A stretch of DNA of 57,254 nt from Candidatus Coproplasma excrementigallinarum (lineage in GTDB: Bacteria; Bacillota; Clostridia; Christensenellales; Borkfalkiaceae): positions 1-57,254 of the forward strand of contig DVNE01000003.1 of the NCBI GenBank assembly GCA_018714625.1, written 5' to 3'. Made by a program: the position numbers and the translations under genes. The notes below the pieces were generated by a model, which did no database searches, was not told the origin of the DNA, and saw only the letters and a program-made list of their open reading frames with translations. Numbering within the stretch: position 1 is the stretch's first letter; each line of letters opens with the position of its first letter. Shown here in pieces: positions 1 through 57,254 of the stretch.

Positions 1-798
1 AATGCAGAAAAAATATTGCGCATTAAAGATGAGATGAAAGACTACGATATGGCTTTTTTGCCTTATGCGGCGGCTTTCGATGGGGAAGAACCTACGCTTG
101 TGTACTTTCGTGAGCGCATTTTCCGCCGCTCGCTCGGCGTGAAGTGGCGCGGTGCGGTACACGAGGCGATAGAGCCTTTCGGCAGAATACTTTATTCCGA
201 TGCCTGCATTTATCATAAAAAATTGAAGTCTGGCAATTCATGCCGCAATCTGCGCATTTACCAGAAGCTGATTTCAGGCGGTAATACTCTCTCGAGCAGA
301 GATAAATTTTATTACGGCCGTGAGCTGATGTTTAATAAAATGTATTGCGAGAGCGTCGCGGTGCTCGAAAATTTTATTTTCGGTGAGGGCTGGGCGGAAA
401 ATAAGGCTGAAGCCTGCCTCGATTTATACTATGTGTATTCTGCTCTCGGAAATAAATCTAAGGCGGAGGGCGCGCTTGTAAGAAGTTTTACTTTTGCTCC
501 ACCCAAAAGTCAGGTCTGCTGCATACTCGGTGAAATCTTTTTTGAGCGTGGCGAACTTGAAGCGGCAAAGTACTGGTACAGTACTGCGGCAACACTTCCG
601 CAGAATATAAGAAGCGGAGCGTTTGTAAACCGCGATTATTGCGGATATATTCCGTTTATGCAACTCTGCGTCATATATGATAAGCTCGGCGATTATGAAA
701 AGGCGCGCGAATATAATGAACTTGCCGGAAGTGTAAAGCCGAACAGTAAAAGCTATCTTTACAATAAGCGTTACTTTGAAGGCAGACTATTGCCTTAA
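1..798 (+). CDS. Glycosyltransferase with TPR-like C-terminus (3' part only)
   Basis: The frame is open from base 1, so the gene begins before the window; the TTG at 16 in the ORF track is not a real start. The visible ~265 residues hold a segment typical of family 2 (GT-A) glycosyltransferases after the catalytic core ([21 protein letters not shown], with a later YHKK), then helical repeats resembling tetratricopeptide repeats ([27 protein letters not shown]). This layout matches GT2 proteins of Firmicutes that carry C-terminal TPRs, some of which glycosylate peptides or surface proteins. The DxD catalytic part lies outside the window, so substrate cannot be read. The next gene starts 19 nt downstream and encodes a Thr-rich collagen-like protein, a plausible acceptor (inference). 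Confidence 0.7.
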
Positions 799-817
799 AA
801 GAATTAAAGGATTATTG

Positions 818-1849
<1,032 letters not shown>

Positions 1850-1938
1850 CAAGGTAAGAAAATAAATTATTTTAATTTTGTTGCAATTATTTAAAATATT
1901 TTATATTTAAAAGTTTGCGTATTGAATAATTTAAAATA

Positions 1939-1965
1939 AGCTGCGGGCGTTCAGCCCGCAGCTTT
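1939..1965 (+). terminator. Hairpin after collagen-like gene
   Basis: Perfect 10-bp stem AGCTGCGGGC/GCCCGCAGCT with a 5-nt loop, about 90 nt after the stop. The U-run is very short (TTT), so it may be a weak or processed 3' end. Confidence 0.55.
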
Positions 1966-2060
1966 AACTATGTCTGCGCTTTATTTATAATATAAAATGT
2001 ATAGGTTCTGTACCGTTTGTATTTTGAACCTTCTTTTTATGTGAGCAAGGGGGTGTTTAA

Positions 2061-2261
2061 TTGAGTGTTGTACTGATTTGCCTGGTGCCGAATATATTGT
2101 TTGGCGATAGTGTGTGTTTGTGTGCTACTGGTTTTTTTCTGACATCAATAATGCTTTACACGCATATAATGCTTATCAGGTTTGGCATATCTATCTTTAT
2201 AGCTGAATTAATAATTAATTTAGTACTGAGGAAGACTGATACTTTTGTTTATCTGAATTGA
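2061..2261 (+). CDS. Possible small hydrophobic membrane protein
   Basis: 66 codons from a TTG start with AAGGGGG 7 nt upstream. The product is nearly all hydrophobic, with two likely membrane segments (VVLICLVPNILF and FFLTSIMLY/FGISIFIAELIINLV). I recognise no family. It lies alone between the collagen gene terminator and the tRNA region. A chance open frame in AT-rich DNA is a real alternative; the good Shine-Dalgarno is the only positive sign beyond hydrophobicity. Confidence 0.3.
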   Translation: MSVVLICLVPNILFGDSVCLCATGFFLTSIMLYTHIMLIRFGISIFIAELIINLVLRKTDTFVYLN

Positions 2262-2330
2262 CAAATACATTTTAAGTGCTTATGCTAAACCCTCAAAACA
2301 TTCTGATATACTGATGTAAGGGTTAATATG

Positions 2331-2379
2331 ATAAAAAGAAGACCCGCCTCCGAGCTGACTACTCAAAAGCGGGTTTTCT
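2331..2379 (-). terminator. Terminator of tRNA-Pro(AGG)
   Basis: On the minus strand, AGAAAACCCGC pairs with GCGGGTCTTCT (one G-U pair) across a ~21-nt loop and runs into TTTTTAT. It begins directly after the encoded CCA of the tRNA. Confidence 0.6.
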
Positions 2380-2456
2380 TGGTTGAGGTGACGGGACTTG
2401 AACCCACGACCTTCTGGTCCCTAACCAGACGCGCTACCAAACTGCGCTACACCTCA
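2380..2456 (-). tRNA. tRNA-Pro, anticodon AGG
   Basis: Minus-strand cloverleaf: acceptor TGAGGTG/CACCTCA, D-arm with GTTTGGTAGC, anticodon stem TCTGG/CCAGA around the loop TTAGGGA, T-arm GTGGG-TTCAAGT-CCCGT, discriminator A and encoded CCA. Loop positions 34-36 read AGG, so it decodes proline CCN. A34 is rare outside tRNA-Arg(ACG) in bacteria and would need deamination to inosine; a tadA gene is present in this window. It also has U1-A72 instead of the C1-G72 usual for bacterial tRNA-Pro. The G at position 37 fits proline tRNAs. The antisense ORF at 2328-2510 is an artefact of this gene. Confidence 0.88.
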
Positions 2457-2769
2457 GTTCGTTCAAATGCGATAATTATTATACTTAAAGATTACAAAAT
2501 CTCCAAATGATTTTACCCCATTTTTGCAAATTTTTTTAAATAATTTATTGTGTGTGCCAGTTAAGCAATATATTTACATATCAAAAAGTATTTCTTTGGC
2601 GTGTAAAGTGATATTTTAGTATGCAAGTTGCGTCAAAAAAGTGATTTGGCCCGCTTTCTTGCTAAAATACTGACGTGCTTTGAGCTAAAAAATAAAAATC
2701 AAAGGAAAAAGTGTGCAATAACGCTTTTCTTTTTTTGAAATCTGTGATATATTGTAAAAGACATTTTTT
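2457..2769. other. Gene-free AT-rich stretch between tRNAs
   Basis: It separates the minus-strand tRNA-Pro(AGG) from the plus-strand tRNA-Gly and must hold both promoters, but no clean -35/-10 pair could be fixed. TATATT at 2748-2753 and TTGAAA at 2735-2740 are candidate elements. No open frame with a ribosome binding site is visible. Confidence 0.5.
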
Positions 2770-2844
2770 GCAGGTGTCGCCTAGCGGTATGGCGTCAGCT
2801 TCCCAAGCTGATTTCGGCGGGTCCGACTCCCGTCACCTGCTCCA
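2770..2844 (+). tRNA. tRNA-Gly, anticodon CCC
   Basis: Acceptor GCAGGTG/CACCTGC, anticodon stem TCAGC/GCTGA with loop TTCCCAA giving anticodon CCC, discriminator T73 (usual for bacterial tRNA-Gly) and encoded CCA. The T-loop reads TCCGACT, so position 55 is C where almost all tRNAs have U (pseudouridine). The rest of the fold is sound, including a G-U pair at 49-65. Confidence 0.9.
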
Positions 2845-2877
2845 AGTAGTTCTATAATACATTATATATAATGTGAT

Positions 2878-2897
2878 AGGCCTGCACGAGCAGGCCT
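2878..2897 (+). terminator. Hairpin between tRNA-Gly and tRNA-Pro
   Basis: AGGCCTGC-ACGA-GCAGGCCT, an 8-bp perfect stem with a tetraloop, lies midway between the two tRNAs. There is no U-run after it (TTAAATAT), so it may be a processing or pausing structure instead. Confidence 0.45.
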
Positions 2898-2904
2898 TAA
2901 ATAT

Positions 2905-2980
2905 CGAGGTGTAGCGCAGTTGGTAGCGCGCTTGGTTCGGGACCAAGAGGTCGTGGGTTCAAATCCCGTCGCCTCGACCA
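2905..2980 (+). tRNA. tRNA-Pro, anticodon CGG
   Basis: Acceptor CGAGGTG/CGCCTCG (C1-G72 as expected for proline), anticodon stem CTTGG/CCAAG around TTCGGGA giving CGG, G37, T-arm GTGGG-TTCAAAT-CCCGT, A73 and encoded CCA. It is close in sequence to the tRNA-Pro(AGG) upstream, so the two are paralogues. The minus-strand ORF ending in SRRRDLNPRPLGPEPSALPTALHL is the familiar artefact translated from such a tRNA. Confidence 0.93.
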
Positions 2981-3300
2981 TAGCAGGTGATAGAGTTTAT
3001 CTTTATCGCCTGCTATTTCTATGCGAGGCAAAAAGGGATTTGAGGGGAGGCAAGTAAGCGTAGCTTGCGCAGGTCCGAGGGAACGACTGAGGACAAAACA
3101 GCGGATACCCGCTGTTTTCCGTGCGCGTCCGCCCAAGGCGCAAACCCGTCGCCTCGACCATAGCAGGTGATAGAGTTTATCTTTATCGCCTGCTATTTCT
3201 ATGCGAGGCAAAAAGTGATTTGAGGGGAGGCAAGCAAGCGTAGCTTGCGCAGGTCCGAGGGAACGACCGAGGACAAAACAGCGGATACCCGCTGTTTTCC
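2965..3300 (+). repeat. Tandem duplication, 180-bp period, including tRNA-Pro 3' end
   Basis: Bases 2965-3120 recur at 3145-3300 with three substitutions in 156 nt; the copies are separated by a unique 24-nt spacer. Each copy begins with the last 16 nt of tRNA-Pro (CCCGTCGCCTCGACCA) and contains a series of hairpins: AGCAGGTGATA/TATCGCCTGCT (the tRNA terminator), GCAAGC-GTA-GCTTGC, GTCC/GGAC and AAAACAGCGG/CCGCTGTTTT. A third relative of the first hairpin stands at 3876-3905. A tRNA 3' fragment repeated in this way resembles the trace of site-specific insertion, but 180 bp is too short for an element. Confidence 0.85.
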
Positions 3301-3392
3301 ATAGTTTGAACTGCAGAATGGGCAAACTACGCTGTTGACAACTAATTGTCTGTATGATAAAATAATTTTGCATAAAAGGGGGAGTAATTTCA

Positions 3393-3812
3393 ATGGAATT
3401 TGAAGAAATTTCCAAAGACTTGCAAGAAACTTTTTTAAGACTTTATAAAGAAAATTTAAATATTTGTGAAAGTATTTTGGAGGATGATCGTTGGATTTAT
3501 CCTATTCTCCGTATTAATAGTGCGTCTGAGCCTAAGCTCATTTCTATGCAAAGTCAAGATAATAAGGCTGATTTTGACATAATGATTAAAAAAGTAAAGG
3601 AAATTCTTAATTCTCAATCATTTGATACAGCGTCGTTGTCTTATAGTTCTTCTTCTGTTTTAAAAAATTCAGATGCGTTAGTGACTTATCTTGTTGATAA
3701 GAGCGGAGTTGGCGCTCTATATTTTACAGCATACCATTTTAAAGGATTGTTAAAGAAAAAAGTCGTTTTTGACAAGCATCTTCTAGGGGCAGTTATTGAT
3801 AATGCTTTGTAG
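3393..3812 (+). CDS. Hypothetical protein, orphan
   Basis: 139 aa from ATG 3393 with AAGGGGGAG at a good distance. The product is acidic, soluble and mixed alpha/beta (MEFEEISKDLQETFLRLYKENLNIC...), without signal peptide, membrane span or recognisable motif; I do not know the family. It is markedly more AT-rich than the metabolic genes around it and sits between two copies of the same AGCAGG(T/C)GATA hairpin, just after a duplicated tRNA 3' end. That setting suggests it was acquired by transfer next to the tRNA (inference). The hairpin at 3876 provides its terminator, so it is probably a single-gene transcript. Confidence 0.6.
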   Translation: MEFEEISKDLQETFLRLYKENLNICESILEDDRWIYPILRINSASEPKLISMQSQDNKADFDIMIKKVKEILNSQSFDTASLSYSSSSVLKNSDALVTYLVDKSGVGALYFTAYHFKGLLKKKVVFDKHLLGAVIDNAL

Positions 3813-3875
3813 AAGTTAGTGAGGCGTGTTTGCTTTTTTGCTTGTTCAGGGTAGATTTTTATACGCTAAAATCAT

Positions 3876-3911
3876 AGCAGGCGATAGTATGGTCTATCGC
3901 CTGCTGTTTTT
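3876..3911 (+). terminator. Terminator after orphan gene
   Basis: Perfect 12-bp stem AGCAGGCGATAG/CTATCGCCTGCT, 6-nt loop, then GTTTTTAT. It is related to the tRNA-Pro(CGG) terminator hairpins at 2982 and 3162. Confidence 0.8.
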
Positions 3912-4040
3912 ATATAGTTTTAACCCTCTTCCGCACAGCAGAGGCTTTTTCTTCACATTGAAGTTTATAGCTCGGCTTTATTAAGTGTCATTTAAGAAAT
4001 GTTCAGTTTACCAAACATTATAATTACAGTAATATTACTT

Positions 4041-4787
4041 TCACTTGTTTATGATATTTATTCCCTGCGCATTAAGCTCCTGGGCATCACTGTCGCCAAG
4101 ATTGGAAATGACGGCGTCGTAAGAGGCCAGAGGCATAGTCTGGTAGGGTGCTTCAAGGCTGAACTTTGTTCTGTCGGCAATCAGGTATCGCAGTTTACTC
4201 TGCTCAAACGCTGTTCTTTTGATGATGGCCGTATCCAGCGACTGCTCAAAAGCCGCTTTATTGCTTATTGCTGCGCATGACGATAGCATAAGGTCAATTT
4301 TAATTCTTTGCAACATATTGCAGGTAATGCTTCCCGTTACAGAGTTTGTATTGAAGTGTACTTCACCGCCCGGCATAAAAAGCGTTACATCTTTTTTTTG
4401 CGATAGCTTTGTAGCTATCTGTAATCCGTTTGTAATAATCGTTTTATGGGTAAGGTTCATTCTCTCCGCAAGTGCAAGGCAGGTGGAGGAGTTGTCTATA
4501 AATACTGTCTGAAAATCAGGCAGGTGCTCGAGTGCGACAGAGGCCGTAAGTTCCTTTTCCTTGGCGTTTTTTTCCAGCCTTATAAATATAGAGACTTCGT
4601 TTGAATTTTCAACATAGATTGCTCCGCCGTGGCTGCGTTCAAGCATTCCAAGCTTTTGCATATCCACAAGGTCGCGGCGTACGGTTGCCGGACTGACGAA
4701 GAGGTATTCGGCAAGTTCCTTTACTTTGGCGCTCTGTTTTTCTTTAAGGTATTCGGCTATCTTCTTGTAACGCTCGTTTGTCAGCAT
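4041..4787 (-). CDS. DeoR-family transcriptional regulator, probable rhamnose regulator
   Basis: 248 aa, the usual DeoR length. I use ATG 4787 (MLTNERYKKIAEYL) because GGAGGA lies just upstream; the track start at 4811 has none. Residues ~1-60 form the DeoR winged helix-turn-helix (VKELAEYLFVSPATVRRDLVDMQKLG followed by RSHGGA, the family signature). The rest is the DeoRC sugar-phosphate sensor domain (IDNSSTCLALAERM, TNGLQIATKL, MPGGEVHFNTNSVTG). Such proteins usually repress catabolic genes and are released by a phosphorylated sugar. It is divergent from the rhamnosidase and rha genes, so rhamnulose-1-phosphate or a related intermediate is the likely effector (inference). An inverted repeat over its own -10 suggests autoregulation. 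Confidence 0.88.
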   Translation of the reverse strand: MLTNERYKKIAEYLKEKQSAKVKELAEYLFVSPATVRRDLVDMQKLGMLERSHGGAIYVENSNEVSIFIRLEKNAKEKELTASVALEHLPDFQTVFIDNSSTCLALAERMNLTHKTIITNGLQIATKLSQKKDVTLFMPGGEVHFNTNSVTGSITCNMLQRIKIDLMLSSCAAISNKAAFEQSLDTAIIKRTAFEQSKLRYLIADRTKFSLEAPYQTMPLASYDAVISNLGDSDAQELNAQGINIINK

Positions 4788-4826
4788 AACATTCCTCCGC
4801 TGTATGTTCATTTTTGATTATTTGTG

Positions 4827-4860
4827 ATTGTATTATAGCAATCAAATGCAATGTTGTCAA
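4827..4860 (-). promoter_or_regulatory. deoR promoter with operator over -10
   Basis: Minus strand: TTGACA (4855-4860), 17-nt spacer, TATAAT (4832-4837). The -10 lies inside the inverted repeat GATTG-TATTATAG-CAATC, and TGATT occurs again close by. This arrangement fits a DeoR-type autoregulatory operator. Confidence 0.75.
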
Positions 4861-4885
4861 TTTTTCAATTAAATTTGCACAAATA

Positions 4886-4914
4886 TTGACAATAATTGTT
4901 TTATGTATTACTCT
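4886..4914 (+). promoter_or_regulatory. Probable promoter of rhamnose cluster
   Basis: TTGACA (4886-4891), 17-nt spacer, TACTCT (4909-4914, three of six consensus bases). A short palindrome ACAATAATTGT overlaps the -35. The deoR promoter is only ~30 bp away on the other strand, so one regulator could act on both. Confidence 0.5.
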
Positions 4915-5003
4915 AAAGGAGAAGAAAATATAAAGAAATTAAAAATTTGGTTCATTTTTTTTGTTTAAAATTTTAAGGTCTTGCGGCCGAGGGGGGATGA
5001 AGT

Positions 5004-7556
5004 ATGTTGAAAATCAGTCGCTTTGCATGCGAAAATCTTGATGCAGGATGCGTGACCGATAATCCGTCTCCGAGGTTTTCTTTTTCTCTGGAGGCCGACG
5101 ACAGAGACGTAAAACTCGAAAATGCCGAAATAAAACTCGGCGACTGGACTTTTAAAACAACGGAGCAGATTGCCATACCATACACAGGCAAACCTCTTCA
5201 GCCTTTTTCGGTATATAAAGCCACGATTTCAGCAGAGGACAACAGAGGCGAAACTGCCTTTGCTGAAGTCTTTTTTGAAACGGGACGAATGGGAATGCCC
5301 TGGGCGGGTCAGTGGATAACAGACGGCTCTTATATATTTAAGGAAAAGAGAGTTTCGCCCGTTCCAATGCTTTTCAGAAGGCAGGTAAATGTAAGCCGCA
5401 GGGTTGCTTCCGCCAGAATATACGCCACGGCGATGGGCATTTATGAAATAACAGTTAACGGCAAAAAGGTGGGTGACAGGTATTTTGCCCCCGGATTTAC
5501 CTCGTATAAGCACACGCTTCAGTATCAGACTTACGATGTCACGGATCTGCTTGCGGCAGAAAACCGCATTGATGTCGCGGTTGCGGGCGGATGGGCGGTA
5601 GGCTCGTTCGTTTTCACGCGCAAAAATAGAATAACAGCTGACAGGCAGGCTCTTCTTTTTGAACTTCGGATAAAGTATACCGACGGCACGGAAGAGGTTA
5701 TCGCCTCGGACGGCTCCTGGTCTGTCACTACCGGCGGAAATTACAGAATGGCCGACATATACGACGGCGAAACATATGATGCAAGCATTGATACGGACAG
5801 CGCGAAGTGGGAAAAGGCTGCCGTTGAAAGGCTGCGCGTGCATCCCGATATAGTGGCGGATTTCGGTGCGCCCGTTCGTGCGCACGAAAAGATGCTCCCC
5901 GTCTCCTGTAAAAAAGCCCCTTCAGGCGAACTGATATATGATTTCGGGCAGAACTTTGCGGGCGTTATCTGTGCAAAACTCAGCGGCAAAAAGGGGCAGA
6001 AGGTAGTATTCCGTCATGCCGAGATTTTAAAGGAAAACGGAGAACTCTGCACAGAACCGCTCCGTTCAGCCAAAGCAACTGCAACCTATATATGCCGCGA
6101 CGGGGAACAGCAATATTCTCCCCGCTTCACCTATATGGGTTTCAGGTATGTGGGCGTCAGCGGAATAGAGGAGGATAGTCTGGAACTGTCTGCCCTTGCG
6201 CTCTATTCTGATTTGCGCCGCACGGGCATGTTTGAATGTTCAGACGTAATGCTCAATAAATTGCAGAGCAACATCATATGGGGCGCAAAGTCCAATTTCA
6301 TGGACATACCCACGGACTGCCCCCAGCGCGACGAGCGTATGGGCTGGACGGGCGATATAGCCGTGTTCGGCTCTACTGCGTGCTATAACTTCGATATGTC
6401 GCTGTTTCTTGAAAAATGGCTGAACGACGTGCGCTCGGAACAGCTCAGGACGGGCGGCATACCCAATACTGTGCCCGTTCAGGGGTACGGTTTTCCTGCC
6501 ACCATGCCCGTTATGGCGGTGGATTTCTGGGGCGACGCCTGCATACTCGTTCCGTGGGCGGAGTATATGGCCCGCGGAGATAAGGCGCTGCTTAAAAGAA
6601 TGTATCCCACTATGAAGAAGTATGTGGATGCGTGCAGGTTCTGGGCCAGCTTCGGCATAGGCAAGGGCAGGTATATCTGGCACACCCCCGCAGTACTTCA
6701 TTTCGGCGACTGGATAGCTCCCGACGTCTCTAAAATGTCGCAGTGGCAGGCGAGAAGCCGCTGGACGGCCACAGCCAGCCTTGCAAACACAAGCGGACTG
6801 CTTTCAAAGATTGCAGGTCTGCTCGGATATGCTTCGGACGAAAAGAAGTATTCTGAACTCAGCGCAAAGGTGGCCGACGCCTACGAGAGCGTTTTTACAG
6901 ACGGCAACGGCAGGCTGAAGAACGAATTTCAGACTGCATATGTGCTGCCTCTTCACTATAAGATGTTCAGAGAGCAGACGCAGCCCAAGGCGGCGGATAA
7001 TCTTGCCGCCCTTGTCGAGCGTTCTGATTATTGCATAGCAACTGGTTTCCCCGGCACGCCGTACATTCTGTTCGCGCTTGCCGATAACGGTCACAGCGCC
7101 GAGGCGTTCAGAATGCTCTTCAATACAAAGTGTCCTTCGTGGCTTTTCGAGGTCAAAGCGGGCGCTACAACAATCTGGGAGCGCTGGGACGCATTGAAGG
7201 AGGACGGTTCGTCAAACTTCGGCGAGGATGACGGAACGGGCGGAATGGTATCTTTCAATCACTATGCCAGCGGTGCCGTGGGCGACTTTTTGTATCGCCG
7301 CATACTCGGCATAGAGGCCGTTGAGGCAGGTTATAAAAAATTCCGCATAGCGCCGCTTGCGGGCAGCGGACTGAGTTTTGCAAAGGGCTATACAGAGACG
7401 CCTTACGGCCTTGTAGCTTGCGAATGGAAAGAAGACGGCGGTAAATTTACGCTCAGGGCAAAAGTTCCCGTGAATACGGAGTGCGAGGTTGTTCTTCCGA
7501 ACGGCGTTTCATATGAAGTCGGCAGCGGCGAGTATGAGTTTAGTTGCGAAGCGTAA
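5004..7556 (+). CDS. Alpha-L-rhamnosidase, GH78
   Basis: 850 aa from ATG 5004 behind a GGGGGGATGA ribosome binding site. It hydrolyses terminal alpha-L-rhamnosyl residues of plant glycosides, pectin side chains or bacterial polysaccharides. The N-terminus has the fibronectin-like rhamnosidase module (NPSPRFSFSLEA) and the jelly-roll module (GWAVGSFVFTRK, DGSW). The (alpha/alpha)6 barrel carries the GH78 signature DCPQRDERMGWTGD at residues ~433-446, which includes catalytic acidic residues, and the late ATTIWERWD. A small C-terminal beta domain follows (YGLVACEWKEDGGKF). There is no signal peptide, so it acts in the cytosol on imported rhamnosides. It heads the rha gene run, and the deoR regulator is divergent. 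Confidence 0.95.
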   Translation: MLKISRFACENLDAGCVTDNPSPRFSFSLEADDRDVKLENAEIKLGDWTFKTTEQIAIPYTGKPLQPFSVYKATISAEDNRGETAFAEVFFETGRMGMPWAGQWITDGSYIFKEKRVSPVPMLFRRQVNVSRRVASARIYATAMGIYEITVNGKKVGDRYFAPGFTSYKHTLQYQTYDVTDLLAAENRIDVAVAGGWAVGSFVFTRKNRITADRQALLFELRIKYTDGTEEVIASDGSWSVTTGGNYRMADIYDGETYDASIDTDSAKWEKAAVERLRVHPDIVADFGAPVRAHEKMLPVSCKKAPSGELIYDFGQNFAGVICAKLSGKKGQKVVFRHAEILKENGELCTEPLRSAKATATYICRDGEQQYSPRFTYMGFRYVGVSGIEEDSLELSALALYSDLRRTGMFECSDVMLNKLQSNIIWGAKSNFMDIPTDCPQRDERMGWTGDIAVFGSTACYNFDMSLFLEKWLNDVRSEQLRTGGIPNTVPVQGYGFPATMPVMAVDFWGDACILVPWAEYMARGDKALLKRMYPTMKKYVDACRFWASFGIGKGRYIWHTPAVLHFGDWIAPDVSKMSQWQARSRWTATASLANTSGLLSKIAGLLGYASDEKKYSELSAKVADAYESVFTDGNGRLKNEFQTAYVLPLHYKMFREQTQPKAADNLAALVERSDYCIATGFPGTPYILFALADNGHSAEAFRMLFNTKCPSWLFEVKAGATTIWERWDALKEDGSSNFGEDDGTGGMVSFNHYASGAVGDFLYRRILGIEAVEAGYKKFRIAPLAGSGLSFAKGYTETPYGLVACEWKEDGGKFTLRAKVPVNTECEVVLPNGVSYEVGSGEYEFSCEA

Positions 7557-7675
7557 ATTTTTCTGCGCATAAAGTTTTTTACGGCAAGGACTGCTTTTTC
7601 AAAGACTGCTCGTCCTGCTTAAGCGGCGCAAAGCGCCATATATAATATAATGTTTGCTCAAAGGAGCGGAAGAAT

Positions 7676-9049
7676 ATGGATTATTCACTCGCGATAGATA
7701 TAGGCGCGTCTTCCGGTCGCCATATTTTGGGACATCTGGAGGACGGAAAGATTGTAACTGAAGAGATTTACCGTTTCCCCAATCTTCCCGACGAAATCGA
7801 AGGACACTATGTATGGAATACAGAGAGACTGTTTGCAGAGATATTGAACGGCCTGAAGAGGGCCGCTGAGATAGGCAAAATCCCCTCTTCCGTGGGGATA
7901 GATACCTGGGCGGTGGACTATGCGCTGCTCGATAAGGACTGCAAACTCATACCGCCTGTGTTCAGTTACAGAGACGGAAGAACAGAGGGAGTGACCGATA
8001 AATTGCACAGCCGTATACCATTTGAAGAGCTGTACTCCCGCACGGGCATACAGTTTCAGCCATTTAATACGGTATATCAGCTATACGCGGATAAACTTTC
8101 GGGCAGGCTGCAAAATGCCGAACATATGCTTATGTTGCCCGACTACTTTCATTTCCTGCTGACGGGAGTTATGAGGCAGGAATACACAAATGCGACATCT
8201 ACGGGTATGGTCTCCGCACTCGGGCATACCTGGGACGAAAAGATTATAGAGGCGGCAGGCCTTGATAAAAAGCTGTTCAGACCACTCAGTCAGCCTGGGG
8301 AGACGGTGGGCGAGTTCTCTGACGAGGTGGCGGCCGCGGTCGGGTACAGGGCAAAAGTTATTTTGCCTGCAACGCACGATACGGCTTCGGCAGTGCTGGC
8401 CGCACCGCTTTCGGGTGTAGCGCCGTATATCTCATCGGGTACATGGTCGCTGCTCGGCATAGAGCAACCTTTTGCGCATACTGACAAGGACAGCATGAGC
8501 TTCAATTATTCAAACGAGGGCAGCACAAATTATTCATTCAGGTTCCAGAAAAATATAATGGGGCTTTGGATGATACAGCAGGTGCGCCACGACCTCGGCG
8601 ACAGTTATTCTTTTTCCGAACTTGCCGACCTTGCCCGCGCAAACCCCACGGATATAGTGGTTGACGCAAACGACGGCAGGTTCCTTGCGCCTGAAAGCAT
8701 GCTTGAAGAGGTGCACGCGGCGGCAGGCCGTCAGCTTACCGTAGGGCAGACGGCGTACTGCATTTTCAACAGCCTTGCAAAGTGCTATGCGCAGTCGCTT
8801 GAGGAACTTGAAAGCATTACAGGTGAAAAGTACGATACTCTTTATATAATAGGCGGAGGGTGCAAAAACGGACTGTTGAACGAACTTACAGCCAAAGAGA
8901 CAGGCAAGCGCGTTGTAACAGGTCCCTCGGAGGCCACAGCCATAGGCAATCTCGTCATGCAGATGACGGGTAAAAAACAGATAAAAAATAAGGACGAGGC
9001 AAGAGAACTCATCCGCAATTCATTCGATATATCGGAGGTTGTTTTATGA
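7676..9049 (+). CDS. rhaB: Rhamnulokinase
   Basis: 457 aa, FGGY carbohydrate kinase fold. It phosphorylates L-rhamnulose to L-rhamnulose-1-phosphate with ATP. The N-terminal phosphate-binding loop (AIDIGASSGRHILG), the substrate region (GIDTWAVDYALLD) and the C-terminal ATPase motif (IIGGGCKNGLLNELTA) are all present, and length matches the family. ATG 7676 has AAAGGAG upstream. The 119-nt gap after the rhamnosidase holds a small GGCGC-AAA-GCGCC hairpin and two overlapping TATAAT boxes without a good -35, so an internal start is possible. It overlaps rhaA by 4 nt (ATGA), which indicates translational coupling. Confidence 0.95.
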   Translation: MDYSLAIDIGASSGRHILGHLEDGKIVTEEIYRFPNLPDEIEGHYVWNTERLFAEILNGLKRAAEIGKIPSSVGIDTWAVDYALLDKDCKLIPPVFSYRDGRTEGVTDKLHSRIPFEELYSRTGIQFQPFNTVYQLYADKLSGRLQNAEHMLMLPDYFHFLLTGVMRQEYTNATSTGMVSALGHTWDEKIIEAAGLDKKLFRPLSQPGETVGEFSDEVAAAVGYRAKVILPATHDTASAVLAAPLSGVAPYISSGTWSLLGIEQPFAHTDKDSMSFNYSNEGSTNYSFRFQKNIMGLWMIQQVRHDLGDSYSFSELADLARANPTDIVVDANDGRFLAPESMLEEVHAAAGRQLTVGQTAYCIFNSLAKCYAQSLEELESITGEKYDTLYIIGGGCKNGLLNELTAKETGKRVVTGPSEATAIGNLVMQMTGKKQIKNKDEARELIRNSFDISEVVL

Positions 9050-10293
9050 TAAAAGAATTGTACGCGGCAGCAAAAAAATTGTATGCGGCACAAGGAATTG
9101 ATACCGAGGCGGCTATTGAGAAGCTTGCTGAAATTCCCGTATCAATCCATTGCTGGCAGGGCGATGACGTAATCGGACTTGACGGAGGCGGCTCTCTTTC
9201 GGGCGGCATTCAGACGACGGGCAACTACCCTGGCAGAGCGAGAAATTTTGAAGAGCTCACAGCCGACATAAAGAAGGCTTTTTCCCTGATGCCGGGCAAA
9301 AAGCGCCTCAACCTGCACGCAAGCTATGCAATACTTAACGGCGAAAAGGTGGACAGAGATGCCTATCGTCCCGAACACTTTGCTCCCTGGGTAAAGTTTG
9401 CAAAGGAGCAGGGGATTGCGGGCATAGACTTCAACCCCACAATGTTCTCGCATAAGAATGTAAAGGACGGGCTTACGCTCTCCTCGCCCGACGCAAAAAT
9501 AAGAAAATTCTGGGTAGACCACTGCATAGCCTGCCTTAAGATTGCAGAATATTTTGCAGACGAGTTCAAAAGCCCCTGCCTTGTGAATATCTGGATACCC
9601 GACGGCTTCAAGGATGTTCCCGCAGACAGGCTGACGCCGAGATTAAGGCTCAAAGACAGCCTCGACAAGATACTCGCCTGCGGGTACGACAGAAACAAGG
9701 TTGTAGTGGCGGTAGAAAGCAAGGTGTTCGGCATAGGCGTGGAAAGCTACACGGTCGGCTCCAACGAGTTCTATCAGAACTATGCGGCAAAGAACAACAT
9801 CTGCTGTCTTCTGGATAACGGACACTATCACCCCCTGGAGTATGTGTCCGATAAAATTCCTGCGCTGCTTGCCTTCTACGATAAGCTCGCGCTGCACGTA
9901 ACGCGCGGCGTAAGGTGGGACAGTGACCATGTCGTGTTGTTCGAGGACGAGCTCAAGGAAATTGCAAAGGAAATCGTGCGCAACAATGCCATAGATAAGG
10001 TGATGATAGGGCTTGACTACTTCGACGCAAGCATAAACAGGCTTTCGGCGTGGGTTACAGGTCAGCGTGCAATGGAGAGGGCGCTTTTGTACGCGCTGCT
10101 CATAGATAACGAAAAGTTGCGCAAGCTTCAGGACGAGAGCAGATTTACCGAGCTTATGGTTGCACAGGAAGAGGTAAAGGATATGCCCTTCGGCGCGGTA
10201 TGGATGGAATATCTTTCAAGGCAGGGACTTGAAGAGGACTATATTACCGGAATTAAAGAATACGAAAAAGAAATTTTAAAAGAGAGGCTATAA
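9046..10293 (+). CDS. rhaA: L-rhamnose isomerase
   Basis: 415 aa, the standard length. It converts L-rhamnose to L-rhamnulose using divalent metal in a TIM barrel. Family segments are clear: SIHCWQGDDVIG, LHASYAI, GIDFNPTMFSH, LLDNGHYHP and RWDSDHVV, which contain the metal-binding His/Asp/Glu residues. The ATG lies within the rhaB stop (4-nt overlap), and rhaD starts 2 nt after its stop, so rhaBAD is one operon with coupled translation. The pathway continues with the kinase and aldolase encoded on either side. Confidence 0.96.
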   Translation: MIKELYAAAKKLYAAQGIDTEAAIEKLAEIPVSIHCWQGDDVIGLDGGGSLSGGIQTTGNYPGRARNFEELTADIKKAFSLMPGKKRLNLHASYAILNGEKVDRDAYRPEHFAPWVKFAKEQGIAGIDFNPTMFSHKNVKDGLTLSSPDAKIRKFWVDHCIACLKIAEYFADEFKSPCLVNIWIPDGFKDVPADRLTPRLRLKDSLDKILACGYDRNKVVVAVESKVFGIGVESYTVGSNEFYQNYAAKNNICCLLDNGHYHPLEYVSDKIPALLAFYDKLALHVTRGVRWDSDHVVLFEDELKEIAKEIVRNNAIDKVMIGLDYFDASINRLSAWVTGQRAMERALLYALLIDNEKLRKLQDESRFTELMVAQEEVKDMPFGAVWMEYLSRQGLEEDYITGIKEYEKEILKERL

Positions 10294-10295
10294 TT

Positions 10296-11186
10296 ATGGG
10301 TTTCATGAATGATTTAAAAAAGGCAGGCAAGGATCTGGTGCGTTCCTTTAAGGACGTGACAACTGCACCCTTCGTGCAGAAAATGTGCAAGACGGCTTCG
10401 AATATGTACCGTCTCGGCTGGGACGAAAGAAACGGAGGCAACATAAGCTACCTGCTTGACGAAAAAGAAGTGGCTGAATATCTTGACCTCAATGAAGTAA
10501 TCCGCACAATTCCCCTGATGGGCGTAAACGAAGTTGATTTCGACGCCTCGCCGCTGGAAGGAAAGATATTCATTGTTACCGGCACGGGCAAGTACTTCAA
10601 GAATGTGGAAGCCGACCCCGAAACCAATCTCGGCATTGTCAGAATAGGCAAGAAGGGAAAGGAAGTAGAGCTGTTATGGGGTTTTGAAGACGGCGGCAGG
10701 CCTACCTCGGAATTCCCCGCCCATATGATGAGCCACATGGCAAGGCTGGAAGTTGACCCTGAAAACAGAGTGGTAATTCATTCACACCCCACAAATACGC
10801 TTGCAATGAACTTCGTGCACGAGCTGGACGAAAAGAAGTTTACGCACAGCCTCTGGGAGATGTGCACGGAGTGCATAGTAGTGTTCCCCGAGGGCGTAGG
10901 CGTACTGCCCTGGATGCTCTGCGGCACAACCGATATAGGCAAGGCAACCGCTGCAAAAATGAAGGAGTTCAGGCTTGTAGTATGGGCTATGCACGGCATA
11001 TACGGCGCAGGCAAGACGCTGGACGAGACCTTCGGCCTTATTGAAACGGTGGAAAAGGCGGCGCAGATTTATATGCTCACGGCACACCTTCCCCGCGTGA
11101 ACACCATTAAGGACGAGGATATGTTAAAGCTTCTCGAACTTTTCGGCGTAAAGAACTATCGCAAAGATTTTCTTAACTTAAAGTAA
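10296..11186 (+). CDS. rhaD: Rhamnulose-1-phosphate aldolase
   Basis: 296 aa, slightly longer than the E. coli enzyme (about 274). It is a zinc class II aldolase that cleaves L-rhamnulose-1-phosphate to dihydroxyacetone phosphate and L-lactaldehyde. Visible motifs: GGNISYLL near residue 48 (phosphate site), IHSHPTNTLAMNF with the HxH zinc ligands, and the later WAMHGIYGAGKTLDE with the third His. ATG 10296 follows the rhaA stop by 2 nt. The lactaldehyde formed is the substrate of the alcohol dehydrogenase encoded next. Confidence 0.95.
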   Translation: MGFMNDLKKAGKDLVRSFKDVTTAPFVQKMCKTASNMYRLGWDERNGGNISYLLDEKEVAEYLDLNEVIRTIPLMGVNEVDFDASPLEGKIFIVTGTGKYFKNVEADPETNLGIVRIGKKGKEVELLWGFEDGGRPTSEFPAHMMSHMARLEVDPENRVVIHSHPTNTLAMNFVHELDEKKFTHSLWEMCTECIVVFPEGVGVLPWMLCGTTDIGKATAAKMKEFRLVVWAMHGIYGAGKTLDETFGLIETVEKAAQIYMLTAHLPRVNTIKDEDMLKLLELFGVKNYRKDFLNLK

Positions 11187-11278
11187 TAAAGCGTGTAAAA
11201 AAGCTGAACAAATTAAAAAGCAATTCTACGGATTATATAAACGCAGATATAAAATAAAAAATATCGGAGGAAAAATTC

Positions 11279-12424
11279 ATGAACAGGTTTATACTCAACG
11301 AAACAAGTTACCATGGCGCAGGCGCTATACAGGCCATTCCCGGCGAAGTGAAAAAACGCGGCCTTACAAAGGCGTTTGTATGCTCCGACCCTGACCTCGT
11401 AAAATTCAAGGTGACGGATAAAGTCCTCGCCGTGCTTGAAAAAGCTGCAATTCCTTACGAGCTTTACAGCGAAATAAAACCCAATCCCACAATAGAAAAT
11501 GTTAAGACGGGTGTTGCGGCGTTCAAAAAGAGCGCAGCAGACTTCATAATCGCCATAGGCGGCGGCTCGTCAATGGATACGGCAAAGGCGATAGGCATAA
11601 TAATTGCCAATCCCGAGCACGAGGATGTAAGGAGCCTCGAGGGCGCAGTAGATACCAAAAAGCCCTCCGTTCCAATAATCGCCGTACCCACCACGGCAGG
11701 CACTGCTGCAGAAGTTACAATCAACTACGTTATAACCGACGTTGAGAAGAACCGCAAGTTTGTATGCGTAGACCCTCACGATATACCCGTCGTTGCAGTC
11801 GTAGACCCCGAAATGATGGCCACGATGCCCAAGGGTCTTACGGCGGCAACAGGCATGGACGCTTTAACGCACGCCATCGAAGGCTACATCACAAAGGGTG
11901 CATGGGCGCTCTCTGATATGTTCCACCTTAAGGCGATAGAAATAATTTCAAAGTCGCTTCGCGGCGCAGTTGCCAATACCCCCGAAGGCAGGGAGGGCAT
12001 GGCCCTCGGCCAGTATATAGCAGGCATGGGCTTTTCAAATGTCGGCCTCGGCATAGTACACTCTATGGCACATCCTCTCGGCGCGCTGTACGATACTCCT
12101 CACGGTGTGGCAAACGCTATACTTCTGCCCACGGTAATGGAATACAATGCCGACGCTACGGGTGAAAAATACCGCGACATAGCCAAGGCCATGGGCGTTA
12201 AGGGCGTGGACGAAATGACGCTTGAAGAGGCTCGCAAGGCTGCCGTAGGCGCAGTCCGTCAGCTTTCAAAAGATGTGGGCATTCCCGCAGACCTCAAGAA
12301 CATAGTAAAGAGGGAGGACATTCCTTTCCTTGCTCAGTCTGCAATGGATGACGCCTGCCGTCCCGGCAACCCCAAGGACCCTACCAAGGAGGATATAGAG
12401 GCCCTTTACGAGTCGCTCATCTGA
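11279..12424 (+). CDS. fucO: Lactaldehyde reductase, iron-containing alcohol dehydrogenase
   Basis: 381 aa, close to E. coli FucO. It reduces L-lactaldehyde to (S)-1,2-propanediol with NADH and regenerates NAD+ during anaerobic rhamnose fermentation. The NAD-binding GGGSSMDTAKAIGI, PTTAGTAAEVT, and the iron-ligand stretch (MDALTHAIEGY, HSMAHPLGALYDTPHGVANA) match group III dehydrogenases. TCGGAGGAAA sits just before ATG 11279. It lies 92 nt after rhaD and ends the cluster before a strong hairpin. Family alone would allow other alcohol substrates; the rha context makes lactaldehyde reductase the best call. Confidence 0.9.
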   Translation: MNRFILNETSYHGAGAIQAIPGEVKKRGLTKAFVCSDPDLVKFKVTDKVLAVLEKAAIPYELYSEIKPNPTIENVKTGVAAFKKSAADFIIAIGGGSSMDTAKAIGIIIANPEHEDVRSLEGAVDTKKPSVPIIAVPTTAGTAAEVTINYVITDVEKNRKFVCVDPHDIPVVAVVDPEMMATMPKGLTAATGMDALTHAIEGYITKGAWALSDMFHLKAIEIISKSLRGAVANTPEGREGMALGQYIAGMGFSNVGLGIVHSMAHPLGALYDTPHGVANAILLPTVMEYNADATGEKYRDIAKAMGVKGVDEMTLEEARKAAVGAVRQLSKDVGIPADLKNIVKREDIPFLAQSAMDDACRPGNPKDPTKEDIEALYESLI

Positions 12425-12473
12425 TTTATAAGATACTGAAAATTGCTGATGCGGCGATGTAAAATGCATTAAT

Positions 12474-12564
12474 CCGGCAGGCCATATTATGAGTAAATAT
12501 TAATTCCAATGCAAAAATTGGGTGGACTTTATTCAAAGAATGGATATGGCCTGCTGGTTTTTTT
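12474..12564 (+). terminator. Elaborate terminator of rha cluster
   Basis: A 14-bp outer stem CCGGCAGGCCATAT/ATATGGCCTGCTGG (one G-U) encloses GAGTAAA/TTTATTC and CCAAT/ATTGG in nested order and is followed by seven T. The outer stem and U-run suffice for termination; the two extra nested helices are unusual. Confidence 0.75.
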
Positions 12565-12610
12565 ATAGCAATCAGCTAACATTCCGCTGATATATAAATT
12601 ATAATTTATT

Positions 12611-12699
12611 TGATTGAATGGCGTTGATTTGATTACTTTTGATTTTTATTGATTATTTAAAGCGATTTTTTTGCGTAGTTATATAAATAGTAATCAAAT
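12611..12699 (+). promoter_or_regulatory. TGATT repeat cluster upstream of GH3 gene
   Basis: TGATT occurs five times between 12611 and 12654 at spacings of about 14, 5, 9 and 10 bp. ATTTGATTAC (12627-12636) and GTAATCAAAT (12690-12699) form a perfect inverted repeat just upstream of the -35 at 12711. The same pentamer makes up the inverted repeat over the deoR promoter, so the DeoR protein may bind here (inference). Confidence 0.45.
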
Positions 12700-12710
12700 A
12701 ATGGATTTGC

Positions 12711-12739
12711 TTGAAATTACGTGCTTGCAGTGTTATAAT
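12711..12739 (+). promoter_or_regulatory. Promoter of GH3 transcript
   Basis: TTGAAA (12711-12716), 17-nt spacer, TATAAT (12734-12739). The expected start near 12746 leaves a leader of about 310 nt before the GH3 start codon. Confidence 0.8.
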
Positions 12740-12745
12740 TGCGTT

Positions 12746-13058
12746 GTCAACAGGGGAAACACAGTTTCTTTATGCTTAGTTCAGCATAAATAATCTGTTT
12801 ATACTTAAGCGAAAGAGAGCTTTGAGTAAACAGTAAAAAACTGATTTCCGCATAATACAAGGCGCGGCGGCGCCGCCGCGTTTTACAGGGCTTGTGTAAC
12901 CCCTGTAACAAACCCTCTTAAAACTTATCAGTGGCCACGGGTAAGTTTTCAGGGGAATCTTCCGGTAAAATTTTCTCTGCATAGAAACAAAGAAAACAGG
13001 GAAAAATACCGTAAAAAAATCTTTTAACTTTTATTTTTAAATTTTGAGGAGGATAAAG
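12746..13058 (+). ncRNA. Candidate structured 5' leader of GH3 mRNA
   Basis: This ~310-nt leader has no convincing open frame but many hairpins: TTTATGCT/AGCATAAA (12769-12790), CTGTTTA/TAAACAG (12795-12833), the 18-nt palindrome CGCGGCGGCGCCGCCGCG followed by TTTT (12863-12884), TTACAGGG/CCCTGTAA (12883-12908) and AAAACTTA/TAAGTTTT (12920-12949). CCCCTG (12900-12905) can alternatively pair with CAGGGG (12950-12955), which would open the TTACAGGG helix. It matches no riboswitch class I recognise. Regulatory function is inferred from the structure and the mutually exclusive pairings. Confidence 0.45.
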
Positions 13059-16000
13059 ATGATTGCAAAATTCAAACCGCTCTGGCGCGGCTTGTCTGCC
13101 ACATTCCTTTCTCTGCTCGTTGTAAGCAGTCTGGGATATGGCGTTGCGGACACTTGGAGATCTTCGGTGGATGATGTGCTCGGAACAGAAAGCGTCGTCG
13201 TTGACGATTCGCAGGAAGGTTACTTTACCAGCAATTACAATTCCGCTGAAGAAATGATGGCTGCCGCAAAGGCGCATGCCATAAAGCAGGGACGCGAAGG
13301 TTTTGTTCTTATGAAGAACGATAATAACGCGCTTCCTCTTTCCAAAGATAAGGAAGTAGCTCTTTTCGGTGCGGCTGCCTGGGCGCCCTATATGCAGTCT
13401 TCGGGCGACCTTAAAGCCGGCAATGCCGACAGAGTGAACTTAGACGATGCTCTTGTAAATGCAGGATATACACTCAACAGCCAGATGGAAGACATATATA
13501 CAAATATCCTTGCAAACTACACCGTATCAAGCAGGTTCGGTAACACAACTATAACCTATACTAACGGTTATGTTACCAGCCCCGGCGATTTGGCAAACTA
13601 TCAGGTAAGGGAAGTTCCGCCTGACAGATATACAGATGAATCTCTTCTTACACCCGATGCAGACCTCGGTCTTACTGCAGACGACTGGATAGATATACCT
13701 TCTGACTGGCGTCAGCAGATGCAGGCAACCAAGGCAGACCGCGTAGGTATAGTTGTATTTGCGCGCGGCGCGGGCGAATCGAACACTTATAAACCCGGTG
13801 CGGGCACAACCAACTTTGCTGGCCAGACTACCGATAAAGATCCCCTTGAACTTTCGGAAGACGAGCTTGCGGTAATAGATGCAGCAAAGGATACCTGCAG
13901 CCAGGTAATCGTACTGCTCAACACCGGCAATGCTATGATGATTGACGATATAGCCGAAGGCGGCTCTCACGAAGTTGACGCAATAGGTTATATGGGCGTT
14001 ATCAACGACTATCAGTGCACTGGTATCGTTCAGGTGCTCTCCGGCGAATACAACGCCACGGGCGCTCTTTCCGATACTTATGCCGTAAATCATATGTCTG
14101 CTCCTGCAATGATGAACTTCGGCGGCGACGAATATGCCAATGCTTCCGAAGTTGATGCAGCCGTGGGCGAAGATCCCCGCTATCCCAACGATGCCATCTC
14201 TTCAGGCGCGTCATCGTCCAGCGGCTTCGGCGGCTCTTCATACAATGCTGCAAACTATATAGTAGAGGCAGAGGGTATCTATGTGGGCTATCAGTATTAT
14301 GAAACAAGATATTACGATAGCGTTGCAGACGATAAGCTTGCTAAAAATGCTTCCTCTATTAAGGGTTCAACCGACGGACAGGCCTGGGATTATAACAAAG
14401 AAATAGTTTATACTTTCGGCCACGGTCTCTCCTATCTCGACTATACTCAGGAAATTCAGAATATAGTAGTTGACCTCAGCGAGGACGGCAACATAACCGC
14501 TACCGTAAGGATAAACAATAATTCCGATCAGGATGGTTATTTCCTTGCCCAGCTCTATGTTCAGCAGCCCTATACTCAGTACGATGTAGATAACAAAGTG
14601 GAAAAATCCGCCGTTATGTTCCTCAACTCCAAAAAGGCAGAAGTGCCCGCAAACAGCCATGTTGACGTAACGATTGAAGTTCCCACCAAATATCTTGCAA
14701 GCTACGACTATACCGAGGCCAAGACATATATTCTCGATGCCGGCGACTATCTCTTCACGGCGGCTGCAGGCGCTCACGAAGCAGTGAACAACTTCCTTGC
14801 AGAGCAGGGCTACACCGCAGCGGACGGCATGGACGCAACGGCTACCGGCGAGGTTTATACCTGGAATCTTGCCAATCTCGACAGTCAGTCCTTCGACTCC
14901 GATAACGGTACTGCAATAACCAACGTTGCCGCTAATGCCGACCTGAACTATTGGCTTCCCGGCACCGTAACCTATCTCTCCCGCAGCGATTGGGATGCTA
15001 CTTACCCCGTAAATTACAACTCTGAGAGCGGCGAACTCGGCGATGAAAACATCAACACCGATATAGACATCAATAAGAGTGCAAAGAAGGATGAGTGGAT
15101 TAAGGAGCTGCGCGGCCAGCAGTATATGATTACCAATACCGGTGAAGAGGCTCCTAACGTTGACGGCGCAAATCTTGGCGTTGCGTTCAATACCGAGAAC
15201 ATAACCGAAGAAATCCGTGCTGATATAAGCCTTGATTTCTGGAACCGTCTTGTAGACAGCCTTTCCATCAACGAAGCTGTGGGCGCAATAGTACACGGCG
15301 GCGGTCAGTCTGACGAACTTTCTATAGGCAACCCCGTTGTTGGCCAGAACGAAGGCGTTAACGGCATCAAGGGAAACATTCCCGATACACAATATTACCT
15401 CAACATTAACTCGCAGACGCTCCTGGGTTCGAGCTTTAACCCCGACCTCGCGTATGAGTGGGGCGTTCTTCAGGGCGATTCCGCTAGCTGGCTCCAGAAA
15501 TACGCTGTATGGGGCACGGGCCTTACGCTCCGCAGAACTCCTTACAACGGACGTAACTACGAATACATCTCTGAAGATCCCATGCTTACAAACCGTATCG
15601 GCTACGGCTTACTCAAGGGTACGGCAGATATGGGTCTTATATGCGGACCTAAACACATCGGTTTCAACGATCAGGAACACAACCGTTCAGGTATTGCGGT
15701 ATACATGAACGAACAGAAATTCCGCCAGACCGACCTTCGCGGATTTGAAGGCGGCCTCAACGAAGGAGGCGGTCTTGCAGTAATGGTAGCGTTCAACCGC
15801 GTAGGCGCAACAAACGCTTCACATCATGTAGGAATGCTCAAAACAATACTCCGCGGCGAGTGGGGTTTCACGGGCGTAATTTCTACCGACCTTGCAAGCG
15901 CACCTTACTTTGATGCGGCGTCTATGATTATGGCAACCGTTACTCAGAGGGCTGAATTCGGCGGTAACAACAGCTATCTCAGCGAAAGCAATAACCACGA

Positions 16001-16265
16001 CGAAGCTGACAAAACTTACGGCTATCTTTCGGTTAACAGCGTAAAGAACGATCCTGAATTTGTGGCTCAGGCAAGGGAAAACCTTAAATACCAGCTCTAC
16101 ACCTTCGCAAACAGCCAGGTTCTCAACATAAGAACCATACGCGTTACGCCTTGGTGGGAGGCCAGCCTTATTGCTGTAATAGCTGTTTCGGCTGTACTCA
16201 GTGCAGGCGCAGCAGGTCTCTGGATCGTATCTTCCTTTATGAACAAGAAGAAGGAGGAAAACTGA
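13059..16265 (+). CDS. Membrane-anchored GH3 glycosidase with permuted domains
   Basis: 1068 aa. I take ATG 13059 with GAGGAGG upstream; the track's TTG at 13044 is part of that signal. An N-terminal hydrophobic segment (residues ~12-30) and a C-terminal membrane helix followed by KKKEEN suggest an outside-facing enzyme tethered at both ends. Domain order is reversed from classical GH3: the alpha/beta sandwich comes first (EGFVLMKNDNNALPL, residues ~87-101), then a fibronectin-like part (FGHGLSYLDY), then the TIM barrel (GPKHIGFNDQEHNRSGI, ILRGEWGFTGVISTDL). The Asp of VISTDL aligns with the GH3 nucleophile of the usual VMSDW. Beta-glucosidase-like activity is likely, substrate unknown. It is co-transcribed with the next gene. 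Confidence 0.85.
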   Translation: MIAKFKPLWRGLSATFLSLLVVSSLGYGVADTWRSSVDDVLGTESVVVDDSQEGYFTSNYNSAEEMMAAAKAHAIKQGREGFVLMKNDNNALPLSKDKEVALFGAAAWAPYMQSSGDLKAGNADRVNLDDALVNAGYTLNSQMEDIYTNILANYTVSSRFGNTTITYTNGYVTSPGDLANYQVREVPPDRYTDESLLTPDADLGLTADDWIDIPSDWRQQMQATKADRVGIVVFARGAGESNTYKPGAGTTNFAGQTTDKDPLELSEDELAVIDAAKDTCSQVIVLLNTGNAMMIDDIAEGGSHEVDAIGYMGVINDYQCTGIVQVLSGEYNATGALSDTYAVNHMSAPAMMNFGGDEYANASEVDAAVGEDPRYPNDAISSGASSSSGFGGSSYNAANYIVEAEGIYVGYQYYETRYYDSVADDKLAKNASSIKGSTDGQAWDYNKEIVYTFGHGLSYLDYTQEIQNIVVDLSEDGNITATVRINNNSDQDGYFLAQLYVQQPYTQYDVDNKVEKSAVMFLNSKKAEVPANSHVDVTIEVPTKYLASYDYTEAKTYILDAGDYLFTAAAGAHEAVNNFLAEQGYTAADGMDATATGEVYTWNLANLDSQSFDSDNGTAITNVAANADLNYWLPGTVTYLSRSDWDATYPVNYNSESGELGDENINTDIDINKSAKKDEWIKELRGQQYMITNTGEEAPNVDGANLGVAFNTENITEEIRADISLDFWNRLVDSLSINEAVGAIVHGGGQSDELSIGNPVVGQNEGVNGIKGNIPDTQYYLNINSQTLLGSSFNPDLAYEWGVLQGDSASWLQKYAVWGTGLTLRRTPYNGRNYEYISEDPMLTNRIGYGLLKGTADMGLICGPKHIGFNDQEHNRSGIAVYMNEQKFRQTDLRGFEGGLNEGGGLAVMVAFNRVGATNASHHVGMLKTILRGEWGFTGVISTDLASAPYFDAASMIMATVTQRAEFGGNNSYLSESNNHDEADKTYGYLSVNSVKNDPEFVAQARENLKYQLYTFANSQVLNIRTIRVTPWWEASLIAVIAVSAVLSAGAAGLWIVSSFMNKKKEEN

Positions 16266-16266
16266 T

Positions 16267-16749
16267 ATGTTGAATTTTATTAAAAAGCAGTCCATAGCAA
16301 CCTGGGTCAGCATTCTGACTTTGCTGCTTGCAGTTGTTGCGCTCATTGTATACGGCGTGAACGTAGGGGGTGCCGGATATTTCAACGGCAGCACAGTTTC
16401 CTCCGTAGTAACCTGCGGAATTATCGCCCTCGTGGTAATTCTGGTTGCGCTGGTTATGTCGCAGTTCGCATTTGAAGGCCTTGTGGGCAAAGTTTACGGC
16501 ATCGTTCTCGACGCGTTGAGAATACTTGTTCCGCTTCTCCTGTTCATAGGAATGTTCACCTTCATATCGTCAAGAGTAGAGGGTCTTGCATATATTTACT
16601 TCTCCAACGAAGAAATTCTTGCAACCATACAGACTCCTGAAAATCTTGCCTCTGCTCATTCAGCCATTGCAGGCTTCGTACTTTTCGGCGTTGCCGCACT
16701 GGTGGGCATAGTTGCAGCATTCTTCACTGCAAAAAAGAAGCAGGCTTAA
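16267..16749 (+). CDS. Small multi-pass membrane protein
   Basis: 160 aa, ATG one base after the GH3 stop, with GGAGG inside the end of that gene, so the two are translationally coupled. Four hydrophobic stretches are visible (WVSILTLLLAVVALIVYGV, VVTCGIIALVVILVALVM, ILVPLLLFIGMFTFI, AGFVLFGVAALVGIVAAFF), followed by KKKQA. No family is recognised. It may hold or position the GH3 ectoenzyme in the membrane (inference from operon only). Confidence 0.75.
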   Translation: MLNFIKKQSIATWVSILTLLLAVVALIVYGVNVGGAGYFNGSTVSSVVTCGIIALVVILVALVMSQFAFEGLVGKVYGIVLDALRILVPLLLFIGMFTFISSRVEGLAYIYFSNEEILATIQTPENLASAHSAIAGFVLFGVAALVGIVAAFFTAKKKQA

Positions 16750-16827
16750 AAAAAATTCAAATCCGTGCGTGAGTTTTTATGGTAGAGTGCCATAAAAATA
16801 TCGCGCACAAACCAAGTGGCCATAAAA

Positions 16828-16858
16828 AAGGGTGCGGAATTTTTTCCGCACCCTTTGC
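16828..16858 (+). terminator. Terminator of GH3 operon
   Basis: AAGGGTGCGGAA/TTCCGCACCCTT, a 12-bp stem with a TTTT loop, flanked by A-run and TTT, so it could work in both directions. The ORF at 16779-17000 runs through it and is spurious. Confidence 0.75.
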
Positions 16859-16977
16859 CTTTGTGGATTATTTTTATCGTCGTAACAGTGCATTTTATGG
16901 TTTGTTTGGCCAAAAACAGCTCAATTTCAGCTGTTTTTTAAGTTATCTACATAAAATATCAATTTGTGTTAATATAG

Positions 16978-17006
16978 TTGCTATATTTTTATCGGTATGA
17001 TATAAT
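16978..17006 (+). promoter_or_regulatory. Promoter of HU gene
   Basis: TTGCTA (16978-16983), 17-nt spacer, TATAAT (17001-17006), 38 nt before the start codon. Confidence 0.8.
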
Positions 17007-17044
17007 AATAACAGTTTTAATTTATGTTCATAGGAGGAAAGTGT

Positions 17045-17320
17045 ATGAACAAAAGCGAATTTGTTGCTAAGCTGGCTGCTGATGCAGATCTTAAAAAAGC
17101 TGATGCAGAGAAGTTCCTTGACGCGTTTATCGCAGGCGTAAAGGAAGTTATCGCATCCGGAGATAAGCTTCAGCTCGTAGGTTTCGGTACATTCGAAGCT
17201 AAAGAGCGCGGTGAAAGGCAGGGTGTCAATCCCGCTACCGGCGAAAAGATAACCATCAGCGCAAGCAAAGTTCCTTCGTTCAAGCCCGGCAAGGGTCTTA
17301 AAGACGAACTCAACAAGTAA
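17045..17320 (+). CDS. hup: HU-family DNA-binding protein
   Basis: 91 aa from ATG 17045 with AGGAGG upstream; the track's 98-aa version starts before the ribosome binding site. HU is a small histone-like dimer that bends and compacts DNA. The full fold is visible: N-terminal helices (NKSEFVAKLAADADLKKADAEKFLDAF), the GFGTFEAKERGERQGVNPATGE beta-arm region ending in INPATGE-like sequence, and the final SFKPGKGLKDELN helix. It stands alone with its own promoter and terminator, as expected for an abundant nucleoid protein. Confidence 0.96.
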   Translation: MNKSEFVAKLAADADLKKADAEKFLDAFIAGVKEVIASGDKLQLVGFGTFEAKERGERQGVNPATGEKITISASKVPSFKPGKGLKDELNK

Positions 17321-17335
17321 TTTTAAATTACACTT

Positions 17336-17360
17336 AAAAACCGCCGCAGGGCGGTTTTTT
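17336..17360 (+). terminator. Terminator of HU gene
   Basis: AAAAACCGCC-GCAG-GGCGGTTTTTT, a classical intrinsic terminator 15 nt after the stop. Confidence 0.92.
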
Positions 17361-17433
17361 GCTTTTACAGATATTGATTTAGTCCGCCTGCATTAATTTG
17401 CTTATAAACAAAGCAATCTGATTATTTATAAAT

Positions 17434-17460
17434 GCGCGTGCGCCTTTTGGGCGCACGCGC
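17434..17460 (-). terminator. GC-rich hairpin downstream of aroK
   Basis: GCGCGTGCGCC/GGCGCACGCGC, 11 bp with a 5-nt loop. It lies beyond the 3' end of the minus-strand pheS-pheT-aroK run and is followed on that strand by an AT-rich tract with few T, so it may be a weak terminator. Similar GCGCGTGC hairpins stand at 34859 and 38662. Confidence 0.5.
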
Positions 17461-17561
17461 GTTTATCTGTAAAATTCTGATTGTTTTTGATGGTTTACTA
17501 TAATAGATATCTGCGCCAAGCTGCTATTCAGCAAAACGCAGAGTTTGCATTTTAACGCCAA

Positions 17562-18080
17562 TTATAACCTTCCGTCAGCCTTCAGTGAGGATATGACGGT
17601 GCAAACGGTCTGTTCAATGGTCAGTCCGCTGCAATCTATGGTTATATCGGCATACTTTTCATAGAGGGGTACGCGCTCGTCATACAGCTGGGCAAGCGTT
17701 TCGCTCTTTTTGCGCATTACAACTCCGCGCGCGAATATATCCTGCCCTGCAAGCCTCTTTTCAAGCTCTTCAAGTGCTATCCTAAGATAGACGACCGTGC
17801 CTATGCTCTTGAGGTGCGCCATTGCCTTGTCGCCGTAAATAACGCTGCCGCCCGTGGCGATAACGCAATTTTCGGCCTCTATAATGCAGTTTACGCGCTC
17901 TTCAACGGCTATAAAGCCCTCAGCGCCCTTCTCTGCAAGGATATCGCACAAAAGCTTCCCCTGGCTCTTCTGGATGAGCAGGTCGGAATCTATAAAGCCG
18001 TAGCCCGCTCTCTTAGCTATCAGCACGCCCGCCGTGCTCTTGCCTGAGGCGGGCATGCCTATGAGGACAATGTTGTGCAT
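17562..18080 (-). CDS. aroK: Shikimate kinase
   Basis: 172 aa, normal length. It phosphorylates shikimate at O3 in aromatic amino acid synthesis. The P-loop GMPASGKST (residues ~7-15), DSD (shikimate-binding Asp at ~32-34), the GGS motif (ATGGSVIYGD) and the lid with RxxxY (YDERVPLYEKYAD) are present. ATG 18080 lies 6 nt after the pheT stop, so aroK is probably made on the pheST message. That couples one aromatic biosynthesis step to Phe tRNA charging through the upstream T-box. Confidence 0.93.
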   Translation of the reverse strand: MHNIVLIGMPASGKSTAGVLIAKRAGYGFIDSDLLIQKSQGKLLCDILAEKGAEGFIAVEERVNCIIEAENCVIATGGSVIYGDKAMAHLKSIGTVVYLRIALEELEKRLAGQDIFARGVVMRKKSETLAQLYDERVPLYEKYADITIDCSGLTIEQTVCTVISSLKADGRL

Positions 18081-18086
18081 GGCTTG

Positions 18087-20501
18087 TTACCTCAGCTCCA
18101 CGCCGAGTTTGAAGCGCAGGTTAGAGAGTATTTTTTTGACAAATCCGTCTATTTTTTCGCCCGTAAATGCCTCGTCCCTGGGCGTAAAGGTAAGGCTGTA
18201 TGCCATACTCTTTTTGCCTTCGCCTACCTGACTGCCTATATACAAATCGAAAAGCTTTACATCGCTCACGTACTTACAAGCTGCGCAGATTTCCTTTTCT
18301 ATCTGTCCGCAGGTGACGTCCGCCGCCGCAATCAGCGCAAGGTCGCGCTGTACTTCGGGGAACTTGGGCATGGGAACATACTTGAATGGCTTTGCGTGTT
18401 TTTTGAGCAGTTCATAGTCAAGCTCGGCAAGCACCATAGGCCTTTCGGCTGCAATGCTTTCAAGTACTGCGGGGTCGACCGAACCAACCACGCCCACGGT
18501 TTCGCCGTCGCACAGTATTTCCGCGGTAATTCCGGGGTGAAGGTAGGGGCGTGTGCCTCTTACATACTCAAACTTTGTGTTCAGACTTTCGGCAATGCTC
18601 TCCGTCACGCCCTTTATATCGAAGAAGTTTGCGCTGCCCCACATGCCTATGCAGATGTGCATCTTTTCTTCGGGCAGTTTGTCGAGCGGCAGCTTTTCAG
18701 GCAGATAAACTTTGGCAATTTCGAACGCGCCGCCCTCGTAGTTGCCGCGCTTTAAGTTGCGCAGCATAACGTTTACCATTGAGGGCGCAAGGAATGTGCG
18801 CATAACCGAAAGCTCTTCGCTTATGGGGTTGAGTACTTTTATAAACTTTCTTTCGGGTGCGTCCTGAGGTATCCTGAGCATATCGAGGTCTTTTTCAGAA
18901 TAGAAGGAGTAGTTTGAAACTTCGTAAAGTCCTTCATTCACTAAAAGTTCCTTGAGCCTGTCCCTTGCGCGCTGTTCCTCGCTGTAACCGCCGTTGGTAA
19001 TCTTTGCGGTGGGCATAAATGTATCCTTTATGTGGTCATAGCCGTACATTCTTATAATTTCTTCGGCTATGTCGGGGTAGGCAAATATGTCGTCACGGTA
19101 GGGGGGAAGGGTGAGCGCCAGCTCTTTGCCGGATTTTTCTACGCCGAAGTTGAGCGAGCGGAGAATATCCACCATAACTTCCTCAGGCACTTCTATGCCC
19201 AGAAGTGCGTTAATCTTTTCGGGGCTTACCGTCATTTTTTTGACAGAGGTGTCAGAATAGGGCGTCTTGACATCTGCGCACTTATTCGTTACCGTGCCGC
19301 ATCCGAGTTTTTCTATAAGGTGGAGGGCGCGCTTCATTGCGCGTTCGGTGGTGTATTCGTTTGTACCCTTTTCAAATATAGCGGAGGAGTCCGAGTGCTG
19401 TCCGAGCGCGCGCGAGGTTTTTCTTACGCTGTCGCGGGCAAATTTTGCCGCCTCAAAGAGTACTTCCTTTGTGGTGTCCTTTATTTCGGTGTTCAGTCCG
19501 CCCATAATGCCTGCAAGAGCGGCAGGCTTGCTGCCGTCGCATATCACAAGGTTTTCGTGATTTAAGGTGAACTCCTTTTCGTCGAGCGTTACAATCTTTT
19601 CGCCGTCGTATGCTCTGCGCACAACAATTTCGCTGCCCTCTATGGTGTCAAGGTCGAATGCGTGCATGGGCTGCCCCATCTCGAGCAGAACAAAGTTTGT
19701 TATATCTACGACGTTTGAAATGGAGCGGAGGCCGCACAGAGCCAGCCTGCGCCTCATCCAGAGGGGTGAGGGGGCAATCTTTATGTCCTTTACATAGTGC
19801 GCTATATATCTGGGGCAGAGTTCGGGGGCGAGTACAGTAACTTTGACGCGTCGCTTTTGCTCCTTTACCTCGGTGTAGTCGAGTGCAGGCTCTTTGAGCG
19901 GCTTTTTGAGTACGGCCGCAACCTCGCGCGCGATGCCGAGTATGCTCTGACAATCGGGGCGGTTGGCTGTTACGCCTATATCGAAGATGTAGTCGTCCAG
20001 GCCGAGCAGCGGCTTTACATCCTCGCCGTTCTTGCAGCCTTTGGGGAGGAGGAGAAGTCCGTTGTAATCGCCGCCGTCGAACATATCGCCGTTCACGCCC
20101 AGTTCTGCACCCGAGCAGAGCATTCCGTAGGATTCCACGCCGCGCAGCTTACCCTTTTTGATTGTGGTCACGCCCTCTATGGTCACGTGGTCCTTTGCGG
20201 TGGCGTATACGGTTGCGCCCTCAAGCGCAACGGGCGCTTTTATGCCCTTTTCAACATTGTCTGCGCCGCAGCATATCTGGAACACGCCCTTTTCGCCGCA
20301 GTCTACCTTGCATACGTGCAGGTGAGTACCCTCTATGGGCTCGCATTCGATAACTTCGCCCACATACACGCCGCTGATGTCCTTGCCAACTTCTATAAGT
20401 TCTTCAACTTCAAATCCGCAGGAAAAGAGCTTTGCCTGAAGTTCCTGCGCACTTACGTCTATATCCACATAATCTTTAAGCCAACTTAAAGGTGCTTTCA
20501 T
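18087..20501 (-). CDS. pheT: Phenylalanine-tRNA ligase beta subunit
   Basis: 804 aa, full length. It forms the alpha2-beta2 synthetase with PheS and contains the editing site. The N-terminal EMAP-type tRNA-binding OB fold (VGEVIECEPIEGTHLHVCKVDCG), the B3/B4 editing module (CPRYIAHYVKDIKIAPSPLWMRRRL), the B5 domain (GYDHIKDTFMPTAK region) and the C-terminal ferredoxin-like anticodon-binding domain (YSLTFTPRDEAFTGEKIDG) follow in normal order. It starts 11 nt after pheS and is followed 6 nt later by aroK. Confidence 0.97.
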   Translation of the reverse strand: MKAPLSWLKDYVDIDVSAQELQAKLFSCGFEVEELIEVGKDISGVYVGEVIECEPIEGTHLHVCKVDCGEKGVFQICCGADNVEKGIKAPVALEGATVYATAKDHVTIEGVTTIKKGKLRGVESYGMLCSGAELGVNGDMFDGGDYNGLLLLPKGCKNGEDVKPLLGLDDYIFDIGVTANRPDCQSILGIAREVAAVLKKPLKEPALDYTEVKEQKRRVKVTVLAPELCPRYIAHYVKDIKIAPSPLWMRRRLALCGLRSISNVVDITNFVLLEMGQPMHAFDLDTIEGSEIVVRRAYDGEKIVTLDEKEFTLNHENLVICDGSKPAALAGIMGGLNTEIKDTTKEVLFEAAKFARDSVRKTSRALGQHSDSSAIFEKGTNEYTTERAMKRALHLIEKLGCGTVTNKCADVKTPYSDTSVKKMTVSPEKINALLGIEVPEEVMVDILRSLNFGVEKSGKELALTLPPYRDDIFAYPDIAEEIIRMYGYDHIKDTFMPTAKITNGGYSEEQRARDRLKELLVNEGLYEVSNYSFYSEKDLDMLRIPQDAPERKFIKVLNPISEELSVMRTFLAPSMVNVMLRNLKRGNYEGGAFEIAKVYLPEKLPLDKLPEEKMHICIGMWGSANFFDIKGVTESIAESLNTKFEYVRGTRPYLHPGITAEILCDGETVGVVGSVDPAVLESIAAERPMVLAELDYELLKKHAKPFKYVPMPKFPEVQRDLALIAAADVTCGQIEKEICAACKYVSDVKLFDLYIGSQVGEGKKSMAYSLTFTPRDEAFTGEKIDGFVKKILSNLRFKLGVELR

Positions 20502-20512
20502 TCGTTGCCTCC

Positions 20513-21547
20513 TTATGCCTTGAACTGCTTCAGGAAGCGTACGTCGCCTTCAAACAGCAGTTTCATATTGTTTATGCCGTATTTGAGCATTGCAATGCGC
20601 TCTATGCCCATGCCGAATGCAAATCCCGTGTATTCGTCGGGGTCGATGCCGCAGTTTTCAAGCACGGCTCTGTTGACCATGCCTGCGCCGAGGACTTCTA
20701 TCCAGCCCGTGCCCTTGCACAGCCTGCAACCCTTTCCGCCGCACTCGAAGCAGCTTACGTCCACTTCTACGGAGGGCTCGGTGAAGGGGAAGTAGGAGGG
20801 GCGAAGCCTTGTTTTGACGCCCTCGCCGAACACCTTTCTTGCAAATTCGCTGAGCATGCCCTTAAGGTCGCACAGAGTTATTCCCTTGTCGACAACAAGC
20901 CCTTCCATCTGCGAAAACATCGGCGAATGGGTGGCGTCGTCGTCAAAGCGGTACACCTTGCCGGGCGAAAGCACCTTTATGGGCGGCTTTTTGTTCTCCA
21001 TAACCCTTATCTGACCTGCCGAAGTCTGCGTGCGCAGAAGCATATCGGGGCCGAGGTAGAACGTGTCCTGCATATCTCGCGCGGGGTGGTCCTTGGGCGT
21101 GTTGAGGGCGGTGAAGTTATAGTAATCGGTCTCTATTTCAGGACCTTCAAAAATCTCAAAGCCCATGCCTGCAAATACAGAGACGAGCTCGTCTATTATA
21201 AGCGTGTCGGGGTGGTATGCGCCCTTTTTGCGCATCTTCCCGGGCAGGGTGATGTCAATTTTTTCGCTCTCGTAGCGCGCGCCCATCTCGCGTTCTTTAA
21301 CAAATTTTTCCACCTCGTTGAAGCGGGCGTCGGCCCATTCGCGCAGGGCGTTTATAATTTTACCCAGTTCGGGGCGCTGTTCGGGCGGAACTTCTTTAAG
21401 CTTTTTCATAAGGGAGGGAATATTGCCGCCCTTGCCAAGGAATTTCATCTTAATCTCGCGCAGGGTAGCGCTCGACTGAATGTCCTTCACGGCCTGCTCT
21501 ATCGCCGCTTTGATGTCGTCGATTTCGTGCATATTGTTTTCCTGCAT
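20513..21547 (-). CDS. pheS: Phenylalanine-tRNA ligase alpha subunit
   Basis: 344 aa. It carries the class II catalytic core that charges tRNA-Phe. An N-terminal coiled coil (residues ~1-85) is followed by motif 1 ([26 protein letters not shown]), motif 2 ([20 protein letters not shown]) and motif 3 ([18 protein letters not shown]). ATG 21547 has AGGAGA 8 nt upstream. The gene is first in the pheS-pheT-aroK run and is preceded by a T-box leader with a Phe specifier, so it is turned on when uncharged tRNA-Phe accumulates. Confidence 0.97.
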
Positions 21548-21570
21548 AAATCTTTCTCCTGCAAAAAAAT

Positions 21571-21855
21571 ATTAAAAAAGCCCCGAGCTTTAAGCTCAGG
21601 GCGATAAATTACAGTACCGCTGTACCACCTGAATTTACGGCATAATGCCGCCTTCATACAGTTCTTTTACGCAGAACGTGCGGGGCGGACTACTTTAAAA
21701 AATTTCGCCCGTCCGGCTCGCGGGTGAATACCGCATCCTTCCCCATAAGGAACCTTTCAGCCGTTTGCGGATTCCTCTCTCTTTAAAGGGAGCGTTGGGT
21801 GCGTCTGTCCCGGTCAACGCCGTTAAAAATGCGCTTTTCGCGCGCTTGCTACTAA
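21571..21855 (-). promoter_or_regulatory. T-box leader, Phe (UUC) specifier
   Basis: On the minus strand, AGAGAG...GGCTGAAAG is followed by the specifier region GCGGTA-TTC-ACCCGCGAGC (the TTC maps to 21726-21728), then AAAGTAGT, and the T-box AGGTGGTACAGCGG (about 21617-21630) whose TGGT pairs with an uncharged ACCA end. The terminator GCCCTGAGC/GCTCGGGGC plus TTTTTT ends at 21571. Established T-box logic: uncharged tRNA-Phe favours the antiterminator and lets pheST be transcribed. Confidence 0.93.
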
Positions 21856-21859
21856 TAAA

Positions 21860-21888
21860 ATTATATTGCCGCACAGCCGTTTTGTCAA
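21860..21888 (-). promoter_or_regulatory. Promoter of pheST T-box transcript
   Basis: Minus strand TTGACA (21883-21888), 17-nt spacer, TATAAT (21860-21865): a perfect consensus promoter just before the T-box. Confidence 0.92.
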
Positions 21889-21923
21889 ACATTTTTAGCG
21901 GTCGTCGCGCCGTGCCGAAAAAA

Positions 21924-22445
21924 TTATCTGTATATGTTCCCGCCGTGGCAATCCATGGCAACCACCGCGGGGAAGTTCTGCACTTCAAGGCGGTAGACGG
22001 CTTCGGAAAGAAGGTCGGGGAAGGCTATGCACTCGCTCTTTTTGATGGCATTGCCGTAGAGCGCACCCGCACCGCCGATGGCTGCAAAATATATGGCTGT
22101 GTTGCGTTTTAATGCCTCGGCAACCTCATTGCACATTTCGCCCTTACCTATCATTCCGCCAAGTCCCAAATCGAGGAGTGCGGGGGCAAAGCTGTCCATT
22201 CTTGCAGAGGTAGTGGGGCCGCAGCTGCCCGAAGCCATATCGGGCTTTGCAGGGCAGGGGCCTGCATAATAAATTATTGCGTTTTCAAGTGCAAAGGGCA
22301 GGGGCCTGCCCTCTTTTATGTATTGCATTATGCGCTTGTGCGCGCAGTCGCGCGCGGTGAGTATTACGCCCGTTATGTTCACGCTGTCGCCTGCGTGCAG
22401 GTCTTTGACCTGCTCTTTGGAAAGGGGTAGAGTAAGTTCTTTCAT
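21924..22445 (-). CDS. Fumarate hydratase class I, beta subunit
   Basis: 173 aa from ATG 22445 (MKELTLPLSKEQVKDL); the longer track ORF begins inside the alpha gene in another frame. The ATGA overlap with the alpha stop shows coupling. It corresponds to the C-terminal part of single-chain class I fumarases and of tartrate dehydratase TtdB. The CGPTTSARMDSFAP motif and GKG (IGKGEM) are conserved. With the alpha subunit it interconverts fumarate and malate through an oxygen-sensitive [4Fe-4S] cluster, as is common in strict anaerobes. L-tartrate dehydratase is the alternative; no tartrate genes are nearby. Confidence 0.92.
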   Translation of the reverse strand: MKELTLPLSKEQVKDLHAGDSVNITGVILTARDCAHKRIMQYIKEGRPLPFALENAIIYYAGPCPAKPDMASGSCGPTTSARMDSFAPALLDLGLGGMIGKGEMCNEVAEALKRNTAIYFAAIGGAGALYGNAIKKSECIAFPDLLSEAVYRLEVQNFPAVVAMDCHGGNIYR

Positions 22446-23281
22446 AAGCTCTCCTTTACGCAGCGCACGCAGTGGCACTGTATGTTTACGGCAACGGGCA
22501 GGCCTGCAATGTGCGTGGGCGCCCATTCGCAGCTCACACCTATGGCTGAAGTTTTGCCGTGGAAGCCCTGGCAACCTATGCCGAGCTCGTTTATCCGCCT
22601 CAGCGCCTCTTTTTCGATTTCGGCAATATCACTTCTCTGGTTGTGCGTGCCTATATCGCGTGTGAGCGCTTTTTTTGCAAGGTAGGCGCAGCTGTCGAAA
22701 GTTCCGCCTATTCCCACGCCTACATAAACGGGAGGGCAGGGGCGCGAACCTGCTTTTCTGACTGTGCCGATTATGGCGTCTATTATGCCCTCAACGCCCT
22801 GCGCGGGCTTGAGCATATATAGCGCGCTCATGTTTTCGCTCCCGAAGCCCTTGGGCATAAACGTCATTTTTATACGGTCGCCGCTGATAAATTCTGTATG
22901 TATGAACGCGGGGGTGTTGTCGCCCGTGTTCTCGCGCGTTATTGGGTCGCATACCGACTTTCTGAAATAGCCGTCCTTATACGCACGCCTTACGCCGTCG
23001 TTTACTGCGTCGTACAGCGGTTTGCCGCTCAGGCACACCTCGTTTCCTATTTCAAGGATAACTACCGCCGCGCCCGTGTCCTGGCAGACGGGCATTCCCA
23101 TACGCGCTGCAACTTCACTGTTTTCTATAAGTTTTTCAAGCGCAAACTTTGCCGCGCCTTCGTACTCGGCCGTACAGGCCTCTTCAAGCGCATGCCTGCA
23201 GGAGGAGGTAAGGTCTACGCCCGCTTTGAGCGCCGCGCGGTAAACCGCATCCTCGATAACTGTTGTGTCTAAATTTCTCAT
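22442..23281 (-). CDS. Fumarate hydratase class I, alpha subunit
   Basis: 279 aa, the usual size of the iron-sulfur subunit. Conserved blocks include MPVCQDTGAAV with a cluster cysteine, DPITRENTGDNTPA, and PCPPVYVGVGIGGTFD, together with GCQGFHGKTSAIGV near the end. It holds the [4Fe-4S] cluster that activates water for hydration of fumarate. The beta gene follows with a 4-nt overlap. The intergenic region to the divergent CPBP gene is 101 bp and AT-rich. Confidence 0.92.
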   Translation of the reverse strand: MRNLDTTVIEDAVYRAALKAGVDLTSSCRHALEEACTAEYEGAAKFALEKLIENSEVAARMGMPVCQDTGAAVVILEIGNEVCLSGKPLYDAVNDGVRRAYKDGYFRKSVCDPITRENTGDNTPAFIHTEFISGDRIKMTFMPKGFGSENMSALYMLKPAQGVEGIIDAIIGTVRKAGSRPCPPVYVGVGIGGTFDSCAYLAKKALTRDIGTHNQRSDIAEIEKEALRRINELGIGCQGFHGKTSAIGVSCEWAPTHIAGLPVAVNIQCHCVRCVKESL

Positions 23282-23347
23282 AAAACCTTGTCCTGAGTGA
23301 TTTCTGAACTATTTTAATATATTTTGCAATAAAAGTAAATCAATTAT

Positions 23348-23376
23348 TTTACTTAAACGCGCTTTTAGGGTATAAT
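23348..23376 (+). promoter_or_regulatory. Promoter giving a leaderless CPBP mRNA
   Basis: TTTACT (23348-23353), 17-nt spacer, TATAAT (23371-23376). Only six bases separate the -10 from ATG 23383, so transcription would start at or beside the start codon. Confidence 0.65.
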
Positions 23377-23382
23377 CTGAGT

Positions 23383-24294
23383 ATGGAAAATTTTAAAGGC
23401 GGTATTGGCAGCGCAACTGGCGGCATGGCGTTCAGCGCGGTGGTCGTCTTTTACGTCTTTTTAAGCCTTATCTGTTCGCTCGTATGCACGGCCGCAGGGC
23501 TCGCCGCAGACGACGCTGTCTACATCTACATAAATTATCTCGTTGCACCTGTTGCAATAGCCATTGGCATCACCCTCGTTTTAAAGGTGCAGAAGGCCTC
23601 TTTCCGTACTCTTGTACCGCTCAGAATGCCTAAAAAATTGTGCGCAAAGTGGTGTGCCGCAGCCGTGCTTTTAACGTTCGGCCTGCTCTTTTCTGCAAGC
23701 TGGATCAACGTCGGCTTTTCGCTTCTGCTTGAACGGCTGGGCTACGAAAGTACTGTAAATTACTTTCCTCCGCTTGGCGGCGGAGGGGTTGCGCTTGCGC
23801 TCCTTGTAATTGCCGTCATACCTGCGCTGTTTGAAGAAACTCTCTTCCGCGGCGTCGTGCTCGGCAACATCAGAGAGCAGGCGGGCGGTTTAAACGCTGT
23901 TTTTCTGTGCGGAATGTGCTTTGCGCTCTTTCACGCAAGCGCCCTCCAGACCTTTTACCAGTTTGTATGCGGCTGCGCCTTTGCATTGCTTGCCATCCGT
24001 TCGCGCTCGCTCATTCCCTCGGTAATTGCGCACTTTATCAACAATGCCGTAATAATTGTGTTGCAGGCATGCGGGCTGGATACTTCCGGTACTATCTTCG
24101 ACTGGGCTCCGCTCTGGGCGGCGATATTGGTCACCGTGCTCTCCGCACTGTCATTTGCCGCGTCGCTTACAATGCTCATTGTCGGCTGGTCGCCCGAAAA
24201 GCCTCAGAAGGGCGGCGTATCTAAATTTTTTGTAACAGCGGCGCTCGGCATAGCCGCGCTTGTCATAATCTGGATAGCGGGGTTGTTCGCCTGA
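23383..24294 (+). CDS. CPBP-family intramembrane metalloprotease
   Basis: 303 aa with about eight hydrophobic segments. The CPBP/CAAX-protease core is intact: EETLFRG with the glutamate pair at residues ~151-152, ALFHAS with His ~184, and IAHFINNA with a further His near 220. Such Abi-like proteases are found as bacteriocin-immunity or membrane quality-control proteins; the exact role is unknown. There is no ribosome binding site because the promoter is directly before the ATG. Its TGA overlaps the ATG of rlmH by one base, so the two are co-transcribed. Confidence 0.85.
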   Translation: MENFKGGIGSATGGMAFSAVVVFYVFLSLICSLVCTAAGLAADDAVYIYINYLVAPVAIAIGITLVLKVQKASFRTLVPLRMPKKLCAKWCAAAVLLTFGLLFSASWINVGFSLLLERLGYESTVNYFPPLGGGGVALALLVIAVIPALFEETLFRGVVLGNIREQAGGLNAVFLCGMCFALFHASALQTFYQFVCGCAFALLAIRSRSLIPSVIAHFINNAVIIVLQACGLDTSGTIFDWAPLWAAILVTVLSALSFAASLTMLIVGWSPEKPQKGGVSKFFVTAALGIAALVIIWIAGLFA

Positions 24295-24731
24295 TGCAGA
24301 AGGTAAATATTGTTTGCGTCGGCAAGATAAAGGAGGCCTTCTACCGCGACGCGGTGGCCGAGTATGCAAAACGCCTTTCACGGTTTGTAACTTTTACCGT
24401 ACGCGAGATTGCCGAGGGCAGGTCGCTTGATGAGGAGGGCGAGAGCATTCTTCATGCCGCAAAGGGTTTTATAATCGCGCTCTGCATAGAGGGCAAAAAG
24501 ATGTCCAGCGAGGGACTTGCTGCCGAAATGAAAAAACTTTCAGACAGAGGCAGCGAGGTCACATTTATCATAGGTTCGTCCTGCGGCCTGTGCGACAAGG
24601 TCAAGGCCGCCGCTCACCTGAAGCTCTCGTTTTCGGACATGACGTTTCCGCACCAGCTTATGCGCGTAATTCTGTGCGAGCAGATATACCGCGCCTATAT
24701 GATAAACTCCGGCAGCGAATACCACAAATAG
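24294..24731 (+). CDS. rlmH: 23S rRNA pseudouridine-1915 N3-methyltransferase
   Basis: 145 aa, slightly shorter than the ~159 aa of S. aureus YbeA/RlmH. It is a SPOUT methyltransferase acting on helix 69 of assembled 70S ribosomes. The N-terminal VNIVCVGKIKEAFYRDAVAEYAKRLSR, the FIIGSSCGLCDKV SAM-binding knot region and the C-terminal FPHQLMRVILCEQIYRAYMINSGSEYHK are near-identical to the family pattern. It is coupled to the CPBP gene by stop/start overlap. Confidence 0.95.
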   Translation: MQKVNIVCVGKIKEAFYRDAVAEYAKRLSRFVTFTVREIAEGRSLDEEGESILHAAKGFIIALCIEGKKMSSEGLAAEMKKLSDRGSEVTFIIGSSCGLCDKVKAAAHLKLSFSDMTFPHQLMRVILCEQIYRAYMINSGSEYHK

Positions 24732-24861
24732 ACCTGTTGCCTGTTGTTTATTATTTAACCTTATATTATAATATAGTGAATAAACTGCTTTGAATAAAAC
24801 TGTTTTTTACCTTATACACACATTCTGAATATAGCTGCGGCGCGCTGAATAAGCTAGTTTT

Positions 24862-25596
24862 GTGATATATGAAGAAGTAAAAAAGTTTTACCTTTCATAC
24901 AGCGGCAAAAAATGTGTAATAGGTTATTCTCTGTGCGGCAGGGCGATTTTTGCAATGCACTGCGGCAGCCTCACGGGAAGGCAGCTCATTTCCACATACG
25001 CCATTCACGGAAGGGAGTGGATAACGGCAAGGCTCGGGTTAAAGCACATTGCCTGCGGCCTTTGCGGCGGGTGGGGCGGATGGATTATTCCGCTTTCAAA
25101 TCCCGACGGCGCGGTAGTTTCGCAGACTAAATCTCCCATGTGGAAAGCAAACGCGAGGGGCGTGGATCTGAATTGCAACTTCGACGCCCTATGGGGTACG
25201 GGTCGGCTGAACACAAAAGTGCGCGGAGGTGAGAACTGCATAGGCGGTTCGCCGTTTTCCGAGCCGGAGAGCAAGGCCATAAGGGATTTTACTTTAAAGA
25301 TTATGCCCTGCGCGACCTTTTCGTTTCATACAAAGGGCGAGGAGATTTACTGGGAGTTTGAAGGCGGGGGCGACGAATGCGGCGCGCACATACTCGCCAA
25401 GTCTACGGGTTATACCGTAAAAAAGATAACTGGTTCGGCAGGCGGATATAAGGACTGGTGCATATACCGCCTTAAAATTCCTGCATATACAATAGAATGC
25501 GGAAGCGACAGCCTTTCGCACCCGATAAAAAATCTGAACAGACTGAAAAAGTGCTTCAGCGCACTTAAAAATTTTACTCAATTATATGAAGAATAA
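24862..25596 (+). CDS. M14-family zinc carboxypeptidase-like protein
   Basis: 244 aa from GTG 24862, a start I am less sure of because no ribosome binding site is visible. Zinc ligands HGREW (His ~49, Glu ~52) and a later His in TFSFHTKGEE (~156), the substrate elements NPDG and ARGVDLNCNFD, and a final catalytic-type Glu in AYTIECGSD (~211) follow M14 order. The closest role is cytosolic gamma-D-glutamyl-diamino acid or dipeptide hydrolysis of peptidoglycan fragments, as no signal peptide is present. It overlaps tadA by 11 nt. Confidence 0.82.
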   Translation: MIYEEVKKFYLSYSGKKCVIGYSLCGRAIFAMHCGSLTGRQLISTYAIHGREWITARLGLKHIACGLCGGWGGWIIPLSNPDGAVVSQTKSPMWKANARGVDLNCNFDALWGTGRLNTKVRGGENCIGGSPFSEPESKAIRDFTLKIMPCATFSFHTKGEEIYWEFEGGGDECGAHILAKSTGYTVKKITGSAGGYKDWCIYRLKIPAYTIECGSDSLSHPIKNLNRLKKCFSALKNFTQLYEE

Positions 25597-26056
25597 GTTT
25601 ATGGCAAGCGCGCTGAAGTGCGCAAAAAAGGCATACGAAGAGGGCGAAGTACCCATAGGCGCAGTGGTGGTCTGCGACGGCAAAATAATAGGCCGCGGCC
25701 ACAACAGACGTACAAAAAGGCAGATAGCCACCGCTCACGCCGAAATAGAGGCGATAGAAAAGGCGTGCAAAAAGATGGGCAGCTGGCGCCTGCCTGACTG
25801 TGAAATTTACGTCACTCTTGAACCCTGCCCCATGTGCATGGGCGCAATTCTCAACGCCAGAATAAAAAAGGTGTACTTCGGCGCATACGAGGCCAAGGGG
25901 CGCTCGCTCACCGACGTGATTGCCCGCTCTGGTGTACTCAACCACACGGCCGAAGTCGAGGGCGGAATTATGGAGGATGAGTGTGCCGCAATACTTTCCG
26001 GCTTTTTCGGCGAAATGCGGGAGCGCACAAAAAAGTCAGACGCCGTGCGGAACTGA
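25586..26056 (+). CDS. tadA: tRNA adenosine(34) deaminase
   Basis: 156 aa, cytidine deaminase fold. It converts A34 to inosine, classically in tRNA-Arg(ACG). The active site is complete: HAE (His51, Glu53) and PCPMC (Cys81, Cys84) bind and use zinc. The ATG overlaps the preceding peptidase gene; an in-frame ATG at 25601 is an alternative. Because this window also has a tRNA-Pro with anticodon AGG, the enzyme may have a second substrate here (inference). Confidence 0.96.
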   Translation: MKNKFMASALKCAKKAYEEGEVPIGAVVVCDGKIIGRGHNRRTKRQIATAHAEIEAIEKACKKMGSWRLPDCEIYVTLEPCPMCMGAILNARIKKVYFGAYEAKGRSLTDVIARSGVLNHTAEVEGGIMEDECAAILSGFFGEMRERTKKSDAVRN

Positions 26057-26118
26057 ATTTTTGTTTACAAAACTATAAAAAATGTAAAAAAATATTTTGT
26101 AGTGTTGCGGCCATTAGG

Positions 26119-26147
26119 TTGACAATGCGCCGCTCAGACTATAAAAT
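26119..26147 (+). promoter_or_regulatory. Promoter of prs
   Basis: TTGACA (26119-26124), 17-nt spacer, TAAAAT (26142-26147). The leader to ATG 26265 is about 110 nt and holds two small GC-rich hairpins (TGCGGC/GCCGC and CGCG/CGCG) but no clear regulatory element. Confidence 0.8.
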
Positions 26148-26264
26148 ATTTATGCTTGGTTTTATGAACTTAAGTGCGGCTTTTGCCGCCCAAAACAGAA
26201 TAAACACTTTGCGCGGTAAAGCGCGGCGTTTAAAATACAAAAGCATTCCGGAGGCATATCCCCA

Positions 26265-27212
26265 ATGATTAATCACGGCAACGAGATTAAGATTTTTTCA
26301 GGTAATTCAAACAAGCCGCTTGCTCAGGCCATAGCGTCCAAGCTCAACACCTCTTTAGGTGATATGGAGGTAACGCACTTTTCCGACGGCGAAATTTACG
26401 TCCGCTTTGAAGAGACGGTCAGGGGCAAGGATGTATTTCTCGTTCAGTCCACCAGCAGTCCCGTAAACAACAACCTTATGGAGCTGCTCATCATGATTGA
26501 TGCAGCAAAGCGCGCAAGCGCAGGCAGAATTACTGCGGTAATTCCCTACTTCGGCTACGCAAGACAGGACAGAAAGGCGCGCTCGCGTGAGCCTATCACC
26601 GCAAAGCTCGTTGCAAACCTTATAACTTCTGCAGGTGCAGACAGGGTGCTTACAATGGACCTTCACTGCATGCAGATACAGGGCTTTTTCGATATCCCGC
26701 TCGATAACCTTATCGGCGGCCCTACGCTCTACAATTATTTCAAACCCAAGGTAGACGATAACTTCGTCGTAGTTTCTCCGGATATAGGCTCGGTTTCCCG
26801 CGCGCGCAAAGTTGCGGCCCGCATGGACGCCAAGATGGCCATAATAGATAAGCGCCGCCCCAAGGCGAATGTGATGGAAGTAATGAATATCATAGGCGAG
26901 GTCGAGGGCAAAAACTGCCTTATGGTCGACGATATGATAGATACCGCCGGCACGATTGTTCAGGGCGCCAAGGCGCTCAAAGAGGCGGGTGCAAAAGAGA
27001 TTTATGCCTGCTGCTCGCACGGCGTACTCTCGGGCCCCGCAATCGAAAGGCTTGCCGACTCCCCCATACAGGAGCTTGCCATTCTCGATACAATAAACAT
27101 CCCGCAGGAAAAGATGCTTCCTTCTTTCAGAATTATCTCCACTGCGTCGATTTTTGCCTCCGCGATAGAGAACGTATATCTCGACAAACCCATGTCCAAG
27201 ATATACGACTGA
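26265..27212 (+). CDS. prs: Ribose-phosphate pyrophosphokinase
   Basis: 315 aa, standard length. It makes PRPP from ribose-5-phosphate and ATP for nucleotide, His and Trp synthesis. Class I features are clear: GNSNKPLAQAIA, the FSDGEIYVRFEE binding loop, YFGYARQDRKARSREPITAKL, the metal-binding VLTMDLHCMQIQGFF and the PRPP loop VDDMIDTAGT. ATG 26265 follows GGAGG by 10 nt. It is followed by its own terminator. Confidence 0.97.
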   Translation: MINHGNEIKIFSGNSNKPLAQAIASKLNTSLGDMEVTHFSDGEIYVRFEETVRGKDVFLVQSTSSPVNNNLMELLIMIDAAKRASAGRITAVIPYFGYARQDRKARSREPITAKLVANLITSAGADRVLTMDLHCMQIQGFFDIPLDNLIGGPTLYNYFKPKVDDNFVVVSPDIGSVSRARKVAARMDAKMAIIDKRRPKANVMEVMNIIGEVEGKNCLMVDDMIDTAGTIVQGAKALKEAGAKEIYACCSHGVLSGPAIERLADSPIQELAILDTINIPQEKMLPSFRIISTASIFASAIENVYLDKPMSKIYD

Positions 27213-27241
27213 TTTATCCTGTCAGGCAGTTAAAAAAGAAT

Positions 27242-27273
27242 TTTACGCCACAGTTCTGCTGTGGCGTTTTAAA
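27242..27273 (+). terminator. Terminator of prs
   Basis: ACGCCACAG/CTGTGGCGT, a 9-bp stem with a 5-nt loop, then TTTT. Confidence 0.8.
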
Positions 27274-27332
27274 TAAGCGGCGCGCACAAGTGAATGCGCG
27301 CAAAGTCAGCTTAAAACCGTTTGGTGCAGTTT

Positions 27333-27896
27333 ATGTATATTATAGTCGGGCTTGGCAACCCTGAAGAAAAGTATGCCAGAACTTTCCACAATATGGGCTT
27401 CAACGCAGCGGCGGACGTTGCCGAAAAGCTGGGTGTAAAGTTCAAAAAAAAGCAGTGTTCTTCATATATCGCCGAGGCATTTATCGGCGGCGAAAAGGTC
27501 ATAATAGCGCGCCCGCTCACATATATGAATTTAAGCGGGGTGGCGGTAAAGCAGCTGCTTGCAACTTATAAGGCAACGCCTGCACAACTCGTGGTCATAT
27601 ATGACGACTACGATATTCCCAAGGGTAAAATAAGGATACGTCCCTCGGGCAGCGCGGGCACTCACAACGGAATGCGCTCCGTGATAGCCGAAACAGGTAC
27701 GCAGGATTTTGCGCGCATACGCATAGGAATTCGCGACAGCGAGGTTAATATCCCCATAATAAACTATGTACTTTCCGAAGTGCGCCGCGAAGATTACGAG
27801 CTGTTCATATCCGCCTGCGGCAGGGCGGCCGAAGCTGCCATAGAGCTTGCAAAGGGCGTCCCCTGCGAAGAGGTTATGACTAAGTTTAACGGCTGA
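27333..27896 (+). CDS. pth: Peptidyl-tRNA hydrolase
   Basis: 187 aa. I take ATG 27333 (MYIIVGLGNPEEKY); the TTG at 27321 adds four residues unlike the family. It frees tRNA from peptidyl-tRNA released by stalled ribosomes. Conserved: GLGNPEEKYARTFHNMGF with the catalytic His, RPLTYMNLSG, VIYDDYDIPKGKIRIRPSGSAGTHNGMRS. The Shine-Dalgarno is weak. The gene precedes mfd, a common pth-mfd order in Firmicutes. Confidence 0.96.
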   Translation: MYIIVGLGNPEEKYARTFHNMGFNAAADVAEKLGVKFKKKQCSSYIAEAFIGGEKVIIARPLTYMNLSGVAVKQLLATYKATPAQLVVIYDDYDIPKGKIRIRPSGSAGTHNGMRSVIAETGTQDFARIRIGIRDSEVNIPIINYVLSEVRREDYELFISACGRAAEAAIELAKGVPCEEVMTKFNG

Positions 27897-27931
27897 TATC
27901 TGGCGCGTCTGCGCTTTTTGGTAGTGTTGTT

Positions 27932-30900
27932 TTGAAAAATAATTTTTTCAGCTATGAAAATTTAGGGGGAGAGTATGTCTCCCTCGGCAATGATATCCGC
28001 CTCGGCGTACCGACGGCGGTTTTCGGCGTGCCTGAACCGCACAAATACATTGCCGCCGCCTTGAACCGCGGCAGATTGTTATACATTACTGCGGACGCCG
28101 TGTCTGCGCACAAGGCGGCAGAGGCGCTTACCACGCTCACGGGCGAGCAGGCTGTGCTGCTCACCGCCAAAGACGACGTGCTTTTATACAAAGAGGCCGT
28201 CTCGCGCGATGCGCTTTTTGCAAGGCTGACTGCGGCGGATAAAATTTACGGCGGCGCAAGGGTGGCAGTGTGCGACATAGAGGCCGCAATGCAGCTCTTC
28301 CCTGCAAACCATCCCTCGCTCGTGCTGAACGTTGGCAGCGATTACGACTATTCTTCGTTTCCTTCAAAGCTCGTCGCGATGGGCTATACGCGCGAATACG
28401 AGGTGGAGGCAAAGGGCAGCTTTGCCGTACGCGGCGATATAATAGATATTTTCCCCATAAATCTCGATAATCCCGTCCGTATTGATTTTTTCGGCGATAC
28501 GGTAGAAAAAATACGCCCGTACGATGTGCTTTCGGGTGAACGGCTCAAAGAAGTTTCTTCAGTAAAGATAATCTGTGCGGCGGAGGTGCTGCTCAGTCAG
28601 TCGGAATTGCCCGCAGTAAAGGCCGCGCTCTCTTTAGGGCTCAAAAAATTTGCCGACATAAAGGCCTTCGGCAGGGCGCGCACCATTGCAGACGACATAA
28701 TCGCCCGTGCGGAGGGCGGTACGCCCTTTGCGGGCGCTTCATACCTCATGCCCGTGCTCGAATCCACAATGACTGTGTTCGACGCGCTCTCGCCCGATAC
28801 AGTCATATATTTCGACGAGTGTAAGCTGATACATGACAGAATGGAGGGGCTCTACTCCGAACACGAAAACCGCTTCAAAGAGCTTAAGGCAGGCGGCGAA
28901 GTGTTTGATTTTTCGCTCGAACAGATTATTCCCGAAGATAAGTTTTTTGCCATTCTTTCGGCCTTTAAGGGCGTCAGTCTGCAGACGTTTTTCGGCAGCA
29001 CTTTCTTCTTTCAGCCGTTAAAGACTTACACGCTGCATTCAACGCCTTCGCCCTCATATCTCAATGTGTTTTCCGACCTTATGACCGACGTCCGCAACTG
29101 GCTTAAGGGCGGGTACAGGGTGCTGGTGTTCACAGGTTCTGCCGCGCGCACAGAAAAGCTTACGCAGTCTTTTATAGACGAAGGTCTGCCCGTCAATCCT
29201 CTTCCAGATACGCTTACCGCGCTCAGGGGAGTGGCGGTATGTTCAGAAGAGTTTGCACACGGCCTCATTCTGCACGAAGATAAGCTTGTAATTTTGGGTA
29301 GCGGCGACCTCTACACAAAGTCGGCGGTCACCCGCCGCATACGCCGCAGGCGCGGCGATATGTTCACCGCGCCCGAAATCGGCCAGTACGCCGTACATGA
29401 AAAGCACGGCATAGGCAAAATAACAGGCACGCAGAAGATTGAGACGACTGACGGAATAAAGGAATATATATCCATAGAATATAAGGGCGGCGACGTGCTC
29501 TATGTTCCCGTAGAGCAGATGGATATACTTTCAAAGTACGTCGGCCAGGATAACCCTCAGCTCTCCAAGATAGGCGGCGCGGACTTTGAAAAGATAAAGG
29601 AGCGCGTGCGCCAGTCCATCAAAAAGATGGCGTTCGATCTGAAGGAGCTGTATGCCGAAAGGAGCAAGAAAAAGGGCTTCCGTTTCCCCGAAAACACCGC
29701 AATGATGGAGGAGTTCGAGGACGCGTTCATATATGAAGAGACGCCCGACCAGCTCAGTTCGATAGCCGAAATCAAGGCCGATATGTGCTCGGACAAAGTC
29801 ATGGACAGATTGCTCTGCGGCGACGTGGGTTACGGCAAGACGGAGGTAGCGCTGCGCGCGGCATACCTTTGCATACTCGGCGGCAAGCAGGCCGCCATAA
29901 TGTGCCCCAGCACCATACTTTCTGAACAGCACTACAATACCGCCTGCGCCCGCTTTGCGGAATTCGGAGTGCGCGTGGATAAACTCAACCGTTTCAAAAC
30001 GCCCAAACAGCAGCAGGAGACGCTTAAAAAGCTTGCGGATGGGCAGATAGACCTCATAATAGGCACTCACAGACTGCTCTCCTCCGATGTGAAATTCTAT
30101 GACCTCGGCCTTCTCGTCCTCGACGAGGAGCAGCGCTTCGGCGTGGAGCACAAGGAGAAGATAAAGCACATAAAAAATGATATAGACTGCCTTACAATGA
30201 CGGCTACGCCCATACCGCGCACGCTGCATATGTCGCTTTCAGGCATAAGGGACATAAGCACGATAAACACGCCTCCGCAGAAGAGGATGCCCGTGCAGAC
30301 ATACGTGGTGGAGGAGACGGAAACGCTCATACGCGATGCGTGCGTAAGGGAAATTTCGCGCGGAGGACAGGTGTTTATACTCTATAACAGAGTGGAAACG
30401 ATATCTTCCTTTGCGGGGAAGATAGCCGAAATAGTGCCCGAGGGCAGGGTATGCTATGCGCACGGCAGAATGGATAAAGACCTTCTTGAAGGCAATATGA
30501 TGGCCTTTTACAAGGGCGAAAAGAATATCCTTGTGACGACTACCATAATAGAAAACGGAATAGACCTCCCCAACGCCAACACCATAATAGTCATTGATGC
30601 CGACAGACTGGGAATATCCCAGCTCTATCAGTTGCGCGGAAGGGTGGGCAGGAGCAACCGCCTCGCCCAGGCGTACTTCACTTTCAAGCCCGAAAAGGTA
30701 ATGACGTCGGACGCAGCCGCGCGCCTAAAAGCCATAATGCAGTTTACCGAACTCGGTTCGGGCTTTAAAATAGCAATGCGCGACCTTGAAATAAGGGGAG
30801 CGGGCAACGTGCTTGGCGCGGAACAGCACGGTCATATGGACAAAGTGGGCTACGAGCTGTACTCCAAAATGCTCAAAGAGGAGCTGTCGGGAGAAAAGCT

Positions 30901-31348
30901 CACGCCTGCCGAGCTGGATATAAAGGCCACGGCATATATACCGGAAAACTATATAGAATCGCCTGCGGGCAGAATGGACTGCTACAAACAGATAGCCGAA
31001 ATACGCACCGTGGAAGACTACAAGCGCGTCTGCCTCTCGATAGAGGAGAACTACGGCAATATGCCGGACGAGGTGCTTAACCTGCTCATAATCGCCGTTA
31101 TGAAGGCCTACGCTGCTAAGTTTGACGTGAGCAAGATAGGCGTAAGCTCAAAGGAGGCATACCTTGAATTCTCCTCGCTCGCCTCGCTCAACAACAAAAA
31201 ACTTTCGGCCGCAATGGATAAATTTGCGGGCGGAATACACGTCTCTATGACGGGCTCGCCCAGAATTAACTTCAATCTTGCCTCTACGCCGTCAAGAACA
31301 ATGCTCTATTTAACAAAATTTTTAAAATTTGCGGCAAGTTTCACTTAA
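27932..31348 (+). CDS. mfd: Transcription-repair coupling factor
   Basis: 1138 aa from TTG 27932; the upstream GGTAG is a poor Shine-Dalgarno, so the exact start is uncertain by a few codons. Mfd removes RNA polymerase stalled at DNA damage and recruits UvrA. Order: UvrB-homology module (residues ~1-350), RNA-polymerase-interacting CarD-like domain (IGQYAVHEKHGIGKITG), SF2 translocase with Walker A GDVGYGKTEVALRA and DEEQRF box, and the C-terminal TRCF autoinhibitory domain (NYIESPAGRMDCYKQIAEI). The uvrA and uvrB partners are also in this window, about 12-16 kb away. It is probably co-transcribed with pth. Confidence 0.97.
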   Translation: MKNNFFSYENLGGEYVSLGNDIRLGVPTAVFGVPEPHKYIAAALNRGRLLYITADAVSAHKAAEALTTLTGEQAVLLTAKDDVLLYKEAVSRDALFARLTAADKIYGGARVAVCDIEAAMQLFPANHPSLVLNVGSDYDYSSFPSKLVAMGYTREYEVEAKGSFAVRGDIIDIFPINLDNPVRIDFFGDTVEKIRPYDVLSGERLKEVSSVKIICAAEVLLSQSELPAVKAALSLGLKKFADIKAFGRARTIADDIIARAEGGTPFAGASYLMPVLESTMTVFDALSPDTVIYFDECKLIHDRMEGLYSEHENRFKELKAGGEVFDFSLEQIIPEDKFFAILSAFKGVSLQTFFGSTFFFQPLKTYTLHSTPSPSYLNVFSDLMTDVRNWLKGGYRVLVFTGSAARTEKLTQSFIDEGLPVNPLPDTLTALRGVAVCSEEFAHGLILHEDKLVILGSGDLYTKSAVTRRIRRRRGDMFTAPEIGQYAVHEKHGIGKITGTQKIETTDGIKEYISIEYKGGDVLYVPVEQMDILSKYVGQDNPQLSKIGGADFEKIKERVRQSIKKMAFDLKELYAERSKKKGFRFPENTAMMEEFEDAFIYEETPDQLSSIAEIKADMCSDKVMDRLLCGDVGYGKTEVALRAAYLCILGGKQAAIMCPSTILSEQHYNTACARFAEFGVRVDKLNRFKTPKQQQETLKKLADGQIDLIIGTHRLLSSDVKFYDLGLLVLDEEQRFGVEHKEKIKHIKNDIDCLTMTATPIPRTLHMSLSGIRDISTINTPPQKRMPVQTYVVEETETLIRDACVREISRGGQVFILYNRVETISSFAGKIAEIVPEGRVCYAHGRMDKDLLEGNMMAFYKGEKNILVTTTIIENGIDLPNANTIIVIDADRLGISQLYQLRGRVGRSNRLAQAYFTFKPEKVMTSDAAARLKAIMQFTELGSGFKIAMRDLEIRGAGNVLGAEQHGHMDKVGYELYSKMLKEELSGEKLTPAELDIKATAYIPENYIESPAGRMDCYKQIAEIRTVEDYKRVCLSIEENYGNMPDEVLNLLIIAVMKAYAAKFDVSKIGVSSKEAYLEFSSLASLNNKKLSAAMDKFAGGIHVSMTGSPRINFNLASTPSRTMLYLTKFLKFAASFT

Positions 31349-31364
31349 TTTTAAGAAAAATGAT

Positions 31365-31393
31365 TTGCTATACCGCTCAAATTATTATATAAT
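31365..31393 (+). promoter_or_regulatory. Promoter of the lipoprotein gene
   Basis: TTGCTA (31365-31370), 17-nt spacer, TATAAT (31388-31393), about 70 nt before the start codon. Confidence 0.78.
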
Positions 31394-31464
31394 GTTAAAT
31401 GTGTTTGCGTATGGTGCGCAAATGCCAGTCAGTTCAAGCATAAATTTATGCGGAGAAAACGTAC

Positions 31465-33783
31465 ATGAAAAAGAAGTTCAGGATTTTATCAATACTCACG
31501 GCCGGAATTGTTGCGGGAACGGTTACCTTTGCGGGCTGCTCGCTTGTAACGGCCAATGCTCAGTCCGATATGAATCAGGTCATCGCTGAGATAGACATAT
31601 CCAATTCTGAAAAGCTCGACGAAGACCTCAAGGAATACACCGGGGCAATATCCGGCGGCACTGAAATTATCAAGCGCCAGCTTGTGGCATATTTCCTCAA
31701 TGCGGGTTCGTCGCTCGTTTCAGGCGGCAGCACCTACGGCGAGGCGTTCGAAACGCTTGCAAATACTCTCGTAAACAACGAGATACTCATTCAGTATGCA
31801 ACGCTTGCCACTCTTCAGGATATGGTGGAGGACGGCTACGACGGCCTCACTTCAGCTTCTGCGGCAGTAAGCTGGTTCAATGACGAAAGCAAGACCGACA
31901 TTGAAAAGTATGCCGCAATGCTTGATTACCAGGCTACGGTAGACGACTATACCGGCGACAAGGACGTCGACTACAACCTGCTTGCCGAGTACTCGCTCAA
32001 GGCCTCTCTCAATTCGGCCATAGACAGCTACGAGGAGTTAATCCTTGAGACTGATACCACCGAAGATACCTCAGACGCTACCCTTCCCGAGGGAGTGGAT
32101 ACAGAGGTAGAGAACTTCTATCCCCTCAAAGAGGACGGTACGCTCGACTATAACGTATATACCGGTTACAGCGATTATACTCTTCCGCTCAGCGGCATAT
32201 ACCAGGAAGACAAGCTTGAAGGCACAACTTCGTGGAAGCGCCGCCAGGCATACAACAGGTTTATTCAGAGGCTGGACGCCAACTATCTTATAACAGACGA
32301 TGACGACATCTCCGATATATGGAATCTTGACTATGTTCAGGGTCAGTATTTAAGCCTCCTTCGTCAGCAACTTCTTCTTAACTACTACAACCTCTACGAG
32401 CTTGAGCTTGAAAAGGATATAGAGGAGAACAGCATAGACTACGTTGAAGACAGGTACGAGGAACTTCTCGGACAGCAGAAGGCCGACTATAACGGCTCTG
32501 TTTCAAGCTACGAATCCTCGCTCAGCAGCCTTTCTGATACGTCCTTCATACTCTATACGCCCAACACCGATAACGGTCGCAGCTTCGGCTATGTATATAA
32601 TATACTGCTTCCCTTCAGCACATCTCAGAGCAATCTTCTTACCAGCCTTACGTCGCTTCTCAACAACAACGTAATAACCCAGAACGAATATTACGAGATG
32701 CGCAATAAGCTGCTCGGCGAAATAACGACCACCGACCAGCGCTCCGCATGGTTCAACGGCGGTGTGGATTACAGCTTCAACGCCAACGATAACGGATTTA
32801 CAGCAGGCGCTGCCGCAACTGCAGACGGAAAAACATATTACAATGCAGGCGACGACAGCCGCAAAGTTCTCTTCTTCAAGGACAACATGCTTGGAAACAA
32901 GAGGTATGAAAACCTTGAAAAATACCCCGGACTGTACAGCTATAACGGTACGGCCGTAAAGAACGGTGACGACAGCTATACGCTCATTCCCAACAGCCTC
33001 GACATAGACGAGATGCTCGATGAGTTTATCGGCTATATAGATTTCACGCTCGGAACGGAGAACGGCAGCAACGTAACCTGGAGCTACTGGGCTGACGGCG
33101 AAACGATAAACGTTTCCGATACGAGCAAGGGCAACCCCGACTATTACCTCACCGATATATTTAACACCGACCCCGCAGACGAAAAATCTGAAATTGATTA
33201 TTCCAAGTTTGTATATGCCTACGGCACGGTTGACCTCGCCGATTTCACTACGGCTTGTCTTCTTGACGAGAACTCCGATTACTACAAGGTTATGAGCGCC
33301 GTAAACGAGCTTCAGTATGCATATACCACCGATACAGGCATACTTTCCAACTATATCGGTTACAGCATAAGCGCTTACTCGACCGACTATATAAAGGAAT
33401 TTGAGTATGCTGCACAGTACGCCATAAACAACAACGGCGGCAATGCAGGTGCGTTTGCTGTCTGCGCAGGCGACTACGGCTGGCATCTCATATACGTTAC
33501 CAACGTATTCAATCCCGATTCTGAAACATACACTCCTGCATGGAGCGCAAACATCAAAACTGAGGGCACTTTCGAGTATGAGTTCTATGAAGCTATAAAG
33601 AATTCCGACCTCGAGAACGCATCTTCAAGGCTTCAGCTTGACCTTCTCGATATATTCGATAACGACGTGGTTGTTACCGTATACGAGAGCAGGTTCAGCG
33701 ACCTTACAAGCCTTACAACGACCGCAAATACCGGCTCGACGACGACCGGCGGCACAACAAGCGGTAATACAACAACTGCATAA
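31465..33783 (+). CDS. Large secreted lipoprotein, possibly PrsA/SurA-like foldase
   Basis: 772 aa with a lipoprotein signal peptide: MKKKF, hydrophobic core, and lipobox TFAGC with the lipidated Cys at position 25. GGAGAAAA precedes ATG 31465. After the Cys, residues ~35-115 (MNQVIAEIDISNSEKLDEDL...TLVNNEILIQYATL) resemble the SurA/PrsA N-terminal chaperone domain, and a later stretch near residue 660 (YAINNNGGNAGAFAVCAGDYGWHLIYVTNVF) resembles a parvulin-type segment ending in GWHLIYV. The tail is Thr/Gly-rich (TTTGGTTSGNTTTA). Clostridia often place a PrsA-type foldase after mfd, which supports the guess. It would act outside the membrane on folding of exported proteins. Moderate confidence for the lipoprotein class, low for enzymatic PPIase activity. 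Confidence 0.7.
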   Translation: MKKKFRILSILTAGIVAGTVTFAGCSLVTANAQSDMNQVIAEIDISNSEKLDEDLKEYTGAISGGTEIIKRQLVAYFLNAGSSLVSGGSTYGEAFETLANTLVNNEILIQYATLATLQDMVEDGYDGLTSASAAVSWFNDESKTDIEKYAAMLDYQATVDDYTGDKDVDYNLLAEYSLKASLNSAIDSYEELILETDTTEDTSDATLPEGVDTEVENFYPLKEDGTLDYNVYTGYSDYTLPLSGIYQEDKLEGTTSWKRRQAYNRFIQRLDANYLITDDDDISDIWNLDYVQGQYLSLLRQQLLLNYYNLYELELEKDIEENSIDYVEDRYEELLGQQKADYNGSVSSYESSLSSLSDTSFILYTPNTDNGRSFGYVYNILLPFSTSQSNLLTSLTSLLNNNVITQNEYYEMRNKLLGEITTTDQRSAWFNGGVDYSFNANDNGFTAGAAATADGKTYYNAGDDSRKVLFFKDNMLGNKRYENLEKYPGLYSYNGTAVKNGDDSYTLIPNSLDIDEMLDEFIGYIDFTLGTENGSNVTWSYWADGETINVSDTSKGNPDYYLTDIFNTDPADEKSEIDYSKFVYAYGTVDLADFTTACLLDENSDYYKVMSAVNELQYAYTTDTGILSNYIGYSISAYSTDYIKEFEYAAQYAINNNGGNAGAFAVCAGDYGWHLIYVTNVFNPDSETYTPAWSANIKTEGTFEYEFYEAIKNSDLENASSRLQLDLLDIFDNDVVVTVYESRFSDLTSLTTTANTGSTTTGGTTSGNTTTA

Positions 33784-33796
33784 TAACAGTACAAAC

Positions 33797-33826
33797 AAAA
33801 AGCCGTGTTTATCACGGCTTTTTTTA
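33797..33826 (+). terminator. Terminator of lipoprotein gene
   Basis: AAAAGCCGTG-TTTAT-CACGGCTTTTTTT directly after the stop; strong intrinsic terminator. Confidence 0.92.
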
Positions 33827-34018
33827 TGTCGTAATTTTTGTGCTGCAAAAAGGTGTATTTCATTATTTAAAACCACTATATTTTTTACGGCCGCACTAAA
33901 GGCCAAATTTATGTCGTGATAATGGCAGGTTGCATACATTAATTTGTAAAGGCGCCGCGAATAAGGTTGTACACATCCGCATATATTAAAATGTAAAATT
34001 TCAGTTTTGCGGTGTAAA

Positions 34019-34825
34019 ATGACTTTTTTTCAGGCGCTGATACTCGGTCTGGTGCAGGGACTGACCGAATTCCTGCCCATATCCTCGAGCGGGCATCTCG
34101 TTCTTGTCCAGCGGGTATTCAACATAGATTTGCAGGGCGCGGATATGCTGTTTGACCTGTTTTTGCATCTGGGCACGCTTTTTGCCGTTCTCGTATGTTT
34201 CCGCAGGCAGGTTCTTGGGCTGTTCAGACGGCCGTATAAAAAACTTCTCTGGCTTATTTTTGCAAGCATTCCCGCCGCACTCGTCGGGTTTCTGCTCGGC
34301 GATTTAGTCGAGCGCTACCTTTTCGGCGGCGCATACCTTGCGGCGGGTTTTGCTCTTACAGCCGTACTTCTCGCCGCGGCGCAGGTGAGGGCAAAGCGCA
34401 CAGCAAACACTCTTCCGCTCAAAGCTAAAAATGCGCTGTTTATGGGTGTTATGCAGGCGGTAGCCGTAATACCTGGTATATCACGCAGCGGCGCAACGGT
34501 TGCCGCAGGCATAATATCTGGGGCTGACAGAGAGGAGGTTGCCGACTTCTCCTTTCTTATGAGCATTCCCGTCATAGCGGGCGGCTTTGCCGTAACGCTT
34601 ATAAAGGGCATTGTCGGTGGAGAACTCTCCGATATTTTTATGTATGCGGGAGCAAGCTTCGGCTTCTGCGTGGCAATCAGCGTGTTTGCCTCCGCCCTGG
34701 CGGGTTTTGCCGCAATAAAGCTGATGCTGAAAAGCATATCTTCGGCAAGGTACACTCCGTTCATAATTTACCTTATTCTCCTTGCCATCCTCTGCGTGGT
34801 TCTAAAAATGCTTGGTGTTCTGTAA
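34019..34825 (+). CDS. uppP: Undecaprenyl-diphosphatase
   Basis: 268 aa, integral membrane. ATG 34019 (MTFFQALILGLVQGLTEFLPISSSGHL) is chosen; the track's TTG adds MRCK without homology. UppP/BacA dephosphorylates undecaprenyl pyrophosphate, recycles the cell wall lipid carrier and gives bacitracin resistance. Both active-site loops are intact: LTEFLPISSSGHL (residues ~16-28) and IPGISRSGATVAAG (~154-167). The ribosome binding site is weak. A strong hairpin follows at 34859, so it is a single-gene unit. Confidence 0.95.
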   Translation: MTFFQALILGLVQGLTEFLPISSSGHLVLVQRVFNIDLQGADMLFDLFLHLGTLFAVLVCFRRQVLGLFRRPYKKLLWLIFASIPAALVGFLLGDLVERYLFGGAYLAAGFALTAVLLAAAQVRAKRTANTLPLKAKNALFMGVMQAVAVIPGISRSGATVAAGIISGADREEVADFSFLMSIPVIAGGFAVTLIKGIVGGELSDIFMYAGASFGFCVAISVFASALAGFAAIKLMLKSISSARYTPFIIYLILLAILCVVLKMLGVL

Positions 34826-34858
34826 CCTGGCTAAGCTAAGGTCTTTATTTATTAGCTT

Positions 34859-34898
34859 ACGTGCGGGCGCGCAATTCTGCGCGCCCGCACGTCTTTTA
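34859..34898 (+). terminator. Terminator of uppP
   Basis: ACGTGCGGGCGCGCA/TGCGCGCCCGCACGT, a 15-bp GC-rich stem with an ATTC loop, then CTTTT. Confidence 0.82.
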
Positions 34899-35018
34899 CA
34901 AGTTTATTCCGCAACGGTTTGTTTTTTTTATATAACAGATTTAAGCAAGATAGTTGCCCGTATTTGTATGCAAAAATGGGGGTGAGCAATCTTCACGCCG
35001 CTTCATTGTTCAATTTGG

Positions 35019-35048
35019 TTGATTTAAATGCATCGGGTATGGTATAAT
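35019..35048 (+). promoter_or_regulatory. Promoter of ABC exporter operon
   Basis: TTGATT (35019-35024), 18-nt spacer, TATAAT (35043-35048), about 48 nt before ATG 35097. Confidence 0.65.
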
Positions 35049-35096
35049 CTGAAATATAAGTGCGCCAGAAAAAGACAGCGGCGCATCGGAGTTATT

Positions 35097-35873
35097 ATGG
35101 AAGAAATTTTAAAGGTGGAGGGGCTTACCAAGCGATTTAAGCTCTCCTACAAGCAGCAGCGGCTGGAGCGCACCGATAAAAAGGTGATAACGGCCGTAGA
35201 CGACCTTTCATTCACGGCATACAGGGGCGAGATTTTCGGTCTGCTCGGACCTAACGGTGCAGGCAAAACTACTACATTGCGGATGCTTGCAACGCTCATA
35301 TCGCCGGACGCTGGCGACGCACAGATAGAGGGGTTCAGCATTGTAAAACAGCCCGACGCCGTCCGTTCGCGCATAGGTTTTCTTACTGGCGAGCTCAAGC
35401 TCGAAGATTTTTTTACGCCTAACTATCTGTTCAATTTTTTCAGCGAGCTGTATGGCATAAGCGAACCCGTCCGCAACGCTCGCCGCAGGGAGCTCTTTTC
35501 GCGGTTCGGCATAGACAGATTTGCCGAAGTAAAGCTTGCCAATCTTTCAACGGGTATGAAACAGAAGATTTCACTTGTCATATCAGTTGTCAATGACCCC
35601 GACTTTATAATTTTTGACGAGCCTACCAACGGGCTTGACGTGCTCACCGCAAAAACGGTGACTGACTTTTTGCTTGAACTGAAAGCGCAGGGCAAGACCA
35701 TAATTTTATCTACCCACATATTCAGTCTTGTGGAAAAGATTTGCGACAGGGTAGGTATAATAATAGGCGGCAGGCTGGTTGCGCTTGATACCGTTTCCGC
35801 GCTTGTAAAGGGGCGCGACCTCGAGGATGTGTTCTTTGATATTTACGCACGCCAGACGGGAGGTGCGGTATGA
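35097..35873 (+). CDS. ABC transporter ATP-binding protein, NatA-like
   Basis: 258 aa from ATG 35097 with GGAG upstream; the longer track version begins before the -10 box. Walker A GPNGAGKTTT, Q-loop region, signature LSTGMKQKISL, Walker B FIIFDEPTNGLD and the switch His (STHIF) are complete. The short insert KQQRLERTDKKVITAV after the first strand is typical of NatA-type sodium exporters. It works with the permease encoded next (ATGA overlap). Confidence 0.9.
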   Translation: MEEILKVEGLTKRFKLSYKQQRLERTDKKVITAVDDLSFTAYRGEIFGLLGPNGAGKTTTLRMLATLISPDAGDAQIEGFSIVKQPDAVRSRIGFLTGELKLEDFFTPNYLFNFFSELYGISEPVRNARRRELFSRFGIDRFAEVKLANLSTGMKQKISLVISVVNDPDFIIFDEPTNGLDVLTAKTVTDFLLELKAQGKTIILSTHIFSLVEKICDRVGIIIGGRLVALDTVSALVKGRDLEDVFFDIYARQTGGAV

Positions 35874-37036
35874 GCGGCATTATAGCTATCATAAAAAAAG
35901 AGTTTGCTAGATTTTTTATGGACAGGCGCATGCTCCTCACCACGATAATAATGCCCGGACTGCTGATTTATGTGGTATATACCATAATGGGCTCTGTCAT
36001 GGGCGGACTTATCGGGGGCGACGGAAAATCCTCTGCCGTAGTTAAAAATATGCCGTCCTCCGTAGCGCCATATTTTGCGGTTGCTGAAGGGCTGGAGATT
36101 GGTACGGCCGTCGAGGACGATGACTACTATCTCGACAGAATTCAAGACGGAGCTCTTGATTTGTATGTCGTCTTTCCTGAAAATTTCGACGATATTATAG
36201 CCGACCGCAACGAAGCGGACTACCGCGCCCCCAATGTGGATATCTACTACAACTCTGCCGAAAGTAACTCGTCAATGGCGTATTCGCTGGTTACGGGCAT
36301 TCTTCAGATGTATGAAAATCAGATTTCAAATGTATTCAACGTCAATTCAGATTCTGATGTAATATACGACCTCGCCGTAAGCGGCAATGCCGCAAGCTAC
36401 ATTTTAAGCGCAATAGTGCCTATGGTTTTACTTGTAATGATGTTCAGCGGCTGTATGGCGGTTGCGCCGGAATCAATTGCGGGCGAAAAAGAGAGGGGCA
36501 CTTTTGCAACAATGCTTGTCACCCCGGTAAAGCGCTCCTATATAGCCATAGGCAAGATAGTCAGCCTTAGCTGTATATCGCTTCTGAGCGGTCTTTCAAG
36601 TTTCCTGGGACTGATACTCTCGCTGCCAAACCTTCTCCAGGGCAGCGTGGATATGGACCTCTCGGTTTTCGGCGCGGGCGACTATATAATGATACTTGGC
36701 GTAATGCTTTCAACGGTGCTTTTGATTGTTTCGCTTATTTCGTGCATATCTGCCCTTGCAAAGAGTGTCAAGGAGGCCAACAGCTATATAGGGCCGCTGA
36801 ACATTGTAGTAGTGGTGGTGGGTTTGCTTTCTTCACTGCTCGGAGGCCAGTCGTCACCGTTATTGTACCTTATTCCCGTATATAACAGCGCGCTTATCGT
36901 CACTGATGTAATGTCACTCTCCGTCCTGCCGCTCAATTTCTGCATAACAATAGTTGCAAACATTGTTTATGCCTGCGTTTTCGGATTTATCCTTACAAGA
37001 ATGTTCAAGAGTGAAAGGGTAATGTTCGGAAGATAA
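35870..37036 (+). CDS. ABC-2 type permease, NatB-like
   Basis: 388 aa. One N-terminal membrane helix (LLTTIIMPGLLIYVVYTIM), a large extracytoplasmic domain (residues ~55-175), then five to six helices with the ABC-2 motif AGEKERGTFATMLVTPVKR in the cytoplasmic connection. This topology is that of NatB (Na+ extrusion) and of related YhaP/ABC-2 exporters. It is coupled to the ATPase gene by ATGA. The true cargo (Na+, small drug or peptide) is not visible. Confidence 0.88.
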   Translation: MSGIIAIIKKEFARFFMDRRMLLTTIIMPGLLIYVVYTIMGSVMGGLIGGDGKSSAVVKNMPSSVAPYFAVAEGLEIGTAVEDDDYYLDRIQDGALDLYVVFPENFDDIIADRNEADYRAPNVDIYYNSAESNSSMAYSLVTGILQMYENQISNVFNVNSDSDVIYDLAVSGNAASYILSAIVPMVLLVMMFSGCMAVAPESIAGEKERGTFATMLVTPVKRSYIAIGKIVSLSCISLLSGLSSFLGLILSLPNLLQGSVDMDLSVFGAGDYIMILGVMLSTVLLIVSLISCISALAKSVKEANSYIGPLNIVVVVVGLLSSLLGGQSSPLLYLIPVYNSALIVTDVMSLSVLPLNFCITIVANIVYACVFGFILTRMFKSERVMFGR

Positions 37037-37066
37037 ATGGTATACTGGAAGGGATTGACGGAAACC

Positions 37067-37252
37067 CGCCATTAAAGGCGGCTTTTGCGTGCCTTGTCTA
37101 TAAGTCCTCATTGCAATACCGTAGTGGGTATTGCTGCTTCGTCGGTCGCGCCAATTCACCGCAAAATACGCGCTTTAATGGTGCATAGCAATTTAAGACA
37201 AGAGGTCTCTTCAGATATCTGAGCGCGGCCGCAAAATGCGGCCGCGCTCATA
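37067..37252. other. Intergenic hairpin-rich stretch after ABC operon
   Basis: No gene is visible. CCGCC-ATTAAA-GGCGG then CTTTTGC (37067-37090) may end the ABC operon. Further on, CTTGTCT (near 37095) and AGACAAG (near 37195) are inverted and enclose GCAATACC/GGTATTGC, and GAGCGCGGCCGC/GCGGCCGCGCTC (37221-37249) is a perfect 12-bp stem. A small RNA on either strand is possible but no promoter could be fixed. Confidence 0.4.
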
Positions 37253-37298
37253 AAAATTACAGTAAATTCTCTGTGTTTAAGTATTTTAAAACAAATAT

Positions 37299-37333
37299 AA
37301 AAAGCCGCCGCATAATGCGACGGCTTTTTAAGC
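37299..37333 (-). terminator. Terminator region after SRP RNA
   Basis: AAAAAGCCG/CGGCTTTTT with a nested CGCA/TGCG stem. It lies just beyond the 3' end of the minus-strand SRP RNA, has a U-run on that strand and looks bidirectional. Confidence 0.7.
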
Positions 37334-37342
37334 CTGAAAAAA

Positions 37343-37607
37343 CTGTGCAATCTCTTTTGCCGTAACAGACCGAAGCGTTAAACCCGGCAGGTAGCTCCCG
37401 CAAAGCTACCTTATGGCACACCTTCGGACTGTTTAGTGCTGCTATATCCCTATCCTGACACGGTTCGCAGCTTCCGGTTGCATAAGACCTTGCGATCAAC
37501 ACCCCTTACAGGGCGCAGCCTTCCATCTGTTGCGTCGAGAGAGACGTTCAGTCCTGCTGTAGCGGATTGCAGGTACAGGGCACCGCTAACTCCCCACCTA
37601 GCACAGC
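37343..37607 (-). ncRNA. ffs: Signal recognition particle RNA, large Bacillus type
   Basis: About 265 nt on the minus strand. The 5' Alu part GTGCTAGGTGGGGAGTTAGC and GGTGCCCTGTACCTGCAATCCGCT match the large SRP RNA of Bacillus and Clostridia. The helix 8 region reads GTCAGG-ATA-GGGA-TAT-AGCAGC (near 37439-37460), with the conserved internal loop that binds Ffh. CTGTGC at the 5' end pairs with GCACAG at the 3' end, followed by TTTTTT. Helix 8 is unusual: the tetraloop is GGGA, not GGAA, on an A-U stem. The ORFs drawn through this region are spurious. Confidence 0.93.
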
Positions 37608-37613
37608 TTATAT

Positions 37614-37642
37614 ATTTTAGCAGAAATCAGTTATAAATGCAA
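37614..37642 (-). promoter_or_regulatory. Promoter of SRP RNA
   Basis: Minus strand TTGCAT (37637-37642), 17-nt spacer, TAAAAT (37614-37619); the expected start is at the 5' end of the RNA. Confidence 0.85.
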
Positions 37643-37765
37643 GCGATTGCCTTATTTTTTTGGGTAAAATATGTAATGGCTTGACTTTTTTTGCAAGTTG
37701 ACTTAAAATTTAAAGGTAAAGTATTTCCGCACGCCGTGCGGTAACATACAGTAAGGAGATTATTT

Positions 37766-38644
37766 ATGGCTGAAAATTGCTCGCACGATTGCAGTTCGTG
37801 CGGTGAAAATTGTCCCTCGAGAGAGGGGGCAAGCTTAAAAAAGAAGCCCAATCCCATGAGCGACATAAAGCACGTCATTGCCGTAGTCAGCGGCAAGGGC
37901 GGAGTTGGTAAATCTATGACGTGTGCCCTTCTTGCAGCGGCGTCTCAGGCAAAGGGCAACGTTACCGCCATTATGGATGCCGATATAACCGGACCTTCAA
38001 TTCCCAAGATGTTCGGCGTACACGAGAGGGCGACGGGTGACGAGGCCGGCATTTATCCCTGCGTAAGCAAGGGCGGAGTGCAGATGATGTCTATGAACCT
38101 GCTGCTTGAAAATGAGGACGACCCCGTTGTATGGCGCGGCGCGCTCATATCTGGCACGGTTTTGCAGTTCTGGACGGACGTAATATGGCAGGGCGTAGAC
38201 TATATGTTTGTTGATATGCCCCCCGGAACGGGCGATGTGCCGCTCACTCTCTTCCAAAGCATTCCTCTGGACGGCATTATAGTTGTTACGACGCCCCAGG
38301 ACCTTGTCGGAATGATAGTTTCCAAGGCCGTGAATATGGCGCAGATGATGAATGTTCCCATTCTTGGAATAGTGGAAAATATGAGTTACCTCACCTGCCC
38401 CGACTGCGGCAGGAAGATAAGCGTCTTCGGCGAGAGTGTGGTGGAGGCAATAGCCCTCGAGCACGGAATACCCGCAGTTGCAAAAGTGCCAATAGACAGA
38501 AAGCTTACCGCCGCGGCAGACAGCGGAAGGATTGAAGAGGTAGAAAATAACTATCTTTCTGACTTCTTTGATAAGATTGTTGCAGAGATAGAGGCAGCAA
38601 AGGCAGAAAAAGCTGCCAGTGCTGATAAAACCGATAAAAATTAA
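37766..38644 (+). CDS. mrp: Mrp/NBP35-family iron-sulfur carrier ATPase
   Basis: 292 aa, ATG 37766 behind AAGGAG. It is a P-loop ATPase that carries [4Fe-4S] clusters to target enzymes. Walker A is the deviant SGKGGVGKS (residues ~42-50); DADITGPS and VDMPPGTGD follow. The cluster-binding pair is CPDC near residue 211. The N-terminus has an extra Cys-rich segment (CSHDCSSCGENC), resembling eukaryotic Nbp35 and many anaerobe Mrp proteins. Client enzymes in this window include the class I fumarase and the radical SAM protein (inference). Confidence 0.93.
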   Translation: MAENCSHDCSSCGENCPSREGASLKKKPNPMSDIKHVIAVVSGKGGVGKSMTCALLAAASQAKGNVTAIMDADITGPSIPKMFGVHERATGDEAGIYPCVSKGGVQMMSMNLLLENEDDPVVWRGALISGTVLQFWTDVIWQGVDYMFVDMPPGTGDVPLTLFQSIPLDGIIVVTTPQDLVGMIVSKAVNMAQMMNVPILGIVENMSYLTCPDCGRKISVFGESVVEAIALEHGIPAVAKVPIDRKLTAAADSGRIEEVENNYLSDFFDKIVAEIEAAKAEKAASADKTDKN

Positions 38645-38661
38645 TGCTGATTACAGATTGC

Positions 38662-38698
38662 AAAAGGGCGCGTGCTTTATATGCACGCGCCCTTTTGT
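38662..38698 (+). terminator. Terminator of mrp
   Basis: AAAAGGGCGCGTGC/GCACGCGCCCTTTT, a 14-bp stem. It is almost symmetrical and could also serve the minus-strand operon that ends at 38869. Confidence 0.85.
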
Positions 38699-38868
38699 GT
38701 AAAAAGAATTAAATAAGGGTAAAGTAAGTCTGTCAGAGTAAAGAATTTGGTTTAAAGCTGAAATTGCCGTTCGTATGGCTAAAAAATTATTAAAAATACT
38801 GTATGAATTTCTGCGTTGGAAATCTTAATTAAAACGGCTTTGGAAGGAAATCCGATAAAAAAATGAAA

Positions 38869-39591
38869 TCAGTTTTTTTCGGGCAAAAATTTCCAATAGC
38901 GCACGGGCATGGATGCGCGCATAAGCTTTTCGTTTTTGCGTTCGGATATATTTACGTTGCGGTAATACTCTTTCCAGAGCTTTTCAAAGCCCGCCTCGCT
39001 CTCCGAAAGGCTTATTTCCGCTCTTTCGGCATTTACCATAATCCAGTTCTGCCCGTTGCTTACCGCCGCCTTGGCGCGGCCTAAATCGTGTATGACAAAT
39101 CTGAGCGCGCCCAATCTTGCTTTAAAGTGTTTTGCCAGAAGGTCGGTTATGTCGTTATCGGGGGAGTAGGGGGCGTACAGTATGCCCTCGGCTGTCTCTT
39201 TGAACCTGATAAAACCGCGCTGTTTGTCCAGCTCGTGCAAAACCTTGTAAATTAAATCGTTGAGCTTCATAACTGGGCGCTCGGCGAGCATCTTTCTTAT
39301 CGGTCTGCCATATTCAATCAGCAGGCGGATATAGTCGAAAGCGGCCTGTTCGCGCTCCGTAAGATTGCTGCGCAGTGCGAGGTCAACATCTCCCGCGGCG
39401 TATCTGTCCGTCTGGTCAATACGGCGGCGCACGCGTATGAACTTTTCTTCGTCCGCCAAAACATTTATAAGCGTGTCGCCTATGCCGAGTTGAATATTTC
39501 CGTCCGAAGTTATTTTGCCGTCCGTCTTCCATGCATCAAATACGGCGGTGTAAAAGCCAATCATTGTGCCGTCTGTGAGGTAAATATTCAT
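38869..39591 (-). CDS. Partner of DNA-repair-type radical SAM protein
   Basis: 240 aa. It matches the uncharacterised family that always accompanies the radical SAM protein encoded just upstream (TIGR03915-like, described as a probable DNA metabolism protein; recalled, not searched). Visible features: the N-terminal YLTDGTMIGFYTAVFDAW, a central helical part (ADEEKFIRVRRRIDQ, LTEREQAAFDYIRLL, YKVLHELDKQRGFIRFKE), and the C-terminal LGRAKAAVSNGQNWIMV with YYRNVNISERKNEKLMRASMPVRYWKFLPE. In some genomes the family is fused to a uracil-DNA-glycosylase-like domain; that domain is absent here. The start overlaps the stop of the radical SAM gene by 4 nt. The operon promoter carries two LexA-like boxes. 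Confidence 0.85.
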   Translation of the reverse strand: MNIYLTDGTMIGFYTAVFDAWKTDGKITSDGNIQLGIGDTLINVLADEEKFIRVRRRIDQTDRYAAGDVDLALRSNLTEREQAAFDYIRLLIEYGRPIRKMLAERPVMKLNDLIYKVLHELDKQRGFIRFKETAEGILYAPYSPDNDITDLLAKHFKARLGALRFVIHDLGRAKAAVSNGQNWIMVNAERAEISLSESEAGFEKLWKEYYRNVNISERKNEKLMRASMPVRYWKFLPEKN

Positions 39592-40844
39592 AGCTGACCG
39601 GTTATCGCCCTCAGCGCGTTGCTGTTGTCTGAAAACAGCGAGAGCTGCTCGTCTTCAGGCTTCTCAATGTTTTTTTCTGCGAGGAGCGCCCGTACATTGC
39701 CGCCGTCTGAACCGTAAAATTTACCTTTGCAGGTTATAAAGTGCTTTGCCCGTTTCAGTACGACGCGCATTTTTTCAAGGTCTTCAAAACCAAGCGAAGT
39801 AAACCTGCGCGCCTCGGTTATTCTGTATGCGCTCTTGGCGCCTATGCCTGGCACGCGGAGCAGCATTTCAAGCGGCGCTCTGTTCACTTCCACAGGGAAG
39901 AGGTGCATATTTTTAAGCGCCCAGGCGCACTTCGGGTCATAATCCTCGCTGAGGTTTTCGCCGATACCGCATATCTCTTCAACGCTGAATCCGTAAAATC
40001 TGAGCAGCCAGTCGGACTGATAAAGTCTGTGCTCGCGAAGAAGTCCTGCGGGCTTTGCGGGCAGAATGGGGCTTGATATAACGGGAATATACGAGGAATA
40101 GTACACTCTTTTAAGCTGCATACAGCGGTAGAGGTACTGTGTAAGCCGCAAAATCTGGCCGTCGCTCTCGGGCGAGGCGCCTACAATCATCTGCGTCGTC
40201 TGCCCCGCCGGCAAAATCCTGCCCCGCCTTATCCTGTTTTCTTTCTGATAAGTGAGCGCCGCGCTCAGCCTCTTCATGGGGTTTACAAGGCTTTCCTTGG
40301 TCTTTTGCGGCGCAAGCAAAAGCAGCGATTTTTCTGACGGCAACTCTATATTGTAGCTCATTCTGTCGGCGTACTTTGCCGCCTCAAGCACGAGCGATTG
40401 GTCTGCGTGCGGTATGCCCTTGAGGTGAATGTAGCCGTTGAAGTTGTATTGCGTGCGCAGCATTTTAACCGTGCGCAGCAGCGCCTCCATAGTGCGGTCG
40501 GGCGTATCGAATACCGCTGATGAGAGGAACAAACCCTCGATATAATTTCTCTTGTAAAAATTTATGGTGAGCGAGCACAAGTCTTCAGGCGAAATGCGCG
40601 CCCTTGGTACGTCCGCCGAGCGACGGTTCGGGCAGTATTCGCAGTTGTAAAGGCACTCGTTGCTCATGAGAATTTTAAGTAGTGAGATACACCTTCCGTC
40701 GGGAGTAAAGGAGTGGCATATCCCCCCGACGGAAGCGTTCCCCAGCCCGCCCTTTTTGTTGGCTCGCGCAGAGCCCGAAGAGGAGCAGGAAACATCATAT
40801 TTAGCGCTTTCAGTAAGAATTTGCAGTGTTTCTGCGTTTAACAT
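39588..40844 (-). CDS. Putative DNA repair/modification radical SAM protein
   Basis: 418 aa, ATG 40844. The radical SAM cluster motif CLYNCEYC (CX3CX2C, residues ~61-68) binds the [4Fe-4S] that cleaves S-adenosylmethionine. The barrel follows, then a helix-hairpin-helix DNA-binding motif in the C-terminal third (LLRVPGIGAKSAYRITEARRF). The last 25 residues are flexible and contain QLSLF (residues 400-404), a match to the bacterial sliding-clamp binding consensus QL(S/D)LF. The family is the TIGR03916-type rSAM linked to UDG proteins (recalled); its reaction is unknown. The transcript has a consensus promoter flanked by two AAAC-N4-GTTT palindromes shared with uvrB. I infer a damage-induced enzyme acting on DNA. 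Confidence 0.9.
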   Translation of the reverse strand: MLNAETLQILTESAKYDVSCSSSGSARANKKGGLGNASVGGICHSFTPDGRCISLLKILMSNECLYNCEYCPNRRSADVPRARISPEDLCSLTINFYKRNYIEGLFLSSAVFDTPDRTMEALLRTVKMLRTQYNFNGYIHLKGIPHADQSLVLEAAKYADRMSYNIELPSEKSLLLLAPQKTKESLVNPMKRLSAALTYQKENRIRRGRILPAGQTTQMIVGASPESDGQILRLTQYLYRCMQLKRVYYSSYIPVISSPILPAKPAGLLREHRLYQSDWLLRFYGFSVEEICGIGENLSEDYDPKCAWALKNMHLFPVEVNRAPLEMLLRVPGIGAKSAYRITEARRFTSLGFEDLEKMRVVLKRAKHFITCKGKFYGSDGGNVRALLAEKNIEKPEDEQLSLFSDNSNALRAITGQL

Positions 40845-40912
40845 GGCATGTATCCCGTAAAAAATGTTGCGGCTGGCACATAAAACCCGAATTGCGCCGT
40901 GAACGGTGTCGC

Positions 40913-40969
40913 AAACATTTGTTTAAATAAATTATATCATTGCCAGCCGACTTTGTCAAACGTTTGTTT
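40913..40969 (-). promoter_or_regulatory. SOS-like promoter of radical SAM operon
   Basis: Minus strand TTGACA (40954-40959), 17-nt spacer, TATAAT (40931-40936). AAACGTTTGTTT (40958-40969) overlaps the -35, and AAACATTTGTTT (40913-40924) covers the expected start site. Both are AAAC-N4-GTTT, a variant of the Firmicutes LexA box GAAC-N4-GTTC. Confidence 0.72.
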
Positions 40970-41227
40970 GTGAAAAATTAAAAAATTTTTGCGGTCGGGC
41001 TTCTTATAATAGGGGCATAAATTTCGCGGCGGAGGGTGGTATATACCTTTTATGCAATAGGGGTGTAAGCTTAGCAGCGGTAAAAAATTGTGCCGTTATG
41101 TCTGTTGGCTTTGCCATTTAATTTGTTTATTTACAGTGCAAAATATTCGGACTTTATTTTGCGTAGTGCGTGGATGTCCGGGCAGGCAAGATGTGCATTC
41201 TTTTGTATAAATTTCACTAATATTTCA

Positions 41228-41255
41228 TTAATGTGTAAACTAAATCTAATATAAT
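41228..41255 (+). promoter_or_regulatory. Promoter of two-component operon
   Basis: TTAATG (41228-41233), 16-nt spacer, TATAAT (41250-41255). Downstream is the 16-nt palindrome GCGGTATATATACCGC (41305-41320), with TAACGGTATAAAG nearby, possibly a binding site for the response regulator. Confidence 0.6.
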
Positions 41256-41349
41256 TGTGATAATAATGTTTTAACGGTATAAAGTTGAGGTTAAAAATAA
41301 TATAGCGGTATATATACCGCGAATATTACACCTTAAAGGCGGAAAAAAT

Positions 41350-42021
41350 ATGAAAGTTCTTATTGTAGACGACGAAGAGATGATTCGCAACGTTTTAAAG
41401 GAATATGTAGAGTTCGAGGGCAACGAGGCCTTCGAGGCAGCAGACGGTATGGAGGCCGTCCGTATGTGCCGCGACAACGATTACGACGTCATTCTGATGG
41501 ATGTTATGATGCCGAGGTTAGACGGTTTTTCCGCTGTAAAGGAGATACGCAAAACCAAGGATATTCCCGTCATAATGCTCTCTGCAAGGGGTGAGGAATA
41601 CGATAAGCTTTTCGGCTTTGAGATAGGCATAGACGACTATGTCACCAAGCCTTTTTCGCCCAAGGAGGTTATGGCGCGCATCAACGCCGTAACCAAGCGC
41701 AGGAACGCCGATAAAGAGGAGGCCAAAAGCGATGTGTACAAGTTCGAGGGTCTCACAATAGATATGGCGGGCAGAAACGTGTACGTGGACGGCGAAAAGG
41801 CCGAGCTTACCCCCAAGGAATACGAAATTCTTTTCTACTTTGTAAAGAACAGGGGCATTGCCCTGACGCGCGAAAAGCTTTTGATGGATGTATGGGGATT
41901 TGACTTCTACGGCGACGACAGAACGGTGGATACGCACATAAAGATGCTCAGAAGTAACCTTAAACAGTACCGTAAATTTATTGTTACCTTAAGAGGACTG
42001 GGTTATAAATTTGAAGCGTGA
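41350..42021 (+). CDS. OmpR/PhoB-family response regulator
   Basis: 223 aa with AAAGGCGGA before ATG 41350. The receiver domain has the acidic pair DD at 7-8, the phosphorylated Asp51 (ILMDVMMP), Ser/Thr in MLSARG and Lys in YVTKPF. The C-terminal winged-helix domain is complete (LTPKEYEILFYFVKNRG, RTVDTHIKMLRSNLK, TLRGLGYKFEA). The kinase gene overlaps its stop, so the two make one system. The signal is unknown. Confidence 0.95.
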   Translation: MKVLIVDDEEMIRNVLKEYVEFEGNEAFEAADGMEAVRMCRDNDYDVILMDVMMPRLDGFSAVKEIRKTKDIPVIMLSARGEEYDKLFGFEIGIDDYVTKPFSPKEVMARINAVTKRRNADKEEAKSDVYKFEGLTIDMAGRNVYVDGEKAELTPKEYEILFYFVKNRGIALTREKLLMDVWGFDFYGDDRTVDTHIKMLRSNLKQYRKFIVTLRGLGYKFEA

Positions 42022-43534
42022 AAAAAAGGTGCTTAAAAGGCTGAGAAGCCTTAACCTTACACTCTGGAAAAATTTTTGCTTGTATGCAATATTTATAATA
42101 CTGCTCATCGGCGTGGTCTGCTATGTTATATTTCAGACCTCGTTTACCGGCATTCTGCGCGATAAAATACGCACAGTCGGCGTTTCCGTCAGCGACAGAC
42201 TTGACGACGCGTCCCGCCTCAATCCGCTCATTGCCTATCCTGAAATAGACGAATACCTCGAAAAGCAGGCCTTCGATAACGGCATGGATATTGCCGTGCT
42301 TACGGGTGAAGGCGAGGTTGTCATTCCCATGCAGGAGAGGCTTACTGAGAGCGAGCGCGAGAGCTGGCGCTCGATAGAGCTTGTTGTCAGCGAAAAGCTC
42401 GCCGAATCGGAGGCAGCCGCAATACTGTTCAAGGACAGCAGCGCCTATACCTATGCCGAGACGACGCCCTTTGCCGCGACAACTTTTTCGCCCAACTTTC
42501 TGGTAATACGCTATTCTCTCGACCTGGCAAATAACGCGCTGTCCATAGTACAGAAGTATATGATAGCCGTTACAATACTTGCGGTTCTGATTTCTTTTTT
42601 AATTTCTTACAGCATTGCGCAGAAGATTTCAGACCCGCTCAAGAGCCTTACCGCCACAGCCACCAAGATGGCCAAGGGCAACTACGACGTCAAATTTGCC
42701 TCTACCGAGTATGAGGAGATAGCTCAGCTTTCAGATACGCTGAACTACGCCTGCGCCGAAATAAAAAAGACAGACGGATTTCAGAAGGAGCTGCTTGCCA
42801 ATGTTTCGCACGATCTGCGAACGCCGCTCACAATGATTAAGGCGTATGCCTCTATGGTCAAGGAGATTTCAGGCGACAATCCCGAAAAGCGCAACCAGCA
42901 CCTTCAGGTAATCATTGACGAGGCAGACAGACTTACGGGGCTTGTAAACGACGTGCTGAATATGTCCAAGATAAGCTCTGATATAAATCAGATAAACAAG
43001 AAGGTATTCAATCTTACAGAATTCCTCTACGGAATAATGAAAAAGTTTGAGTACCTGCGCGATATGCAGGGCTATACTTTTATGGTGGACACCGACCCCG
43101 ATTTGTACACCTGCGCAGACGAGGAAAAGATAGGACAGGTGCTGTATAACCTTATATCCAACGCCGTGAATTATACCGGCGAAGATAAAAAGGTCTTTGT
43201 CAGCCTTAAATACGAGCCTGAGCGCGGCCGCATCAAATTCAAGGTCCGCGATACCGGCAAGGGCATAGCAAAAGAGGATATGCCCGCTATCTGGAACAGA
43301 TATTACAGACTGAAAGAACAGCACGCGCGCCCTGTAAAGGGTACGGGACTGGGGCTTTCGATAGTAAAGACCATTCTTGAAAAGCATTCCTTTGACTTCG
43401 GCGTAGAATCAGAGCTGAATAAGGGCTCTGAATTCTGGGTGGACTTCCCCGATGTTCCCCCCGAGACGCCCGAAGAAGCAAAGAGGGCAGACCAGGCAGC
43501 ACTTGCCGCCCGCTCTTCCACAGAAAACAAGTAA
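42011..43534 (+). CDS. Membrane sensor histidine kinase
   Basis: 507 aa from TTG 42011, which overlaps the regulator's stop; GTG 42029 is an alternative start. Two membrane helices (FCLYAIFIILLIGVVCYVIF and MIAVTILAVLISFLISYSI) flank a ~150-residue outside sensor domain without a recognised fold. HAMP, HisKA with NVSHDLRTPLT (His near 267), and HATPase_c with the N box NLISNAVNYT, DTGKGI and GTGLGLSI follow. Such kinases resemble the Bacillus PhoR/ResE group, often tied to envelope stress. The terminator after it is at 43549. Confidence 0.94.
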   Translation: MKREKKVLKRLRSLNLTLWKNFCLYAIFIILLIGVVCYVIFQTSFTGILRDKIRTVGVSVSDRLDDASRLNPLIAYPEIDEYLEKQAFDNGMDIAVLTGEGEVVIPMQERLTESERESWRSIELVVSEKLAESEAAAILFKDSSAYTYAETTPFAATTFSPNFLVIRYSLDLANNALSIVQKYMIAVTILAVLISFLISYSIAQKISDPLKSLTATATKMAKGNYDVKFASTEYEEIAQLSDTLNYACAEIKKTDGFQKELLANVSHDLRTPLTMIKAYASMVKEISGDNPEKRNQHLQVIIDEADRLTGLVNDVLNMSKISSDINQINKKVFNLTEFLYGIMKKFEYLRDMQGYTFMVDTDPDLYTCADEEKIGQVLYNLISNAVNYTGEDKKVFVSLKYEPERGRIKFKVRDTGKGIAKEDMPAIWNRYYRLKEQHARPVKGTGLGLSIVKTILEKHSFDFGVESELNKGSEFWVDFPDVPPETPEEAKRADQAALAARSSTENK

Positions 43535-43548
43535 ATTTTTAAATTTTT

Positions 43549-43580
43549 TCCGCGCACGGCATTGCTATGCGCGGATTTTT
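43549..43580 (+). terminator. Terminator of two-component operon
   Basis: CCGCGCA/TGCGCGG with a ~9-nt loop, then ATTTTT. Confidence 0.65.
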
Positions 43581-43612
43581 CCGCATAGAGCGTTTTGTGA
43601 AAGAATTTTACA

Positions 43613-43687
43613 AAACAAATGTTTGCATTTTGCAATTGAAAGTATGATGGCTTTATCGTTGTAAAAAATGCCGTAAAGGTTTATAAT
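43613..43687 (+). promoter_or_regulatory. uvrB control region with LexA-like box
   Basis: AAACAAATGTTT (43613-43624) is the reverse complement of the box at 40913; the identity extends to 14 nt (AAACAAATGTTTGC). A promoter TTGTAA (43659-43664), 17-nt spacer, TATAAT (43682-43687) lies downstream; TATGAT at 43643-43648 may be another -10 nearer the box. Confidence 0.6.
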
Positions 43688-43775
43688 ATAGCTGTAATAT
43701 TCTTCATTTCAGGCGTTCGGCATAATTTGCGGCGCGTCATTAAAGTTTGCAGTATACAATTTTTAGTTTTGTGTT

Positions 43776-45764
43776 ATGGATTTTAAGCTTCATTCAAAAT
43801 TTCAGCCTACCGGCGACCAGCCGCAGGCCATAGAGGCATTAACAGAGGGTGTGCTGGACGGCATACGCACACAGGTGCTTGTCGGCGTGACGGGCAGCGG
43901 CAAGACGTTCACCATGGCGAACATTATAAAGAACGTCAACCGCCCTACGCTGGTAATTGCGCACAACAAGACGCTCGCCGCGCAGCTCTGCAATGAATTC
44001 CGCGAGTTTTTTCCCGAAAACAGGGTGGAGTATTTCGTCTCGTACTACGATTATTATCAGCCCGAAAGCTACATTCCTTCAACTGATACCTATATCGAGA
44101 AGGACATGAGCCTCAATGACGAAATAGATAAACTGCGCAACTCGGCGACGGCCTCCCTGGGTGAGCGGCGCGACGTTATAGTAGTGGCGTCCGTCTCTTG
44201 CATATACGGTCTGGGTGCGCCCGAAGAGTACTTCAGACTTTCAATATCCCTTCGCCCGGGTATGGAGATGGAGCGCGACGCGCTTTTAAGGCGTCTGGTG
44301 GAAATTCAGTATTCGCGCAAGGATGTAGACTTTCAGCGCGCATCCTTCCGCGTCCGCGGCGATGTAGTGGAGATTTTCCCCGCGAGCAACTCTGAAGTGG
44401 CCATCCGCGTTGAATTTTTCGGTGACGAGATAGACAGAATATGCGAGGAAGACGCCCTGACGGGCAACATAATTTCAGAACTCAAGCATGTATGCATATT
44501 TCCTGCAAGCCACTACGCTGTCGGAACGGACAAGCTGGAGCACGCGCTTACAATGATTGAGCGGGATATGCACGACGAGGTAAAGGCCTTTCGCGACGCA
44601 GGCAAACCGCTCGAGGCCGAAAGACTGGAACAGCGCACCACATTCGATATGGAGATGATACGCGAGATAGGCTATTGCAGCGGCGTAGAAAATTACAGCC
44701 GCTACTTCGACGGCAGACAGCCGGGCGAGCCTTCATTTACGCTGCTCGATTACTTTCCCGCGGGCGATTTCCTCGTCTTTATAGACGAGAGCCATATGAC
44801 TATACCGCAGATACGCGCAATGTACCACGGCGACAGAAGCAGAAAGGAGAACCTGGTAAACTACGGTTTCCGTCTGAAGTCGGCATACGACAACAGACCG
44901 CTCACTTTTGAAGAGTTTGATGCGCGCATACCTCAGCTCATATGCGTATCGGCCACACCCGCACCCTACGAGCTCGAGCAGTCGGGAAATACGGTTGAGC
45001 AGCTCATACGCCCGACGGGGCTTCTCGACCCCGAGGTGGAGGTGCGCCCTACCAAGGGTCAGATAGACGATTTGCTCGGCGAGATTAAAAAAACTATCGC
45101 CGCGCAGGGCAGGGTGCTTGTCACCACAATGACAAAGCGCATGGCAGAGAGCCTTACGGACTTCCTCAAAGAACATTCGCTTAAAGTCAAATATATGCAC
45201 AGCGACATAGACGCGCTGGAGAGGATAGATATAATAAACGGACTGCGCAGCGGAGAATTTGATGTGCTGTGCGGCATAAATCTGTTGCGCGAGGGGCTCG
45301 ACCTGCCTGAAGTCAAGCTTGTTGCCATACTCGACGCCGACAAGGAGGGCTTTTTAAGGAGCGAGACGGCGCTCGTACAGACGATAGGCCGCGCCGCGCG
45401 TAATGCAGAGGGCAGGGTTATAATGTATGCCGATACAATAACAGGCAGTATGCGCAGGGCGATAGACGAAACCAACCGCCGCCGCAAGGTGCAGGACGAA
45501 TATAACAAGGCGCACGGCATAATACCAAAAACTATAATCAAGGAAGTAAAGAGCACGATAGGCATTACGGGCAAGAAGAAGGCGGGAGAGGATATAAAGG
45601 CCGCCGATATTCCTGCCGAGATTGAAAAGCTCAAGGCGCTGATGGCGGTTGCCTCGGCTCAGCTCGATTTCGAGCGCGCCATAGAGATACGCGACACTAT
45701 AAATGAGCTAAAAAAGAGAATGCGCACGGCAGGCAAAAGCGTGCCGCAGAAGGAGAAATCCTGA
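43776..45764 (+). CDS. uvrB: Excinuclease ABC subunit B
   Basis: 662 aa, full length. UvrB is the damage-verifying helicase of nucleotide excision repair. Walker [10 protein letters not shown] (residues ~38-46), the beta-hairpin [28 protein letters not shown] in VFIDESHMT, helicase motifs V and VI ([23 protein letters not shown]), and the C-terminal UVR motif ([24 protein letters not shown]) are all present. No Shine-Dalgarno is visible before ATG 43776. A LexA-like box stands upstream. uvrA follows after one broken gene. Confidence 0.97.
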
Positions 45765-45768
45765 TTTT

Positions 45769-46509
45769 ATGGACAACACTCAGAAATTCACCGGCAAGGC
45801 GGAAGCCTATTCGTGCGGCCGTCCGCACTACGCCGAGGGCTTGTTTGAAGTACTTGCCGAAGATTACGGATTTAAAGGTCGGGAGATAGCCGACTTTGGC
45901 TACGGAACGGGCATCTTTGCCGAGGGGCTTTTATCGCACGGCAGCATTGTCTACGGCATAGAGCCAAACGCTGATATGCGCGCCGAGGCTGAGAAGGCTC
46001 TTGCAGCCGACAAGAATTTCCATGCAAAAGACGGCAGCGCTGAATACAGCGGACTGAAAAGCGGCAGCGTCTATGCGGTGACTGCGGCGCAGGCTTTCCA
46101 CTGGTTTGACGCAGAGAAGTTCCGCGCCGAGTGCAACAGAATTATGTATGGCAATTATGTCGCCCTCGCATATAACAGACGTACGCAGACCGACCTGCAC
46201 GCCGCCATTGCCCAGGTCAACAGCAAGTTTTGCCCATCATTCAAGGGTTTTCACGGCGGCTTTACCGATAACAGAGTGTCGGCATTCTTTGGCGGCGATT
46301 TCAGGACATACACATTTGCAAACAACCTGTAAATGAATTCTGAGGAGTTTTTGATGCGCTGTCTGTCGTCGTCGTATGCTCCGTGCAAGGGCGATGTAGC
46401 GTATAATGATTACGTTTCGGCAATGCGTGAATTATTCGGCAAATACTCGTCAGACGGAGTGCTGGACTATCCAATTCAATCAAAGTTATTTATAGGCAAG
46501 ATAAGATAG
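45769..46509 (+). pseudogene. Class I SAM methyltransferase split by in-frame stop
   Basis: The frame opens at ATG 45769, 4 nt after uvrB, with the SAM motif ADFGYGTGIFAEGL and HWFDAEKFRAECNRI typical of Methyltransf_11-type enzymes. It meets TAA at 46330-46332 right after RTYTFANNL. The same frame then continues from ATG 46333 for 58 codons (MNSEEFLMRCLSSSYAP...DGVLDYPIQSKLFIGKIR) to TAG 46507-46509. That second part is the expected C-terminal end of this family (FLGRCLSSSYAP-type motif, then a YIG-like strand). So one gene of ~246 codons carries a single nonsense codon where an aromatic residue would be expected. Separate translation of the second part is possible, but no ribosome binding site is seen. 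Confidence 0.78.
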
Positions 46510-46511
46510 GT

Positions 46512-49331
46512 ATGAAAGAAGAAATTTTTGTAAAGGGCGCAAAAGAGAACAACTTAAAAAATATCGACGTGCACATTCCCCGCAACACGCTCACCGTGTT
46601 TACGGGTCTTTCGGGCAGCGGTAAATCTACACTGGCATTCGATACCATATTTGCCGAGGGACAGAGGAGATATATAGAGAGCCTTTCTTCCTACGCGCGC
46701 CAGTTTCTCGGACAGATGGAAAAGCCCGATGTGGAGTCTATAGACGGACTTTCGCCTGCAATTTCCATTGACCAGAAGACGACCTCGCACAATCCCCGTT
46801 CAACTGTGGGTACCGTTACGGAAATCTACGATTATTTCCGTCTTTTGTTTGCGCGCGTCGGCATTCCCCATTGCCCCAAATGCGGCAGGGAGATACGCAA
46901 GCAGTCTGTGGACGAGATTGCCGACCGCGTAATGGCAATGCCCGCAGGCAGTAAAATAATGGTTGAAGCACCCATTGCCCGCGGCAAAAAGGGTGAGTTT
47001 GCAAAGGAACTTGCCTCCTTCAAAAAGAGCGGCTACGGCAGGGTGAAGATAGACGGCTCGGTCTACGATCTGCAGGAAGAAATCCACCTCGAAAAGAATA
47101 TAAGGCACAATATCTCTGTAATTTTAGACAGACTTGTCATAAAAGAAGGCATATTAAAAAGACTTACAGACAGCCTCGAGGCGGCGCTCAAACTCGGCAA
47201 CGGTCTTGTGATTATAGACAGTGGCAACAAGGAAGAGCTGTACTCTTCAAACTATGCCTGCCCCGATTGCGGCATATCGATTGAGGAGATAGAGCCGCGT
47301 CTCTTTTCCTTCAACACTCCCTGGGGCGCCTGTCCCGAATGTTCGGGCCTCGGTTTCAAGCAGGTCGTAGACCCCGACCTCATTTGCCCCGACAAGACAA
47401 AGACTTTGCGCGAGGGGGCAATAAAAATAAGCGGCTGGAACCTTGATAGTTCCACCGTCACTCAGATGTATATAAACGCGCTTGCAAAGCACTACAATTT
47501 TTCTGTGGATGTGCCCGTAAAAGACCTTCCCGAAGGGGTGTACAACCTCTTGATGTACGGCAACGGCGGCGAGCTTATAGACCTCGACTATCACGCCTAC
47601 CGCTTCAACGGTAGCTATAAAACTGCGTGGGAGGGGTTTGTGAACAACCTGCAAAGGAGGTACAATCAGACCTCGTCCGACAGCGTGAAGTGGGATATAG
47701 AGCGCTATATGCGCATGACGGACTGCCCCGTGTGCCACGGCAAGAGGCTTAAAAAAGAGGCGCTCGCTGTAACCGTAGGCGGCAAAAATATTGCCCAGGT
47801 GTGCGATATGGCGGTGGACGATATTGCAGCGTATGCAGACTTTTCCTTCTTCACGCCAACAGAGCACATGATTGCCGACAGCATTGTAAAGGAGATTGAT
47901 AACCGCATAAACTTCCTTAAAAATGTGGGACTTGGTTATCTCACGCTCTCGCGCAGCGCGGCCACTCTTTCGGGCGGCGAAAGCCAGCGCATAAGGCTTG
48001 CCACGCAGATAGGCAGCGCGCTTACTGGCGTGCTCTATATCCTTGACGAGCCCTCTATAGGTCTGCACCAGCGCGACAATGAAAAACTGCTCAACTCGCT
48101 CAAGGGGCTCAGGGATATAGGCAACACGCTTATAGTTGTCGAGCACGACGAAGACACCATACGAGCGGCCGACTATATTGTGGATATCGGCCCCAGGGCA
48201 GGCGTGCACGGCGGCGAAGTGGTGGCTTGCGGCGCACCTGAAGATATTATGAATACCCCCGGCTCGATTACGGGCGACTACCTTGCGGGCAGGCGTAAAA
48301 TAGCCGTTCCCGCCGTGAGAAAACAGCCCGACGGACGATACCTCAAGGTATTCGGCTGCAGGCAGAATAACCTTAAAGGGCTCAACGTCGAGATACCTGC
48401 GGGGCTTATAACTACTGTTACGGGCGTTTCTGGTTCGGGCAAGTCCAGTCTTGTCAACGAAATAATATATCCTTATCTCGCAAACAATCTCAACGGCGCG
48501 CGCCAGCAGCTTGGCAAATTCGATAGAATAGAGGGGCTTGAATACTTTGACAAGGTAATAGCCATAGACCAGCAGCCAATAGGCAGAACACCCCGCTCCA
48601 ACCCTGCAACGTATACGGGCGTTTTTACAATGATACGCGACCTGTTTGCCGCCACTCCCGACGCAAAGGAGCGCGGATACAAGAGCGGCAGATTTTCCTT
48701 CAACATAAAGGGCGGCAGGTGCGAACATTGCGAAGGCGGCGGCATAATCCAGATAGAGATGCACTTCCTGCCCGATATCTATGTCCCCTGCGAGGTGTGC
48801 GGAGGAAAGCGCTACAACCGCGAAACGCTCGAAGTAAAATACAAGGGCAAGTCCATTGCCGACGTGCTCGATATGACGGTGGAGGATGCAGCCGAATTTT
48901 TCAAGCCGATAGCCTCGATATACAATAAACTTGCCACGCTTGTAGATGTGGGACTAGGATATATAAAGCTCGGACAGAGCGCAACCACTCTTTCGGGCGG
49001 CGAAGCGCAACGCGTAAAACTTGCAACCGAGCTTTCAAAGCGCAGTACGGGCAAAACGTTCTACATTCTGGACGAGCCCACAACCGGCCTTCATACCTAC
49101 GACGTGGATAAACTTATAAAGATACTCGCACGTCTGAGAGAGGGCGGCAACACCGTGCTTGTAATCGAGCACAACCTCGATGTAATAAAGACCTCCGACT
49201 GGATAATCGACCTCGGACCCGAGGGCGGCGACAAGGGCGGCACGCTTATAGCCTGCGGCTCGCCCGAAGATATTGCCCGGCACCCTGAAAGTTATACGGG
49301 GCAGTTCCTTAAAAAGGTGCTCAACGACTGA
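46512..49331 (+). CDS. uvrA: Excinuclease ABC subunit A
   Basis: 939 aa, full length. UvrA is the dimeric ABC-type damage sensor that loads UvrB. Two ATPase modules are seen: GLSGSGKSTLAFDTIFAEGQRRYIESLS with signature LSGGESQRIRLA, and GVSGSGKSSLVNEI with LSGGEAQRVKLA. The zinc modules CPKCGREI, CPDC/CPEC and CEHCEGGG...CEVCGGKRY are intact. ATG 46512 lies 2 nt after the stop of the broken methyltransferase; the ribosome binding site is weak, so it may depend on read-through from uvrB. No AAAC-N4-GTTT box stands directly before it. Confidence 0.97.
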   Translation: MKEEIFVKGAKENNLKNIDVHIPRNTLTVFTGLSGSGKSTLAFDTIFAEGQRRYIESLSSYARQFLGQMEKPDVESIDGLSPAISIDQKTTSHNPRSTVGTVTEIYDYFRLLFARVGIPHCPKCGREIRKQSVDEIADRVMAMPAGSKIMVEAPIARGKKGEFAKELASFKKSGYGRVKIDGSVYDLQEEIHLEKNIRHNISVILDRLVIKEGILKRLTDSLEAALKLGNGLVIIDSGNKEELYSSNYACPDCGISIEEIEPRLFSFNTPWGACPECSGLGFKQVVDPDLICPDKTKTLREGAIKISGWNLDSSTVTQMYINALAKHYNFSVDVPVKDLPEGVYNLLMYGNGGELIDLDYHAYRFNGSYKTAWEGFVNNLQRRYNQTSSDSVKWDIERYMRMTDCPVCHGKRLKKEALAVTVGGKNIAQVCDMAVDDIAAYADFSFFTPTEHMIADSIVKEIDNRINFLKNVGLGYLTLSRSAATLSGGESQRIRLATQIGSALTGVLYILDEPSIGLHQRDNEKLLNSLKGLRDIGNTLIVVEHDEDTIRAADYIVDIGPRAGVHGGEVVACGAPEDIMNTPGSITGDYLAGRRKIAVPAVRKQPDGRYLKVFGCRQNNLKGLNVEIPAGLITTVTGVSGSGKSSLVNEIIYPYLANNLNGARQQLGKFDRIEGLEYFDKVIAIDQQPIGRTPRSNPATYTGVFTMIRDLFAATPDAKERGYKSGRFSFNIKGGRCEHCEGGGIIQIEMHFLPDIYVPCEVCGGKRYNRETLEVKYKGKSIADVLDMTVEDAAEFFKPIASIYNKLATLVDVGLGYIKLGQSATTLSGGEAQRVKLATELSKRSTGKTFYILDEPTTGLHTYDVDKLIKILARLREGGNTVLVIEHNLDVIKTSDWIIDLGPEGGDKGGTLIACGSPEDIARHPESYTGQFLKKVLND

Positions 49332-49389
49332 TGATATTAAATTTTTCTGCAATGTAAACTCTTGTTGCGGCCTTTGGATGTAAATTCCC

Positions 49390-49418
49390 TTGCAAAATGC
49401 GTGGCAAGGCTGTATTAT
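49390..49418 (+). promoter_or_regulatory. Promoter of HTH membrane protein gene
   Basis: TTGCAA (49390-49395), 17-nt spacer, TATTAT (49413-49418), 30 nt before ATG 49449. Confidence 0.6.
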
Positions 49419-49448
49419 AAAGCCATAAACAGCGGAGTGAGTTTGCTT

Positions 49449-50123
49449 ATGACTTTTGCGGAAAAATTTTTTAATCTTCGTAAATCTGCGGGGCTTTCCC
49501 AACAGCAGGCGGCAAAAAGACTGGGCGTCTCCCGTCAGGCAATATCGCGCTGGGAGAATGGTACGGCTCTTCCGGATTCGCTCAATATTGCGGGCATATG
49601 CACCATATTCGGCGTATCTGCCGACTATCTTGTAAATGACCTTGTCTGTGAAAACAGCGCCGCTATAAATTGCGTTACAGAGCAAAAAGCCGATAGCGGA
49701 AAATTTAAAGATGGAGGCAAGGCTATTTGCCGCTACGGAATTCTGTTCCACATTCTGGCGTTTTTGCTGGAACTTGCGGGCATTCTCTGTTTTGTTTTTT
49801 CTGCCGTTATTGCGTTCTGGGTGCTGTTTTTCGTGGGACTGGCCGTTTCAGTCATTGGAATAATTACGGCCGAGTTTATATTTACTGCAAGCGGAAAGGA
49901 TGTCCGTTCCGCGCTGAGAAAAAAGTATTACAGAAGAAGCGTATGGCTCTTTCTGCCTCTGCCGCTGGTGGTGCTCACGGTTGCAATATCGTACGCCGTG
50001 GCAATCGCTTCTTCGGGATACGGCTCTTTTACATTGCCGGTTTTACCTGTTTCGTTACTTGCGATAGTCGTTTACTTTTTTATAAGCATTATGGTTACAA
50101 TAATCCTTTCTGATAAAAAATAA
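49449..50123 (+). CDS. XRE-type regulator with membrane domain
   Basis: 224 aa from ATG 49449; the track start lies before the promoter. Residues ~4-60 are an HTH_3 domain (FNLRKSAGLSQQQAAKRLGVSRQAISRWENGTALPDSLNIAGICTIFGVSADYL). Four hydrophobic helices follow (GILFHILAFLLELAGILCFVFSAVIAFWVLFFVGL..., SVWLFLPLPLVVLTVAISYAV, LPVSLLAIVVYFFISIMVTIIL). Membrane-tethered regulators of this plan are common in Firmicutes, and targets are usually unknown. It has its own terminator, which forms the left edge of the mobile region. Confidence 0.85.
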   Translation: MTFAEKFFNLRKSAGLSQQQAAKRLGVSRQAISRWENGTALPDSLNIAGICTIFGVSADYLVNDLVCENSAAINCVTEQKADSGKFKDGGKAICRYGILFHILAFLLELAGILCFVFSAVIAFWVLFFVGLAVSVIGIITAEFIFTASGKDVRSALRKKYYRRSVWLFLPLPLVVLTVAISYAVAIASSGYGSFTLPVLPVSLLAIVVYFFISIMVTIILSDKK

Positions 50124-50131
50124 TTTAAACT

Positions 50132-50155
50132 GCGGCGCGTCAGCGCCGCTTTTTT
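50132..50155 (+). terminator. Terminator of HTH membrane protein gene
   Basis: GCGGCGC-GTCA-GCGCCGC then TTTTTT. Confidence 0.9.
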
Positions 50156-50229
50156 ATTGTATAAAGAAACCCCCCAGATAGTCTGGGGGTTCAAAAATAG
50201 GCTAGTGCCGAAGTGGTATTGAAAAAGAG

Positions 50230-50286
50230 CTCCGTTTTGTTAGAATTAGAATGCGACCTGCCAGTTGCAAACGAAACAAAACGGAG
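50230..50286 (+). promoter_or_regulatory. Hairpin masking tnpA ribosome binding site
   Basis: CTCCGTTTTGTT (50230-50241) is perfectly complementary to AACAAAACGGAG (50275-50286), which contains most of the GGAGG used by tnpA. IS200 transposase translation is known to be held down by such 5' structures. Confidence 0.75.
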
Positions 50287-50296
50287 GACAAAAGAA

Positions 50297-50764
50297 ATGG
50301 AATCTAATGACAAGAAAATATTATCACATAGCCAGTGGAATTGCAAGTACCATATAGTGTTTGCGCCGAAGTACAGACGAAAAATATTTTATGAAAGCCA
50401 CAGAAAGGCAATAATGGGGATAATCCGCGAATTATGTGACTGGAAGAAAGTAGAGATATTGGAAGGCGAAATGGCAATAGACCATGTACATCTGTTGGTA
50501 ATGATACCGCCCAAGATAAGCGTGTCAGGATTTATGGGGTATTTAAAGGGAAAAAGCAGTTTAATAATATACCAGAAATTTGGCACGGCAAAGTATAAGT
50601 ACAGATGCAGAGAATTTTGGTGTCGTGGCTACTATGTAGACACGACAGGCAAAAATACTCAGGTAATCAAGGAGTATATAAGAAACCAATTGAAGAAAGA
50701 CAGGGAAAATATGCAGTTAAGCATTGATTACCCTGAGGACCCGTTTACGGGTAGCGAGCAATAA
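50297..50764 (+). CDS. tnpA: IS200/IS605-family Y1 transposase
   Basis: 155 aa from ATG 50297 with GGAGG upstream; the longer track ORF reads through the leader. It is an HUH single-strand transposase: KYHIVFAPKYRRKIFY, the HUH motif IDHVHLLVMIPP, and the catalytic tyrosine in the C-terminal helix NTQVIKEYIRNQ. It works as a dimer on hairpin ends during replication. Length and all catalytic residues are normal, so the element may still be active. No TnpB/IscB accessory gene is present. Confidence 0.95.
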   Translation: MESNDKKILSHSQWNCKYHIVFAPKYRRKIFYESHRKAIMGIIRELCDWKKVEILEGEMAIDHVHLLVMIPPKISVSGFMGYLKGKSSLIIYQKFGTAKYKYRCREFWCRGYYVDTTGKNTQVIKEYIRNQLKKDRENMQLSIDYPEDPFTGSEQ

Positions 50765-50872
50765 GCGCAGCGACTGGCAGGTCGACATATGAGCGCGTGG
50801 CGCTCGGACTAGTAGACTAGGGCTATGCCCGAAAATGAAGAACCTCCCGCTTAGCGGGAGGGTTTCTTTTTT

Positions 50873-51781
50873 ATACTCAATTTTCCCGTTTTTGCGTTTA
50901 CGGTTGCGACAAATAAGGAAGTTGCCTTCGATATGCGTTTCGTCGTCAAGCTCGCACGGCCGCACGCCAAAGAAGTAGAGGGAATAGGCAGCCTGCCGCA
51001 CCCAGTCAAACCGCTTGGCTTTAAGATTATTTAAGAACGCCCGTATTTCGTCGTCTGTAAGGCTTCTGCGGCTTATTCGTTCTGCACGCTTAAAAGGCAA
51101 CAAGGTGACGGGATTGTGGCTTATAACAGCATTTAACAGCGCGTACTTAAACACAGAATTCAAAAGTATTCGCATTTCCTCGTACATTCGCGGCTGATTT
51201 GCAAACTGCTCCATAAACTCGTTTAACCTTGCCGTTCTGATAGACTTGATATCCGCGGCCTTTAAGTTATCGTCAAAGTATTTGTCCGCGTGCATTTTGT
51301 AGGTCTGCCAGGTTCGTATATGTATTTTGTCTTTTTTATACGCCAGCCATTCGTCCAGCATTTCCTTAAATGTAATTACCTTGTCCTTTATAGGCTCGCC
51401 GAGATGTGCCGTTGCCTTGGTAAACATTTCCTTTGCCGTCTTTAAATCTTTATTCGATACCGTTATGTTGTAGCCGTTGCGGCGATAGCGTATTTCGTAG
51501 TAGAAGCCGCTTTTGCCGCTTGGCCGTTTTATTATATGGGCGACACACCCGCCCGCTATAAACTCCTTTTTAAATGTTTTCGACATACCTTTCAATTCCT
51601 CACTCGTGAATTTAATAGTAGTCGATAATGCTTTTTTGTCAGGCTGTGCGCCCGCTTTTTCAATTTCCATTGCGCGCGATATCAACCCGTTTAATTCTCC
51701 AGCCAGCGCAATAATTTCGCCGCGCTCGTGAGCTGTCATAAGCATAGTTGATATTGCTATTAAATCGCTTGATAACTTCAT
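50873..51781 (-). pseudogene. Tyrosine integrase truncated by the IS200 insertion
   Basis: ATG 51781 has AAGGGGG upstream (the track TTG adds two codons). About 303 codons of genuine integrase remain: an N-terminal part, the arm-binding AP2-like segment (GFYYEIRYRRNGYNITV), the core-binding SAM-like domain (VITFKEMLDEWLAYKKDKIHIRTWQTY...), and the catalytic start with the first Arg (YFFGVRPCEL). The frame then runs into IS DNA after NGKIEYKK and stops at 50717. The HxxR box and the tyrosine nucleophile are lost, so it cannot recombine. A LexA-like box lies over its promoter, as in SOS-induced prophages and ICEs. Confidence 0.9.
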
Positions 51782-51801
51782 AGTCAACCCCCTTAATATT
51801 A

Positions 51802-51821
51802 AAACATTTGTTTATATTATA
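51802..51821 (-). promoter_or_regulatory. LexA-like box at integrase promoter
   Basis: AAACATTTGTTT (51802-51813) is the same 12-mer as at 40913. On the minus strand TATAAT (51816-51821) ends directly before it, so the box covers the expected start site. CATAGTCAAC near 51780 and GTTGACTATA near 51831 form an outer inverted repeat. Confidence 0.6.
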
Positions 51822-51862
51822 ACTATTAAAGTTGACTATATCTGTCATATATTAAAAATTTT

Positions 51863-52210
51863 TTATTTTTTTTTATTGGTTTTTATCGTTGTTTTTAACA
51901 AATCAATAATAGTAGAAAGCATTTCTTGGCCGCCGACCTCGATAATAGCGCTTCTCAGTTCCAGCCATTCCCATTCGTCGGCCGAGAGCGTGATGGCGTG
52001 TTTGCCAACACCTTCAGCTTTTTCCTCCGCCGTCCAGTCCGAAAGTCCGAGCGCGCGTTCAATGGCCTCCATTGTATCAGCTCGAGGATATTTTGCAAAT
52101 CCGCCTAAAATCTTAGTAACAGTACTAATAGATAAATTTGTTTGCTTAGCTAACTGTGCATATGTAATTTTATTTTTTTTCATGTACTCTTTAATTTTTT
52201 CTATTTCCAT
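51863..52210 (-). CDS. XRE-family repressor-like protein of the mobile region
   Basis: 115 aa from ATG 52210; the track GTG at 52219 belongs to the AAAGGTG ribosome binding site. Residues ~5-60 form a helix-turn-helix (IKEYMKKNKITYAQLAKQTNLSISTVTKILGGFAKYPRADTMEAIERALGLS). The C-terminal half (ITLSADEWEWLELRSAIIEVGGQEMLSTIIDLLK) is helical, likely for dimerisation. It is second gene in an operon with the GIY-YIG gene (11-nt gap) and reads toward the integrase. It is the natural candidate to bind the three similar palindromes at 53760-53847 and keep the element quiet. Confidence 0.85.
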   Translation of the reverse strand: MEIEKIKEYMKKNKITYAQLAKQTNLSISTVTKILGGFAKYPRADTMEAIERALGLSDWTAEEKAEGVGKHAITLSADEWEWLELRSAIIEVGGQEMLSTIIDLLKTTIKTNKKK

Positions 52211-52221
52211 TGTTTTCACCT

Positions 52222-53709
52222 TTAAACCGCTTCGTCGTCTTCAAATGAATCTAATGTTTCGCTTAATCCTTCAAAAGCTTTTGCTATACCTTTTTCTATA
52301 TTTAGTGTTTGATTGTATTGTTCTGCAAGCATTGTTCTGTTAAATTCTGCTGTAGGTTGCAAATCATAAACAATTTTTTCAAGTTCATCTAAAGAAACTT
52401 TAAAAAATTCTTTACGGTAATTTACTTTATTCATTCTTTTATCATTTAAGATTTTATGAATATTGTATTCAAGTTCCGGAGCATTATCTGAAAAAATAAA
52501 AGAATGAACATCAAAAGGAAAAGGTACAGAAGCACTTCCCAACTCATCAATACGGTCCTGAGGTTCTAATCTGCGAGTCATTCCTATTTTAAATACATTG
52601 TCACCAAATGACCCATAATTGCTTATTACATATACATATCCTGCTTTACCGTGTTGGAGTTTAGTAATTTCTTCTTTTTTCTTATCAACTTCCGTTAACT
52701 GCTTTTCAAGTTCTTGTATGCGCAGATTTAAAATATTAACTTTTGCGGCTTCAGCATTAATAAGTGAAGTTTTTAAGGCCTCAATCTCGTTTCTATATTT
52801 TTCTTCTTCTTTTTCAACTTGTTTTTGTTGTTGCTCGAGTAACCGTTTCTCTAACGCTTCTTGCCTTAATTGCTCTCTTAATGCTTTTTGTTCTTCTTTG
52901 ATTTTTTCTTTTTGTATGTAATACTCATATTCAATTTTAGCCGCTTCAATAAACAGATATTCAATCTGACCAATAAATCTTATTAATGTCCCAGCAATAG
53001 TTTGGTTACCTTCAGTAGCTATTTGTGAATATTTAGCTGTTATAATTTTAATTTGGTCAATAGCCTTATCTAAGCCACCAAATTTCATTGAAGTAAGTAT
53101 ATTTTGTAGCTCCGCTCTTAAAGCAATAACCATTAATTTATACATTGCTGTAATTGTTTTTGTTTGATATCGACCTTTATATTGTTCAGTCAGCAATGTT
53201 ATTTGCTTATCATTTTCATTAAATTTTTTTCGCAAATCTTTATAATTCAAGCAATTAATAGGAATTTGTGAAGTGGGAGACAAAGAGTCTTGAAGTTTTT
53301 TATCAAAATCTTCAATAGGCTTTTCTATAGACCATTCATTGTAAAATTTAATTGAATACTCAATGCTTTTATATAAGTCCTTAAGTTTTACAACTTTTTT
53401 TGATTGCAATTCAACATTTTTAGTTGTTTTTTCTATTTGCAAACATAAGTCATCAAGTTTTTTTGAATCTTCTTCATATTGAAGTCTTACTCTTTGCAAA
53501 TCTTTAGTACTTTGAACTATTTGAGATTCGATTTCTTGTAAAGCAAACACTTGAGTTTCTTTTATTAATTTTTCTTTATTAGCTAACCTACTTTCTGCAG
53601 CTTTTTCCTTAGTTAGAATATCGGCAAGTCTAACACAATCCGCGCATACGCCTTCGGAATTTAATTTAAGAAAAAGCCCCTTTTTGTGACAGAGTTTGCA
53701 TTGTGCCAT
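52222..53709 (-). CDS. Coiled-coil GIY-YIG (T5orf172-type) nuclease-like protein
   Basis: 495 aa from ATG 53709 with AAGGAGA upstream. Order: a small Cys4 zinc-ribbon-like head (CKLCHKKG...GVCADC, residues ~4-25), a long helical/coiled-coil middle (residues ~35-350, rich in Lys/Glu/Gln) that resembles DUF4041, and a C-terminal GIY-YIG-fold domain of the T5orf172/MUG113 type (GYVYVISNYGSFGDNVFKIGMTRRLEPQDRIDELG...RKEFFKVSLDELE). Such proteins occur beside phage repressors; their job is unknown, and nuclease-based exclusion of other phages or help in element transfer are both possible. AT-rich composition sets it apart from the host genes. It is first gene of the repressor operon. Confidence 0.82.
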   Translation of the reverse strand: MAQCKLCHKKGLFLKLNSEGVCADCVRLADILTKEKAAESRLANKEKLIKETQVFALQEIESQIVQSTKDLQRVRLQYEEDSKKLDDLCLQIEKTTKNVELQSKKVVKLKDLYKSIEYSIKFYNEWSIEKPIEDFDKKLQDSLSPTSQIPINCLNYKDLRKKFNENDKQITLLTEQYKGRYQTKTITAMYKLMVIALRAELQNILTSMKFGGLDKAIDQIKIITAKYSQIATEGNQTIAGTLIRFIGQIEYLFIEAAKIEYEYYIQKEKIKEEQKALREQLRQEALEKRLLEQQQKQVEKEEEKYRNEIEALKTSLINAEAAKVNILNLRIQELEKQLTEVDKKKEEITKLQHGKAGYVYVISNYGSFGDNVFKIGMTRRLEPQDRIDELGSASVPFPFDVHSFIFSDNAPELEYNIHKILNDKRMNKVNYRKEFFKVSLDELEKIVYDLQPTAEFNRTMLAEQYNQTLNIEKGIAKAFEGLSETLDSFEDDEAV

Positions 53710-53744
53710 AGAAATTGTCTCCTTATGAAGTATTTTATGATTTA

Positions 53745-53847
53745 AGTATAAAAATAAATTTCACGTTTGTAAATATTTTTTTACAATATACTTGACAACT
53801 TCATAAAGATGAAGTATACTGCTTATGTAAAATTCATAAACGTGAAT
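53745..53847. promoter_or_regulatory. Divergent control region with three operator-like sites
   Basis: Minus promoter: TTTACA (53768-53773), 17-nt spacer, TATACT (53745-53750), for the nuclease-repressor operon. Plus promoter: TTGACA (53792-53797), 17-nt spacer, TATACT (53815-53820). The plus spacer is filled by the perfect palindrome ACTTCAT-AAAG-ATGAAGT (53798-53815). Related sites are TTCATAAACGTGAA (53833-53846) and, inverted over the minus -35, TTTACAAACGTGAA (53760-53773). Confidence 0.75.
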
Positions 53848-53889
53848 ATTCTACTTTGTGAAATACTTATCGTTAAGGCGGAGGACAGT

Positions 53890-54102
53890 ATGAGCCAAGA
53901 TGTAAAAAACGGCAGGTTTCGCATTTTCAAAGAAAATGGAGAACTTGCCGTAGACGATTATGAAGAGTGGTTGGCTGGGCAGACTGTTACCGACGAGGAG
54001 ACGGGCGCTGAGGGCTTTCCTCTCTACTTGTTTGATAAGTTGATACTTTGCGAGCTGTACAAGCTGCTTAAAGAGCATTTAACTCATAAGCAAGGCGAAT
54101 GA
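53890..54102 (+). CDS. Small acidic protein of the mobile region
   Basis: 70 aa from ATG 53890 with GGAGG upstream. The track start at 53809 is inside the promoter and cannot be used. The product (MSQDVKNGRFRIFKENGELAVDDYEEWLAGQTVTDEETG...) is acidic and soluble with a helical C-terminal half; no family recognised. It is the first gene transcribed rightward from the operator region, the position of an early or accessory gene in integrative elements. Confidence 0.65.
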   Translation: MSQDVKNGRFRIFKENGELAVDDYEEWLAGQTVTDEETGAEGFPLYLFDKLILCELYKLLKEHLTHKQGE

Positions 54103-54379
54103 CCTCAACAATCAATGTTGCTAACGCAATACTACCCATAATGCAGGAAACAATAAAAGACCACTTGGCACTTTTTCTTGCGTTGGCAGAACTATTTTTA
54201 GCCTCTTCAGCAGAAATTTTGAGGCTTTGCGTTAGCTCTTTGATTTGATTTGCTTGTGCTTGAATAATTTTTGATTGTTGGGATATTTGGGTATTTGTTT
54301 GTATCAATATTTGATTTAACTCTTTTGCTAACGGGTCTTGACCGGGGACAGAAAAGTTATTAGTCGAATTTGAAAACAT
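54068..54379 (-). CDS. Coiled-coil protein with C-terminal membrane anchor
   Basis: 103 aa from ATG 54379 with GAGG upstream. A Gln/Asn-rich helical stretch (LNQILIQTNTQISQQSKIIQAQANQIKELTQSLKISAEEAKNSSANARKSAKW) predicts a coiled coil, followed by one membrane helix (FIVSCIMGSIALATLIVEVI). No family recognised. Its 3' end overlaps the convergent 53890 gene by 35 nt. AT-rich, like the rest of the mobile region. Confidence 0.6.
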   Translation of the reverse strand: MFSNSTNNFSVPGQDPLAKELNQILIQTNTQISQQSKIIQAQANQIKELTQSLKISAEEAKNSSANARKSAKWSFIVSCIMGSIALATLIVEVIRLAYELNAL

Positions 54380-54476
54380 TTTTTACCTCATAAGTTTTTA
54401 CTTATGATAGCACATTTATACGATAAACGCAACATTTACATTACATAATAGTACCATAGTGCAAAGGAGGAGCGGA

Positions 54477-55031
54477 ATGAAATCACTGAAAGCCGTATTG
54501 TTGCTGCCCGCCAGCGATTTTTTCAGATATGTACGTGGGATAAATTATGGATATATGGATGTGGAGGGCGTCGTTCACCATATCTCTCCTGCAGACAATT
54601 GTGCTGAACAAAACGGCGCGCCGTACCGCTTTTCCTCCCCAGAACAGGTCGTGTATAATAATTGCGGTTGGTGTTGGGATATAGCGGAGCTTATCCGCCT
54701 CTGGTGCGAAAAAAACGGTATAGAATATAAATGTGTTTTTCTTGAATACCGCTCCATTGAACTACATCGCACGCATACACAGGTTTTTGCAAAATGGAGA
54801 GGGAAATGGTGTGAGCCACCAGACAACACTTCACCCGTCATCTTTGGAGAAAACGGTTACGACAGCGCAGAGGCTTGTATCTCTGCCTTTACTGGCCTCT
54901 TCCGTGCTTATCTGAAACATGAGCTAGGTGAGAAATATGATGAAAGCCATCTGCTCGTGAGAGAATTTCGGAATACAATAGCACCGGGGCTGACTGACGA
55001 AGAATACCTCGCCATCGCGCGCGGCAATTAA
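54477..55031 (+). CDS. Transglutaminase-like/cysteine peptidase-fold protein
   Basis: 184 aa from ATG 54477 with AAAGGAGG upstream. No signal peptide. NNCGWCWDIAELIRLWCEKNGIEYKCVFLEY looks like the Cys-bearing helix of transglutaminase-like proteins, followed by THTQVFAKWRGKWCEPPDN, where a His and a nearby Asp could complete the triad. The substrate is unknown. It stands alone ahead of a shared bidirectional terminator and marks the right side of the mobile region; whether it is host or cargo is not clear. Confidence 0.6.
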   Translation: MKSLKAVLLLPASDFFRYVRGINYGYMDVEGVVHHISPADNCAEQNGAPYRFSSPEQVVYNNCGWCWDIAELIRLWCEKNGIEYKCVFLEYRSIELHRTHTQVFAKWRGKWCEPPDNTSPVIFGENGYDSAEACISAFTGLFRAYLKHELGEKYDESHLLVREFRNTIAPGLTDEEYLAIARGN

Positions 55032-55073
55032 ATTTCTTTACATTGTCGTTGATAATCAATAAACTAACTACAG

Positions 55074-55107
55074 AAAAAAAGGTTGCCCGAAAGGCAACCT
55101 TTTTTCT
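55074..55107. terminator. Bidirectional terminator
   Basis: AAAAAAAGGTTGCC/GGCAACCTTTTTT with a short loop, between the convergent transglutaminase-like gene and rubredoxin. Confidence 0.92.
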
Positions 55108-55131
55108 GTTTTTTATATTGAGAGTTTCAGC

Positions 55132-55290
55132 TTAGTCCTTGGGGGCAAACTGGTCTTTGCCAACAAAGCAAACGGGGCACTCGAAATCTGCAGGCACATC
55201 TTCCCACTTAGTTCCGGGAGCTATGCCTAAATCAGGTGCGCCCTCTTCTTCGTTATATTCCCATCCGCATACTTCGCATACATAAGTCAT
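55132..55290 (-). CDS. Rubredoxin
   Basis: 52 aa, below the cut-off of the ORF track. ATG 55290 has AAAGGAG upstream. The translation [20 protein letters not shown]...[15 protein letters not shown]...QFAP is a textbook rubredoxin: two CxxC knuckles (Cys5, Cys8, Cys38, Cys41) hold one iron. It passes electrons, in anaerobes often to superoxide reductase, rubrerythrin or flavodiiron proteins. The second knuckle is followed by Phe where Gly is usual (CPVCF). It has a consensus promoter and terminator of its own. Confidence 0.96.
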
Positions 55291-55327
55291 GGTTTTAAAT
55301 CTCCTTTAATTATCAAGATGTATTCTT

Positions 55328-55356
55328 ATTATAATTTATACGCAACCAAATGTCAA
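55328..55356 (-). promoter_or_regulatory. Promoter of rubredoxin
   Basis: Minus strand TTGACA (55351-55356), 17-nt spacer, TATAAT (55328-55333): perfect consensus, pointing to high expression. Confidence 0.9.
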
Positions 55357-55467
55357 GGGCAATAATGCTTTTTTTAGATTGCAGGTAAAAAACCCGCTAA
55401 GGGCAAGCCGCTTACAAATTTTGCCCTAAAATTTAACAATTTTGTTGCAAAAATTTGCCTTAGCGCC

Positions 55468-55496
55468 TTGAAAAGTCAATAAAAATGTGATAAAAT
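55468..55496 (+). promoter_or_regulatory. Promoter of glgCD
   Basis: TTGAAA (55468-55473), 17-nt spacer, TAAAAT (55491-55496). The ~105-nt leader to ATG 55610 has no clear regulatory fold. Between this promoter and rubredoxin, GGGCAA/TTGCCC (near 55400-55425) is a lone weak hairpin. Confidence 0.75.
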
Positions 55497-55609
55497 ATAT
55501 GAGGTAAACGAAAGAGCCTTCGGGACAGATATAATCAAGGTGCTTTCCTGCCTTATTATTCTGTATTACACATAAAGTCAAAAAAAATCTTATTTGGGGG
55601 ACTTAACTT

Positions 55610-56812
55610 ATGCTAAGAAAAAAAGAGTGCGTAGCTATGTTGCTTGCCGGCGGACAAGGCAGCCGCCTTTATGCTCTTACCAGCAATATAGCTAAACCTG
55701 CCGTATCTTTCGGCGCAAAGTACAGGATTATCGACTTTCCTCTGTCTAACTGTATAAATTCGGGCATCGATACCGTGGGCGTGCTTACACAGTATCAACC
55801 GCTCGTTCTGAACGAGTATGTCGGCAACGGACAGCCTTGGGATCTTGACAGAACTTTCGGCGGCGTGCACATCCTTTCGCCTTACGAGGCAAAGAAATCC
55901 ACTTCGTGGTACAAGGGCACAGCAAATGCCATATATCAGAATATACGCTTTATGAAGATGTATGATCCGGACTACGTGCTTATTCTCTCCGGCGACCACA
56001 TCTATAAAATGGACTACGACAAGATGCTCCAGGCACACAAAGATACGGGCGCAGACTGCACGATTGCGTGCATGGAAGTTCCCATAAAAGAAGCTTCGCG
56101 TTTCGGCATTCTCAATACCAATCCCGACGGCTCTATATACGAATTTGAAGAAAAGCCTGCAAAACCTAAGAGCAATCTGGCATCTATGGGCATATATATC
56201 TTTACCGCAAGCAAGCTCTACAAATACCTCGAGCTTGACGAGGAAGACCCCAAGTCTGAAAAAGATTTCGGCAAGAACGTTCTTCCTGCAATGCTCAACG
56301 CAGGCGAAAAGATGTTCTCTTACAGGTTTGAAGGATACTGGAAGGATGTGGGAACTATAAGCTCTCTCCTCGAGGCCAACATGGATTTACTTGGCGTTGC
56401 GCCTAAGTTTGACCTCGACGACCAGGACCACGTGATTCATTCGAGGAGCCCGCTTTCGCCCCCTGCATATGTTGAGGGTACGGTACTCAACAGCATAGTT
56501 GCGAACGGCTGCGACATAGAGGGTACTATAATAAATTCCGTAATAGGCACTAACTGCATAGTAGAGGAGGGCGCTACCGTAAAGGACAGCGTTCTGATGG
56601 GAAATACTACAGTTAAAAAGGGCGCTGCCATAAATTACTCTATAATTGACGAGGAAGTCTCCATAGGCGAGAATGCCGTGATAGGCGCGATCAAGGAAGA
56701 GGCCTGCAAGGTTGAAGGAAAGACCGCAGGCATCACCGTGCTCGGAAGGGGCATAACCGTCAAAGACGGCGGCAAAGTTGACGCAGGCGAAATTGTTGAT
56801 AAGGATGTATAA
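55610..56812 (+). CDS. glgC: Glucose-1-phosphate adenylyltransferase, catalytic subunit
   Basis: 400 aa. GlgC makes ADP-glucose for glycogen synthesis. The nucleotidyltransferase motif [16 protein letters not shown] (residues ~9-24), [20 protein letters not shown], the sugar-phosphate region [12 protein letters not shown] and the C-terminal left-handed beta-helix of hexapeptide repeats ([15 protein letters not shown]...VKDSVLMGN) are present. TTGGGGGA precedes ATG 55610. In Bacillus and Clostridia it pairs with GlgD, encoded 15 nt downstream. Confidence 0.97.
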
Positions 56813-56827
56813 GGGAGGAAATTTAAG

Positions 56828-57254
56828 ATGGCTTCTACGGTTGGAGTAATTTTTTCAAGCATAAACGACGAAAATATACCCGAACTTACAAGGGTAAGGT
56901 CAATGGGCTCCGTTCCCTACGGCGGCAGATACCGCATGATAGACTTTGCTCTTTCAAACATGGTTAACTCAGGCATAACAACGGTAGGCGTTATAACAAA
57001 GCAGAACTACCAGTCTCTTATGGACCACCTCGGCACAGGCAAAGACTGGGACCTTGCAAGAAAGGAGGGCGGTCTTATTCTGCTTCCTCCTTACAGCGAT
57101 GAATCGGAAACCTTATATAAGGGCAGGCTTGAGGCGCTCAAGGGTGCAACTTCCTTCCTTAAAAAGTGCAAGCAGGACTACGTTGTTCTCTCTGACAGCG
57201 ATTCCGTCTATAAACTCGATTACAGCGAAGTAATCAAATACCATGAGGAAAAGA
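56828..57254 (+). CDS. glgD: Glucose-1-phosphate adenylyltransferase regulatory subunit (5' part)
   Basis: The first 142 codons are in the window; the gene runs off the end and is absent from the ORF track. ATG 56828 has GGGAGGAAA upstream. The translation MASTVGVIFSSINDENIPELTRVRSMGSVPYGGRYRMIDFALSNMVNSGITTVGV is GlgD: it resembles GlgC but lacks the GGxGxRL catalytic loop. GlgD forms a heterotetramer with GlgC and tunes its activity. It is in one operon with glgC. Confidence 0.95.
   Translation, partial: MASTVGVIFSSINDENIPELTRVRSMGSVPYGGRYRMIDFALSNMVNSGITTVGVITKQNYQSLMDHLGTGKDWDLARKEGGLILLPPYSDESETLYKGRLEALKGATSFLKKCKQDYVVLSDSDSVYKLDYSEVIKYHEEK

Follow-up and report, generated by a model that had tools for sequence, protein, structure and literature searches.

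A putatively LexA-repressed radical SAM protein with a predicted DnaN-binding tail in Candidatus Coproplasma excrementigallinarum

Analysis of a 57,254 nt stretch of DNA from Candidatus Coproplasma excrementigallinarum (GCA_018714625.1, contig DVNE01000003.1; hereafter the window) identified a two-gene operon encoding a radical SAM protein (rSAM) and a DUF4130 partner. On the sequence evidence, the operon is best read, with good confidence, as encoding a putative lesion-processing radical SAM enzyme that would be repressed by LexA and tethered to the clamp protein DnaN. At the sequence level, the identity of the genes, the boxes at their promoter and the conservation of both the rSAM tail motif and the operon are established (Table 1). 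The genome is an incomplete MAG of 1.43 Mb (75.7% complete), referred to below as the bin.

Table 1. Features of the radical SAM operon and of the related box upstream of uvrB (positions in the window)
Feature	Position	Strand	Remarks
Partner protein, 240 aa, TIGR03915 / DUF4130	38869..39591	-	NCBIfam 192.4 bits (curated cut-off 112.25)
Radical SAM protein, 418 aa, TIGR03916 (rSAM_link_UDG; COG4277)	39588..40844	-	NCBIfam 567.2 bits (curated cut-off 343.5), residues 5-394, nearly full length
QLSLF, residues 400-404, predicted beta-clamp-binding motif	39633..39647	-	Low-confidence C-terminal tail
Helix-hairpin-helix region, residues 318-351	39792..39893	-	PF12836 (below cut-off) and ComEA-type structure match
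Radical SAM cluster motif C64-X3-C68-X2-C71	40632..40655	-	Invariant, 71/71
N-terminal extra cysteines C20, C43 (with H44), C52	40689..40787	-	Possible auxiliary metal site
SOS (LexA) box 2, AAACAAATGTTT, predicted	40913..40924	-	About the expected start site
-10 element TATAAT	40931..40936	-	Read from sequence; kept in other two-box promoters
-35 element TTGACA	40954..40959	-	Read from sequence; kept in other two-box promoters
SOS (LexA) box 1, AAACAAACGTTT, predicted	40958..40969	-	Overlaps the -35 element
SOS box of the same type before uvrB (43776-45764), predicted	43613..43624	+	AAACN4GTTT copy

Operon organisation and the partner protein

Both gene products scored above their curated NCBIfam cut-offs. 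TIGR03916 and TIGR03915 are each catalogued as putative DNA repair proteins, which agrees with what the earlier note had said of the pair. The start of the partner gene overlaps the stop codon of the rSAM gene by 4 nt (ATGA), and a TIGR03915 partner was found downstream of the rSAM gene on the same strand in 202 of 209 loci. The pairing of TIGR03916 / COG4277 with TIGR03915 / DUF4130 has the same gene order and coupling as the operon of the window. The nearest rSAM homologues were those of Candidatus Coproplasma and other uncultured Clostridia. The family was identified in 87 of the 93 genomes of the genus and, above the curated cut-off, in 92 of 399 genomes sampled across the phylum. Searches of PHROGs and PADLOC gave no match for the pair, indicating that it does not belong to a known phage or defence family.

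The partner was modelled with AlphaFold2 at a pLDDT of 93.7. Its fold was found to best match, weakly, that of DHH phosphoesterases (8a8k, E 3.6e-3, TM 0.40), with viral DHH proteins matching in a second structure library. Its identification as a DHH phosphoesterase was rejected, as profile comparison with 17 NrnA-like proteins using hhalign gave a probability of 0.2 and the DHH and GGGH motifs are absent; only a weak likeness in predicted fold to this group (RecJ, NrnA-like proteins, PAP phosphatase) is therefore retained. Residues D7, R129, F130, P144, R159, D169, R218, P229 and E238 of the partner are invariant, which suggests that they mark a putative active or binding site.

Among Alphaproteobacteria (Thioclava, Azospirillum, Agrobacterium, Paracoccus and Leisingera), the second gene of the operon is annotated as UdgX-family. 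Its product matches the profile of the DUF4130 partner, which is there fused to a UdgX-type uracil-DNA-binding domain. The COG1573-COG4277 operon of Bacteroidetes, described as being under LexA, likewise carries the same rSAM gene, with a second gene that includes a UDG/UdgX domain, whereas DUF4130 stands alone in the operon of the window (PMC8565304). The alphaproteobacterial fusion makes it probable that the lesion has to do with uracil, abasic sites or UdgX-type adducts. The pair could act on what a uracil-DNA glycosylase or UdgX leaves behind, processing or resolving it in an excision context, rather than reverse damage directly. This possibility is given somewhat less than an even chance, and it is a sub-case that agrees with both clamp tethering and SOS control. 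The link to UDG is also recorded in the NCBIfam name rSAM_link_UDG, PMC8565304 describes such a system as putative UDG base excision, and the weak resemblance of the partner model to RecJ would be in keeping with it. Against it stand the composition of the window operon, where only rSAM and DUF4130 were found and no UDG domain, and the partner's lack of both a profile relation to DHH proteins and their catalytic motifs. The earlier proposal of a base lesion possibly reversed or processed without excision found no support; the UdgX fusion points, if anything, to an excision or abasic-site context.

The C-terminal tail and the radical SAM core

Clamp-binding peptides follow the consensus Q-phi-x-[L/M]-[F/L], or the hexamer Q-phi-x-[L/M]-x-[F/L], with QLxLF and QLxLxF as the strongest forms (PMC11139829). 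The QLSLF of the rSAM tail falls within this published definition, as had been noted earlier. The strict published motif was identified in 158 of 196 homologue tails against 5.5 expected by shuffling. With a relaxed definition, a clamp-motif-like peptide was found in 191 of the 196, close homologues included (10.7 expected), and in 96 of 100 non-redundant tails (6.3 expected); as controls, the same relaxed definition was matched by 22 of 937 other open frames and by two of 203 partner C-termini. In the phylum-wide sample only 35 of 67 tails carried the strict motif, the others being mostly near-variants such as QLSIF, QLSFF and QLSLW; for a tryptophan in the final position, weaker clamp binding is reported (PMC11139829). 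A phylum-spanning alignment of 71 rows showed Q400 to be conserved in 70, L401 in 60 and F404 in 62, with the tail around the motif otherwise mostly variable or gapped.

The AlphaFold2 model of rSAM (input rows from the window and from genome sequences, with those of named plasmid and phage records left out) had a mean pLDDT of 90.2. Its tail, from about residue 391, was modelled at a pLDDT of 52-62, which fits a flexible segment. The gene dnaN was not found in the 75.7%-complete bin; it was identified in 24 of 25 genus relatives, with a canonical LILPVRT at the C-terminus of its product. As a sequence feature shared between phyla, a DnaN-binding tail has strong support. A peptide motif by itself does not prove binding to DnaN, and the binding of rSAM to DnaN is to be taken as putative. 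The clamp-tethered SOS polymerases Pol IV and Pol V, and ImuB, are damage-induced factors with a tail of the QLxLF type; rSAM would work in the same way, but it is unrelated to them and would perform radical SAM chemistry, not DNA synthesis.

The conserved C-terminal peptide might instead only resemble a clamp motif and have its docking site on the DUF4130 partner or on the rSAM core itself. Such a docking peptide would be plausible for a pair that is nearly always encoded together, and close homologues, which mostly have QLSMF or QLSLF, share a further short tail (about xALTGEL) that is conserved only among these close relatives. This explanation is nevertheless considered unlikely. Substitutions in the motif track the known classes of clamp motif, both pentamer (QLSLF, QLSMF, QLTLF, QMTLF, QLSLW) and hexamer (QLSWDF, QLLLDF, QLSLGF), and the motif lies at a variable distance from the folded core (16 to 44 residues, counted from a fixed landmark). 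Furthermore, the motif forms the last five residues of the protein in several Firmicutes and in Alphaproteobacteria, even though the partner in the latter is a different, UdgX-annotated protein. The low confidence of the tail in the AlphaFold2 model also argues against docking.

A clamp-binding tail on rSAM is well supported and, as far as the searchable literature shows, new. No report of a clamp motif in rSAM/TIGR03916 proteins was retrieved (subscription papers and preprints lay outside the scope of the search), and no radical SAM protein was the subject of any title listed for clamp binding. The catalogue entry for TIGR03916 is putative, and its model name makes no reference to the clamp-motif tail, which is near-universal here.

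The core of rSAM carries the CX3CX2C described in the earlier note (C64, C68 and C71). Three further cysteines are near-invariant in the 71-row alignment (C20 and C52 in 71 rows, C43 in 70), as is H44 (69 rows). HydE and LIAS are radical SAM proteins that carry auxiliary clusters, and a putative auxiliary metal site on C20, C43 and C52 is therefore a reasonable guess for the whole TIGR03916 family. The helix-hairpin-helix (HhH) region that had also been described is upheld by a match to a ComEA-type HhH structure in PDB sequence searches, but its PF12836 score of 23.4 bits (E 6.3e-5) falls below the Pfam curated cut-off of 27. Beyond this HhH domain, the PDB sequence searches with rSAM and the partner gave no informative relative. 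The closest solved folds to the rSAM model were HydE, lipoyl synthase and biotin synthase (E 4e-8 and weaker, TM about 0.4), none of which acts on DNA, and this counts against the preferred reading of rSAM as a lesion-processing enzyme.

Reversal of a UV dimer by rSAM, as an SplB-like photoproduct lyase, is improbable. SplB is likewise a radical SAM protein, acts on DNA and is often SOS-linked; rSAM, under predicted SOS control and proposed to act on DNA, would be similar in these respects, and such proteins were termed SplB-like in PMC3765255. However, the best fold matches of rSAM were HydE, LIAS, BioB and PylB, with no spore photoproduct lyase among the best 50 structural matches, and no match to the SplB family was obtained in family searches. 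The three extra invariant cysteines, the HhH region and the clamp tail further distinguish rSAM from SplB, and its carriers are gut anaerobes, presumably with little exposure to UV.

Promoter boxes and the LexA regulon

The operon is preceded by a minus-strand promoter, TTGACA-17-TATAAT, flanked by two AAACAAAYGTTT boxes, the palindromes lying exactly where the earlier note had placed them. AAACN4GTTT occurs six times in the window against 1.6 expected, a count reached by one of 100 shuffles. Another 13 close records show the same order of box, -35, -10 and box. In these, the starts of the two boxes are 45 to 48 nt apart, box 1 overlaps the -35 element and box 2 lies downstream of the -10 element, while the spacer sequence diverges.

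A search of the bin identified AAACAWWYGTTT at ten places, including the two at the rSAM operon. The neighbours of these boxes comprise the rSAM operon, uvrB, two Y-family polymerases and a RecD/Pif1-like SF1 helicase; the box before uvrB supports the operon boxes being LexA boxes. One of the ten (C46:60964) lies inside a gene end and looks like chance. No lexA was found in the 75.7%-complete bin, where a MarR-like protein, recovered as a weak match only with the LexA DNA-binding domain, was rejected as LexA. Matches to lexA were obtained in 20 of 24 genus relatives (18 of them above the curated cut-off), so that the gene, absent from the incomplete bin, is present in the genus. All 13 lexA loci fetched from the genus have RAACN4GTTY upstream of the gene. 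In two genus genomes, G002 and G065 (95% and 99% complete), such a box precedes lexA by 48 nt. Both genomes also have it ahead of the rSAM operon and where the helicase gene starts, and one of the two has it ahead of uvrB and a Y-family polymerase. For recA (L032, G000:C46:38971), no RAACN4GTTY was found in the 1.5 kb upstream, and recA may thus lie outside the LexA regulon here. This, like the failure to find lexA and dnaN in the incomplete bin, counts against the preferred reading.

Further comparison, covering the 200 nt upstream of the rSAM gene, showed RAACN4GTTY for 107 of 111 close homologues, for 12 of 12 further genus genomes and for 49 of 70 homologues from the phylum-wide sample; dinucleotide shuffles gave expected counts of 3.6 for the close homologues and 1.4 for the phylum-wide sample. 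In Alphaproteobacteria, for which the comparison set consisted of named plasmid records, GAACN7GAAC was present within 160 nt upstream of the rSAM gene in all seven; the LexA box consensus of this class is GTTCN7GTTC (PMC12700426). LexA control would thus be kept while the operator sequence changes, a pattern that is hard to account for in any other way. SOS control of the operon, as proposed in the earlier note, is strongly supported by this comparison, with the box enriched before the rSAM gene and standing before lexA in relatives. From the boxes, LexA would act as the repressor of the operon. Binding of the AAACN4GTTT boxes by another repressor, with the operon outside the SOS regulon, would accord with the failure to find lexA in the incomplete bin but is very improbable given the lexA matches in relatives, the boxes before lexA, uvrB, the Y-family polymerase and the helicase, and the unrelated local LexA box of the alphaproteobacterial homologues.

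SOS control of the rSAM/partner pair is not new, having already been predicted for Clostridium, Bacteroidetes, Verrucomicrobia and Alphaproteobacteria. DUF4130 and SplB-like radical SAM proteins were tied to SOS neighbourhoods in 2013 (PMC3765255). In the same year Clostridium acetobutylicum CAC3343-CAC3344 was placed in the LexA regulon, a prediction based on footprinting and on expression under solvent stress (PMC3828012). This pair has the same rSAM annotation, a downstream gene of unknown function and the same type of SOS control, and the available text describes no clamp motif for it (PMC3828012). A UDG-based system had earlier been reported in Verrucomicrobia and Alphaproteobacteria, as cited in PMC8565304, and an Acinetobacter homologue rises on desiccation (PMC13130816). 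The literature search found no paper mentioning TIGR03916, nor any mentioning UdgX together with radical SAM.

Several other loci with such boxes were observed. The meaning of two of the ten boxes of the bin, at C46:63303 and at 51802 of the window, is uncertain; the latter (AAACATTTGTTT, 51802-51813) is flanked by an integrase-like gene (50717-51787) on one side and a Cro-type regulator (51863-52219) on the other and perhaps reflects SOS control of a mobile element. Two genomes encode, directly behind an SOS box, small proteins of some 125 residues (L002:1104-1502, minus strand, G000:C15:46595; L256:1538-1906, plus strand, G002:C6:63898) that appear to be homologous and have no Pfam match; they are candidate SOS-induced proteins, perhaps inhibitors of cell division. 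An ATP-dependent DNA ligase gene was found to adjoin an SOS-boxed Y-family polymerase (L009:1543-2466 and L009:2-1483, both minus strand), and this polymerase itself carries EQLDLF, a consensus clamp motif. The phage record MT835514.1 (L241; 43.8 kb, an unverified 'Bacteriophage sp.' from human faeces) contains this rSAM gene too, together with an SOS box and a tail reading QLSFF, and may be a bacterial contig.

Proposed mechanism and significance

Judging from the boxes, LexA bound at the two sites straddling the promoter would keep the operon off, and DNA damage would switch it on through RecA-stimulated cleavage of LexA. The HhH region of rSAM would serve as a DNA-binding element, and the flexible tail peptide would most likely bind the hydrophobic pocket of DnaN. 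If the tail does so, the enzyme would be delivered to newly replicated or gapped DNA, in the manner of translesion polymerases, and its probable site of action is damaged DNA at the replication fork or behind it. There, rSAM would generate a 5'-deoxyadenosyl radical and process a base or sugar lesion, the translationally coupled DUF4130 partner acting together with it. In its widest form, the proposal is that rSAM, in bacteria ranging from Clostridia to Alphaproteobacteria, is a damage-induced DnaN client that works with DUF4130, and sometimes with UdgX, to mend a replication-associated lesion by an undescribed chemistry, possibly involving an auxiliary metal site; the chances of this are evenly balanced.

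The rSAM family is widespread, and a clamp-binding tail would place the enzyme at the replisome. The motif offers an immediate experimental handle on the family. Should binding to DnaN hold true, rSAM would be, as far as could be found, the first radical SAM client of the clamp, and the search for its lesion would narrow to those met during replication.
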